From positions 78,468,450 through 78,532,449 of the forward strand of contig OZ020269.1 in the NCBI GenBank assembly GCA_963971225.1: a stretch of DNA of 64,000 bases. The letters are read 5' to 3'. Numbering within the stretch: position 1 is the stretch's first letter; each line of letters starts with the position of its first letter. Positions 1 to 64,000 of this stretch are shown piece by piece. The position numbers were made by a program, and so were the translations under genes. Source of the DNA: Melieria omissa. Lineage: Eukaryota; Arthropoda; Insecta; Diptera; Ulidiidae. The notes beneath the pieces are model-generated. The model was not told the origin of the DNA and did no database searches. It saw only the letters and a list, made by a program, of their open reading frames with translations.

Positions 1-55
1 AAATTTGTAAACACGTGAAAGGATGTTTTCTTGCTTTTACTAAACTGAATTTACC

Positions 56-386
56 GCAGTCGCCGTAGCTCAGCTGGCTAGTGCGTTGGGCCGCGAGTCA
101 AATGCGACGCTCGAGCCCAGGTTCAAGACTACGTTGCTTCTAACACCGAAAAAAACAAAAAATATAATTTTTATTTCGGCGGCTGTCCTCTCAGCAGGAA
201 ACGACAAACCTCTGCGAGTAAAATTGCCTATGAAAAAGCTCCCAACTCGCCGTTCGGACTTGGCATAAAACTTTAGGTCCCTTCCAACCTTGTAAAAATT
301 CGCACACACAACACGGATGGTTGCGGGTAGCTAGACCTTAGTGTCGTAATCGAGCTGTCGTGCCAGTTAAGAAGAAGAAGAAGAAG
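56..386 (+). repeat. tRNA-derived SINE, copy 1 (full length)
   Basis: A tRNA-like head at about 56-130 carries an A-box (TAGCTCAGCTGG, 67-78) and a B-box (GGTTCAAGACT, 120-130), the internal RNA polymerase III promoter of tRNA-derived SINEs. An A-rich linker follows, then a conserved body with motifs AAAAAGCTCCCAACT and TAGGTCCCTTCCAACC. The 3' end reads GCCAGTTAAG followed by an (AAG)n tail at 365-386. Further copies occur near 12569, 18671 and 50086. Non-coding; a mobile RNA-derived repeat. No convincing target-site duplication is visible for this copy. Confidence 0.85.
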
Positions 387-1468
387 ATTTTATCTATTTA
401 TGTCATTTTCAAAGTTAATTGTCGACACTGTGTATTTTTCAATTGATAAAAATGATGGACAACATAGTCTTTCATCGATCATGGTGGAACGCAAATAGTT
501 TTTACAAGTTTCTGCTTTGAAAAACTTCTTTCGCAACTCTATACCGATACACAAATTATTAAATTATTATTAAATATTGCACGATTAAACTTAAATTTGG
601 AAGTGTTTCAATGTTCCCATTTCACAATAGTCCAGACCACAGAGAAATGTTTTTGTCTTTCATAGCTAGTGACGCTTAAGTAGCAACACTTCCTCAAATA
701 TTTCTGCCTTCTTACATTCTTTGTATGTTATAACAAGGTTGTGTGTAGAAGTCAAAATAAAATTGCAATTGACAATTTGAAAAGTATTTAAAAATTTTAT
801 ATATAGTACAAACTTCTCTCGGGGGCCCCGCAGCCCGGGCGGTCCACCCCTCCGCCCCTTTAAAATTGGGCGGGAGGCAATCTGCAGGCTGAACAGACTG
901 ATCGGAGAAAAATTTCGTAACACTGGTTTGATTCATCGGGCAATGAGGAAGCCAATGCACTGCTAGAGCAACCAGCAATATGTAGGAAAAGACCTATTTC
1001 TTGCTGAGGCTGAAAAAATATGATTTATTCCGTTTAGACCGTCCACCGAATTGGAAGACGTGCCATTTGTGACATATCATTCGCTTTGCAAAAGCGACGG
1101 GCCGTCTAAAAGAGATCCAAAGTCTCTGGGGAACTTATGTAAATCCAAGGGCTCCCATAATCACCTAACGGTGGTGCTGGCCCGATCTGCATCGAGTAGT
1201 TGAGTATGAGCCCGTGTCCATTGACACTCCCAAAAGTAAATAATAATAAAAACTTCATTTGGCAGCAGGATTGCATTTGTCCCAAGCACTTGACAGTGCA
1301 TCGACTTAAAATTTGTCGAGTCTCCCAGGTTTACATTAAACTTTGTATGCCAAGCGACATAAAACTATAGTCGCCTTTTTTTAAGGGGAGTGATGATGAA
1401 CGGGTTATTCCAGTTCAATTAAAATGTTCGCACGCGAATTTTTTTTGTCCTTTGACATCCTCACTTCA
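387..1468. other. No gene seen
   Basis: AT-rich sequence with a short GC-rich patch at about 820-870. No open frame has recognisable protein character and no terminal repeats were found. Confidence 0.5.
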
Positions 1469-1473
1469 CGCCG

Positions 1474-1511
1474 CACAGTGTCGCGAGTCCTAGTAGCGAG
1501 GGACAAAAACA
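1474..1511 (+). other. Left RSS-like terminus, 22-bp spacer
   Basis: Heptamer CACAGTG (1474-1480), 22-bp spacer (1481-1502), nonamer-like ACAAAAACA (1503-1511). The heptamer equals the V(D)J consensus heptamer and the nonamer matches ACAAAAACC at eight of nine positions. The spacer looks like the right-end spacer expanded by a short duplication containing GCGAG. Confidence 0.6.
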
Positions 1512-2706
1512 GAAGGAATAGTCGCACGACAATAAAATTTTGTACATATGATTTTATTATAAAGATAAGTTAATACGCCAACAAATACTTCAATCGCCCC
1601 ACGGACACGCCCACCTCCCAAATACTATACTAAGTTGAGAGTATTTCGGAATCTATAAAAGATATATTGATGAAATTATAAATACCAAAAATGGTATCGA
1701 TCAACCTACAAATACGCTTGTCATAAAAAAAGAAATATTGAAAAACTACAAATATCTGGGCATACTTATCCGCACCTAAGTAATTTCAAACCGAAATAGA
1801 AAATAATAACACCTCTTATTAAATTCAGTATAGCATATATTTTAATTTAAAATTAAAATTGGTTAATCTGCACTGCTAGGACAATCGGTATCCGATGATG
1901 AATTATTCAAATTAATCCCTCTACATCTATTTTTGATAAAATTTAAAAACTCCTCAGATATTATATATTGCAGTATATCAGAGTTTCGGTTTAATGACAA
2001 GAAGACATTAACAAGTTTTGCTTCTTTTCGAAAGTTGCCTTAATTCGATGGCAAGCCTTCCATCGAGTCTACCTTTTTTTTTGTAATTTTTCTAAATCCA
2101 GTGGTGTTTGCATATTATTACGAACAAAAATTTATAGCTCAAGCGAAGCGCAGTAGTGGTCGCTATGTTTTCCTGCCAACCATGCTGCAAAAAGGACCCT
2201 ATTTTTGACTGCAAACGGCACTGAAAAAGCTACATTTTTTAAAAACGTGCAAGTTTGTGCAGCTAAAGTCCATTGTTTCTATTAATACATACTTTTTGCT
2301 ATATCAAACTGTAGAATCTCGAAGTAGTAAGAAGTAGTTTTTTTTTTAGTTTATCTAAAGTTTGATGACACTGCACTTTTATTCCTACGAATTGACGTTT
2401 CTCCAAGTAACGGTACAAGGAAAGCAAAAAATAGAGGGAAATCTTCCACAGAAAAATAGTATATTTATAGAATATATTTACTTAACAGGTTCCATGGGAA
2501 ATTTTTCAATAAGAGTCCTCGAACTTACATTCAACAAATTGCAATAGTTTCTTCCCAAGCCACCAACCTTCACAAAGTGCAAGTTTGATGGCCTGCCATC
2601 GGTATATAAATTGATATTTTGAAAATTCGTTTTCACATTATAGTAAAATGAGGTATTTACTTCAGTACTACAAACTTATTTTTCTACATTTAAGACATTA
2701 ATTTTT

Positions 2707-2734
2707 TATTTTTGTCCCTACTCGCGACACTGTG
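2707..2734 (-). other. Right RSS-like terminus, 12-bp spacer
   Basis: Read on the minus strand: heptamer CACAGTG (2734-2728), spacer TCGCGAGTAGGG of exactly 12 bp (2727-2716), nonamer-like ACAAAAATA (2715-2707). The arrangement equals a 12-RSS. Confidence 0.6.
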
Positions 2735-2739
2735 CGCCG

Positions 2740-3758
2740 TGGCACTGCGGGGTATGCATTGCAACTCCAATGCGCACCACCCAGCAAAGTACACACCTGC
2801 AATACGTTTTTCACCAACTTCGCCACCTGCTCGGCAACAACAAACAATACAGATAAAAATCGCAAGTAGCGAAAACAACAAAGCCTAAAATTAATGACGC
2901 TATAACAACAAAATGCGGCTATTACACAATTTCAGCAACCAAGCAACTACGCGTCTGTCCAGCAACTGCCCGTTCGGTCGCCTGGCAGCGCGCACACGTT
3001 CGTAGTCTGGACGTCAGACAATAAAAACCAAAGTCCGAGATTAATGCGCCAACATCCTGTGCCTGCGCTACCAATTACCTACACTGCAATCAGAAACAAG
3101 AACAGCTGCAGAAGTAGCACCATCAGCTATGATAATGGCCCTGACAGTGGCAGTGACGCACCCAGAGCAACCAGCAGCAAATACAATACAATACAAAATA
3201 TTTCCGGTAAAAAATATGGTTTCAAATGGTTTGGGAACAAAATTTGCACGCAAACCCCAACCAAAATGAAAGCATATGTGCGCCAATGCTGGCAACATTA
3301 TAGTAAACACTGCCAACATCAGAAACTACGCTTTCAGCGAAATCAACTGTTGACGAATTATGTAAATGCTCGAAAATATTTGCTACGAAAATGGAAATCG
3401 CTCGCATATTTCAATCGTTTCATTTAATTTTTGATTTTTGAAAATTCATTCTGACATAATTTCAGCAATGCCAAATAACATCAGATCGCAACGTGATACA
3501 AAAAAGGATATAGTTTAACTCGTCATTTCAGCCAGCTATACGAGCACAGTAGGCGATCACAAATTTGAACTATGTACTTTGTACACAGGATACGTCGATT
3601 TTCCGAAATAGGTTTTCTGATCGTTTTTTTAAATTATGAAAAACCCCAACAATGGACCTCATCTAAAAACTTATGTATACTTAGGCAACCGTAACAAGTT
3701 TTAACTATTGTGAAAAGTTGTATTTGCATACTTATCTCTTTTGATTATTACATGTTTT
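2740..3758. other. No confident gene; one unrecognised 127-codon open frame
   Basis: An open frame at 3044-3427 (plus) encodes a basic, Asn- and Lys-rich peptide with no domain I recognise, no signal peptide and no visible splice context. It may be chance. The rest is AT-rich without terminal repeats that I can see. Confidence 0.35.
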
Positions 3759-3830
3759 CAGTGGCGCACACAAGATTTCATTGGTGGGGATTTTGTACAG
3801 AACTTTCGAAGCAAATACCATTTGAAACTA

Positions 3831-4383
3831 CTACTGTGTCCAAAAAATAAGGTGACATTGTATTTATTTTCAAAATTCTTTATTTATTCTTCCAAATCAA
3901 TTTCATCCCCTTCAAAATAATCCCCTCCCGATGCAATGCACTTATGCCAACGGATTTTCCAATCTTCGAAACACTGATTGTAGTCACTTTCCGGGATGGC
4001 CTTCAGTTCCGTCTTCGCTGCGGCTTGAATCTCCTCTATCGTATCAAAACGTTGTCCCCGGAGCGGTCTTTTGAGCTTGCTGAACAGCCAGAAGTTGCAC
4101 GGCGCCAGATCAGGTGAATACGGTGGTTGCGGAGCGATATGGGTTGAGTTTTTGGCGAAATGATCACGAATTACGAGAGCAGTATGGGATGGTGCATTAT
4201 CGTGGTGTAAAAACCAAGAATTGTCTTTCCACAATTCCGACCTTTTTAGGCGGATAGCGTTACGCAAACGACGCATAACGTTCAAATAATATTCCTTGTG
4301 GACTGTTTGGCCCGTCGGAAGGAATTCATAATGCATTCATAATTCATAAATTCAAATGTCACCTTATTTTTTGGGCACAGTAG
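3831..4383 (-). mobile_element. Deletion-derivative mariner inserted in the hAT MITE
   Basis: Inverted ends CTACTGTGTCCAAAAAATAA and CTACTGTGCCCAAAAAATAA (right read inward) are flanked by TA dinucleotides at 3829-3830 and 4384-4385, the mariner target duplication. At 553 bp it is well under the roughly 1.3 kb of complete mariners, and only the C-terminal part of the transposase remains (3884-4336). Confidence 0.88.
3884..4336 (-). pseudogene. Mariner transposase, C-terminal fragment with mutated catalytic site
   Basis: The frame encodes about 150 residues of a mariner transposase, the DDE/D enzyme that cuts and rejoins element ends in the nucleus. The second catalytic Asp lies in HHDNAPSH. 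Thirty-four residues later, in YSPDLAPCNFWLF, the third catalytic Asp of the D,D34D triad is Asn (codon AAC). The typical C-terminal segment follows, with CFEDWKIRWHKCIAS and YFEGDEI. The N-terminal helix-turn-helix domain and the first Asp are absent because of an internal deletion. Complete family members are about 340-350 residues. The product cannot be active. Confidence 0.9.
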
Positions 4384-4467
4384 TATATTTGTTACCCAAA
4401 TTTTTTGTAAAAGCAGACATTTTTTGTAGTGGTTTGAACTCCCAAAACCCCCATACGCGCGCCACTG

Positions 4468-5363
4468 TATGTTTTTATTATGATTGTTTCTTTTGTCAGT
4501 TTGGCTAAAGCTGATACTATGATGCCATTACGGAAAGCTAAAAGATTGAGTTTTGGGGAAATTGTCTCACAATTATTGCACAATTTTAACAATTAATTAT
4601 TGACACGTTGCAACGCGTTGTAGAATAAGAAAGAGCTGCTAGCATATCAATGATGTATGATCTTGGTAATCTTTTGAAACCTCGTCATCGCTACTGAGTT
4701 CATGTTCAGATTCAGTTTCAAAAACATAAACAAACTCATCTCACGAATTCCTTTATACAGATTAGGCATGATTTAGTGTTGCACGGAGATTCTCGATACT
4801 CCGTAGCCCCTTATGTCATGCTGTTTGACAAGAAATGCATTAGCCAAAAATTTTAGGGACTAGTGTGCTTTCTCTGTCTCACTCTGAGAGTAAAATTGAC
4901 AATAAAAAAGCTCCCAAATTATTGTTTGAAATCGGCATAAATCTGTAGGTTCAAACACACATGAATGATTTACTATACATACATACATATATACTTACTC
5001 TCATACTAAAATAATACAAGCCAAATTATGTGTGAAAGTTTATAATTTTTGTATAAGCTGTAAATGCTCGTATTTGCAGGTAAAGCATAAAGCAGTATCC
5101 GAATCACAATCATTTACTGTAATTCCTGAAAAACATTGCTTACAAATAAATAAACTTGTGCAAATAACGTCGGGCTATCAAACGAAGTGTGATAAAATGG
5201 AAATACATTTGGTTTTTATTTCTTCGTAAATATTTCGCGTTTATTCCGAAGCATTTATCGCACTGAGTCATGTCTGCAGCGTGTCAGAGCGTACCAAGTG
5301 GTGCTAAGCCCTAATGCAATGTCCATACCACCGTCTGGGTTTTTCGAAAACGTACATACATAC
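4468..5363. other. Intergenic, with a decayed SINE tail
   Basis: At about 4882-4961 the sequence matches the SINE body: CTCTGAGAGTAAAATTG, AAAAAGCTCCCAAAT, then ATCGGCATAAATCTGTAGG. This is a fifth, degraded SINE copy (plus). A CATA-type microsatellite lies near 4975-4998. No gene is seen. Confidence 0.55.
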
Positions 5364-6101
5364 TAGGGATTACAATCCCGGACTAGTTTCACTATCCCGG
5401 GATTGTCGGGACTGAAAATAGCAATCCCGGAACTAAGCAACTCCAAGGAACTAAATCAGACGTATTTTTTAATCAAATTAATTTGACTAACTAAATACAA
5501 TTTCCAATACAATTATACGAAATACAATTCTGTGTACTGAAAAACTAAGAAATATTCATGATAAATATAATACCATAAAATTAAAAACATAAAAATGCAT
5601 TTAATTGCCGAACTACCTGGCAAACCTGCTGATTAAAAGTATCTCTCGGGTTCAATACTTGTAGGTGAAATCGTGTGTAAATTTTCATATACAATTTAGC
5701 TACTTCCCTATAGCTTTAAACTTCTACTATTTTCTTATTACTCTTATTTACACGCTTTTCCCTACGCTTTTTAGAGCGTAAGCTTGTTTACTTTCCTGTT
5801 TTTAGCTAGTAGCAAATTTCTACCGGTAAACTAACCAAACAGAGATACTTTGTACATAATATCCGTACACAAACACAGCTGTTGTTGCAAGAAATTTATT
5901 TAAACGTCACAGGCAGTATGCATTTTTTTTATGAAATAAAAGAAGGTTTAGCTTTTTCGAAATTTAGATGACAAAAGCAAAAAGTAAGCTATTTCTTATG
6001 TTTCGATCCCGGGATCGGATTTTGTTAGTCCCGAATTTTTCGGGCTGAAATTGCCCGGGATCCAGATTTCGGGATTCGGGTTTCCGGGATTGAAATTCCC
6101 A
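5364..6101. mobile_element. hAT-type element with TAGGGATT / CAATCCCGG ends
   Basis: Left end TAGGGATTACAATCCCGG and right end (inward) TGGGAATTTCAATCCCGG. The flanks ATACATAC (5356-5363) and ACACATAC (6102-6109) form an 8-bp target duplication with one mismatch. Several CCCGGGAT-type short palindromes cluster in the first 80 bp and last 100 bp, probably transposase-binding or structural repeats. No transposase is visible in 738 bp, so it is non-autonomous. A shorter related sequence lies at 36772-36861. Confidence 0.75.
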
Positions 6102-6831
6102 ACACATACGTATTTATATGATTACGAGCGAATATGAATAATAGTACGAATTCCTGTATTTTATTATGTGGACAGTGTTTTAGACAGTGATTTTTTGCAG
6201 CTTTTAAAGCGTACATAATTAAATTGCGACAACTTTTATATATTTTTTATTCATATCTTTTGTATTCAGAGGTTCACCATTGAGAGTGGTTTCAGGGTAA
6301 ACGTCGAAAGGAAAATTGCTCCGTTCAGTAAGGATTTAGACTCTGCCTTGTGATTTACCGCGTCAACCATTTACCGTCGTTTTATACATTCACTCCCTTC
6401 TGACCAACACTACGTGAATTCCCAAAAACCACGCAATCTGGGTCTGGTGGTTTAGGAAAGGACTAAAAAGTGGGAAATGAAACTCTTCTAATTCACCTTC
6501 TTAATCGAGGTGATTGTTTGAATAATATTTTAAAATAATTCGTTCTAATAAATCTATCAAAACCAATTTACAGTACTTTACTATTTAGGTATTTCGTTAT
6601 AAAACTTATCGTTTTATTTATAGCACATAAAGAACATTTTGTTTTGTATGGTTTATTTATATTCACTTCAAACACAGCGAACCTTTTTGATTGCGTATTC
6701 GAATACACATGATTTGCATGCAATTCTCTCGCATATTAAAATTAAGTTTCAAATCTTTAATATCATTCCCGAAAACACGTTAACATTGTTCAATATTAAA
6801 ATTTTATATATATGTTTGTGCATTAAGAGAT
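6102..6831. other. No gene seen
   Basis: AT-rich spacer downstream of the cathepsin gene, with no recognisable coding or terminal-repeat structure. Confidence 0.5.
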
Positions 6832-6837
6832 TTTATT
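6832..6837 (-). terminator. Poly(A) signal of the cathepsin L gene
   Basis: AATAAA on the minus strand, about 75 nt beyond the TAA stop at 6912-6914. The position suits a short 3' UTR. Confidence 0.6.
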
Positions 6838-6911
6838 TTGTAAATGTACAAATATATTGCAACTATTTGAAAGGATTGCAGTTTGCGATCCAATTGTTAG
6901 CAAGCGCCCGG

Positions 6912-8138
6912 TTAGACCAATGGAAAACTGGCAGCGGTTGCAATGCCGCATTGATTGCCCCTGTTACGCGACATCTTGATGTAGCCCTGATCACCCCAGC
7001 CGGCGCCCCATGAGTTCTTAACCAGCCAGTAGTTCTGATTGCCTTCGTTGCCATAGCCAACCGCCAGAACGGCGTGAGTTATGTGATTACCATTGCAGGC
7101 GGGCTCGTTGTAAACCCCTCTGGAGTAGAACTGGAATGATCTGTGATCCGCGTCGATGGCAACTGAAATGGGCCCAACGGAAGCCACAGCCGACAGCAAA
7201 TGGTTCTCATCCCCTCGTCGAATGACCGAATATCCGTGGTCGGTGCTGCCAACATTGTTGCGATTGAAGCGGCACACATTGTCCCTGGCTTCGTACGGAT
7301 AGGCCCTCTCCGTGTCGATGCCGCGATTATCCTTGATGTACTGGTAGGCGTTAGTCATAAAACCACCGTTACAGCCATTGTTGCCATAGCGTCGCGAGCA
7401 ATCCACGAGATTCTGTTCGGACAATGAAATTAAACGGTTGAATTTGCGGAAGTGTTGACCCTCCAGTGCGCCCGTGGAGGCGAAAGCCCAACAAGAACCG
7501 CATCGACCTGAGTAGACGGAAATTCACATTAAAGCTTAGTTAAACTGATTTTTCTGAGGTGAGAACAATGTACCTTGATTCTTCACTCCGGTGACGGCAC
7601 CTTTTCCGCGCCAATCCACTGACTGTGGCAGAGTCACATAAGCGGGAGGGACAAAATTCGCGCCCTCAACGATAATTGCTTCGCTATAGAATAAAATACG
7701 CGATAATGACTGACGTTCCTGTGCCAATGTTAACATTTCGGTCTGTTCAAACAAACCTTCCGGTGGCGTTGAATCTATTCATCAGTTCGAAGAACTCGTT
7801 TTCCAGCAGATCGGCGAATTCGTTGACAGCCAATTCGAAGGATACTTCTCCTTTAGCGTACAGCTGATTGTGTTTAGCAATGTACATTTTGTTGTCTGCG
7901 AAAATCTTCGAGCGGAACAACTCTTCCCCGGGACTGTCGTAGACTTTACCGTGCCTCAGCTATTGAAGAGCAATAAAATTTAATATTCAGGATATCAGTT
8001 CACATATTTCGTCGAGATTTTGCGCGAAAAAATTGTCACCTTGAAGGCTTCCCATTCTTCCGCCAAAAGATTGTAGGAAAGATATGCATTCGCTGCACTT
8101 ATGAAAAGCACCAAAATCGCTATGCCCCTTACACACAT
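6912..8138 (-). CDS. Cathepsin L-like cysteine protease, four exons, 335 aa
   Basis: Secreted or lysosomal papain-family (C1A) endopeptidase; in flies such single genes often serve digestion in the midgut. The exons on the minus strand are 8138-8040, 7959-7757, 7683-7574 and 7507-6912. All introns are GT-AG, and the joined length of 1,008 nt is in frame. The start gives the signal peptide [18 protein letters not shown]. The propeptide has an ERFNIN-like stretch ([20 protein letters not shown]). The mature enzyme begins around LPQSVDWR. The catalytic residues are Cys in GRCGSCWAF, His in [13 protein letters not shown] and Asn in NSWGAGWG; the oxyanion Gln is in VKNQG. Length matches the family (about 330-345). 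It ends AASFPLV. A TATA box and GATA-like motifs lie upstream. A broken paralogue is at 15166-15893. The function by homology is firm; tissue is inference. Confidence 0.95.
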
Positions 8139-8267
8139 TTCTCTGAATCGAACAAAACTAACGAAAATACTCTCAAGTCACGGATAACTAACGAAAATTG
8201 AGGGTGCCTTGTTGGACTAACTGTTGTAGAGGAATGCGAAATGCATGAAGTCGGCAAAGTGCTCGCG

Positions 8268-8306
8268 TTTATATGCAAAACCCCAGTAAAATGGTTTTGC
8301 GATAAG
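8268..8306 (-). promoter_or_regulatory. TATA box and GATA-like site upstream of cathepsin L
   Basis: TATAAA on the minus strand at 8273-8268, about 130 bp before the start codon. This predicts a transcription start near 8240. GATAAG lies at 8301-8306, and another GATAA (minus) at about 8393-8398. GATA sites are common near insect midgut digestive enzyme genes, so gut expression is plausible but unproven. Confidence 0.5.
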
Positions 8307-8551
8307 CAACATTCCTGGTGCACACATTATGTTACGTTACAGATGAATATTTCATACATACGCACATGTGTGTGCAAAAGTGGTTGTATGTTTATCCGAT
8401 TTAACTTGGCAAATTAAGGAATTCCCACTACAATACTTTCCCCCAAATCAAAATACTCATACAACCAGTTTACAAAGTTACAAACATGAATTCTGAAAGG
8501 GCTTTCAAAGTTACATTACTTTGCAGTAAGACTTTTGTATAGATGTATGCA

Positions 8552-9029
8552 CAGTGGGTGGTCAAGCAATTAGCACGCTTACGAAAAATTTACATTTCCC
8601 ACATTGATTTCTAATGGTATTTGTAACTTTATATGCCGTGGGTGAGCACAATAACGGGACTTTGTTAGCAGCAGTATTAAATTGAACATTTGTTGCAAAT
8701 CTTGAAGAGTGAAGTGTGCATTCGAATTGTGAAATCATTATGAGAAAGTCGTGCATTTTTGAAAATGAAATAAAAAGGAAAACTATAAATTGAAAAATAC
8801 TCCCATTGGGGGTAGGTAATTATTGTTTTAAGTAGTTTGGAACGGTGTATTGAACAAATTTCTGTTTTTTAAAGATGGTGCGGCAAACTGAACAATTCAC
8901 ATTAAGCATATCTTCTTATTTGTACTGAAATGAAAATACAATTGAATTCAAAAATTACAATTGTTAGAGTTTCTTTTAAACATACAAAGCGTTTGATTGC
9001 TTGCGTGCTAATTGCTTGACCACCAACTG
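8552..9029. mobile_element. Tc1-like MITE
   Basis: Ends CAGTGGGTGGTCAAGCAATT and (right, inward) CAGTTGGTGGTCAAGCAATT form a 26-28-bp inverted repeat with one mismatch. TA follows the right end (9030-9031); the left flank is CA, probably a mutated TA. The GTGGTCAA core resembles Tc1-type ends. No transposase frame is visible in 478 bp. It sits about 400 bp upstream of the cathepsin start, beyond the GATA sites. Confidence 0.7.
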
Positions 9030-9884
9030 TATGTACTAGGGAGTTTATTCCAGGAAGTTTTACCATTCCCTGTATTACCAGAGTTCGTAAATAAGTACAG
9101 AAAATGTGAAGTTCTTCCCTTATTTCGCTCTTTTCTATTGAGCTATCCTTCCTCCTCAGCCTTCAGCAGAATAGGCTGGTAAGCTTGAAAAACTTTCTTT
9201 CATAGATTAGTTTCTCGGCTAACCCTCGAAACCATCCAACCATCCAACAAAAATTGTCTCACCAAGGCATTTATACAAATGTATTGAACTTAAATATTTT
9301 TATCTTTAAACAATACATAAATAACTATTAAAATATTCAAAAAATTTAATTACATACATAAATTTTTAAATTTTTAATATAATACATCTGTTTAGTATTA
9401 TTTTCTTATTGTTTCCAAGGAAGTGCCTTTTTAAAAGCATCTTGATTTAATTAGTAAGACTTGCTCGCCTATTACAGCAGTTGTTATCTGCTGATGAAAA
9501 TCAGCGTTCTCAATATGCGCTTGGGAAAACATTATAAATAAATGCAAGCAAATATATAACTATAATAATTTGAGTGCAAATCCAAAAGGTCAGAAGAAAA
9601 GTCTTCACGGTGATTTCATGTTTATCACTTATCTTGTTTATGACTTATTTCATTAATTCTATATGGAAACCAACTATCAATTAGATAACTTTGTGGCAAT
9701 ACACTCAGCAAGCTCTTGACATGGTATTTGATATTGAAAAATTGCTACATTGCTGTGCATCCTTATTGATTCTAAGGGTGGCCATTACCTAGTGCTCCCC
9801 TTGATCTTTTCCTCTAGGCTTCTGTAGATCGCATGAAGGGTCAACAGTAGGACAGTAAGTTGTAATGGCTGCATCTGTATGAGA
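9030..9884. other. No gene seen
   Basis: AT-rich, with no coding or terminal-repeat structure recognised. Confidence 0.45.
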
Positions 9885-10030
9885 TACACTTAGGACTCTA
9901 TGGTCCCATTTGAAGTGAAGGTTTCGCCATTGCCTGCCAAGAGCGCACTTGTGCGATTCTTGTAATACTTATCTGCTTTATGCTTTATTTTATCAGCCCT
10001 TGCTGGTAATCGAAGGGTCAACACTATGGA
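9885..10030 (-). repeat. Second SINE family, truncated copy
   Basis: On the minus strand this shares blocks with 28255-28545: CGCACAAGTGCGCT, GGCAATGGCGAAACCTTC and CCTAAGTGTATCTCATAC. The central segment carrying GGTCCCTTCC is deleted here. It is related to the main SINE family through the GGNAATGGCNAAACCT block. Confidence 0.6.
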
Positions 10031-10378
10031 GTCAAGAGTAAGCTTGAAAAAAAAAACAAGTTTTAAAAGAAAAAAATAACCAAACTGGAGGAAAAATATA
10101 TTTTTTCTCATTTCGGTCGTTCCTTCTTTCCTTCCTTCCTTTCCTCTGGGACAAAGATTCATTTTGGTCTCGGACAAAAACCTCCAAACAAAAAACTAAC
10201 GAAGTTCATAATCAATCACACGGCGATATATAAAAAAATTTATCACAACAAAAACTAACCAAATCGGAAAAACATTAACCAAATTTCAAAAAACAATAAT
10301 CAATTTTCGTAAAAAAATAACCAAAGTAACAACAGTGTTCAAGAGTACTCCGCTAGTGCAGTAAGATACGATACTTAT
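10031..10378. repeat. A-rich stretch with degenerate AACTAACCAAA motifs
   Basis: Runs of A with repeated variants of ACTAACCAAAT (about 10194, 10252, 10274, 10316). This looks like a degenerate simple repeat. No gene is seen. Confidence 0.4.
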
Positions 10379-11044
10379 GGCCAATTTTTAGTGCGAGTTT
10401 AAACGCTGTTCAAACGTAGATTGCTTGAACTTGATATAAATATAAACTCAGTTTAAACGACAAAGCAATTTTTCAGTGCTGGTTTAACTGGAGCAAATAT
10501 TTGTCATTTGAGTGTGGCAATGCTGGGAATATTTTTATCTAGATACAAATTTTCCTTTGTTTTCATTGTCATTCTTAAATAAGTTTGCGCTCAAATAATT
10601 TATTTCATCAAAAAATTCAAAATAAGCAAACGGAGCGCAAATTTTTTGTCTCTTGAAATCGAATGTCTTCTTGCACTTGTGAAAAAAATAAACAAGTGCT
10701 CGAGTGCAAGAAGACAAACCGCGTGAGTACTGAGGAAAACAAACCAAATGGAAAGAAATTGAGGACGATTTCAATTCAAAATTTGTTGATAAGTTCCGGT
10801 GCGCGGAAATATTGCGCACGAAGTTTAAAAATCTCAAAAAAAGTGCAAAAAAAAGAATTTCGACCAAAACAAAAAATAAATTAACTGTCAGAAGCTGTTG
10901 ACAGTTTAAACTTAGTTTAACCGTGCAGGGTTGGGCGTTTAAACTGAGTTTAAACTTCAGTCAAGTTTGACTGAAAAATTGAATTTTGCATTTAAACTGA
11001 GTTTAAACTAGAAACTGAGTTTAACTCGCACTGAAAAATTGGCC
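10379..11044. mobile_element. PIF/Harbinger-like element, copy A
   Basis: Inverted ends: GGCCAATTTTTAGTGCGAGT on the left and (inward) GGCCAATTTTTCAGTGCGAG on the right. TAT flanks both ends (10376-10378, 11045-11047), a possible 3-bp target duplication. The subterminal regions carry many copies of TTTAAACTGAGTTTAAAC. A Myb/SANT-like coding scrap (10737-10864) agrees with Harbinger elements, which encode such a protein beside the transposase. The superfamily call is tentative. Confidence 0.55.
10737..10864 (+). pseudogene. Myb/SANT-like DNA-binding domain remnant
   Basis: One frame reads KWKEIEDDFNSKF and, after a short gap, FKNLKKSAKKR. The pattern W-x-E-I-x3-FN ... L-x2-K(F)-x-NLKK resembles the Myb/SANT-like domains found in Harbinger-associated and zeste-like proteins. 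It is open for only about 43 codons, has no start codon and is bounded by stops. Family similarity is judged by eye. Confidence 0.4.
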
Positions 11045-11047
11045 TAT

Positions 11048-11596
11048 ATTGCTATTTTAACTGGAGCAAATTTTTTTAATTTGACTGTTGCAATACTGTA
11101 AATATTTGTATCTAGATAATAATTTTTCTTTGTTTTGTCATTCGTAAATAAATTCTTTGCGCTCAAAAAATATACTTCATCAATAAATGAGGACCGATGA
11201 GCTACAAAATATTATAAACAGAAGCTTTGCTCATGGGCAAGCGATCGTAAAAGTCCTTGTCGCCCAAATAAATGGAAGTGGTCCGGCCGCATTCTCAAAT
11301 TTTCTCATCACCGTAATGGCACATCAAACATTTCTGCATCGTCAGAATAACCACTTGCTATTTTTGATCGAATAATATTTATTTTATACCGAATTATATT
11401 TATTTTTGCGCTTTTCAAATCTCCAAAATAAATGAACTGTCAGACGCTGTTGACAGTTTAAACTTAGTTGAACAGTGCAGGGTTGGGCGTTTAAACTGAG
11501 TTTAAACTCCAGTCAAATATGACTGAAAAATTCGATTTTGTGTTTAAACTAAGTTTAAACCAGAAACTGAGTTAAAATCGCACTGAAAAATTGGCC
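11048..11596. mobile_element. PIF/Harbinger-like element, copy B, left end missing
   Basis: It starts directly after copy A. TTTAACTGGAGCAAAT and the following 100 bp match the interior of copy A, and it ends with the same subterminal GTTTAAAC motifs and the same terminus AAAAATTGGCC at 11596. About 110 bp of the left end are gone. The middle (11190-11380) differs from copy A and shows no recognisable protein. Confidence 0.55.
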
Positions 11597-12568
11597 CTTA
11601 GTGTTTAGTGTCCTCGCGATCACGTTGATTCGTTTTCCTCTATCGGTATTTACCTATTTGCTAGATGACCCAGTAAACTTCGTACCACCTTAAATTTAGT
11701 CGATTGTAACTTCATAACCGATTATTATGCGCCAATTAGCCAAGACACAGAACATAAACTTAATCAACCCATACACAGAGTCTATAGACTCTGCCGTTAT
11801 CTTAGAAATTTGAGCAATTTCCCAAAACTTCGTTTCAATAAAAATAAATTTAGGAATCAGCTGATACTCCTCATTGACAGAAAAAAAGATATTGCCACTC
11901 AGTTTTAATCGGAACACACACGCACACGGAAATTAAATCTTTTTACGACATATTTTCAATTAATTTTATTGAATTTACAAGCATCACTTGACTTAAAATA
12001 TTAATATATTTACAAAAATGGCATTCCATTTTGTGTATTTAGCAAAATCTGGTAATTTGTTCATTTTCCAATTCATTGAGAACAGAGGGGCAACGTTTTT
12101 CTGAGCAAAAGTATCAGACATACACAAAGAAACCAAATCATTACATGTTTATAAGTTTACAGGTATAATCTAAGTTTATGTTCTATGTCTTGGATAACCA
12201 TTTGTACAGAGGAGCGTAGCCAAGACGGCGTTTGCGGCGATCTGGGTTGTATGGGCGCTACTATGCCCACTTGTTCAATGCTCACCCTAATTATCGAAGG
12301 GCGACGAACACAACTATAAGATAAGTTCGTACTGTTCGTTCTATTGATGTGCGACTTAAAGTTACAAAATTATGCGAAGAATTAGGATCTCAAAAAAGTG
12401 CTACGCCTCTTGTCCAACGCCTATGCGGAATTGAATGTCGCGCAACTTATAATTCCGATGATGCCACAGCCCTTCTTTTAATGCTCAGGTTTAAGTTTTA
12501 ATAAATAAATATAAATATTTAATAAATAAATATAAATATTTAGGAATATGTATATTAAATGTATATTA
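11597..12568. other. No gene; one relic of a dispersed tandem repeat
   Basis: At about 12390-12425 the phrase GCTACGCCTCTTGTCCAACG matches the ~139-bp unit repeated at 38130-38500. Otherwise AT-rich and featureless. Confidence 0.45.
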
Positions 12569-12791
12569 TAATACAAAAAAAAGAAAAACAACAATTTTCA
12601 GCGGCTGTCCTCCCAACGGGAAATGGCAAACCCCTGAGAGTTAAATTACTTATGAAAAAGCTCGCCGTTCGAAATTGGCATACAACTGTAGATCCCTTCC
12701 AACCTTGTACAAATTTGCACGCACAACACGGATGGTTGCGGGAAGCAGGGCCTTATTCTCGTAATCGGGCTGTCGTGCCGGTCAATTATTA
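12569..12791 (+). repeat. SINE copy 2, 5'-truncated, interrupted at its 3' tail by a LINE
   Basis: It lacks the tRNA-like head and starts in the A-rich linker. The body is intact through GTAATCGGGCTGTCGTGCC. The 3' terminus TGCCGGTCAATTATTA was duplicated when the LINE inserted and reappears at 14285-14300. Confidence 0.8.
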
Positions 12792-14284
12792 CTTACTTAC
12801 TTAACTGGCCATAACAACCCGTTATCGGGTTACGGCCTGCCGCAAAACTTCTCTCCAGGCGCCTCTGCTTCGCGCGCGCCTTCTCCAGTTGGTCACACCA
12901 AGAGATACCAGGGCCTCTTCCACTTGGTCCTTCCACCGGAGACACGGCCTCCCTCTTCGCCGTCGACCTCCAACCATCGCATCGAATACCTTTTTCGCCG
13001 GAGCTTCATCGTCCATGCGGCAGACATGACCGAGCCAGCGTAGCCGCTGGATGTTAACTCGCTGCGCTACGTCCATGTCCTTATACAGCTCATACAGCTC
13101 GTTATTGGTTCGTATGCGATAGTCGTCACCAACCCGAACAGGGCCGAAGATTTTGCGAAGCACCTTCCTCTCGAACACTCCAAGGGCCGCTATGTCGTTT
13201 CGTGTCATTGTCCATGCTTCAGCGCCATAGAGGAGCACGGGCAAGATAAGCGTCCTATAGAGTGAAAGTTTTGTCGGTCGAGAGAGGTCTCTACTTCTCA
13301 ATTGCCTACCGAGACCATAGTAGCACCTGTTGGCAAGAGTTATCCTTCGCTTTATCTCCAGACTGACATCATTACTGCTGTTGATGGCGGTGCCAAGGTA
13401 GACGAATTCCTTGACAACTTCAAAAGCATACCTGTCGGCCTCGACATGAGACCCTAGCCGCTGCGAGTCCCTGCGTGTAGACAGCATATACTTCGTCTTG
13501 CCCTCATTTACCACCAGACCCATTTTGGCAGATTCTCTTTCGATAGCCGCAAAGGCAGCGGTGACATCTCGCTTGTTACGTCCGATGACATCAATATCAT
13601 CAGCGTAAGCAAGGAGCTGGACACTTTTGTTGAAAATTGTGCCATTACGATGTACACCGGCCTTGCGCAGAACACTCTCCATGGTGAAGTTGAAGAGGTC
13701 GCAGGACAAAGGATCGCCCTGTCTGAAACCTCGAACGGTATCAAAGGGGTCGGAGAGGTCACTTCCAACCTTGACGGAGCTGCGCGTATTGCTCAACGTC
13801 GCTCTGCAAAGTCTAACGAGCTTTGCAGGGATACCAAGTTCAGACAATGCGGCATATAGGCGATCCCTTATCGGGCTATCGAATGCTGCCTTGTAATCGA
13901 TGAAGAGATGGTGTGTATCGATTTGGTTCTCATGGGTCTTCTCCAGGATTTGGCGTAGAGTGAATATCTGGTCGATGGTGGACTTACCAGGTCTAAAGCC
14001 GCACTGATAAGGTCCAATCAGCGCCTTGGCGAGTGGCTTTAGTCTTTCACATAATACGCTCGTCAGGACCTTGTATGCAATGGGAAGTAGGCTGATACCC
14101 CTGTAGTTGGCGCATATTGTTGGGTCGCCTTTCTTCAGCACAGGACAAAGGGCACTGAGGTTCCAATCGTTGGGCATTCGTTCCTCCAGCCATATTTTGC
14201 AAATGAGCTGATGCATGCACCCAATCAGCTCACCGCCGCCGGCCTTGAACAATTCAGCTGGTAGCCCATCCGGCCCTGCAGCTT
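12792..14284 (-). mobile_element. 5'-truncated non-LTR retrotransposon (LINE)
   Basis: Flanked by a perfect 16-bp duplication TGCCGGTCAATTATTA at 12776-12791 and 14285-14300, the signature of target-primed reverse transcription. On the minus strand its 3' end is GGCCAGTTAAG followed by TAAG repeats. A simple-repeat tail rather than poly(A) is typical of RTE-related LINEs. The 5' end is lost: only the reverse transcriptase part of the second ORF remains. Confidence 0.9.
12822..14284 (-). pseudogene. LINE reverse transcriptase, C-terminal ~487 residues, frame open
   Basis: RNA-dependent DNA polymerase that copies LINE RNA at nicked chromosomal DNA. Motifs in order: KAAGPDGLPAEL, YRGISLLPIAYKVL, QCGFRPGKSTIDQ, the Asp-bearing motif A in HHLFIDYKAAFD, motif B GFRQGDPLSC, the catalytic YADDIDV, the thumb-like EFVYLGTAINSS, and a C-terminal WLGHVCRMDD ... 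RRGRPCLRW region. The first codons of the open frame (14285-14294) come from the target duplication, so there is no native start. The endonuclease domain is missing. The frame has no stop or frameshift over about 490 codons, so the insertion is probably young. Closest clade by eye: RTE-related; unproven. Confidence 0.9.
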
Positions 14285-14300
14285 TGCCGGTCAATTATTA

Positions 14301-15165
14301 TTGTTTTTATTATGTAACCAATGTTCGGACCTGAGAAATGCTAAATCGCAGTGAGAACTGAACTGCAAAAAAGCGTAGCAAAAAATTGACGGGTTTGCAA
14401 AAAGCCGAAAAAGCCTTTACTCCTTTTAAATCACACAAATTTGAAAGGCTCTACAACCGTAAGTCGGTTTTGGCTGACTTAAAAAAAGTGCGTAACTGAT
14501 TCTGTTTCGTACTAGCTGATGCCAGTCAGAAATTCCAAGCGTTCACAGCATCTCTGGCAACTAATTACTTTAACGGAGATGTGGCCGCTTATTTTTGCGT
14601 AATCCACCGATGGGTATGGTTACGCGAAGAGGACCGAATATCTTCCGAAAAATCTTTCTCTCGAACGTCCGCGAAGCACATCCATCGGCGGTGGTTGCAA
14701 GTGTCCAATATTCTCCTATGCAAACGGATGGGCTTGATAGCACTTCATTAATACCTGAAATTTGTAGATTTTTTCTAAAGTAACAATCGATTAAAGCGTC
14801 TAATAATAATAATTTCAGAAACGGAAAAAGTCATATGAAGTCATGCAGCTTGATTGATGTTATTCATTCAGTCTTTCACTAAACCAGATGGACTTGTGCT
14901 TTATTGCGTTCAGTACACGTATTACTCAAAAGAATGAATAACAAACAGTTTTATTAACTTAATAAAGTATTTTAGCCATATCTCTTAGGCTCATTTTTCG
15001 AGTTAAAATTTCCAGATTTCCGGTAGACTGTACAGCAATATCTACAACAAAGATTGTTACAATATTTACTATTTGACTAATCCAAAAAGAAATGAAAAAC
15101 TATTGGTAATTATCGCTCCTAAAGTATTTTTATCCTTTCGAGTCGCTTTAACTGAAGTTTGTACC
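14301..15165. other. No gene; small LINE relic
   Basis: At 14628-14700 (minus) the sequence resembles the LINE segment encoding FERKVLRKIFGPVRVG: GACCGAATATCTTCCG and TTTCTCTCGAACG match 13140-13190. A diverged LINE scrap. No other feature is recognised. Confidence 0.45.
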
Positions 15166-15893
15166 TTACACTGGCGGATAACTGGCAGCGGTTGCAATGC
15201 CGCATTGAATGCTCAACAAGAATCACACGAAACTGGGTGGACGGAAATTTGTAGAAATTTAAAGCTACGTCAATCTGATTTACCAGCACCGGGTGTACCT
15301 TGGTTCTTCACCTCGGTGACGGCACCTCTTTGGCCCCAGTCTACTGTTTGCGGCAGCTTTAAGTAAGCAGGTGCTATGAAGTTAGCACCCCCGGCGACTA
15401 ATGCTTTGCTGTTGAGTAACACGGGCACAGATGTGAGGCGTCTTTTAACTTTCTAACTTCTACATTTTACTGTTTGATCGAACCTTGCGGTATAGTTGTA
15501 ACCATTCATTAGTTCTGAGAACTCCTGCTCCAGCATGTCGGCATATTCGTTGACAGCCAGTTCGAATGATACTTCGCCTGTGACGTACAGCTTATTGTGC
15601 TTGGCGATGTACATTTTGTTGTCCCAGTATATTTTGAAACGGAACTGTTCTGCTGCGGCTCAGACCTTGTTATGTTGCAACTTTTGGACACAAATCTCAT
15701 CCGCAATTAGTAAACATATTTTCCATATGTATATTTCTTAGCTACTACTAGGTAAATCTAGTTAAACCTACTAAAGCCACATAAAGCGATGAATTACAAT
15801 TTAGTCAGCAAAAACAATCACCTTGAACGTTTTCCACTCTTCTGTCAGAACATTATTGTAAGAAAATGCATCAGCTAAAGCTATTAAAACCAT
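15166..15893 (-). pseudogene. Cathepsin L-like pseudogene (paralogue of 6912-8138)
   Basis: Four exon remnants match the intact gene in order and phase. Exon 1 is 15893-15822 (MVLIALADAFSYNN ... EEWKTFK). Exon 2 is about 15687-15486 ([31 protein letters not shown]). Exon 3 is about 15415-15297 (LPQTVDWGQRGAVTEVKNQG). Exon 4 runs from about 15231. Exon 2 has an in-frame TGA after NKV. Exon 4 reads QVSCDSC and then TGA, where the active gene has the Trp codon TGG. After that the sequence jumps directly to [13 protein letters not shown] and a TAA stop. About 530 bp, nearly the whole catalytic domain with the His and Asn, are deleted. The signal peptide is shortened. It cannot encode a protease. 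Confidence 0.92.
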
Positions 15894-16096
15894 TCGTTTT
15901 CTGTCTGGTGCCTAAATGGAGCGAACGCGACTTGGTTTCAGAAAAGCAAAAAGGTTAATGAGAACGCAAAGCGACGCCAAATCAGCAAAGTCCCCGCTAC
16001 ACGATATCGCAATAGTAAAACCATGCGATAAGGCTGCACTGCGAAAGATAAATACATGCACATAAGTATAGCACTCGTACCTACATATACAATATA
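15894..16096. other. Upstream region of the pseudogene
   Basis: About 200 bp between the pseudogene start and the mariner. No clear TATA box was recognised. Confidence 0.35.
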
Positions 16097-16271
16097 CATT
16101 GTGACCGAAAAGTTTCCGGAAATTCTCATTTAAAATTCGCGCGCTGTATATTTTTCGATATTTTAAGTTTCTGTAGGTTGGTAGCACTGTCCTTAATTAC
16201 TATGCCAAAAATGAGCGCGATCTGTCAGACAGTTTGTTTACGGCAGCTGTTGAAACCAGTTCACCTCAGTA

Positions 16272-16988
16272 GTGCGTTGCGATTTTGTTGAGAATTTTCT
16301 TCAAAATGATTACCGTGAACAGGTCTCTTTGGACGTGCTTGATCGTGCCAATTCCGATCCAACTTTTATGGAACGCATCATAACTGGTGACGAGACATGG
16401 GTCTACGAGTACGACATGCAAACAAGCCAACAATCATCGGAATGGAGAGGATAAGACGAGCCGAAACCGAAAAAACCACGCCAAAGTCGCTCGAAAATCA
16501 AGGTAATGCTGATTGTTTTCTTCGATATTCGTGGTGTGGTGCATCATGAATTCGTCCCTGAAGGACAAACAGTCGGTAAAGACTATTATTTGACTGTTTT
16601 AAGACGTTTGCGTGAAAATATCCGCCGTAAACGGCCTCAATTGTGGAAGGATAATTCATGGATTTTTCATGACGATAATGCTCCCTCGCACCGAGCCAAC
16701 ATTATCAACGATTTTAAGGCCAAACATTCAATAAATACCATCGAAAAGCCACCGTATTCACCTGATCTTGCACCGTGTGACTTTTTCCTGTTTCCCAAAC
16801 TCAAATTACCACTCAGAGGAACGCGTTTTGAATCCATAGAAGACGTAAAACAGAATTCGCAGAGCGAACTCAAAGCGGAAAGTGCCAATAAAAAATGTTT
16901 TGATGATTGGAAGAAATGTTGGCATATGTGTATCGCTTCTAATGGAGCATATTTTGAAGGAGATAAAATAAATATTGATGAAGATTAA
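16272..16988 (+). pseudogene. Mariner transposase, N-terminally deleted, one in-frame stop
   Basis: Two blocks in the same frame (16272-16454 and 16506-16988) are separated by a TAA after QQSSEWRG. The first catalytic Asp is in ITGDETWVYEYD and the second in FHDDNAPSH. The third is in YSPDLAPCDFFLFPKLK at exactly 34 residues spacing, so the D,D34D triad is complete. It ends AYFEGDKINIDED. About 100 N-terminal residues, including most of the DNA-binding domain, are missing. Non-functional because of the stop and deletion. Confidence 0.9.
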
Positions 16989-17224
16989 GAATTTTGGGTT
17001 TTATTTAAAATTTCAAATTACCACTCAGAGGAACGCGTTTTGAATCCATAGAAGATGTAAAACAGAATTCGCAGAGCGAACTCAAAGCGGAAAGTGCCAA
17101 TAAAAAATGTTTTGATGATTGGAAGAAACGTTGGCATATGTGTATCGCTTCTAATGGAGCATATTTTGAAGGAGATAAAATAAATATTGATGAAGATTAA
17201 GAATTTTGGGTTTTATTTAAAATT
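16801..17224 (+). repeat. 212-bp tandem duplication inside the mariner
   Basis: TCAAATTACCACTCAGAGG starts at 16801 and again at 17013. The two units differ at only a few positions (for example GAAGACG/GAAGATG and GAAATG/GAAACG), so the duplication is recent relative to the element. Confidence 0.9.
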
Positions 17225-17263
17225 TCCGGAAACTTTTCGGTCACAAGGTAGCTATACGAGTAT

Positions 17264-17394
17264 CAGTGGCGCACACAGGATTTCATTTTGGGGGTTTTGC
17301 GTATAACGTTTGAGCGAATGCCATTCGAAACCATGTATTGTATACAGCAACTTGTGGGGTTGGGAGGCTTTGCTCCCCCAAAACTCCCCCTGTG
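17264..17394. mobile_element. hAT-type MITE (CAGTGGCGCACAC family), 131 bp
   Basis: Starts CAGTGGCGCACACAGG. Perfect 8-bp flanking repeat ACGAGTAT at 17256-17263 and 17395-17402. The right terminus ends CCCCCTGTG, so the TIR there is shortened. Same family as 3759-4467. Confidence 0.82.
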
Positions 17395-17402
17395 ACGAGT
17401 AT

Positions 17403-18147
17403 GTATGTATACCTATGGACAAAAAAAAAACAAATTTGTAGATTTAAGTGTAAAGCCCCCAGATGCGAGTATCGACGGAAGAACGAACGCCTTCAAGCTT
17501 TTGTGAAAATAAAATCGATAAACCGTCGAGTAGACCCTCTTAACCCTTAAACACCAAATGCTGTCTCTTTTAGTGGGTTCGGGTATTTCTCGAAGTCTTA
17601 TCAACCTGTAATGAGTTTCAGGTTTGCATCACATTAAATGCATCACAGCAATTACATTTTACCACATTTTCATTTTGATTTTTTTCACCCGACATTTGAT
17701 CGCTAACCATATTGCTAATACTTGTTACAGTGGGATTTTTAACGAATTGTTTCTAAGTTAGAAAATACAAAAAATTCTTGGACAAAAACATACATAAAAT
17801 AAAGCTTAATTATTTATTACAAAAATGATTTAAGGATTAAAGGTTGTTTGGTACTGTACTGTGATTATTTAAAAATAATCAATCGGCAGCGGTAACCGCA
17901 CATATTGGTACATTTGGGCCAAAAGTAAACCTTTTAATTTCACTTTGTGTAATTTGCGCATTTCTTTTTACAAAATGTGTAAGCAAAAAAGACCAAATTT
18001 TTCAAAACAATTGATAAAATGTCAATTTGTGTTTGTGTTCAAAAACAATTTGCTGAAAACAAAAAATGTTTTTTTGCTCCCATTTTGGGCCTTTTTTAAG
18101 AAAATTTTGGTAGACACCATTTTAGTTGAGTGGCAACCGTGGTTGTG
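17403..18147. other. No gene seen
   Basis: AT-rich sequence with no coding character or terminal repeats recognised. Confidence 0.45.
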
Positions 18148-18213
18148 AGTAAGAGCTGAGAGCTGTTGAAAGAGCTGAGAGCTGTTGGAAGAGCTGAGAG
18201 CTATTGAAAGAGC
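18148..18213 (+). repeat. Minisatellite, ~23-bp unit
   Basis: About three units of AGAGCTGAGAGCTGTTGAA with small variations, plus a partial unit. Confidence 0.75.
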
Positions 18214-18278
18214 TTACTTTCGTTGTTAAACGTGCGACACATAACGGCTCACAAAGCGCTCTGTTGTAAAGTAATAAC

Positions 18279-18450
18279 TAGGGATCGGAATTATATGCAA
18301 GTGCATATTTTTTTTGGAGCTTCGGATTTGAACGGGACCAAGACAGAAACTATTTTTATTGAAAAAGATGAAGAATGACCTAACATATGCACTGCAAATT
18401 TGCATATGTTTGCATATTTTTTGCATATTTTGGCATATTTTTGCATGTTT
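18279..18450 (+). repeat. TATGCA-rich dispersed repeat, copy 1
   Basis: Begins CTAGGGATCGGAATTATATG. It contains TTCGGATTTGAACGGGACCA and many TTTGCATAT motifs. A second copy at 32914-33065 has the same start and the same GGGACCAAGACA block in opposite internal orientation. Possibly an old hAT-like MITE; ends not resolved. Confidence 0.55.
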
Positions 18451-18964
18451 CAATTTAGACAAGCCCAGACTTTTGTTATTCCGAGAATGATGTTCTTATG
18501 GTCATTATTGAGGGTGTTGTAGTTTGGCTCACTAAGATATTTTTTGGGCAATTGGCGAGTACAGAATACAAGAATAATGAACGTTTTCGTACTCCAAGAT
18601 CTGGTGTACGGCATAGGCATGGCATGGCTGACCGTAGAAAACTTGGAGCAAATTTTAGTTATCTACTGTAGGCAGCCGCCGTGGCTCAGTTGGTTAGTGC
18701 GTTGGACCGCGAGTCGAAGGCAGCGACCCAGGTTCAAATACTGCCAGTAACAGGGGCGTAGCCAGAACTTGGTCATGGGAGGGGTTTTAAAAAAATTGTT
18801 TGCCTATTTAGATTACATGTTTTTTAAAGTACACTGCACCTTAAAAAAAAGCCAATATTAGGTTTTTCCTTAAAGTTGGTAAAACTTTAACAAAAACATT
18901 TCAATTGATGAACCAAGTTTATGGTGATGATCATTTGAGGAGTTTACTTACAAAAAGGCTTATA

Positions 18965-19534
18965 CACCTAAGTCTGTTTTTACACGGTCTTTTTTTACAC
19001 GGTTTTGATATAACACGGTTTGAAAATTGAATATTTTTAATTTTTTTACACGATTTTATTCCATTTAGCACGATTTGAAATTTTATGTACTTAAATTTTT
19101 TTTGTCAAATTTAATTTTTGCGAAGTATGTTCATATCACAAAAAAGTATTTATGAAAGAAAAAAGTCTGAAACCATCGATAGTATCGATAGTGCTATCGA
19201 TAGTTTGCGAACACTAGCTTAAAGATTTAAGTGAATTCCCTTTTAGCGCGTACAAGCAATTTTTACTGGTCAAAGCAAATGTGAATAGCACTAATTTAGG
19301 GGAATTCCCTTTATGTACATACAATAAAATTTACTGGTCAGAGCAATTGAAACGTGTTAATATTTTGTGAACTGTCAATGCAATAAGACGTGTTTGGTAA
19401 AGAAATTTTAATAGGTTTTAGAGATTAGGAACAAATCACCCATTTTTGTATACGATCAATGTCTTTTTTTACACGGTTTTTTTTTACACGGCTTCTTCTG
19501 GAACCAATCTACCGTGTAAAAACAGACTTAGGTG
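18965..19534. mobile_element. TA-target MITE in the left palindrome arm
   Basis: A perfect 24-bp inverted repeat, outer end CACCTAAGTCTGTTTTTACA, at 18965-18988 and 19511-19534, flanked by TA. Subterminal tandem motifs TTTTTACACGG occur at both ends. The right palindrome arm (about 22148-22158) preserves the uninterrupted target GGATATAAGCC, a natural empty site. Probably Tc1/mariner- or pogo-type by target and layout. Confidence 0.88.
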
Positions 19535-20012
19535 TATCCACTTTTGAGATTTTTTCGGTTTTTCGCTCTAATCTATTCTTTGCCATGAGATGTATGTACC
19601 TATGGATCAGTTTCCTACCAAAGTTGTTTTTATCCTATATTTAAAGCATGCCAAACATTGAGTTTGCCACCAAAAGAGCACATATCCAGTCTCTATCTTG
19701 TCTTGTCTTTAATAGAAAATTTTACACCAAAACGGCATATATCCATATAAAACCTATTCCATTAAAATATCTTTTTTTTCAAAAGGGCACATATCCACAA
19801 TGAGTTTCCTGCCGAATTTTTTTTGTGTAGTTTAGTACATTATCGCTTGAGAGCAGAATTTGCCAAGGACGTGATTTACATTGTCTAACTCTTCCCCTCA
19901 ACAGGTGACGCCACCGTGAGGTCCTTGTGCACTCTGATTGGTCATTGTGCGCCATCTTAGCCTTCACACTGTCACCAATGTTTATATACGGAAACCGCCA
20001 CTATTAACATAT

Positions 20013-20458
20013 TGTTACGAATACTACGTCTAGTGGGCTGTTACGTATCACTGGATTGTGCAATTTGAAAATGAAACAACTTTAATTATTCCAACGCAGC
20101 CAATTAAAAACCAACAGTCACTTTATTATTCACAGTTTTACACTTTACTGTTCGTACACTTAAGTATTTGCTTAATTACTCCGTTGGCAACTTCACTTGT
20201 CAAAACCAGACTCACTCGCTGCGCCGCATCCGGCTGCCTTTTATACCTGTCAGGCCATCGCGCAGATCGTTCCCGCACATTCCGGAGTGGACTTAAAGTT
20301 TCCATCATTGCCAGGTTGGACTAAAAGTTATTATCGCGGCCGTCGTTGCCAGATTGGACTAAAAGTTACCATCGCGGCCGTCGTTGCCAGATTGGATTAT
20401 AGCACGGCACGTAGCGGCAGGGTTGCTTTGCACAGCGACAGACTGTCTTATCGTTACA
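20013..20458 (-). mobile_element. Gypsy-type solo LTR
   Basis: On the minus strand it begins TGTAACGATAAG and ends TATTCGTAACA, flanked by ATAT (20009-20012, 20459-20462). It contains TATAAAA (about 20245-20239), a downstream CAGCGAGTGAGTC start-like region, and AATAAAG as poly(A) signal. It has two near-identical copies of a ~45-bp unit with AACTTTTAGTCCAA. No internal retrotransposon sequence is present, so it is a solo LTR. Its U5 end is part of the left palindrome arm. Confidence 0.78.
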
Positions 20459-20576
20459 ATATGTTAATATTTTTCTTTTCATCGGTTTTATAAAGACAGT
20501 TTTCATTTTTTGAGCTAAGTTGGTAAGCAAAAACATAAAGTGGACTGTGCTTAAGAGATTTTTGGTTCAAATGCGG

Positions 20577-20694
20577 AATAATAAAGTGACTGTTGGTTTT
20601 TAATTGGCTGCGTTGGAATAATTAAAGTTGTTTCATTTTCAAATTGCACAATCCAGTGATACGTAACAGCCCACTAGACGTCGTATTCGTAACA
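20577..20694 (+). mobile_element. LTR U5 fragment in the right palindrome arm
   Basis: Mirror copy of the last ~118 bp of the solo LTR, from AATAATAAAGTGACTG to CGTATTCGTAACA, followed by ATAT. The U3 part is absent, which marks the inner breakpoint of the palindrome. Confidence 0.8.
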
Positions 20695-20871
20695 ATATGT
20701 TAATAGTGGCGGTTTCCGTATATAAACATTGGTGACAGTGTGAAGGCTAAGATGGCGCACAATGACCAATCAGAGTGCACAAGGACCTCACGGTGGCGTC
20801 ACCTGTTGAGGGGAAGAGTTAGACAATGTAAATCACGTCCTTGGCAAATTCTGCTCTCAAGCGATAATGTA

Positions 20872-21847
20872 AGGGAGAGGGCTGGGTTGTGAACCAGGCT
20901 GGGGTGTGAACCATTACCGTTTTTTCTTTCCCTAATTGACATATCGCAAATATTTCAACTGTCAAGTTTGTCTGATGATATGACTCTGCTTTTGTGGTTA
21001 CACCGAAGTACAAACACGTCTTGCGTGTGGCAGCAATCGAGTTTGAAAGACATCGTGTTTGAAAATCGACTGCGAAAACTTGTTTGCTTTTTTTTAAAGT
21101 GCTATCCAAGTGACTGAGCTTATTGCAAAAAGGTCTGTGTAATACATGTTTATTTAGTGTTTTGATTAAATTTTACGATGCAATATTTGTTTATGTCGAA
21201 TTATGATTGGAAGTGTCGTTTATTTTAAAGTTTCCAAAATGGCATCGTGGTTGGGCTGTGAACCACTGAGGTGGCTGGGTTATGAACCACATGGTTTTCG
21301 TACTACATTTGCACTAGGACGGTCAAATATCGCCGGATTTATTAAAATAAAGTAATTTTATGTAATGTCACTCGATTTCGGTGAGTTCACTTGAAGTGGG
21401 CCAATGCGAGAACGCGTTCGTATTTCATATGCAAACATTGCGACACCGATTAGGATGAAAATTCAAAAAATTTAGCACTTTCATTCATTGCGATTTTTTG
21501 GCCTAAGTGGCGTCATTATAACTTTTTTTCACCTCTTGAGGCCTCCTGATTAAATAAATTCTCAACTTACTTAAAAATTATGGGTGTTTTCTTTGTATTT
21601 TCGGACTTTAATAGGGATTTTCCAGATGGTTCACAACCCAGCCACTTTTTTGGAAAAGCAAAAAATCACGTCCTTAGAAAATTGGACGTAGAGAGTTAAA
21701 TATCAATCAAAACAGTAATCCTTCTTCATAAAAAAGTTGCGATTTATATTTACCTTTCCAACGGTATCTTCGATTTTTCAATACCTTTATTTTGTGAAAA
21801 GTTAGAGCCAAAAAACAAAACCCGGTTCACACCCCAGCCTTCTCCCT
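20872..21847. mobile_element. TA-target MITE in the right palindrome arm
   Basis: Inverted ends AGGGAGAGGGCTGGGTTGTG and (right, inward) AGGGAGAAGGCTGGGGTGTG with TA at 20870-20871 and 21848-21849. The left arm keeps the empty site around TAGTACATTATCGC (about 19832-19846). The phrase GGCTGGG-TGTGAACC recurs about six times in both orientations, probably transposase-binding repeats. No protein is recognised in 976 bp. Confidence 0.85.
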
Positions 21848-22362
21848 TACTAAACTACACAAGAAAAATTCGGCAGGAAACTCATTGTGGATATGTGCCC
21901 TTTTGAAAAAAAAAAGATATTTTAATGGAATAGGTTTTATATGGATATATGCCGTTTTGGTGTAAAATTTTCTATTAAAGACAAGACAAGATAGAGACTG
22001 GATATGTGCTCTTTTGGTGGCAAACTCAATGTTTGGCATGCTTTAAATATAGGATAAAAACAACTTTGGTAGGAAACTGATCCATAGGCACATACATCTC
22101 ATGGCAAAGAATAGATTAGAGCGAAAAACCGAAAAAATCTCAAAAGTGGATATAAGCCTTTTTGTAAGTAAACTCCTCAGTTAGACTTTTTCGAAAAATG
22201 GACTATCACGATTACAAAAATCTTTGGTAAGCCGAAAGTTAAGCATCTCTAAAGCATAATATTATCGCATTTAAACTGAACATTTTGGCTATCAAAAGAC
22301 GCCATCTCATCCATAGACAATTGTGACTGATTTGTTGACTATAAGTCGAATTTTAACCATCA

Positions 22363-22590
22363 ACCACTCCTCGTTTTCACCTGATGCGGCATCGTGCGAC
22401 TTTCACCTTATAACAAAAACAAACGAAGGCGTTTTGAGGACGTAGAAGCTATCCAAAAGGCCGACATCCTGAAAGACATTCCAGCCGACGATTTAAAACA
22501 CCCATTCAACATGCCTTTAGATCAAGCAAATAGCTTTACTGAGCCTGAAGGGAACTTTTTAAAAAAATCACATCGGTTTCCCCAAAAAAA
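22363..22590 (+). pseudogene. Decayed mariner-type transposase inside the hAT-like element
   Basis: One frame reads HSSFSPDAASCDF, matching YSPDLAPCDF of mariner enzymes. After a frameshift another reads RRRFEDVEAIQKADILKDIP, matching the GxRFxxIEEIQ region that follows it. A homologous remnant (VCPDLAPCDL) is at about 40945 in the second CAGGGGCG copy. Confidence 0.7.
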
Positions 22591-22999
22591 TTTGTCATTA
22601 TTCTTTTAAATGTTTAAAGGTGAAAAAATCTTCTTCGTGGGAACGTATATACCATGCATAATGATTGAAAATTTTAAATAATTATAGGCCTTGGGGGGGT
22701 TCTGACACCCAAAACCCCTCCCTTGGATACGCCCCTGGCCTGTAATAACACCTAAAAAAAATAACGGGAAAACTCGTTTTCTCTTTCGGTGGCTGTCCTC
22801 TCAGCTGGAAATGGCAAACCTCTGAGAGTAAAAATTGCTTATGAAAAAGCTCCCAACCTGTCGTTCGGAACCGGCATAAAACTGTAGGTCCCTTCCACTC
22901 GCGTACAAATTCACACGCACAACACGGGCGGTTGCGGGAAGCTAGGCCTTAGTCTCGCGTAAGCGGGCTGTCGTGCCATTCAATTAAATAATTACTGTA

Positions 23000-23594
23000 A
23001 TAAATAGTTAATTTTAATTTTACATTTATTTTTAAGTTTCATTATTATTTAAGTTAAGGTTTTGTTGTGTGGACTTCAAGTTAAGTTTAAACTTTTTGAA
23101 CTTCCCAAATTTCACTAAATTCCTGGAATATAAGAAATACTACCAGTAATCCCCGGCTTTGCACGGAAGATATTTGATCAAATTTCTTTTAACACTTTGC
23201 TATCCGCAGACTATGAATTGTTTATTAATTCATTGTTTGTTTATTAATTGTTTATTAATTTAAATTATTACTTTACAAAATTAAAAAAAAATTTGCTATT
23301 AGACGGAATCGATATATTTTCGTCATTATTTGTTAGCTAAGGTCTCTAGCTTTCCATAAATACCCATATGTCCGATTAATATGAACTTGGTGAAAAGTTA
23401 TGAGCCAGAAACAAAAGGGTGCTCACAAACGAACCTTTTCCCTTACGTAACTAAATACAAAATTTGTTTGTTTTTTATAATTTGTGCACGACAGCACTGT
23501 GGTGTCGCCGGACGGCATAGTGTTAATCTTTCGTCGGATTCGTACGAGAAAGTAACTGTCTAATTATATCTTATTTAAAGGGCTTCCGTCTTAT
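23000..23594. other. No gene seen
   Basis: AT-rich sequence with no coding or repeat structure recognised apart from TTAATTTATTAAT-type simple stretches. Confidence 0.4.
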
Positions 23595-24990
23595 TTTAAG
23601 TAATTTGACCCCTTAAATCATGTTTCCCTATACAAACTCTTAACACATCGTTGACCCCGTCAGATTTCGATTTTCGCAAAAATAAAAAACACGTTTCGTT
23701 TTATTTATCATTTGGTGTACTTTAACCAAGTTTGAAGACAAAAACTCCATTAAGGGGGGACCCCCTAGTTTTAAATTTTGAAAAAATTTTTTTTTTGTAT
23801 TTTTATAGTATAACTATCATAGAAAAAGTATACGAACGGATTTTGTCGAATTCGTAAACGTCTCTGAGATACAGAGCCTCAAATCCGTATCATTCAGTAC
23901 GTCACGTACACGGTTTTATATCTTTAAACGCGTTTTTCTCGAAAACAAATTTTTTGACCATCGCGCCATGATTCCGTCGAAACTAATTGGCCGATTCACT
24001 TGATTCTTGTTTTGCTGTATTCAAAACTGTTTGCTCTAGGGGTTGAACTACGGAGATTGCGCTCCATTGACTAGCCGATTTTTGGGAGGAGTTTTTAGAG
24101 CAAAAAAAGGGCTAATTTCGAAAAAAAAGTTACAACGATGCCGCGGGTCCAATTTTGATCAGATCGGGTTCATTATAGTTCATCTCTTAATTGGAGTAAT
24201 GCTTTTTAAGAGACAATTTTTGAATTACATTTCAGATGAACAGGGACAAAGTTAGGATGGCGCGAAAACACCCTTACAAAAAAAACATTGCCGTTACTCA
24301 GCTGGCGAACCCCAACAGTGTTCGGGGTAGCACGTGGAAAAATTTTTTTTTATAATTCAATATGTAAAGAATAAATATACGAAGAATTATATCATTATCA
24401 TTTGTAGTTTCTGAAAAAAAAAAATTCCAAAAAAACATTAAAAAACACCGTTTGTATTAGAGGACCCCCTTAAATCATGCTTATCCATACAAACTTGTAA
24501 CTCTTAGTTTAACCTGTTTGATTTCGATTTAAAAGAAACTGAGAAACACGTGTTTGATTATTTTGCATTTAAAGTACTTTTACCAAATTTGGGGTCAAAA
24601 GGGCCAACAAATTTTGTTTCCCCATACAAACAGTTAACCCTTGGTTAACCTCGCTACATTTCATACATACATACATACATACATTTGATACATTTCGATT
24701 TTCACAAAAGTAAAAAATATGTGTTTAGTTCTTTTTTATTTCTAATGTTTTCACAAATTTTTAAGTCAATAGGCCCATCGGTGCATGTTTTTTCGTAGTC
24801 TTTCCGTATACGAACTTTAACCCCAATAAGTTTTGATTTTCGAAAAATTCAAAAACATGTGTAGAATTATTTTTTATTTTAAGTGTTTTCACCGAATTTG
24901 AAATCAATAGGCTCATTAAAATGCGTTTCTTCATACAACACCTTAACCCATGTTTTGCCCTTTTAGACCCCGAATTTCTAAAATCGCTTT
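23595..24990 (+). repeat. Degenerate tandem repeat, ~170-bp unit, split by a MITE
   Basis: Successive units share TTTCCCCATACAAAC, CTTAACCC-TGGTTAACC, GATTTCGATTTTCGCAAAA and TTCACCAAATTTGAAGTC. Units start near 23605, 24470, 24605, 24777 and 24915. Further units appear at about 26420-26510 and 27410-27720. A (CATA)n run at 24663-24687 sits inside one unit. Old satellite-like or element-derived array. Confidence 0.65.
23754..24469. mobile_element. TTAA-target (piggyBac-type) MITE, copy 1
   Basis: TTAA at 23750-23753 and 24470-24473, with G-rich ends GGGGGGACC and (right, inward) GGGGGTCCTC. It interrupts one tandem-repeat unit exactly: CTCCATTAA joins to TTAAATCATG once it is removed. The interior (23800-24440) matches 63476-64000. 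It includes the phrase CTTTAAACGCGTTTTTCTCG near 23930. Confidence 0.75.
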
Positions 24991-25030
24991 TTAATGAAGG
25001 TTGGTTTTTCAAGATGTACCTACACTGCAA

Positions 25031-26419
25031 ATTTCATGTTTGTAGCTAGTTAGCTAGCTTATTAGTACTTATATTTCCTGAAATGCCGCACTTCCATATT
25101 CTGTATGAAGAAACAATTCTTCATAATATGTCGAAAATTTTAGTATTTACAAAACTTTTAACTTCATCCCATGCCGACTAGATGTGTGCTAGGCTCAAGA
25201 ACTCTAGAATAGAAAAATACAAATGAGCTTCTGACTTCTTCTCTCTACTGGGTTTTCATTATAATCTGTCGAAAACTGTCTAAAATTTTAAATTTATGAA
25301 GGCAGTATAGTTCTTATATTCCATTAGAAGATTACATACAATTTTGGAATAGAAAATTTTTTTGTATAGGATTTGTCACAATTTCAATTCTTTGGTGAGA
25401 CTGCTTACTACTGGGAATTAGGGCTCTCTTTAAATTGTTTGGCTCAATAGGTAGTGAAGTACAGCCCTTAAAAAACTTAAACTGACTACAGTCCTGCATG
25501 CATACTCGATTCCCGCAAAAGAACCAGTTTTCTTATTGACCTAAAAGCCAAACAGACGACTAATAACTTCTATATATAATTTTTTAACTTTCAAAAATAG
25601 CCATTGTGAGAGCATTACCGACAATTTTCCAACTCCACTTAAGTTGGCGGATAGTCGCACACAATATGTACAACACGTTTTTTTTAATTTGTGTGCACGG
25701 CATCCGTTGGTATTATCGCGAAATTTATGAATGCGCATGAAGAGTATGAATAGCATTTTCAGGCTATTAGATAGCTGTTTTGTTAGCCAACTTTTTGTTT
25801 GTCTTCGGGATGCTCTTTTCTTGTTTTCCCGCTGAGCCTTTCCTGCGCTGCGGTCCTGTCGGCATTTGGCCATTGCCGCCTTGTTGGCCCTATTATTCTG
25901 TTATTTATTTATTTTCATGACTACGTTGTGGCTTTGACTGTTTCCATTGGGCGCTGCGTGCGCCAGCCAAGGCAACCATTAATGCCACTTTTGTTGTTTC
26001 TGTTTTGCCAATATGCCCTTTTGTGTTTTGCTGGGAGGGCGGCGAGTTTATGTGCCACTTGTTGATTCTTTCGCACAAAAGTAACAAACACAAGAACACA
26101 ACGAAACGGAGACAGCTCATGGAAAGTTTGCAACTCATGGGAAGCCCTTCACTACTTATGACCGTTTGCTGTTATGACTGCTAATAACTGTTGTTGCTGC
26201 TGTATGTTTGTTGGTTTTCCGATTACAATGAGAAATTAAATGATTTTTCGGAGAAAAGAGATTCTGACTTATCGATTTACCGCACCGATATTGAATTAGA
26301 TATTTAGTAGAGCAACGCGACTGGGAAGCAGACAGGCATCAACACTTACATAAATAAAATGTGCGTACATTTAATCCTTTAACCCACTTACATTAACACA
26401 AAAATATTACAGAGCCAAG
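25031..26419. other. No gene seen
   Basis: The segment 25540-26140 is less repetitive and more GC-rich but has no convincing coding frame or splice structure. The remainder is AT-rich spacer. Confidence 0.4.
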
Positions 26420-26631
26420 CATTATTTTCACCAAGTTTGAAATCAGAAGACCCATAAAATCTTGTTTCTCCATAAAAGCTTTTAACCCACCCGGACGGCT
26501 AATAATTCTTTCCTTTTAAATTCATTTATAATGCTACAAACCCACAAAACTAGACTTTTGAGCGACTTCGACGTGATTTTTCGCTTCTGCACTGTGATGC
26601 GACCACTGTTGACATGCTTGTATGTCAGAAT

Positions 26632-27089
26632 CAGGGCTGCAAGCCGGTTTTGAGCCGAACCACCGCCTTTTTTCGGACTTTGCTCCAAACCATGAACCGA
26701 ACCATTTTATTTTAGGATCTCCGAACCGAACCAGAAACACCATCATGAAAATGGTCCGGGTTGGTTCGGTTCAAAATTCGAAAAATTCAATAAAATTACT
26801 TGTGCGAAATGCTCACTTTGGCTACTCTGATATATTTAACAAATGTTTACCTTATTTAACTTCTAATATGTATTTAAAAAGTTTCTAATATGTATTTCAT
26901 TTGTCATGATTCTATGATATCTATGCACCGTTTGTAGGTACTATCAAAAGAAGTCGACCCACTTGAACCGAACCAAACCGCGGTTCAGTGGCCATGACGA
27001 ACCGGTTCGTGAACCGGCACAAGATTCTGCTGCATGGTTTGCACCACTGAACCGAACCACATCGATTTTTGCAATGGTTTGCAGCCCTG
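26632..27089. mobile_element. hAT-type MITE with perfect 8-bp target duplication
   Basis: Ends CAGGGCTGCAAGCCGG and (right, inward) CAGGGCTGCAAACCATTG. GTCAGAAT flanks both sides exactly (26624-26631, 27090-27097). The interior is rich in GGTTCGGTTC / GAACCGAACC motifs in both orientations. No protein was recognised in 458 bp. Confidence 0.88.
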
Positions 27090-27206
27090 GTCAGAATATC
27101 ACATCAGAATTGACGCTAAAGCATTGACTCTCGCTTCTTTCCTTTGAGCTCGAACCATACCCAACTTGTTGCCAATAAAACACAACATGCCGACCTTTCT
27201 GCTTGA

Positions 27207-27290
27207 CAACAGTCGCCGTATTTACCAGACATGGCTCCTTCCGACTACTTCGTGTTCCGGTCCATTACTTTAGTCTGGAATCGCCCCAAA
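27207..27290 (+). pseudogene. Mariner transposase scrap
   Basis: One frame reads SPYLPDMAPSDYFVFRSI, the third-Asp region of a mariner enzyme (YSPDLAPSDYFLF). Neither terminal repeats nor the rest of the enzyme could be found. Confidence 0.6.
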
Positions 27291-28254
27291 AGACGGGGCA
27301 ACTTTTCAACGCGGTGTCGTATGCTGCCTTAAAGAACGGAAAAGCCGTAACTAAGGGTGAATGGATGGATGCATTGAATTATTTCTGATTTTGAATATTT
27401 TTTCCACGTCTGAAGTCAATGGGCCCAATAACCCTTTACTGACGTAGTAAAATTTTGATGAAAAAATATCGAATTTGTTTTTCATTGGAAGTACTTCTTT
27501 CATATTTCAAAACCATATATTTTCACACTAAGTCATAACCCATTTTAGACCTCTCAGAATTCGTTTTAAAAAAGTTTTGATTTTCAAAACAGTTAAAAAT
27601 ACGGATCGTATTATTTCTCATTTGAAGTGCTTTCACCAAATTTGGAGTCAATAGGTCCATTAATTAAAGTTGCTTCACACAGTAGTTTAACAATTGGAAT
27701 TATCCCGTCCTAGCGGAGCTTCATTTTCTAAAATCAACCTACAGTTCATATTTGCTGTTAACAACTTCAGCCGTTTGGGATGGACAATAATGAATCAGTC
27801 AGGCAATCAAGGAATCAATTACATCTAAGCAGATTAAATTTATGTGATAAAGCTCATACAAACTCAGATAACAGATTTTAAAAATTGTCCTTGCACTCAC
27901 TTGATTCGGTCATTCACTCGCGCGCTGTTAAATTAAATGCTGCGAGCGCATCCGCCATGGCTTAATCACACTGCTGATGCCGCTGATGGCAGCCAGTTCG
28001 ACTTTGAACAAACATATAAATTGTTTCACGTTTCGACAAAAAAACACACCTTTAAGTAAATTCAGTGTTGGAATGACTTACTGAGTGACAAAAGGGTGAC
28101 ACGTGTGAACAGGTGTGAATGTGTTAACATTTGGGTGGCCAATTCAGGTGTTTCGAAATCCGGCTTTTTACTGCGCGATTTCGTTGGCTTTTGTGCAACT
28201 CCTGGGAATTATGAAGATAGGGGGTGTGTGTTAGTGTTTATTTGCATAGTGGTT

Positions 28255-28545
28255 ATAGTATGAGACACACTTAGGCATCTATATGAGCCCGTTGCGATAC
28301 TACAAACAAACACACATCTTAAACTGATAGGCGAAAGGGGGAAGGGACCAACAGTTTAACGCGGCCTTTGCACGGCGGTTGGCAGTTTTTTTTTACACTG
28401 GAAGGTTTAGCCATTACCTTCCAGAAGCGCACTTGTGCGTTTCTCCAATACTCATCTTCTTCATGTGGATAACGAGAGAAGTAGACGAGTGTTTAACCAG
28501 CCGGACCTAGGAATTGAACCTACGGACTCTGGCATTGAAAACATG
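28255..28545 (-). repeat. Second SINE family, longer copy
   Basis: On the minus strand: a B-box-like GGTTCAATTCC, then CGCACAAGTGCGCTTC, GGTAATGGCTAAACC, GCCAACCGCCGTGCAAAGG and ACTGTTGGTCCCTTCC, ending CCTAAGTGTGTCTCATAC. The GGCNAACC and GTAGGTCCCTTCC blocks align with the main SINE family, so the two share a body. The A-box was not found. Confidence 0.6.
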
Positions 28546-30135
28546 GGACTTATATACGGCTGCTTTTTATTTTTCTCGAAAAATATTTACCTATTTACTC
28601 ATCAAAACGTTTTTGGCCCCTTCCAAAGAATCTCCCTTAGATATATGTAGTACACAATACACAGAGCTTTTTCCTATCTAATATGCACTTTTTGGCATGG
28701 CCATGAGTTCTTCCAGTGATGCGGTCTTAATCTCCGCAATATTGATCATGTCAACATCAAAGATTTTAGTACCATTAACTACAGCAACCAATAAAAGACT
28801 TCCTCTTTAAGACTTATTGTGGCTTTGTTCTGTATAATACATTTAGCTTATTTTTTTATTTACAACGAAACGAATTAAAAAATTATTACATGATGCAACA
28901 AAAAACACTTTTGTCGAGACCCATTCAAAATACCCATACTCAATTTTTTGATCCGATGTTCTTCTATTTATATCTAGCCCAGAATTAAATAACAATTCAT
29001 ACAGACTAACAAACAGTAGAATAGTGTAAAATTAAAACACATATAAGCCTTTTAAGCAAGTTCTTAAAAACAAAAAGGACTTTAAAATTTTAAGAATATA
29101 CATATTTCAAAGATTGTTTTGAAATATTTGCGGTTTTGCAATGATGAAGATATGGGTATAAAACAACAAAACTTAAAAAAAAATGTTCTTTTTTGAACTT
29201 TTAGGGCCAATCATTGGTTTAGAGCTAATAAAATCCATTTGTAAGCAAAAATTTAGTATGCAAAATAGATAGAAAAAGATAGAAAAATAAAGTTTTGATG
29301 TATTGTACCTCATATGTATTATTTGCTGACATATTTTGGTCTTGAAAGTTCAAAACATAATTTAGAATAGAATATAGAATTTCAAAACGAAGCAGAATAT
29401 TGAATTTCAAACGTGTGTGTCTGTGAAATGTGTATGTGTATGTTAAAAGAACTCCTGTTCAATAAATGAAAAACTGAGTAGTCTAGGTTACTATTTTTAA
29501 TTTCACGTCTACTATAATCATCTTTCGCACAATTAAAGGCACAATAGGCCACAATTTTAGGTTGGTATTTATAATACCAACAATCGCTTTTCACAAATGT
29601 TTAGAATAATTAAGACAGTAGTTAGTAACACATTATAAAATATTTATTTCCACAAATTTCACATTTCGGCTTTATCTCTCGAGTGTGCCCGTTTTACTTT
29701 GCATATAATTTTAAAAGAATACGAAACTCGAAAATTGCCAATATTCTTACAGAAAATGTTGCAAGGAAAGCCCAATACGAAAAGGGTAAAAGGCACACAA
29801 ACACGCTTGCACGCTTGTGTATCGAAAAAGCTGCGCCGTAATGCTGATAAAGGTTCAGGCAGCAATGAAAAGGAGCGCACAGCACCCACACCCGGTCTGC
29901 GAGCTCGTCAAATTTTCCGATTGACATTTGCTTTGAAATTAACGCATCCTTTTAGTGTGATATTATCACAAAGACAAAAACAACAGCAACAGCGGCTGAC
30001 GTTGAACTGTGAGCATAAGGGCGGCACGTGACGTGGCAGCAAATGTCGAGCTTAAGCTCAGCCTGTCGTCGATTTACATATTGGGACAATAATGCATTCC
30101 GCGCTGCGTAATACGCGATTGCGTGGCTTGTAAAG
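28546..30135. other. No gene seen
   Basis: AT-rich up to 29640. 29640-30130 is more GC-balanced and has a 110-codon open frame (29699-30031, plus) that is basic and Gln-rich at its end. I recognise no domain and do not call it a gene. Confidence 0.4.
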
Positions 30136-30827
30136 CGGCCCATACACGATACAATCTGGTCGTGCGACCGGTCGTGCGAAGGGTTGGTCGTTAGGACACA
30201 CATGTTGCGATTTCCGACAACTCGTTCGCCCAACTTCATTTTTCTCATAAATTTTGTTGAGTGCAGACGAAATGACAAACAAAATAACTGCGCTTCTGAT
30301 CATCAATGAAATTATAGAAGAGGAAGAGAGCAGTGGATATTCAAAGTTCAAACGCAGTGTATTCTTAAACGCAGTGTCCGTGGATATATTCTCCAATTCA
30401 TCGACCGAATTTTCATTTTTGTGAATTTTTTTCAGCTCATTCATCTTCGCTCATTCAATAATACCATTGGGATAAATTTTTTTGACGAAAACTTTTATTT
30501 TTGTGTTTTCCACATTTGCTGTTCCATAATTCCGGCAAATTTCTATAAGCTTCGATAAAATCGCTTCAGTTTTCGTTGCACTTGTCCATTTCGTTCGCAA
30601 CGCACAAAATCTGAAACACGAATGAATTTAGAAAATTGCACAAAATTGTACAACATACCCATACAAGTTGTGACCGCTCACACAACACGACCGATATATC
30701 AAAAAATTTTGATTTTCATACAACCGGTTGTGCGACACATACAACTGCGCTACACACGATGCAATTTTGTGTACATCCTTGTCCAGTTGTACAACGAATC
30801 GCAACGTGTATGGGCCGCATAACGATT
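30136..30827. mobile_element. TIR element with GCGGCCCATACACG ends
   Basis: GCGGCCCATACACGATAC at the left end and (right, inward) GCGGCCCATACACGTTGCG. Further inside, CAACTGGACAAGG and GGTCGTGCGACC-like motifs recur in both halves. The length is 692 bp. The target duplication is unclear (AAA / ATA), so the superfamily is undetermined; PIF/Harbinger is possible. No transposase seen. Confidence 0.6.
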
Positions 30828-30925
30828 ACGCATTCCGCTCGGCGTCACACGCAATCGCGCAGCAGAGTAACGATCATGCATCTCGCTCTTGCATAGGCGC
30901 CATGGCACAGCCACTGGACGGGCAT

Positions 30926-31225
30926 GTGTCGGTCCCAACAACATTGCCTACTTTTAAGGGCATGGTAATTTCGACGGAATTACAACCGAGACGATTCGAA
31001 GCGGTGCTGGAATGTTAGAGAATGATTCGCGCTCCGGGTCAGGCAGGTTTAAAAGGTACAGCGCAGCGGAGAGTCCGGTTTTAACGAGCGACGGTACAAT
31101 GCGGAGTAAATAAGTGAAGTGCCAGTAACTAGTGAACAAAAATTTTAAATAAAGTGACTTCTTGTGGTGAACTACGTTAAAGAATTCGAAGTGTTTTATT
31201 TTGGGCACAATCCAGTGAAACGAAG
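30926..31225 (+). mobile_element. Gypsy-like LTR segment (boundaries uncertain)
   Basis: The order of signals matches the solo LTR at 20013-20458: GGTTTAAAAGGTACAGCGCAG (TATA-like), a CCGGTTTTAACGAG start region, AAATAAAGTGACTTC (poly(A) signal), and CACAATCCAGTGAAACG near the end. The other LTR has CACAATCCAGTGATACG there. It probably begins at TGTCGGTCCC. No clear target duplication. Confidence 0.45.
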
Positions 31226-32008
31226 TGCGCCTGCATTGGCCAGTAGAACATATTTTGATTATTTCTTCATTAAATTCTGCAGTCGCGCACACATACACGC
31301 ATACGTGTGCTATATAGACTATCTACCGATTCTGTTTGTGCCCGTCGATTTTAATTCGCTAGCTTAAATTAAAGCCTGCATATCTCAGCAGCACAGATCT
31401 GTATATGTCCAAGTGAATTGCACAAACTGACCGAAGTGACACCCTTAGCAGAGTGGCAGCGGTGGCGGGAAACAGCGTTGATTTGTCGCGGATGGCAGTT
31501 AATAATTTTGTCGCCGTAGTGTTAGTATGAACATTATGGGAGCATCCTCGCGCTGTCTGGAGCGGATAAACAGCAAGCAACATTGTTTACGTACGCGTGC
31601 TTTCCGACATTGCCACATTTGCACTTTATCCGCGTGAATATGCCAAATTGCAGAAGTAAACAGCTTATCTTCTGTCTCCTAGTCGAGTGCCAGCAGCCCA
31701 GCTGTGTTCGGTGAAAGTACGCTTTGGTATTTGAACTGGTCGGTCGGCGTTGTTGTTCTATAGCTATTATGATATTGCTGTCAATCTGCGAACAAGCCCC
31801 TTATGCACTCACGCACGCTCTCGGCAAACTTTATTTTTACATATTTACATACGTACGAGAACATACAGCTCACGAATATGTGATATAGGGGGCGGCTAGT
31901 TGTTTCCTTACTTAGATTCAAATACTAAGTAGGAGAATACGCTTATAGAGACCGGGAGTTAAGCGCTCGCACCGCATACACTGCGCTCATATTTGCGTGT
32001 ACATATAC
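31226..32008. other. No gene seen
   Basis: Mixed-composition unique-looking sequence. No coding frame or splice pattern could be supported. Confidence 0.4.
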
Positions 32009-32115
32009 CAGTGGCGCACGCAAGGCGCTGTTTTTGTTTTTAAAAGATTGTGGTTGGCAAATATGATGCCAAGTGGTGGGGATGAATAGTGAAAACCCCC
32101 CTCTGTGCGCCGCTG
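32009..32115. mobile_element. hAT-type MITE (CAGTGGCGCAC family), 107 bp
   Basis: CAGTGGCGCACGC at the left and (right, inward) CAGCGGCGCACAGAGGGGG. Flanks ACATATAC (32001-32008) and AAATAAAC (32116-32123) match at six of eight positions. Confidence 0.72.
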
Positions 32116-32123
32116 AAATAAAC

Positions 32124-32913
32124 CATAACAATTTAGCTGAAATTTATTTCAACTGTAGATACTTAAAGTTCCGCCACGATGGACAGTTGTGGAATGATAC
32201 ACAAACAAACAAGCACTTGCAAGAAAACGAAAAATGGGGGGAACAAATCCTTTTACCAAAATTACTAAAAGAGAACGAAAATGTCAACTGACAGTACCAG
32301 CCAATAGCCAATTCGAAGCATTTCAAAGGATTTTTATACTTGGCAATTCGTTGACTTTACTCGTTAATATCATAGAATATGCAGTATGATGATTCTAGCA
32401 GAAAATAGAGACCAACCAGCGAGAATTAGGACGAGTCTGTAAATTGCACTGCCGCTTAGAAAGTATGAAGGCATACAGAGAGACATTTTTAACTTTAAAA
32501 TAAAATAAAACACTGACGAATTTGTAGTACTGGCGTTATTCGATAGATTTTTATGTCATTATTGTTTGAATATAATTAAGACCATAAATTTTAGAACAAT
32601 CAGAAAGTCCACGGTGCAACTGCGTTTTCAACACCTGTGCCCATATATCAATTAACAGTCAATTGCGAATCTCAATCACGGAGAATTTTTGAATGAAACA
32701 CAAGAATTTCGCATATGTCGACAGCGGCATATAATAAAAATTTACTGTTTAATCAAATTTTTGTTTACATTTTACTAAGGAAGACAGCTTTTTACTAAGG
32801 AATGTTGAAACATGTGGTTTTTTTGTTTTACTTCTACCGAACCTCATTTTTTTTCGAGTATTGTCATACGTCTAAAACAAATGTTTAAATTGTCGCTACG
32901 GCGTTAATGATTA
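32124..32913. other. No gene seen
   Basis: AT-rich spacer without recognised structure. Confidence 0.4.
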
Positions 32914-33065
32914 CTAGGTATCGGATTTATATGCAAAAAATATGCAAATAATGCAACAAATATGCTACATATGCAAACATATGCAAATATGCTCATTCTA
33001 AACATTTTTCAATAAAAAAAGTTATTGTCTTGGTCCCGTTCAAATCGGAAGCTCCAAAAAAATGA
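32914..33065 (-). repeat. TATGCA-rich dispersed repeat, copy 2
   Basis: Starts ACTAGGTATCGGATTTATAT and is rich in ATATGCAAA. It contains TGTCTTGGTCCCGTTC, the complement of a block in the copy at 18279-18450. Confidence 0.55.
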
Positions 33066-35395
33066 TGATTACTTTAACATACGAAGTAAAAGTCAAATAT
33101 TTTTTAACTTATTTTAACCAAAATTCTTAAACAAAACTTGTATCAACGTTAAAAACAAAATTCAACTTAAAAAAAAACTATGAAAAGATAACATTTAAAG
33201 CTATGCATCTTGCCTGACCGTTTCGAATTTTGAGGGACTTCAATGTGGTCTGCTTTGATTTCGACTAGTTTTTTCCTCCACGTCTGTTTTATCCCCGTAA
33301 GTTACGTGGAACGTTGTTTCATATGAATTAAGATTTTCCTATTCAAAATTTCAGTGCGAACTGAAACAAGCAGCAACAGGTTTAAATAATTTCAAAACAT
33401 TTTAATTCAAAGTATTTTTCCAATAAAATTAACAACAATCAACAACTTGTCACCCAAAAATGTATTTTTCGAAACCGGGCAAAGTTCCTGCAGTCAACAT
33501 GTTGCTCACCGGCATTCAAACGCATCAATTTTAAGCATAGAAGAGTCCATCACTAACTTGTAAATATCAGCCACCGAGTTTGGTAGCGCGACAACTAATT
33601 TTACGGCAGCTTTCACTTAATTTCACGAATGTAGTTAATTGAAATGCTTACTAAAAATGCCATAAAATCCGGCCGCCCGCCTGCTGTGGTGCTACCAGGC
33701 GCGCTTCCAACCACTGCAACGCCATCTCAGAGCGACTCTGAGCTGCAATATTGCACACTTTAGTGCTGCTAGTTGCCTCCCTAGGCAAATCTCAAGCTGC
33801 TCGATTATAGCGTCACGAAAACAAGGCTAAGTAAACGAAAAAACCGAAAAGCATGAAGGAAAAGCAATAAATCCAAATCATCTGTGAGCATAAGGATGTC
33901 ATTGAAAACGCTTTTATTGCTGCACGAAGCAGCACATTCGCTGTCGGCGCGGGCTAGTGTGCCTGGCTGCAGCCCCAAGGGTTCAAAATGGCTTTAAAGT
34001 GAATCAAACTACAACAAATACGCCCGACACGTCCACGACATTTTTAAATAATAGCCAATGAGCGCCCGCAAGTCGGCCCGCGTCGCAGATATGCAGCCAA
34101 CAACTGACGTGCATTCCAGTTTAGTCACAGTACAAAAGCGGTAAATGCTGTTTTCGCGAGTCTACGGCTTCATCGGGCCAAAAGTATCGCCATAAGTGCC
34201 GCCTGCCGCCGACCGCAGCTGCATTTCGACTTCTTAATACTTTCATTTTCACATTTTGCCAGGCTAATCTCGGCGAGCCGCGTCGGACCCGGAGCAAAGT
34301 CGCCAACGCATGCGAGCGCAATGCCAACTGTGGGTGGATGTACACGAGTGTCAATCTGCCCGACGCACAGCCACGCCCCGCTCATAACCGATTGCTGCGG
34401 TCTTAATTTGAGCTTGAAAGCAAAGAACGACCTTAATGAAATATCAACAAAAGCAAAACACACAGGCTCCAGTTGAATGTGCGACTGTGTGTGTGCGATT
34501 GTGTTGCATGTGCGATGCGGCCTGTTTACATTTGCACGAGTGTGCGTTGGTGTGCATTTGAATACATGCACTGCGCCAGTTTCAGCGCCTTTTGTCGTTT
34601 TGTTTAACTTTTTACTCATCCCTCTACGGGCTAATTTCGCCCACTCGAGCGGTTCGGCTGCACCAAGCAAATCCTACATAATAAGTTTCGGTATTTACAA
34701 ATGCTTGTAGGTACACACTTGTATGTGGGTGCGCAATTGTCAAAGTGCTTATATGTGTTTATTTGCTGTCATTCCAAGTAAGCCACTGTTTCTTAAATTA
34801 TTAACGACAACGGCCAGTGATGAAACGACAACGGATAATGCCGCTGCTTCTTAGTTGTAATTAATTTAAGTTAATAGTAATTAATTAAATGTAATTAATT
34901 TAAGATTTAATCCCGGGGTTCATATAACAAATTTTTTAAATAAAACAATTTTCCCAAATTGCATAAATACTTGTTTATAATATATTTACCATAAATATGA
35001 ACACAGTTTAATCACATTTGGGGTAGTTTTAAGATTTGTTATCTTGAATTTAATCACATTTTGTTTAACTTAAAAGTTTTTCATTTAACATTTAACTTCA
35101 GTTTGATAACATTTTGTTTTATCCAAAAATGACATACGACATGATCATAAAGTGCATATATATATATTTGATTAAACAAATTAGTTTATTTGTTTGTACT
35201 TTTACTTTAGTTTTACTTCGATTATTTCGATTAAAAAGTTAAGCGTTTTGATTACTAAAAACTGAGATCTCAAAAATACTAAGGCATTAAGTGTTTTGTC
35301 CTCCAATCTAGAGCGAAATTTATTGCAAATAAACCCTGCTAAAGAGAAACATCTGAATCTGAAATTCAACACTTGTTGGTTGAACGCTTAGTAAA
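33066..35395. other. Unique-looking non-coding sequence
   Basis: 33660-34700 is relatively GC-rich with few repeats, and could be regulatory or an untranslated region of a gene outside the window. No coding frame is supported. 34855-34915 is a short TAATTAATTTAAG-type repeat. Confidence 0.4.
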
Positions 35396-35397
35396 TA

Positions 35398-36189
35398 CAG
35401 TACTTTTCGTTTATAACGAACCCGTTTAAAACGAACTTCCGCTTAAAACGAAGCAATTTCGAAAGTACGCGTTTTATTTCTAATAAATCATGAATTTTTT
35501 TTCGCTTATAACGAATCCGTTCAAAGCGAACTTTCGGTTTGAACGTATTTTTGTATGCAAAAGTTGTTTATTTTTCGGTTAAAACGAACCAAAAAAGTGG
35601 CGCTATAACCAAAAAATTAGTTTTGCACTGGTAACACTGCTTTATTTTTCCAATGTTCTTGAATCTGGGAATTTCCCGAAGTTTATTGTTTATGTGTGTG
35701 ATGGGTGCAGTTGAAAATGACAAAGTTAGAAAATGGACGTAGTAGCAATTGGAAACAAAGAAAGTGCTTTTCTTTAAAAGAGAAATATGCAACGCTTACA
35801 AGACGGTGTAAAACCAAAGCAATTATGCCAAGAAATGGGACTCAGCAAGTCAACAATTGCTACAATTTGAAAAAGTAAGGACTTGGTTCTAAATAATGTT
35901 GAGCAAAACTCCTCAAATGTAAAGAAGGTCAAACCCCCTTTTTTCATGAAACGCGACACTCCACAACAAACTCAAGCGACACTCCACAACAAATTCTTGA
36001 CCACTTAGGTCATGTTGAAATGTATATAAATGAAACTAATTTTTGTACTAAGCAAACTAAAATAACTCATTTTTTTTAATCTGCATATACATAAATTGGT
36101 TTGTTCAAGTCTTCACTTAAGACGAACTTTCGGTTAAAACGGTTCATTTCGCCCAGTCCCTCGAAGTTCGCTTTAAGCGAAAAGTACTG
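35398..36189. mobile_element. Pogo/Tigger-like element with decayed transposase head
   Basis: Ends CAGTACTTTTCGTTTATAAC and (right, inward) CAGTACTTTTCGCTTAAAGC with TA at 35396-35397 and 36190-36191. Tandem variants of GTTTAAAACGAAC fill both subterminal zones. It encodes the remnant of a CENP-B-type helix-turn-helix (35753-35930), as pogo-like transposases do. 792 bp, non-autonomous. Confidence 0.8.
35753..35930 (+). pseudogene. CENP-B/pogo-type N-terminal helix-turn-helix remnant
   Basis: Frame 1 gives KQRKCFSLKEKY. A one-base frameshift leads into MQRLQDGVKPKQLCQEMG and LSKSTIATI, followed by TGA where family members usually have Trp. KSKDL follows. The order matches the SLxEKxxVIxxLxxG ... 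GISKSTVxTIWKNK pattern of CENP-B/pogo DNA-binding domains. The catalytic part is absent. Confidence 0.65.
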
Positions 36190-36195
36190 TAATTA

Positions 36196-36663
36196 CAGTG
36201 TAAGCTCGGTATTCGCGACTACCCGTTATCGCGACGGCCCGGTTATCGCGACGGCTTGGTTTTTAACATTGCAGGTTCTATAATCGCGACAGTTTACGAA
36301 AAACGGGTTCTATTTTCGCGACTTTCATCTGTTTTTTTTTAAATTGTATTACAATGTCTACAACCAAAAATGGGAAATCTCCGTATTTTCGTATATTAAC
36401 CTTTTTGGATTTTTAAGCCGACAACAGCACTATATGAACTACGTGATTCAGTTGTTATTTTAAAAAATAATTTGTCAAAAAACAACTTAAAATCTCCAAT
36501 TTCTTTAAAAATGTTTAAATTGTAAATATATCAATAAAAACAATTCTAATTTTAAAAATTACATAACATTTTTCAGTAAAAACTTGGGTTCTATTATCGC
36601 GAAAAATTTGGTTTTCGCGACAGGTCTGCTTTTTAATTAGTCGCGAAAATCGAGCTTGCACTG
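36196..36663. mobile_element. Pogo-like MITE with CGCGAC motif array
   Basis: Ends CAGTGTAAGCTCGGTATTCG and (right, inward) CAGTGCAAGCTCGATTTTCG, TA at 36194-36195 and 36664-36665. Subterminal tandem variants of GGTTATCGCGACGG occur at the left and TTATCGCGA at the right. It lies 4 bp from the TA flanking the previous element. 468 bp, no protein. Confidence 0.82.
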
Positions 36664-36771
36664 TATAAGCCTTTTGCAAAAGACGCCCTCTATCCCCTCC
36701 CTTCTCCCTCAGATAAGGAATTGGGTTTTTGTGCTTTTAAATGTATTTCATTTGAACTTTGAAGCATCTTT

Positions 36772-36861
36772 TGCAATCCCGAAAATCCCGGGATTAAAGG
36801 ATTTGAATCATGGGATTTTCGGGACTGAAAAATGTCCGGGATCCCAGGATTGCAATGCCTA
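36772..36861. repeat. Short relic of the CAATCCCGG hAT family
   Basis: The right end (inward) is TAGGCATTGCAATCCTGGGA, similar to the element at 5364-6101. The left side keeps GCAATCCCGAAAATCCCGGG. No target duplication found. Confidence 0.5.
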
Positions 36862-37719
36862 GTATGTACCATGCTATATGGGCTAAGCCATCCAATCTAA
36901 TTGTAAGTAAAGTTAAATCCAACACAGTTGGAATTAAGATTTTAACAATTTTTTTAATCAACTTTATCATTTTGAAAGCGATTTTTGAATAAGCGATTTA
37001 GAATTCCGTAAACAAAATTTAAAAAGTATGTTTTTAATTAAACGGGAGCTATAGGAAAAAAATGTTTTGGTTTAAAATATTATACTGACCGATAAAGGGT
37101 TAAAGAAAAAGTTTAACTTACAGTCACTGTGTCGCACTACCAGGCACACCGGGAAAGACTCATAAGTCTCGCCAACGTTCCTCCTTCCGGTTCCGGCACG
37201 GCTTCAGCTTGATTTGAATTTAAATTTGGTGGCAATAACGCAGCACAGAACTGCTGTTGCGGAACTGGTGTTGGTGATGTTGGCGTTACTGGCATTGTTG
37301 TCTGCGGCACCCGACAGTGACTCTGCCCTCTCACAAGCGTGCAAAAAAACCAAAGGCTTTTCTTTCCTACTTTTGTATCGATGTTGTTGATGTTAGTGGC
37401 GACGCACTATGGCCCGGTTTTCCATTTTTCGTTGCAAAAATCATAACTTCTGAACCAATAGAGGTATTTAAAAAATTTAAACTGCATCTGAAAGTGTAAT
37501 ATCTAAGCTTTAAAATGGGCAAACAACAGGGTGCCACAGTAACAGGGGGCTTTAAAATTCGTTGCCAAAGTTAAGATTTAGTAAAACTTCATACTACAAT
37601 GAAATTACTTATTTGTTTGCATTAAAACATAATTTTTGTTATATATTTTTTCTAATAAATTAATATAATTTATTGATTCATACGTAATTTTTTACAAAAA
37701 CAAAAATTTTTTTTTAAAG

Positions 37720-38031
37720 TTAGATTTTTTCAAAATCGCTATCTACACTGGAAGGAATGTCTAATAATGAAATCATTTCTAAGCTACAAGTATCTGTAAG
37801 TTCTTTTTGTGATCTTGCAGATCTCATAGATGAAATAACTGGATCAGAAGAAACTGCTAACATATTGAAAAGGTCTTCATTTTGTCTAGTTCGTGATATT
37901 TTGCAAGTGTTCATACATCTATACCTTTTGTAGTGCTTTTTTTTGCATTCTTGAGCTTCTTCAGATAATTCCCCTTTTAGTAAACACTGGTGTTCCATTA
38001 AATCCTTTCCATGTGCTACAATTTTGTGCAC
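37720..38031 (-). pseudogene. Possible transposase C-terminal fragment
   Basis: A 103-codon frame with a Cys/Lys-rich segment (ECKKKHYKRYRCMNTCKISR) and an acidic Ser-rich end (SLLDIPSSVDSDFEKI). It lies inside a TIR element, which is the only reason to suspect a transposase. I do not recognise the family. Confidence 0.35.
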
Positions 38032-38129
38032 CGTAGGAGTAAGTTTTTTCTCTGATTAGCTCAATCGAGGCTGCAATCGAGACTGCTAAGTTTTAGTAAA
38101 GAAATGGACTGCGCTTGAACCAGATTTAA

Positions 38130-38500
38130 GTTAAATGGGCGGTGCCACGCTTCCTTGTTTAATACCCGCACCATTCCCGCTGTCGAAAGATATGAACAAA
38201 TGGTAGGTTCGTACTTAGTTTCATTGCTGTGAGACTTATAATTCAGCAAAATATTTGGGTCACAAAAAATATGCCACGCCCCTTGTCCAACGCCCAACAA
38301 ATCTTACCAGTAGAATGACTCATCTATGGGACGACACAATACTAAATTTCAGTCCTGTGCACCTTACAATTTTGAAGATATTCCATTATTCAGATTTGGC
38401 TTGTATGAGTGGTGCCACGCCCCCTCGTCCAATACCCGCCCCATTCCCTCTGTCGAAGGACATGACTAAATAGTAAGTGCCCAGTGAATTTAATTGATGT
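38130..38500 (+). repeat. Tandem repeat, ~139-bp unit, about three copies
   Basis: The phrase TGCCACGCCCCTTGTCCAA appears in variants at about 38136, 38272 and 38411, each followed by AATACCCGCCCCATTCC-like sequence and a GTGAGACTTATA block. It is followed by GAAATCGGCCAGTCCGTTTG (38645) and a GATATA microsatellite. A single unit occurs near 12390. Confidence 0.6.
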
Positions 38501-39320
38501 GTGACTTATAGTTCCAACGTTATCGTCTGAAAATTTTCAGGATTCACAGTCAAAAATTACAGGGGTTTTCCGACTTTTCTAATAGATTTTCCGGAATTTT
38601 CTTTTCGCACGAACCTGAACTGACTCAAGACGAATTCAATAAAGAAAATTTCATTGAAATCGGCCAGTCCGTTTGAGCGTCATTACATATATAGATATAG
38701 ATAGATGCCAGCAACACAAAATGGGTTTTTGACCGTACTAAATGTGCGCGATTTTCCGTATAATTACGTGGTTTTCGACCCGAGGTTGCTTCACTTTTAT
38801 TGCTCTGGAAAGTAAAGCGGCAAAAAGCGGCAGCTGAGTTTTGGAAGTTAGGTAAATAATTAAATAGCAAATAACCTCCCTCAATTTCGCGGATGTCTTT
38901 TTTGGTCTTTTTTTTATTTTCGATCAAAGTTGAAAAAACGTCGAAATATAGACTTTTCGAGCAATCGGTAGATGGAACAACTTTTAAAACAAACTAAACA
39001 TTTTTTATTTTTATTATATTAACAATTAACGTACCTTTTAGAAAAAATCAACAAGTTACCGATTGGTCGCTTCATTTACATACAGATCAATCTTAAAGAG
39101 GAAAAAAAAACCAAAAAATACACATTTTTCTCGATGTGGAAAAATTGTCAACTTTGAGCGGCTCTACCTCTCAAACTACTAATCTGAATTTAATGAAAGT
39201 TACATTTTCGTAATCCCTGGAAAATTCTCAATAAGATGCGTATTCATATTATCGAACGCTTTCATTACATTTTTGATTTTTGCAACGTTTTACCGACCGT
39301 TGGGCCATAGTGCGACGGTG

Positions 39321-40285
39321 TTTACAGAAAGCAGCGCAACAACGAATTACGACACTAACGACGATCAGGAAAAGCGAAAATATACGTATTTTTTTAGTTG
39401 CGACTTGTGAAGGGAAGTGAAGACTTTAGCTGCAACTTCCGTTTTTATATTCAGCAAGTAGGCAAAAAGACGCCGCGCTTCTTTACCGTGTCTGCCCTCA
39501 AGCAGCAAAAAGGCAGCAATAACAACCGCACCGAGTCAGACCGCTTGTCATGGACATTGCTTTTCCAACTGCGCTGGTCACGGGTAATTATGAAGCCCAC
39601 TCCTAATGATGTTCTTCAGCAAAGGCACGAGTCTGGCATACGTGCAAAAATGAGGACATTCAGAAATTATAACTTGTTGTTTCCTTGTTGATATTTGCGC
39701 CCCGAAGTGGCAATAACATTTTACTGGCCGAAATGCTTATGTAGCTAACGCAGCAAAATAGCTGCTGAAAATGCTCGTAGAATGCACAAAGCACATATGA
39801 CAATAGTATCGCGTATAGCTTAGGATGCTGATGAACTTAGTTGGGCTAAGGTTACAGAAAGAAAACTTGGCAAGTTTTCATTGTACTTGGCAATAAAATT
39901 CATAAAAATGTCATATAGGAAAACGATTCTTTATTGAATTATGTAAATATAAAAAGCCAATTTAGCATAACAAGAGCATCGAAAAGCTTACTGTAGTAGT
40001 TTTTTAAATTGGTCTCTAATTAGCAACAATAGTCTTGTTACACGATTTGAAATGGAAGTACTAGATCAAATTTTTCAATCATCAAAAAAACCTATTTCCA
40101 GCTTACATCCTCCCCAGACAAGGCTGCGGAATTGAAGGGAAAAGAATGAGAGGTTGACCCAACATTAACTGAACTTAGTTTTGAGTTATTATTTGTTGAG
40201 TTCTTGAAGTTAGATTAAACAAATTCAGCAAATAGTCTTCAGCTAATAGACTAACTAAGCGACAAAGCCCTGGATATGGATATAA
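39321..40285. other. No gene seen
   Basis: No supported coding frame. A 97-codon frame at 39398-39691 has no recognised domain. Confidence 0.4.
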
Positions 40286-41332
40286 CAGGGGCGTAGCCAA
40301 AACTTGGTCATGTTGAAGTTTTAAGAATTGTTTAGCAAATTTACCAGAACTTTCGAAATAGGATGTTCTCTGATAGCGCCACCTATATGTGCCTTAGTCC
40401 GTTGGAAATGTACACTTTCTACTGATTTCCAGTTAAAACTTCATGTTATTTGGTTGACTGAAAGCGGAGTTATTGCGTCTGAAATGACAGTGCGTTTGTG
40501 TCATCGGTACAAAAATTAGCATCGAACAAAGGGCCAAAATTAAATTTTGTTTTAAACTTGATAACACTTTTGCAGAAACACTTTTATTACTGAACCAAGA
40601 ATATAGTAGGAATTGTTTATCCTCCCGCAGAGTTCATGAGCTGTATACGCTATTTTAAAAATGTCCTGAGGGCATAAGTGATGATCAACAGTGATCATCG
40701 CACACCTTATCAAAACTGTGCGAGAATTCAGCAAAGATCAGCCAAAACCTAAATTGAAACTTTTGGATTCAGACTTCGCAATCACATAAATTTATAGCAA
40801 TTTAACTGGACCCTTAGGCTATCGAACAGTGTGTGTTCGGTTTGTTCATCACAAGTTGAAAATTGCTCAGAATTTAATCTCATCGATCAGCACTGTCGAC
40901 TAATGTTTTTTACTATAAATCGCATTTAAACAATCAACCACACTCCGTATGTCCCGATTTGGCACCGTGTGACTTATGTTACGTAACTGCATTTGCCGGT
41001 GAAAGAAACACATTTTAAAGACTCAGAAGCCATCCAAAATGCTTGTACCGTCATCCCGCTCAGCGCTCTAAAACAGTTATTCGACATGGTTTTAGACCGT
41101 GCAAATATCTGTTTTGAGTCCGCAGGAACTATTTTAATAAAATAAACCGGTTTTGTCAAAAACAAAAGAGTTGTTATTATTTGTTTTAATTGTTTAAAGG
41201 TGAAAAGATCCTTTTACCAGTGTGGGAAGCTACATAGCATGCATAGTGATCAAAAATGTTGAATTATGATAGACTATGGAGCTGACACCCAATTATCCCT
41301 CCCCCCCCCTTTCCAGCTTGGCTACGACCCTG
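40286..41332. mobile_element. hAT-like CAGGGGCGTAGCC element, copy 2
   Basis: It begins CAGGGGCGTAGCCAAAACTT and ends (inward) CAGGGTCGTAGCCAAG. Both terminal zones match copy 1 (for example AACTTGGTCATG; GCATGCATAGTGATC). It holds a decayed mariner-like transposase: VCPDLAPCDL near 40945, and CATTTTAAAGACTCAGAAGC, which resembles the coding region after it. No clear target duplication. 1,047 bp. Confidence 0.72.
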
Positions 41333-42965
41333 AGTTAGAGGGTGGTCGTTTTGGACATACTTACTTAAAATTGTACAAACAATTTTTTAATTGTTTTTAA
41401 AAGAAATGTTTGCTTTTAATAATCTTCTTGTAATTTAAGTATAACTTTTCGAAATAAAGGAATTACTGACACACTAGCTACCTAATGTTTGCCTGATGTC
41501 TTTTTTAATTCATTTCTATGCAATGCAATGCCCAGAAAGTGTCAAATTCTCATCTCAGCTCCAACACACATTCACAAACTCCAGAGACTTTCAGCTCAAT
41601 TGCACACAAATCGACTTTCACGCCCAAGCCTCGATTACGATACGTTGGCGGCCAGCCAACGGCCAACGGGTGGCAGCTTTGCCATCTACGCTAGGTGGCC
41701 GGTTTGCATACACCGCGTTTAGACAAAAGATGCTCATTAAGAGCACAACGGCTGCCCAAAATAGTGACAGAGAGAAAAGTTATTGCCGCAGAAGTTTTTG
41801 GCCAAATATGTGCCATGTGAGGCACTGAGGCGCCGAAGACTATTGTTCAGCACGGAGAAGTTAATAGAAATGATGCGAAAATATCCAATTTTATTTAATG
41901 TTTCTTACAAAGAGTATAAAACATTGGGAAGAAAGAGAAAATATGGGTGGAAGTTGTGATTTAAATTCGCAACCTTGCAATATCGGTTGCGATTTTAGAC
42001 CGACAAAATCGGGCCAGTGTACGGGCTCATACGATTTCTACATTCGAATCGCAACCACACTGAATGCGGCCAAATCGCATGTATCCGCGCAAGGCTTTAA
42101 GCTGGAAATCCTTGAGGCAAACAGTTGTTTGCCGTGGGACTCGCCTCGCTGTGCACGCCAGCTAATACCTTTGAGTGCTGTTATGAAGCGGAGCAAGCCG
42201 ACCTGGCCTGTTGCCCCACTACAGTTTGCTCCTGCGACGTTTAATTTCGTTTATATTTGATGCTGATAAATGCGGCAAACGTCAACTGGCACAGACACCG
42301 ACACAGCAGCGTGGTGCACCGCACGTCGTTTGCCGTATGTCGTATTCTTAACATGGCAAATGAACCCATAGAGGCTTGCAGACGGCTGTATGAAAGCGCC
42401 ACCCACATATACCTGCACCGGGACACACCCATCCCTCTAATTTGTTCAAAGGTTCTTCAACGTTGGGCTTTTGTCCTTGGACAGCCTCTAGGTATTTGCT
42501 TTGCTCAGCTAAGCTGAAAAATACCGTTTCATTTGTTTAACGTTGTTGCTGTTTGTTCTATGAATGTATTTTCATTTCCGTGCAGATTGGGTGGTGGATG
42601 GCTCTTTTAGGCCAGTATGGATGCAAAACGACCAGCTTGGGCTCGGTACTGAGAGTAGACATTTTTGTAGTTGAAATAAATAAATAAATGTAGGTCCTCA
42701 CGCTTTCATACGAACGCCTCTGTTACCCCTGTAGACAAAAATTGCACACTTGACCCTTCGGGTCATAAATAAAATGACACCGATTTATTTCTTCGTATGT
42801 TGCATAAAAAGTTTATAGAATGTGATTTTAACAATTAGTTATGCTTATTGTGAGCGGAGTGGAATAAGGGAAATATAGGACGCTTATTGTGCCCGTTCCT
42901 TTAATGCGCGGAAGCATGGATATTGACGCGAAACGACATAGCGGCCCTTGGGGTGTTCGAGAGGA
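41333..42965. other. No gene seen
   Basis: 41480-42520 is unique-looking, moderately GC-rich and has overlapping open frames of 77-120 codons. None shows a recognisable domain, signal peptide or splice pattern. Confidence 0.4.
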
Positions 42966-43520
42966 CGGTGCACAGTGGCTCAATTTGTAATTTCAGGTTG
43001 CAAAATTAATAACTTCTGAACGAATAGAGATAATTGGAAATTTTGCTGTTGATTAGAAATTCATCAGGCTATTCCAAACTCAAAAATAAACTCAATCGAG
43101 GTACAGGGTGCTTAGTAATACTTTGTCAAAGTTCGGCTTACTGTAAATAAGAATAATGCGAGCAACAATTATAAGTTTTAGTTGCAAAATTAATGAAAAT
43201 ACATAAAAAAGATGAAAAGTAATAAAAAATTTAAGAAATTAGCTGAAAGAGTCAAATTTAAGGATACAAAATTCATAAATTTTGCTTTCAAAATGAGAAC
43301 CAGAATTCGAAAATTTACGTAAAAAGTCAATTTTTTTTGGACAATCCTAAGTTCAAAAACAATGCTCGAGCTTGATTAGGGCTATATTTGATCGGTAGCA
43401 CATTTGGTGGGGTGGTAATACTTTTTTTTATTCTTTTAACATAACCCGGGCTTGCTGGTAAAACTGCTTCCACTATAACGTCTTTCATTTTCTCCTGATT
43501 CTTATTATATTTTATGATCA
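42966..43520. repeat. Relative of the CACTATGG element
   Basis: CACAGTGGCTC, then GGTTGCAAAATTAATAACTT and CTGAACGAATAGAG match the left part of the element at 37397. The right end was not found. Confidence 0.55.
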
Positions 43521-44754
43521 AAGCTTCTCACAGGTGTTTGGTAGTTATTGTTTCCATTGCCTCTATAAGCTTCCTTTTTTAGTAAATGACGCACAATCCT
43601 GAATTGACCTTTCGGCCTTCCCTTTGCCGCCTTTTATGTCGATGGTTGGTCATCGCTTATGTTACATGCATCGGAGTAAATAATTTTTTCCAACCATTCC
43701 TCAAGCTCCAACCAACTCCTCAACCACTCCAGCCGCAATTCATTTCAACTTTATAGTGCGATATCTCAACTTTTAAGTCCTGGATATCTTCTCCTTAGTC
43801 GTAGGTATGTTGGCTGCAGGCAAACTATCTTCGATGTAACCAATTTCTTTAGCGATAGCCAGAACGAACTTCTCCTTTGTCTTCGAAATAGTAAATATTT
43901 CAAACAGCTTGGAATTTTTCAAAAACATATTTGTGCTGAAATCTTCTTCGGTTTAGTTGCAGTATCGGAGTTGAAGTGTTGTCTAGTTAAAATTAAATTC
44001 GAAACTAACTTCACTCATTCCAAACTTCATTATTTATAAGTAGGATTTGCATATGCATTCAAATAGCAGGTACTAAGCTTCTAGTACTAGCAGTACCTAA
44101 ATAGTTAGGTTAGGTTTTCCAGCGTTATGGGATTTTTAAACAGCCCAGACACATGGGTGGGTTTTAGATAGTGCACATAGATATAAGTCTGCTTTTTGTT
44201 TTTCAATAACTAATTGTTTCATTGGCGCGTTCAACTCTAAGACTAATGGCGACTGACTGAGGTTTGCTCAATTAAAAAAAATTGTATGCCACACATAGTG
44301 TTAGTATTTTGTTAAAAACAAAAACATTACATCAAAGGATACATGATAGCTGATTGCCGGAAATTAAAGCCAAATTGTTTTTCGTACGTGCGAACTGCGC
44401 ATCCAGCAAAAGTACTCTTTATTTCGAGCTTACAACAATATACGCAAAAAAAAGTCGACTTAATATGAAGTTGCAAGCTTGTATCACATCTTAAATGAAG
44501 CAAAAATCCAAATTTGCATGCCCTGGTAACGATTATAATCGCGTGCAATTGATTCACTATCAAAATCTTGACGAACTTGTTCGAACGCACGCACCCGAAA
44601 GCACAAAATTGCGCGATGTGCCCACAGAAAAATCGCTGTAAAATCCAGTCGGGCAAAATCGGGCACCCGATCTCTTCAGGGCAGTACTCACAGAAGACTA
44701 GTGAATAATTTTCCCAAAGACGGAACTGTAGCAAGTATGGCCTTTTTTTAAGTC
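43521..44754. other. No gene seen
   Basis: AT-rich spacer. A 135-codon minus-strand frame (44327-44734) has several Cys and hydrophobic stretches but no recognised domain. Confidence 0.35.
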
Positions 44755-45170
44755 TATCGAAAGTTCAAAAAGTGTGATAAAAACAGTGCTTCAAGTGAGT
44801 GCCTATGAAAAGGCAACAACAACAACTAAATTTTTTTTCTATAATTAATTATTTACTACAAATGCCTTCTTTTACGATGCTGGTGCCAAAAGTTTCAATT
44901 AATTTGCTCTTTTCCGTATTTTAAAACTTCAGCTTTGCCGAAAAAGTGCAAATTGCTGATATTATTTCACACTCTAAAAATTGCTCAACTTTGAGCCCAA
45001 GCAAAACTGTATGTCCAATTTAGTTAAGGTTTTCGGATTCCATAAGGCCCAAGCATTTATCTATCGGACAAGTACAAGACAGTACGGACAGTTCCCCCAA
45101 ATCGAACATGACAAAATTGACTTTTGCAACCTGCGTCGGCAGAATCAGCCACTGTGCGGTGCTTCGCAAA
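44755..45170 (+). repeat. Dispersed repeat R, copy 1, joined to a LINE scrap
   Basis: Aligns by eye with 54330-54720: CAAAAAGTGTG, AAACAGTGCTT, ATTATTTACTACAAATGC, TTTGCTCTTTTCCGTATTTT, AACTTTGAG, GACATGCGTC/ACCTGCGTCGGCAGA. It abuts LINE-derived coding sequence (45187-45286). It may be a 5' or internal part of a LINE or an unrelated repeat. Confidence 0.55.
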
Positions 45171-45186
45171 ATCTTCTTCTTCCTTT

Positions 45187-45286
45187 TCACATACGTATTG
45201 GTGACGACTATAGAATACGAAACTACGACGAGCTTTACGAGCTGTTTAAAGACATGGACGTAGCACAGCGAATTAACATCCAGCGG
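45187..45286 (+). pseudogene. LINE reverse transcriptase scrap
   Basis: The frame reads IRIGDDYRIRNYDELYELF followed by KDMDVAQRINIQRL, nearly the same as the LINE protein at 12822-14284 (VRVGDDYRIRTNNELYELY). About 35 residues only. Confidence 0.85.
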
Positions 45287-45290
45287 CTTT

Positions 45291-46004
45291 CTGAAATTCT
45301 ACTCATCTGCGTTATTTCCTCTTTGCTTTACTGTTAAGGTCGTTTTTCGTGGCTACTGGACGTGGCAGATTTATAAACATTGAATAGTTTCTTTCGTAAA
45401 TTGGACAATTTTCCAAGAATTGTTTATCCATCTGAACCAGGCGATATCGATTCTCAAAAGTTTCGAAATTTCGCATTCCTAAGTTCCACCCGGAACAATA
45501 TAAAACTTAACAAAACACCGATAATAATATACTTGAAGCAACTGCGGCTCAGCTAAGTACGCTTGAGGTCTGGTTCGAGGTGTGGGCACCCACAACTATC
45601 CCTTTTATGTGGGGAATTTTTATACAGATAAAAGACATCTGCAGTCTGACACATAAACAAATATTTTCCTTAAAAGTCAGTTACTTCTCGCTCAAAAGGG
45701 CAGCCGCCAAAACACAAAATTATATTTTTCTAATAATGGGTTTTATTACATCATTCATTCTGCGAATGACTGATTGTGTTTTCTAATGCAATTACCACTG
45801 AGCCGCAGTCACTTCGTAGTACTATTCACGGTGTAATCATTTCTCTGTGTCACCGGCGTCAACATGTTGGATAACTTCATTGAAAGACATAATATTAGAT
45901 AAAGTATTCAAAACAGATGAATATCAGTGATGCATTTCATTGCGTGCCAATAAATGAAATGATTTAATAAGCTTAAATATGGAGTTCTAAACACAAACTC
46001 CATT
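45291..46004. other. No gene seen
   Basis: AT-rich spacer without recognised structure. Confidence 0.4.
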
Positions 46005-46008
46005 TTAA

Positions 46009-46729
46009 GGGGGTCTTCTACCTTGTTGGTTCAAAAAAATCGATTTTATTTTTTTTGCAGTTTTGTGGCCTAGAAGGTACTAGAAATATAATATTCAAAG
46101 GGTATAACCGAAATCTTATTATTTCGGGGTTTTTAGAGTCATCGAATATAGCTCCGCATGCTGTTATCGCAGCGCTCATCGCCACTTTAAATGCAATTTC
46201 CCAAAAGTTGTGTTTTTGCAACTGGTTGGCAAGATATCTCGAGAACTAATTGATCAATTAACTAAAGTGATATATCAAAATTTGCGGAAAACATGTGGCT
46301 ATCGTTTGACACGAGCTTTTTAGATTTTTTTCATTTTAACGATTTTTACAGCTATTCTTGACCTTGAAAACGTAGACATTTTTGTTTGTTTGTTGCCTGT
46401 TTCGTGAAATTTTGGAATTTTTCAAAAACCTCGTGTCAAACGATAGCCAAAGTCATAAAGAAACTAAATCATTTTGGTTTTTTTGTTTCAGACGACTTTC
46501 ATGGGCTGAATCGTGACAACCGTTTTAGTATAAATTTTTCGTAAGGGACATTTCAAGGTCAAATCACGGTCAAACTAGAGACAGTAAAATTTCAGAAAAA
46601 TTAATGTTGGAAGTATAGAAATAAACGAATTCAATGCAAAAAACCGAACCTTGATTGCATTATTGGTTCCCCTACAATCTATTGTCAAAAAACAGTATCA
46701 AAAACGAGGCCACAAGGTAGAAGACCCCC
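46009..46729. mobile_element. TTAA-target MITE, copy 2
   Basis: Inverted ends GGGGGTCTTCTACCTTGT on both sides, with TTAA at 46005-46008 and 46730-46733. 721 bp. The interior repeats AACGATAGCCA-type phrases in both orientations (46300-46450). No protein. Confidence 0.82.
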
Positions 46730-46733
46730 TTAA

Positions 46734-49700
46734 TTCCATATTCTACAGGCCACTTATTTATTCAAGTCTGTTTTAAATTCTTACACATAAGTTTCATTTT
46801 AGTTGTTTTAATTTTCGTTCGTCACTTAATTTTTATTTATTTTTAATAATTTTTGATTATTTGTATCTTTTACTTTTAAAATGCAATTAAAACCCGCCCC
46901 AGATTTTAGTTCTGCATATGACATGAATATTATTTAGTTTTATTTAATTAGAAATAAAAACAACCAACTACAAGTGACAGCCAGCCTGAACGTCCTAACT
47001 TCTATACGAAATCAATTCAATCAATCAATTCAATCAATTTTGTCATACGTTTTAAGAGTATAAAAGTACAAGATTACACAACAAAATTAGAAATTTTCTT
47101 TTATTTTTTCTTATAGCCAAAACAGAGGGAATTTAAAAAGTTTGAAACAAAACCATTAAACTTATTATTATTTTTTTAATAGAAAATCGTTGTTTACTAT
47201 TAGTATTCAATTAATATTTGAATACTAATGCTTCTTCACCTATTCTGAAAAATATAGTACATATAATACAAATTCGAGTTGTAAGTTTCTCACTTTTCTG
47301 CTTTAATTCAAAAATCTAACTCGTAGTCCAGCTCTAGTACTATTTATTTCATATCGATCCTCGCATTGGTTTTCACTACGTTGGTTGTGCTTTAGCAAGA
47401 GTTTTAGCGTATTTTGCAAATTATCACTAGTATATCACACCCTTTAGCTAAATTATATTTTAGCCCTACGAAACTGCCGATAATTATTTCGTTTAAATAT
47501 ATGAATACTATATTCTTGATCTTCTTTCTTCCCGCCCCCACCACAACTATAAACTCCCGTAATGCAATTTCCTATCTCAATGCAAAACACGAAACCGTGA
47601 TCACTTGTAAAAAATTAAAATAATCAATTAACAACAATTATTTTCTCTGCAACTCTATTGCACGTGTGTGAATTTACTGTAAACTTTCATGAACTCTCCA
47701 AACTTAAAACAAACTGTTTAATAAAAAAAAATAACTAAATTTTACAATCGATTCAAATCAAAACACAAACACTTAACCTGCAACTTCACTAAATATATTA
47801 TGAACTCGACAACTCAACAACAATTACAACAACAATACTGCAATACTGTGTGTGTCTGCTTGACAATAACGTTGTTAAAACGAAAACAATACAATTATAA
47901 AGGAGGGTATCGAAGTAAGTACAGAACGTTCCATTTCAGTTAAAGGTGTTTTCCATTGCGTTTTCACTAAGTGCTGAAAGTTAAAGTATTTAAGTTGAAG
48001 AATTATGTTATGGTTGTTAATTTTAATTATTCTGTTGTCACAGTTAACATTTGTGTTATTCATTTAACAATTCTGTTGTAAATCGCTGTTATATGTTGAT
48101 TAATTTTGTTAAAAAAGAAAATCTTCTAATTTTTGTCTGAGAAATGGAGTTTTTGATGTTAACAAAATGCCCCAATATGAAACCAAAATACCATTAATAG
48201 AATTAAAAAACCGAAAAACTACATTTAGGGTAAAACAATGCAAATATTGGGAAAACACTTGGGAGTCCATTGCGACTCATTGCAATTGTTATTGCTATAC
48301 TTATTGCTAAAGTAGTGAAACATAAACGTTTAAATCCTCTAAATTTTAGATCCTCTACTTGTAACACTAAATACTTTTAAAATAGCAGCGTTATTTTTTG
48401 CATGTTAGTGTAGCTGTGTGGTAATTTGTAGTTGAATGTTTTTTACAAATATTTTCCTGTAATTGAATGCCTTTTCATTTTTATATTAACTACACGAACT
48501 AACCAACAAATGAGTGAAAACATTTGCAAAAGTGAAAGAATTTATAGCTATTAATGCTGATGAATACCGTTACGTATAAATATAATATGAACAAAGTGCC
48601 TTTGTATTACTGGCTCGAATTCTCCAAATATCTATTTGGTACAAAAATTGTGGATGGCAAATATGACTTCAAATGGTATTGGGCTCAAAACTTATGCTCG
48701 GAACTCCCAAAAATAAAACCCAGTGGATATCTGCTCTGGTCACTGCTTTCCACACGCAGAGCGCTCGCAATGCTTCAGACGCATTTTTCTCGAAACCACA
48801 TTTTAATAATGAGTTTTGGATGCGTCGAATTCTCTTCTTTTGTGAGATTTTACTGGTATGGTAAATTGCATGAAAAGTTTGGTGAAGTAAGCAACGTCCC
48901 ATTGAGTTTAGATAAAGAGATAAATTCACTGAATAATTCATAGTAATGCTTTCTTCCACTCCATTTTTCTCAATTTGGGGTCCAAACCTTTCTCATCACT
49001 CATGTAATTGAAGGCGTTAAACTCCATCGAATTAAAAGTACAACAACAATATTTGTTTTTACATAAGAAAGTTTTATGAAGTCTTCATAAAAACCGATAG
49101 CCCCACTGATATGCCGGTTACTTATCCTCTACAACCACCGTCGATATTTGCCGAAGACTTACCGAAGGGTCACGAAATCACATCCTTCTACCTATTAAAG
49201 CCGGAATCGCGCGCACAATGTGTGCGGCTGCCCGTCATTCACTGTCTGTCAACACAATTTATCAGGTATCTCCTGAAGTTACCTTGTCCAGTATCAATGC
49301 AGTTATCCAATTCCATGTTAAGCTACGAACATCTTCAGCTTTTCAGTCCTGTGGCAGTTAAAGCTTCCTCGGATACTGCGGAGCCTACAACACAATTCGT
49401 GAAAGGGACATTAAAGTTAACGGAAAAACATAAAACCAAAGTAAAAGCAAAAACAAGACAAGGCGAAAACGGTCCGAGACTTTGTTCAGCTCACATTAGC
49501 GAAACAGTACTCGTGTGTGGCGTATCGCAGCGGAATCAGCGTGCCTGCTAAGGAATATCAAGTTTTATTACTTCTATTATAAAACCATTACATTGTATTC
49601 AGTTCGTAAAACTGCTCGCGCACCATTTTAAGAGGCACTTTGGCGACCACCAACGACGAGCATTTACGAAGTTTACTGATATGAATTTTTAAGCTGTTGA

Positions 49701-50085
49701 GCGCACGACATCAAATTAAATTCTATATTTTCTCTAAATTAAAAACGAGTTGCGATTTGCGTCAAGTTTTTATGTAATTGAGAGCGTAAATTCGGGCTGA
49801 AACATTTCAGAAAAAATTACTAAATCTTTGTGCCAACTTGTGTCATGCACGCTGCCGGCTATTTCAGATATTGACTGCAACATTAACCGTATCGCTAAAG
49901 CAAAATAATATCCGTACTAGCTGCGATAATGTTAAATCTTTGTATATATAATTGTTTGTCTTGACTGGCTGACTAATTCCGGAAGGTCCAGCCTAAACCG
50001 CAAAGGCTACAAACGTGTTTTTAATGTTTTAACTGAAATGTAACTTGGTAAATCAACGTAAAAGTTTGTATGGAGAAACATGATG
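46734..50085. other. Gene-poor stretch with unassigned open frames
   Basis: 46800-48550 is very AT-rich and featureless. Open frames at 48554-48943 (129 codons, plus) and 49111-49551 (146 codons, plus) are the longest. The second begins MPVTYPLQPPSIFAEDLP and becomes Lys/Thr-rich. Neither shows a domain, signal peptide or splice evidence; they may be decayed element DNA. Confidence 0.35.
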
Positions 50086-50385
50086 GCAGCCACCGTAGCT
50101 CAGCTGACTAGTACTTTGTGCCGCGAGTCAAATGCGACGCTCGAACCCAGGTTCAAGACTCCGTTGCTACTAACACCAAAAAAAAGAAAAACAACAATTT
50201 GGAAAGAAATGGCAAACTTCTTAGAGTAAAATTACTTATGAAAAAGCTCCCAACTCACCGTTCGGAATCGGCATAAAACTGTAGGTCCCTTCCAAACTTG
50301 TACAAATTCGCACGCACAACATGGATGGTTGTGGGTAGCAGGGCCTTAGTCTTGTAATCGGGCTGTCATGCCAATCAATTATCAA
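50086..50385 (+). repeat. tRNA-derived SINE, copy 4
   Basis: Head with A-box TAGCTCAGCTGA and B-box GGTTCAAGACT, A-rich linker, body (AAAAAGCTCCCAACTCACCG, TAGGTCCCTTCCAAAC) and 3' tail TAATCGGGCTGTCATGCC. A short internal deletion removes GGCTGTCCTCTCAG. It stops just before the CACTGTGC element. Confidence 0.85.
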
Positions 50386-50398
50386 GTATTATTAATTA

Positions 50399-51515
50399 CA
50401 CTGTGCAAGTCGAAAATTCAGACATGGGGTTACTTACAGAGCGAGTTGTCAGAGGTATACTGAGTTGAGATCCACCAGCCGTTTGGCTGGATTGGCTCTA
50501 GTTTAAGAGAAATCCGACTTTGAAGTTTGCTCATTTTCAAATGCTAATAGGTCCTAAATCGTTCCGAATATCGCTTTACTGTCTTCGGCAAGTTTGTAGA
50601 TATTTTAACAACCAACAAATTTGCTTAAGACACCAATCCAAAAAAATACATTCAAACTGTGTAATTGCGATATGTGCATGTTTTTGTGCAGCGCAACGTG
50701 GCGTACGAGTGTCATTTAATTATATTTATATGTATTAGAATTAAATGACACTCATACGCCACGTTGCGCTGCGCAAAAAAATGCACATATCGCAATTACA
50801 CAGTTTGAATGTATTTTTTTTGGATTGGTGTCTTAAGCAAATTTGTTGGTCAAATTAATGTTACTGTTAAGATCCAGTCAAAATTTTAAGTCAGAATATT
50901 GAAAATTGTTCGAGTTGTGCCGCGTGCCATTTTGAAAAATCGTGTTTCGAGAAAAACGCGTTCAAAGTTTTGGGAATGGTTTTCTATGGGCATAACTGAA
51001 AAATTCGAGATGCAAAAATTGTTTACCATTAGTCGGCAATGCCAGGACCATAGAGCTGGCCTTCAAGGTTCAAAAATGCCTCATTCGCCTCCTTCCTGAC
51101 TGAGTTATTGAGCGAGCGCGCCTCTTTCGCTGCGTCGCTCAAAGCGGAAAAGTTCGCGGAAGCGAGAACGTCGCATACACCCGCTTCGGCATACGCGTGA
51201 CGCGCTTGGCGGTAACCTCGTATTTCGCATAAAATTTTTTTATTTTATGCATAAAACGTTTTGTTTCTTATTCTATAGGGTTCAAACTATTTTTTAAGCC
51301 AATAAAAAAAAAATCGTTTTTTTTTTAATTTTACAGTGGCGTAACCCCTTAAGCGACGAACTCGACTAAAATGAGCAAACTTGAAAGTTGGATTTCTCTT
51401 AAAATAGAGCCAATCCAGCCAAACGGCTGGTGGATCTCAACTCAGTATACCATGACAACTCGCTCTGTAGGTCCCCCCATGTCTGAATTTTTTAGGGTAA
51501 ATTTCACGCACAGTG
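50399..51515. mobile_element. CACTGTGC element with ~150-bp TIRs and a central hairpin
   Basis: Left TIR about 50399-50545, right about 51365-51515; both start CACTGTGC and share TACTGAGTTGAGATCCACCA and CCGTTTGGCTGGATTGG. TTA flanks each end (50396-50398, 51516-51518). A 3-bp duplication with CACTR ends would suit the CMC (CACTA/EnSpm-like) group, but this is tentative. No transposase is visible in 1,117 bp. The sequence ATCGTGTTTCGAGAAAAACG near 50940 is shared in complement with TTAA-family MITEs. Confidence 0.78.
50611..50850. repeat. Near-perfect 111-bp hairpin with 17-bp loop
   Basis: Arms 50611-50721 and 50739-50850 are inverted copies with only a few mismatches or single-base gaps, around a 17-nt loop. 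Transcribed RNA from either strand would fold into a ~110-bp duplex, as hairpin-siRNA precursors do. It could also be a nested palindromic MITE. Confidence 0.92.
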
Positions 51516-51518
51516 TTA

Positions 51519-52856
51519 TTATTATTATGGAGAAACCTGATTGAATGCGGATTTTCTTCTTTAAACACACACAAAGCACTTCAAATAAGAAATAATGAGA
51601 CAAGTAGTTTTTAATAAAAATCTGATGGAGTCAACAAAGGGTTAAGATAAACTTGATTTATGGGGCATATTGCCGTCAAGCTTGCGTGCAAAGCCGCTGG
51701 GTCCTGCTACTATTTAATATGGCCCTTAACAGCAAAGTAGTCGCGCTCGGGGCGTATGAGTGCCAAATTAAATAAAAATAAAAATAAATAAGATATAAAA
51801 AATACTCCACGTAGCAACGCACGTGCCAAACTACCTGTTGGCGCCTTTGAGGGCAATTAAAAAAATCGGCCTACTTTGCATTTGTCGGTATGTCAGACGG
51901 AGGCCATCAATTAGAGCCTCCCCACACTTCCAGCGCAAAACACATAGCACTTCATACCCACATAACATAATTGATTGTGATTGCTATCAACTAGCAGCCA
52001 ACACCATTAATTCCATGTAAAGGCACAGTTAATGAAAAGCAGCTAATATGACAGTGCTCGGCCCAAACGAGCGCACTCCGACCCTGGCCGCACTGACACT
52101 GGCGGCACTGCGACACTGACACTAGCCGCAGTGTTACGAACGCGGCGCAAAGCCAATCATCATAGCACAGCGGACGGACGGCAGCGTGAATGCGCATAAC
52201 ATACATACATTTAAAGGATTAATTGCCAATTATGGTTGAATCATTGAATCATTCGCCAAAGGTTCACATAGTGGTTTCGGCGTAAGCTGCTACTACAGTT
52301 GGACTGCATTTGCATTTTTAACGGTTTGATGCCCGAGTGCGGAAATCTGCGGCGAACGCGCAAATTCGTCCCTGTTCTGTTCTCTTGATGTTTATTAGCA
52401 AAGGCACAGATCACCACCGCATGTTAATTGTGCTATTTGCTCTGCGTCGCCGACGTTGAAGCAGTAACCCAGCCGAAACCTCGGTGCAATTTAATATGCA
52501 AATTTGAATTGAATCTCGGTACGGAATGTAATTCTTCTGAGCAGCGCATTTTTAGCTAAACCGGAACACTCGAACATAGATACATAAGTACATGATACAA
52601 TTAACAAGGCAGACAAAGTACGGAGAGCTATGAAAATTGGCGTACGAAAAATAACAATTGTTGTCAAATGCCCTGATTGTCCAGGTTGGCTTGCTGGAGT
52701 TTAAATTTAGGAACAGAAAGTACATCGCTAAGGTACCAAAAAATTCATTTTTGAAACTGAAAATTTGCTAACAAAATGGTACCGAAATAGCGAATTTCGG
52801 AGATGGCTCTCCGTACTTAGTTTACCTTTTTTATTCTATCATTTTGATACACTTAA
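51519..52856. other. No gene seen
   Basis: 52020-52560 is unique-looking and more GC-rich, with no supported exon. It may be regulatory. Confidence 0.4.
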
Positions 52857-53160
52857 GGGGGTCCTCTACTCTCGCGGTTTTGAAAAATCGATTTTTTTTC
52901 GCATAATTTCAATCTATATGTATCTGAGAATACGCCACAGAAAGGATTCCGTGAAAATCACATTTCTTTGCATGTTGCTGGGAACCGAAAGGTACCCGTC
53001 CCCTGCAAGTTATACAACGTAATTTATCTTTAAACGCGTTTCCCCCAAAGTAGTGTTTTTTCGGCTGCCGAGTAAGACTTTTTATAAAAGTAATAGTATA
53101 AAAGTATTAGTCCGATTTCGATAATTTTTTTTTCTAATTGTTCAGAAAACATACCGCTAT
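52857..53160. mobile_element. TTAA-target MITE, left part (copy 3)
   Basis: TTAA at 52853-52856 followed by GGGGGTCCTCTACTCTCGCG, as in the other copies. TCTTTAAACGCGTTT near 53028 matches copies 1 and 4. No right end was found, so it is truncated or too diverged to bound. Confidence 0.55.
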
Positions 53161-54142
53161 GTTTTAAGGAGTAAGATTTTCAAAATTTTATTTTGTTCCG
53201 TTTTTATAGCGCCTAATAGGTCAAAAAAAGAGGTGAAAATTTGAATTTTTTACAAATTGTAGCATAACTTTTACACAGTGCAAAATAAAAAAATTCTGTC
53301 TCGTTAATCTGTCAATTCTGCACAATTCTAGCGGCCGAAAAGACATAAACTTTGGCTGTTAATTTTGAGAGTGTGGAGGTTAAAGGTATGAAGATTTGTA
53401 TTAACCATGCTTGGTTTCATCCTACTAGTCATTTAAATCGCATTTATTAAAATGTTGCGGGAAGACCGATTGCTCGTAAAATATAAAACCTAGCGCAAAA
53501 AACTCAACTCAACTACATACTTTTTCCTATGGAACAACGCTGTTTGGGAGGAGAGAATAACAGAAAATAAGCAGTAAATTTTTCAGTTAAACTTTACATC
53601 AAATAAAAAAGCGGTCTTGTATTCCCATAGCGCAATAAACAAAGTAAAAGCAAAATTCCACATAGCACATAGCGTATATGACATTCTTCAACATTTGAAA
53701 GCAAAAATCTGTCTTTCCAGTTTGTAAAAGTGGTTTCGAGAAAAACGCATTTAAAGCTTGACAAACACTCAGCTCGCGTTCTAAGGAACTGTTACATTAT
53801 TGTGAAAAGAATCTTTAAAATTTTTCACTATAGAACCAACTAGACCCACTTGTGTTTATGACACTAAGATTTAAAAAAATAATAATGATTTATTCTTAAT
53901 CATAGATTGGATTATCCTTAAGTATTTGTCTGAGCTTACAATTTATTATATTAAATGTAAGCTAATCCAAAAGCCCAAAGATGCCAACTTTGACATGATC
54001 TGAATTTCAATTTGAGTTCTTAATTACTTTGAAAATAATTTTGATACTATTAAATAAAAATATAAAAGATAAAGAAAAGAAGTATAGAATAATTTAAAAG
54101 CTTTTGTTTGATTAATTTGTCTGAACAATTTTTAATAATTTG
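53161..54142. other. No gene seen
   Basis: AT-rich. The phrase GTTTCGAGAAAAACGCATTT (about 53733) is again the complement of the shared TTAA-family motif. No gene. Confidence 0.4.
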
Positions 54143-54720
54143 ACGTCAATGTCATCAGCAAGAAGCTGGACCTTTTTAATAATGCTAACATATTTAATAT
54201 TTCTCACTTCCAATTTGAAAGTAATATTTAAGCGTACGTACGACAAGCGTGGCTATTAGCACAAATATTCTGGAGGCTATCTTTTAAAAAACACTCTTAA
54301 ATAGGGTGCGAAAAAACACTGCACTCAATCGTTTCACAAGTATGGCTCAAAAAGTGTGCCAAAAACAGTGCTTTTTAGGAGTACATCTCAAAATTCAACA
54401 ACAGCAATGAATAGCTTTCTTTTAATATTTAGTTATTTACTATAAACGCAACCTTCTTAGGAACGGTTGAAAAACTTTATTTTATTTATTTGCTCCTTTT
54501 CGTATTTCAAAACTTCAACTTTATAAGCTTTAAGCTTAAAATGTGCACAACTTTGACAGGCTTTGAGGCAACTTTGAGGCTGTCGGTTTTCTTAGGTCCA
54601 GGCATTAACCCATCCGAAAATTTTAACAGTTTCCTTAACTAGAACGCGATACAAATTGATTTGATGATTTTTGCGACATGCGTCAGCAGAGCGAGCCCGT
54701 GTGCGTCGTAAGAATTAAAA
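54143..54720. repeat. LINE scrap next to dispersed repeat R, copy 2
   Basis: 54143-54186 (minus) matches the YADDIDV region of the LINE (GACGTCAATGTCATCAGCAA). 54330-54720 is homologous to 44755-45170. Both copies of R lie within 170 bp of LINE coding scraps. Confidence 0.6.
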
Positions 54721-56965
54721 AGCTCAAAATTAAAAAAAAAATGTAAAAAAATAGTATCTTAATTTCTTGCGTCATTAAAATTGCTTTTACTTTCAATAAA
54801 CCTGGTAACAGCGCATTTCTGCTCTAAGAAAAGACCATAACAAACCGGCAAAAAGACTTTGATTTCGTGCGAACTGGCATTGAGAAGCAACATCTGCTTC
54901 TATTTTTCGTTTTCGAATTAAGTTCGCTGCTGTCCGATTCCCTAATCGAAATAGTTATTAATTTTTAATTAAAACATTTGAATATTCCTGTACATATTAA
55001 TTCGTTATGCGCTACACTTGCTGAGTGAGTGCCTATAGATTGCCTAGAGATATTCTCAAAAAATTATAAAATTTATCCATTCAAGTCAAAAAAGAACTCT
55101 TTATGAACTCTTTATTATAAAACGAAACGATCTCTTAAGTATTGTTTTGAGGTGAAAATTACTTTCTATCCAACTTTCGTATACTAAAAAAATTGAAGTT
55201 TTTATTCAATAAATTTGTGTTTATATTTCATTTATTTAATTTCGCTTGGTTGTAAGATTTTGCAGTCTCACACGCGGGGCGGCAAGTGCGCAAAACATGC
55301 AAGCATATCTGAGCAAAGCACAGCGAATTTTCCACGAACGTCCACACAAGCGCATTCCGGGTCATTTCCCCTAAACTCCAAAAACTGCCATCAATTCGAA
55401 CCTCATGACCGATGTACGAGTCGCACTGGTCCACTGTGCTGTGGCGCTACGTCTTTGCAGTGTGGTGTGGTGCTACGTTTTAATTGTGTCGTGCACAATC
55501 CCCACCTATACTCGCATTGCTTTATCGATTCAAAAATTGTTTGCGTACACGGCACCCCACGTCCATTTTTATGACTTCTAAATTTTTAGAAACTCCCAAC
55601 TTGCACATTTTCCATTGTTTTTGTTAATATTCAAAAGCAAAAAAACCTAAGGGGCATTTACCTACGAGCACGAATCGTCATGGCGTTGTTGCCGCGTTGG
55701 CGGACCGCTGCTGCTACCGACGGCGGCTGCGGTCGGTGTCAACTGTAAATGAATTATTTACTCCAGCTCACCGACCAACAAACACATACCTATGTATGTA
55801 CATACAAGTATGTACACATGTAAGTGGGCTCACTCGCTCGGTTACGAGAAATTGCCAGTTCAAGGATATGTCTCACATTTATTTGTTTTGTGGAATTTTC
55901 TACGGCGACAACGAACCGCCACAACAAGACAACACGGTCGTCAGCGTTTGTGTGCAGCATTGCTGATTTTTTCGGGCACTTGGGCTAAATTACACTCAAT
56001 TCCGTTGAGAAATTTTACGTTCCAGACCGAGTAGCTGTCGTCGTTGCTGTCAATTATTCAGCTAAAAAATTTATATTTTTGGGTTATTGGAGAATATTCA
56101 TTAAATTGCGAAGAACGCAGTATCTTAACTCGGCACCCTCCGCTCGAATTTAAATCGCTAGACGACGCTATGTCAGTTCCGGCCGTACCGCGATTACGTT
56201 GACAGCGGCAACAACTCTGGCGAAGCATGCGCAAATTTTCGCAACCTGCACAGATTTGATAATTGTATTTTGATGTGACACACAATGCTTGGATAAAGTT
56301 TATGTATTTTAAAAGTAAAATTCCACGCAATCGCTGCTGAGTCGAACAACACCCACATGTACCACTTGAAATCACGACTGTTGCATATACGCCACGTTGT
56401 TATAATTAAAACGTTACCGAAATAATTATGCGGACTCTGACATAATTAAGCATGGTCCGCACAAATTTGCAAATGTTTTCTACCTTTTTCATGCAACACG
56501 TAAATATGCGTTTTTTCTCACCGCGCTTAGCACTTAGCACAAACTTCAGCCTCACACCTACCACACCTTAATGTGTGTAATAAATAAATGTCGCATTTAA
56601 ATTGCTGTCAATACAGAGCTGCGTGTTATTTCCGTCACTTACTAAATTCCTTTTTTGCTTTCGTATATTTTAAATTTAAATGAAAGTGAATGTACTCTTA
56701 CTAAATTGAAAAGAGGCCAACAAACACAAAACTCACACAAGCGACTTCAAGCACACGACCCAATACAGTACACGCAGTTCTCGTCAGTGTGCGGCCAAAG
56801 TCATCTGGTAACTTCGCGCCCAAACCTCAGAACTACACACACACACACACATGGCATATACACGTATTTGGCAAAGCGCCTACCCGACTACTAACAAACA
56901 TTCAAAAGTACACAATTCTCTTTAACCATATTCTTTTTTATTATTTGTTTAGAGATTTGCATGAA
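54721..56965. other. Region upstream of the candidate exon; no gene seen
   Basis: 55240-56400 is GC-balanced and unique-looking with several short open frames but no domain. An (AC)n run is at 56834-56851. Parts may be regulatory for the exon at 56966. Confidence 0.4.
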
Positions 56966-57109
56966 ATGAAAAAAAGAAAAACACTTACATTTGATATTAT
57001 TTTCTCTCTTTCTTCCCTCATGTTCGCCGTCGCGCTTGTTGTGATCGTCCAGGGCGCAGCCAGGCTGACAAAGGAAGACATTGAGAAAGTTTTCTCGCTG
57101 TACGACAGA
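56966..57109 (+). CDS. Candidate first coding exon of a small secreted protein
   Basis: 48 codons starting MKKRKTLTFD, then a hydrophobic stretch IIFSLSSLMFAVALVVIVQG typical of a signal peptide (cleavage near QGAA), then a charged amphipathic segment RLTKEDIEKVFSLYDR. The frame ends at a strong splice donor (AGA|GTAAGT, 57110). The charged start resembles the first helix of some insect odorant-binding or similar small secreted proteins, but no cysteines are included, so this is not shown. A possible next exon with a good acceptor (TTTTGCAG) is 57648-57692, which adds 14 residues ending EPICY and a stop. The real next exon may lie elsewhere. The start was chosen because it directly precedes the basic-hydrophobic leader. 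Confidence 0.45.
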
Positions 57110-58192
57110 GTAAGTTGCACATACTTTTAATTCGTTCCGCATTCCTGCGCAGGTTTCGTCTCCCCCGCCCACTAAAAACTAAATAGTTGACACAGCTCGT
57201 TTTACTACATTTGTGTTGATATTTGCGACTTTTCGCAATGATTTCAGTAAGCAACGGCAACTATGTGCGATATTGCTTTTCTGTACAGCCGAATCGTGAT
57301 TAGAACATATAGGATGGTCGAGCCCAGAAGCATCCCGAATAATTTGATTTTCCCAGTTGATTGTGGAAAGTTTGACATTCGGGTTTTGGGTAATTGTTTT
57401 AATTTTTCAGTTGCAAACAAAATTATCTTCGCTAACCCGATTAATAGAGGGAATCGCGTTTAATCGAAATAACAAGAATATATTATTTTTCAGGATACTT
57501 AATATATTCACTTGAACGTAAACCGGGTCTTCGAGCTTTATCTTTAGTAATTTTTTTGATTGATAATTGATTTGAAGCTATAATTGGGTTTATACATACG
57601 TACATATATTTGTAATAAAAAAATTGATAGTATTTTTTTTTTTGCAGCAAACAAACCAATCTTCACTGTATGTTGAGCCTATTTGTTACTGAAACAAAGT
57701 TACTATATATACATATATAAGTAAATAGCTACAATTTACGTGCGAAACAGGTTTATTTTCCTAGTTATTTACAGTGCGATTCTTCAAAAACAAAATCTGT
57801 ACATCAACAGATGGAATAGTAGTAGACACAAAAAAATCGGTGTTCTAAATCAAGGGACAGAATGTGAAATAGAAACGTACGACTGTGGCTCAGTCTTCCG
57901 CACAATGCGTACTTGCAATTGAATATATAATTTACAACGAAATCTGAAAACTTTTAGTTTTCGAATAACCACCGGCAGCCAAAATACGTAAATTGGCTAG
58001 AAAAACTACCAACTACACGTCCGTAATTGGCTATAAGTCTCTTGAGTTCATTATTTTAGTCATGCTTAGGTACTTCCTCAATCCCCCATAGGTGGAGTTT
58101 TCAGAAGAAAATCGGGTCTGAAGGGACAACGGATGAATAGAAACAGAGTATTTGATCTAGGAAAATAAAAGAAGAAAACACATATATACATA
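57110..58192. other. Putative intron/3' region; no certain exon
   Basis: Acceptor-like sites occur at 57247, 57493 and 57647. Only the last opens a frame of more than a few codons in the phase of the upstream exon (57648-57692). Nothing else recognised. Confidence 0.35.
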
Positions 58193-58749
58193 CGAGGGCG
58201 GGTCAATAAGTCCGTGACTTTTTGAATTTCCCGCCTCTTAATTGAAATGGCAACACTGCTCCCGTCAACGGTAATCTGTCAGTTGACTCTTGTCAAAAAT
58301 TGAACAAGCTGCGACATTTAGTTTGTTTTTGACAGCCGTTAACATCAGACTACCGCGATGACTGAGAAGAAAATGGAAAAAAATGAATTTCGTGTGCACG
58401 GGTGCACACATGTGCAGTTTCCATGGCAAAAATCCATGAATTTGGCTACGAATTGCTCCCTCATCCCGCCTATTCACCCGATCTAGCCCCAAGTGACTAT
58501 TTCTTGTTCCCAAACTTGAAGAAATGGCTCGGCGGAAAGAGATTTGCCTCCAATGACGAAGTCATCTCACAAACAAATGCCTATTTGAAGACCTCGACAA
58601 ATCATATTTTTCGGAAGGGATAAAAAACTGGAGAAACGTTGGGCTAAGTGTATAGATCTCAAAGGAGACTACGTTGAAAAATAAAATAACTTTTTATCTA
58701 AAAACCTGTGTTTCATTCAAAAAGTCACGGACTTATTGACCCGCCCTCG
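58193..58749 (+). mobile_element. Deletion-derivative mariner with perfect 35-bp TIRs
   Basis: CGAGGGCGGGTCAATAAGTC begins both ends in inverted orientation. The repeats are identical for about 35 bp, flanked by TA at 58191-58192 and 58750-58751. 557 bp. It keeps the transposase start (58358) and C-terminal part, so the ends and 5' UTR are complete but the middle is deleted. Confidence 0.92.
58358..58682 (+). pseudogene. Mariner transposase, internally deleted
   Basis: It begins MTEKKMEKNEFRV at 58358. The frame then shifts across the deletion junction (about 58397-58410) into VSMAKIHEFGYELLPHPAYS, YSPDLAPSDYFLFPNLKKWL and a C-terminal segment. A further frameshift near 58620 leads to LEKRWAKCIDLKGDY. 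The first two catalytic Asps are in the deleted part; the third (PSDYF) remains. Inactive. Confidence 0.85.
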
Positions 58750-58751
58750 TA

Positions 58752-59384
58752 TGTAAATATTCATACATAGAGACGTTTTTAGCAATTTGAAAATAAAATA
58801 AAGTGGGATAGTTTCAGCGCGGGTGGAAGTTTCAGCGTTTCGTGGAAGAAATAATTTGAGCATATCTGGGAGCAAAACGCAAACCCAATAACTGTACGCA
58901 GCCCAATGTGGCCAATGCACTGACTGCCAATTGAATATGTCAGCTTACAGGCAGTGATGCAGTGAAGTTGCTTCCCTTGAGCGTCTTGACTGTCGCGCTG
59001 CCCAAAGCAGCAATGTCAGTGAAACTTCTGATTCATTAGTCCGGGACGTAGTCACAAGGAAGTTTGAACCTTAAAACATTACCCATTACTGAACAATGTT
59101 TTTTTACTGGTTTAAAACGTGTTGTTATTTAATTTGGCCTGCGGCGCATTTGGTTGACTCACACATGTTAGATATGCAGATGCGACAAGTAATCGATTCT
59201 CAAACGAATCAGTAGCGCTACATTATTCAAACTAACCAATACCATTATCGAAATGTAAAATCGAACTCATTGTCTAACGTATTCAGTGGCAAATCGCAAC
59301 CTCCGGGATTTCGTCCAAACACACACCTGCACCATGCATAACTGTTATTTAATATTTTAATTGCATTTCATTGAGGCCGGCCTA
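58752..59384. other. No gene seen
   Basis: No supported coding frame or terminal repeats. Confidence 0.4.
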
Positions 59385-59388
59385 TTAA

Positions 59389-61331
59389 CCCTCTAGCGGG
59401 CAAGCCCGCCTCCAGGCGGGGTACAGCAAAATGCGTTTGCTGAGTAAGCGAACGAACTTTATTTATTTAAATATGGCTGATAATGATTTGGAATAGTTCC
59501 CTTTAACTAACGGTTTAAATTTTGTGACCACAAGTGAGCTACTTTTGGTTTTTAACCCATTTGAAGTGAGAATTTGTCGAATTCGGACGAAAATAATTAT
59601 TTTCGCGAGTATGAGTTTTTCATTTAATAAAAAGACTAATAAATCTTGGAGGTTGAAGCTGCAGAAAATTTCAGTGAGCAAACCAATATTTTTATTTGTA
59701 GGTATATAATTGATTTTGTTTATGAAAATTATCATTGGGAGACCTACAGCCCCCCCTAAAGCAAGACCGCCTACAGGCGGTGCTGCCGTTTTACGTCATG
59801 TTGAACATCGCCTGCGGGCGGTCTTGCCGATCTACGTCAACTTTGTTTATAGCTTGCACTGAGATGCTTAGGATGTACCAGGTAGCGGTAAATAGCCGAA
59901 TATTTATAAACTTCGGAACCGTACCAAATGTCATGTTTACTTCTTCTGTCATATGTCAACAATATTCAGTTCACAATTTGTCAAGTTTCATCCAACAACG
60001 CATTGTTTGACGCTCCGGAAAATGTCGGATTACGTGCCTACAAATTACGATTTGCGGACAAAGTTAATTTTGTGTTACCATTTGAAGACAAAAACCTTCT
60101 AAAACCTGGTGAAACGGTTAACGGTGAACGTTACCAACAACAATTGGCCGATTTGAACCGTGCTATACGCCAAAAAAGCTCAGAATATGAAGCCAGGCAA
60201 CACAAAGTGATTTTCCTCGATGACAACGCACCACCACACCGCACTAGAGCCACCAAAGAATTGGTTGCATCGTACAACTGGGAAGCTCTTGCTCATGCGG
60301 CTTACTCACCAGACTTGGCGCCTTCGGATTATCACATGTTCGCATCGATGGGCCACGCATTAACGGAACAGCGCTTCAATTCTCACGCAGAAGCCAAAAA
60401 ATGGATCGATGATTGGTTTCAGGCACAAGACGAAACATTTTTTTGGCGAGGCATCCATAAATTGCCTGAGAGATGGGAAAAATGTGTAGCTAGCGATGGC
60501 CATTACTTTGAGGAATAAAATTGTAATCATTTCCTCACAATAAACGTGGTTTTTCAAAAATAATTACCGGTTTCATTTACTTTGTCTTAGAGATTATAAT
60601 ACTCTTGTTTCGTACAGGGACGATCTCCTGTGCGATTGAGTTGTTCGCACAGGGCCGATCGTCTCTGGCCGAAGTGTCAGTCGTGCAGTGAGCGTGAAGC
60701 GGACAATACGTCCATTTTTGGTGCAAGATTGATTTATATGTGCAAGATGTGTGTGTGCTTGTAGTGCGGAAAATAAATTGGGTTTTTTGAGCTGATGGCT
60801 TTTTCCCATGGAGTGCGCGTTTTATTTAAACCAGTTTACATTTCGCAGTTTCCACCGCCGATCGAAGATGGTGGGACCAACTCTAAAGGAGGCATGGCCG
60901 GTATAGAAAAATATACGTATTTTACTTTTAGATAGATTTCCATACAAAAATAATTTGAAAAAATTTAGTATTACAATATTTACCATAAAATATGTTCGTT
61001 TTTGTGTATTACAGGTTGATTGTATTAAATGCAACTTATATTCGTATTTCAGCAACACCAAAGACTGTTTTTTTACCTTTCAAAATAATAAATGACATTT
61101 GTCCAACATTTACCATCACTTCTTTTGATTTTCCTACCTTCTCATCACTTGCTTCTATGCACCTGAATATGCTGTATTTTCGGCAGCCCCCTGGAGGCGG
61201 GCTACCTTTAAACACACCTAGCGACGAAACTATTCGCCTGAGACAAAAGTTAATATCATTTTCGTCTTTCTCATGACTAATTAACCAACTGTAATTTTTT
61301 TACAGCAATACAAAAATGGTCTGCTAGAGGG
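59389..61331. mobile_element. piggyBac-like element (TTAA) carrying other insertions
   Basis: TTAA at 59385-59388 and 61332-61335; inverted ends CCCTCTAGC. Four GC-rich palindromic motifs of the type CCGCCTNCAGGCGG lie near the ends (59405, 59768, 59812, 61190). They are the only such motifs in an AT-rich setting and are probably subterminal binding repeats. No piggyBac transposase is recognised. It holds a mariner transposase fragment (60000-60518) and an LTR-like stretch near 60660-60860. Confidence 0.7.
60000..60518 (+). pseudogene. Mariner transposase C-terminal fragment
   Basis: The recognisable part starts near LLKPGETVNGERYQQQL (about 60099). It has the second catalytic Asp in FLDDNAPPH and the third in YSPDLAPSDYHMF, exactly 34 residues apart. 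It ends CVASDGHYFEE with a TAA stop. The N-terminal half and first Asp are absent. The terminal repeats of this mariner were not found. It differs from the other mariners in the window, so it is a separate lineage. Confidence 0.85.
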
Positions 61332-61432
61332 TTAAGGCAAATTGACTTTACAGATTAAGACGTCACCACCAATTCATATTTAGTTTGAAGATTTCCATAT
61401 TTTAAAGTTCTCACCTTACACCCTGTAAAAAA

Positions 61433-62364
61433 CAGTGGCGTAGGTACGACCATGATACAAATATAGAAGGTAGAACCGCTGTAATTTGTTTTGACACTCA
61501 ACGTGTTTATTGACGTTTCTCGTATTTGTCAATAGCTTGGGTCGTGATGCCACTTCGTTGTAATACTAAATTAGGGCTATTTAAGGTTCTAAGGATTTTT
61601 AGATCTTTTTTAAAATAAACACGAAAATTTAATGTGACTAGTACATTTTGTTGCGTAATATTATTAACTGTTAGACAAGCAACAACGCAATAAATAATAC
61701 AAAGGTAAATTATTATGTAATTGTTTTTTTTAATTTCTTACCAATCATTTTTTTTTGTGTTTTCAAATTGCTGTTTAAAAACCGTGTCCTAAAAAATGTT
61801 CGGCCTAAAAAGAAACGTTGCATTGTTTACATTTGAAGTCTGAAAAAAAACGAAGCTTAAAAACAGGAACAACCCACCAAGCAAAATGTGAGAAATAGGC
61901 AACTATTGTCAGTGCCAACAAATTGGCGACTCACCGATTATTTGGCACGGCGGCAAATTAAAAAACACTTTGTTTTCTAGTACTTTGAAATATCGAATTG
62001 AAGTATTTCAGTGAGATTGATCGTAATTGAACAATTTTTATTCATTCGTCAACGGTTGATTCAAGCCTAAAACATCAAACACCAAAACTATAAGTATGAT
62101 GAGTTCATTGCGGAAAATATACATACGGAACTAATACATATTCACATTTTGAGAATCTAAACTCAAAAACCTAAACAAAATACATTTCAATTTTGTTGAC
62201 GTAAGAAAATGTTCAAGGGATTTTCTAACAACAGTACGGTAGCACATTTTCAAAGAAGAACGTCAAAAACAGGTTTAGTGTCAGATGTGCAACATGGCGG
62301 CTGAGAAGAAGCAACGGCTCTACCTTCTATTTGTGTATCATGGGTACGACCGCGCATAACACTG
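61433..62364. mobile_element. hAT-like TIR element (CAGTG ends)
   Basis: Left CAGTGGCGTAGGTACGACC; right (inward) CAGTGTTATGCGCGGTCGTA. Both continue CCATGATACA...ATAGAAGGTAGA, a ~45-bp imperfect inverted repeat. No matching 8-bp target duplication (GTAAAAAA / CGCAACAG), so the bounds or superfamily may be wrong. No protein in 932 bp. Confidence 0.6.
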
Positions 62365-63475
62365 CGCAACAGCTTTTTCTAACCTTGACCCGGCCACCAC
62401 TGGTCGGTAATACTGGTGAAAATAGCAAAAGTCTAGCTGGGTTTTGCAATGTTAGTTCCCTAAAAAAGTTACAGCCGTCTAAAGTTTGTATCGGTTAGTG
62501 TGTTTTCGAAATCAGTTTTTCCTCTATAAGTCGTTGGATATTTAGCATTTCTTATTGCTGTCTTCAACAAATTTGCAGCTAATGTTTAGATTGATAAATT
62601 CTGTGAACATTCTATAGCCAAATAATCATACCTCACCGATATTAAATAAAAAAGTACCAAGGGATTTTTCCGGAATGTTTTGTTTTTTGTTGTAGTTTAA
62701 AGATGGCGGCTTAGTTCCCCTTACTGAAACTTTTGAAACATCATTTCTTTTGACTCAAATGTCAGAAAGGAATAATTTTTACGTCAAATGAAAGCTAATG
62801 ATATGAAGTCAAAGACACCATATCCTTTTTTGAAAAATTTTATGCAAAAGGACATAAAGGACATCAACTAAAATTGTATCCATGAATATCCTGGAAACCG
62901 TGAGAGCTAACTTTATATAAGTGACTTCTGGTAAAAATGCATTCAAAGATCTATACTGTATATTAATTTCATTTCATACTTCAACCAAAAAATCAATTTT
63001 GGGCTGGACGGGAATTCTGTATTTTTCATTGTGTTCGTCTCCGCCCTAGGAAATTTTCTATGGCGAGAAAATTGGAAGATTCGGAAAAATCGTTTTTTCA
63101 TACATTTCGTCTAGGAAATTTTGTTTAGCTCATGCAAAGCAGAGCCGCAATTTTAGAAACCTTTACTCGGAAAACTCTTTTCCTACACATTTACCTACAT
63201 GCGAAAACCTTGACCACACATTCGTAATGACAATGATTTTTGTTTACAAAATCAATACAAGACGGCGCACACTGGAAAAAAAGAAGCAATGTGAGCGTAT
63301 TAGAACAAATTATAAACTAAATTCCTCAGAAATATTTATTTTGACCGAAAAATGCATATCCAACCCACCTAAATCGGGATGTTTCCAATTCCCCGAAATA
63401 GTTACACTGATTATGTGCGACACTCACCATTTTTGGATGCCAACTCAAGCACTTTTTGTACATTGTTCTTGTCTT
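62365..63475. other. No gene seen
   Basis: AT-rich, without recognised coding or repeat structure. Confidence 0.4.
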
Positions 63476-64000
63476 CTAGTTTTAAATTTGGAAAAAATCA
63501 ATTTTTTTTAATTTCATATTTTTATAGTATAACTTTCATAGAAAAAGTATACGAACGGATTTTGTCGAATTCGTAAACGTCCCTGAGATACAGAGCCTCA
63601 AATCCGTCTCGTTCACTACGCGGTAACACGGTTTTAAAACTTTAAACGCGTTTTTCTCGAAAACACATTTTTTGACCATTAAAAAATAGGGCGAATTTCG
63701 AAAAAATACGTTAAAACGATGCCGCGGGTCCAATTTTAATCAGATCGGGTTCATTATAAGTCATCCTTTAATTGGAGTAATGCTTTTTAAGAGAACATTT
63801 TGGATTACATTTCAGACGAAGAGGGACAAAGTTGGGATGGCGCAAACGCACCCTTAAAAAAAACATGGCCGGTACTCAGCTGGCGGACCCCAACAGTGTT
63901 CGCGGTAGCACGTGGAAAAAAATTTTTGTTTATAATTCAATATGTAAAGAATAAATATACGAAGAATTATCTGATTATAATTTGTAGTTTCTGAAAAAAA
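63476..64000. mobile_element. TTAA-family MITE, copy 4, running off the window
   Basis: From TCTAGTTTTAAATTTG onward it aligns with 23767-24420. AAAAAGTATACGAACGGATT, CTTTAAACGCGTTTTTCTCG and ACGATGCCGCGGGTCCAATT are shared. About 70-80 bp present in copy 1 (around 23990-24085) are missing here. The left terminus is lost and the right end lies outside. Confidence 0.75.

Follow-up and report, generated by a model that had tools for sequence, protein, structure and literature searches.

A non-autonomous Transib with 12/23-type ends in Melieria omissa, its autonomous relatives and the end geometries of other Transib lineages in the same genome

Is the pairing of one short and one long RSS-like end on an insect transposon a fixed feature of its family, and how might such a pair have arisen? 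The question is raised by a 1,261-bp element at positions 1474–2734 (minus strand) of a 64,000-nt stretch of the Melieria omissa genome (contig OZ020269.1), hereafter the window. An earlier note made from the letters alone had described a Transib-like element with a 5-bp CGCCG duplication, CACAGTG at both ends and spacers of 22 and 12 bp. Direct reading agreed exactly: perfect CGCCG repeats, the target-site duplications, flank the element at 1469–1473 and 2735–2739. The left, long-spacer (23-type) terminus begins with the heptamer (1474–1480, plus strand; 7/7 versus the vertebrate RSS heptamer), followed by the 22-nt spacer TCGCGAGTCCTAGTAGCGAGGG (1481–1502, plus strand) and the nonamer ACAAAAACA (1503–1511, plus strand), which agrees with ACAAAAACC at 8/9 positions. 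The right, 12-type terminus lies on the transposase 5' side. Its outer end is the directly read heptamer (2728–2734, minus strand), with the 12-nt spacer TCGCGAGTAGGG (2716–2727, minus strand; from the window and the family end scan) and the nonamer ACAAAAATA (2707–2715, minus strand; 7/9 versus ACAAAAACC) inward of it. Both motifs are as close to the vertebrate consensus as the note had held. Elsewhere in the window, a 490-codon open frame (12822–14294, minus strand) resembles by eye a non-LTR retrotransposon reverse transcriptase, a 212-bp unit occurs as two repeats of 99% identity (16801–17226), and shorter repeat arrays lie at 12497–12542, 18151–18214 and 20308–20396.

A full-length Transib with the same ends, which the note had proposed to look for, is present in the genome. 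Whole autonomous elements measure 3,001–3,008 bp. Six were read (L049 and L051–L055), differing pairwise by 0–11 mismatches and 0–9 gap positions. Both 12/23 ends are complete and the duplications perfect in five (L049, L051–L054); the first four bases are missing at the 23 end of L055. Element search and mapping identified the window element as a non-autonomous, internal-deletion derivative. It aligns to autonomous positions 1–634 and 2252–3008 at 82–86% identity, its positions 546–1261 corresponding to L049 2252–3008 at 86%. A 1,355-bp copy (L009) has the same deletion junction relative to the autonomous element. The window element's family is a simple internal deletion of a ~3.0-kb autonomous Transib. 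An upstream transposase coding exon may survive in the window copy as a remnant at approximately 2019–2240 (minus strand), judging from the mapping onto L049 with exon limits set by eye.

Each of the six autonomous copies contains one 560-codon open frame. An upstream coding exon apparently precedes it, the intron being judged by eye, and the full coding integrity of the gene is putative. A protein search of the genome gave 97 transposase matches, seven of which, at seven places, span residues 1–560 without stops at 99–100% identity. The seventh place (C3:55470440-55473448) also appeared as a 12/23 pair in the end census. No second frame of at least 150 codons was found in the six copies, a threshold that shorter exons would escape, and the autonomous copies gave no sign of a predicted RAG2-like gene.

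The encoded protein (P0001) is a RAG1-core-like DDE transposase, as is characteristic of the Transib superfamily. It is homologous to the Helicoverpa zea HzTransib transposase (6pqn; E 2e-107), which bears out the assignment to the Transib type. D151, D255 and E464 align, by an inferred offset, with the catalytic residues D126, D225 and E436 of HzTransib, numbered as in PMC6941560. A profile of 43 homologs found RAG1 chains (best E 2.8e-12), and an AlphaFold model (pLDDT 86) had HzTransib and then RAG1 as its best PDB matches. A Pfam search of P0001 returned no family. The nearest organism-named homologs among the 120 listed were from Stomoxys calcitrans (54%) and Rhagoletis pomonella (50%). 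N-terminal to the core, the model places a segment with a GRP motif and two predicted helices. Within the RAG1 match, the GRP motif and a basic helix align with the RAG1 nonamer-binding domain (NBD), a likeness that is weak for the segment alone (independent E 0.37). The GRP columns are at least 90% conserved across the 43 homologs. The same stretch is of low confidence in the model (50–76 in ten-residue blocks), and the solved HzTransib chain starts after it. A GRP-bearing NBD was already described in both Transib subgroups (PMC9435367), so a putative one here would be confirmation and nothing new.

We searched the genome (490 Mb, 164 contigs) with the window element and obtained at least 57 matches; 40 of 262 candidates were scored, and the counts are lower bounds. 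Forty-one stretches, the window included, were fetched with flanks and represent 40 places, L022 and L048 being one. Two ends passed the scan in 25 stretches. Spacers were exactly 23/12 in 24 of these and 22/12 in the window, so that the 12/22–23 asymmetry that the note wished to see checked is fixed among scorable family copies. The target-site duplication, which was not used for selection, agreed at 5/5 positions in 18 of the 25, at 4/5 in six and at 1/5 in one; a CG-rich 5-bp duplication is a trait of the Transib superfamily. One end passed in 11 stretches and none in five, copies with ends under the scan threshold being scored in these classes; looser alignment indicates that L039, L048 and L062 retain 12-type ends. 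Two matches were omitted from the two-ended count, namely a spacer-25 match on the window (the heptamer palindrome read backwards) and an outer candidate in the flank of L042 (CACAGCG, spacer 22). Copies L044, L045, L056 and L057 have common GGGCG/CGCCC-type flanks, perhaps repeated host sequence or co-duplicated, and may be non-independent insertions. The scrambled copy L047 has some of its internal pieces inverted. It was considered as a 23/23 element and rejected, since a single good end, of the 23 type, was found.

Exact-word searches gave the same picture. Genome-wide, the outer 15-mer CACAGTGTCGCGAGT was counted 348 times and its reversed control never. Heptamer-like termini starting with CAC, another Transib trait, were thus read directly in the window and as these exact 15-mers. 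Allowing any gap of 0–30 before GGGACAAAA returned 126 ends (control, 0). Among the 100 of these that were listed, the spacer was 12 in 51, 23 in 48 and 22 in the window copy only. The family spacers are therefore 12 and 23, one base having been lost in the window copy; the note's 12 holds for the family, its 22 for that copy alone. Head-to-head pairs within 10 kb numbered 24, of which 23 were 12/23 and the other was the window pair. Symmetric family copies, which would have counted against the note, were found among neither the 25 two-ended copies nor the 24 pairs; it is other Transib lineages that are symmetric. The remaining 222 of the 348 15-mers lack the second block GGGACAAAA, and the first 20 of them on C1 were read (L111–L130). 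A nonamer-like stretch stood at 12 in 18, at 23 in one and was absent from one. The 12-type ends among them mostly have GTGG and then CCAAAAAT, as in lineage F1b, which seems on this basis to have its own numerous short copies. In A-rich stretches an equally good nonamer match sometimes occurs at 20 or 21 too.

We estimated how often such nonamers arise by chance by applying a dinucleotide shuffle to everything but the heptamer in the family ends, rather than in those of the window copy itself. Of 20,000 shuffles, 0.135% had a nonamer as good as that observed at 23 in the left end and 0.01% had one at 12 in the right end; none had both. Spacer bases are also highly conserved within the family. 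In 32 copies of the 12-end, no position from 1 to 27 falls below 93% identity, and values beyond run from 46% to 100%, the copies having been admitted with an exact or one-variant heptamer and at most five mismatches in positions 8–28, with near-identical young copies included. Because the scans select for the heptamer plus the greater part of the outer spacer, this conservation is partly by construction; it lends support to constraint, short of proof.

Twenty further transposase places were searched for ends. Both ends were accepted at 11, one at two and none at seven. A CAC start and a duplication matching at 4/5 or better (3/5 for F6) were required, and target-site agreement in these relatives is by construction. 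Besides the window's own lineage, F1, eight lineages had both ends, with transposases about 38–60% identical. Spacers are 12/23 in F1b and F2 (two places), 13/23 in F6 and 14/24 in F8; they are 24/24 in F3 (two places), 23/23 in F5 (two places) and, where set by eye, 23/23 in F9 and 22/22 in F10. A single end was found for F7 (12-type, 5' side) and for a second F6 copy (23-type, 3' side). The short side of F8 was also read by eye: the automatic scan, covering lengths 11–13 and 21–25, chose 22 (AAAAAAATC), which would make F8 nearly symmetric, while in the reading adopted both ends have GG before the nonamer, CCAAAAATA at 14 and TCAAAAATA at 24. The F6 element at C1:90952029-90956505 and its relatives have many matches, an N-terminal part unmatched by the query and the nonamer-like ACAAAATT. 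In one 23/23 element (C1:132862943-132865811) the heptamer of the right end is doubled (CACAGTGCACAGTG), perhaps through insertion beside an older end.

Two regularities emerged among the asymmetric lineages. In 5/5 it is the transposase 5' side that carries the short end, and the short spacer is 10–11 bp shorter than the long one in 5/5, approximately one helical turn. The shared polarity amounts in effect to one or two independent events. No short/short lineage was present among the 11 of 20 further places with both ends found. We also considered a link between the GRP/NBD segment and asymmetry and discarded it, as symmetric F3 and F5 carry GRP too.

How, then, could a 12/23 pair have been built? 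The earlier note took the long spacer to be the short one expanded by a local duplication. The 5-mer GCGAG does occur twice in the long spacer; however, a 5-mer in common with the 12-spacer is found in 48% of random 11-nt inserts, and the extra 11 nt copies its neighbours no more than such an insert would. The 23-spacer is moreover recognisable across lineages whose transposases are only 47–60% identical, which indicates that it is old, and short/short lineages are absent from the 11 places. An expansion of the short spacer is accordingly very unlikely. The opposite relation fits well. The short spacer equals the long spacer minus one block at 12/12 positions in F1, 11/12 in F1b, 10/12 in F2 and 10/14 in F8, fits matched by 0, 0, 1 and 4 of 5,000 shuffles, respectively. 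F6 fits poorly, 440 of 5,000 shuffles doing equally well. Among the long spacers, those of F1, F1b, F2 and F6 are alike (p 0.002 or less per pair); that of F8 is unlike them, as are the spacers of the symmetric lineages. F1, F1b, F2, F7 and F6 form a clade with support of 0.94 (FastTree, 132 tips) and UFBoot 100 (IQ-TREE, 42 of those tips), in midpoint-rooted trees with partial sequences for F7, F1b, F6 and F10. Most likely the short end, on the transposase 5' side, is a long one that has lost roughly one helical turn. With no short/short lineage found and a 23-spacer common to the clade, the direction is most simply read as a symmetric pair losing a turn. This is a parsimony argument, made with a midpoint root and with long spacers of the asymmetric clade that are not recognisably like the symmetric ones.

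Asymmetry might instead be ancestral in Transib, with symmetric lineages derived by copying one end onto the other. The two spacers of each symmetric lineage are near-identical (24/24, 23/23, 19/23 and 20/22 identities), as such copying would leave them, and PMC9435367 holds that Subgroup I inherited asymmetric ends from the Transib ancestor. Our best trees, at low support, place F8 among the symmetric lineages, an arrangement needing more losses than gains. They would suggest two independent origins of asymmetry, an interpretation we did not adopt, since the AU test does not reject a topology uniting all the asymmetric lineages (p 0.34) and a single origin is still allowed. Ancestral asymmetry is a serious possibility, if one we lean away from. 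A different objection is that the RSS likeness is convergent or accidental, the ends being unequal subterminal repeats of which only the terminal ~15 bp matter. Sufficiency of about that length has been proposed for invertebrate RAGL ends in PMC7204232. The symmetric 22/22, 23/23 and 24/24 Transibs of this genome evidently spread as well, the F9 nonamers are poor (4/9 and 6/9), and the ends of HzTransib are symmetric and barely, if at all, resemble the nonamer (PMC8289069). Set against these are the 0/20,000 shuffles giving the nonamer pair, the conservation of the 12-end over positions 1–27 within its selected copies, and the constant 10–11-bp difference in the five asymmetric lineages. An A-rich nonamer-like stretch also stands at 12–14 or 22–24 in 9/9 lineages read, weakly in F9 and F10. 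We judge accident or convergence doubtful. That the element is of the RAGL/ProtoRAG type rather than a Transib is suggested by its RAG1-like transposase and RSS-like ends; yet with HzTransib as the closest solved relative and no second frame of 150 codons or more in the six copies, that assignment is almost certainly wrong.

The pair is real and well formed, and 12/23-type Transib ends were already known. In PMC8355894, citing Kapitonov and Jurka 2005, 12/23-type ends are listed for Transib5 of D. melanogaster and Transib2, N1, N2 and N3 of An. gambiae. The window family shares their asymmetric RSS-like ends, by description rather than by sequence match, and by spacer lengths it belongs to these already known 12/23-type Transibs. 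Most Transib families have symmetric ends, according to PMC8289069, where HzTransib differs from the window family in just this respect and in its nonamers. PMC4411706 describes autonomous Transibs as typically present in one or at most a few copies, whereas several near-identical open-frame copies occur here. ProtoRAG of amphioxus also has asymmetric RSS-like TIRs and a RAG1-like enzyme, but differs in its 27/31 spacers and RAG2-like gene, as given in PMC8355894 and PMC8289069. With the vertebrate RAG1/2 12- and 23-RSSs the window family has in common CACAGTG, an A-rich nonamer and spacers of 12 and 23, as well as the NBD alignment noted above. In contrast to the vertebrate system, no RAG2 was found, the spacer sequence is conserved, and the ends are mobile-element termini with CG-rich target-site duplications. 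Among titles on asymmetric Transib TIRs and the helical turn, none concerned a one-turn deletion series, which leaves absence from the literature unproven.

These features suggest how the ends could be used. A transposase dimer would bind one end via CACAGTG and the nonamer 12 bp inward, and the other via the same two motifs separated by 23 bp. The additional 11 bp, close to one helical turn, would set the nonamer on the same DNA face at both ends. The catalytic core would read the heptamer and the AT-hook-like GRP segment the A-rich nonamer, pairing the ends, and DDE chemistry would excise the element and insert it into a CG-rich 5-bp target. We infer that both ends are bound in this heptamer/nonamer manner and that a short/long pair is preferred. 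The lack of symmetric pairs among the 24 is only consistent with a functional 12/23 preference: common descent alone would preserve 12/23 in every copy, and fixed asymmetry is therefore no proof of a transposase requirement. Spacers conserved within the family, unlike those of vertebrate RSSs, also mean that recognition may involve more than heptamer and nonamer. Taken as a whole, it is highly probable that the feature in the window is an old insect Transib copy, non-autonomous and with an internal deletion, with the autonomous relative and the paired-end mechanism as proposed.

What makes this genome valuable is that young open-frame copies occur in it alongside a series of end geometries. 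For the origin of the 12/23 rule, they supply naturally occurring enzymes and substrates with which to ask whether the asymmetry is needed. The same set bears on how one nonamer-reading segment might accommodate two spacings that differ by a turn, and on the direction of change. Our broadest proposal is speculative and rather unlikely to hold in full: an insect transposase without RAG2 would enforce a 12/23-like rule, and its asymmetry would have arisen when the 5'-side end of a symmetric 22–24-bp pair lost one turn. If true, the rule that orders V(D)J recombination would be something the RAG1/Transib enzyme inherited or can readily re-evolve, not a vertebrate invention.
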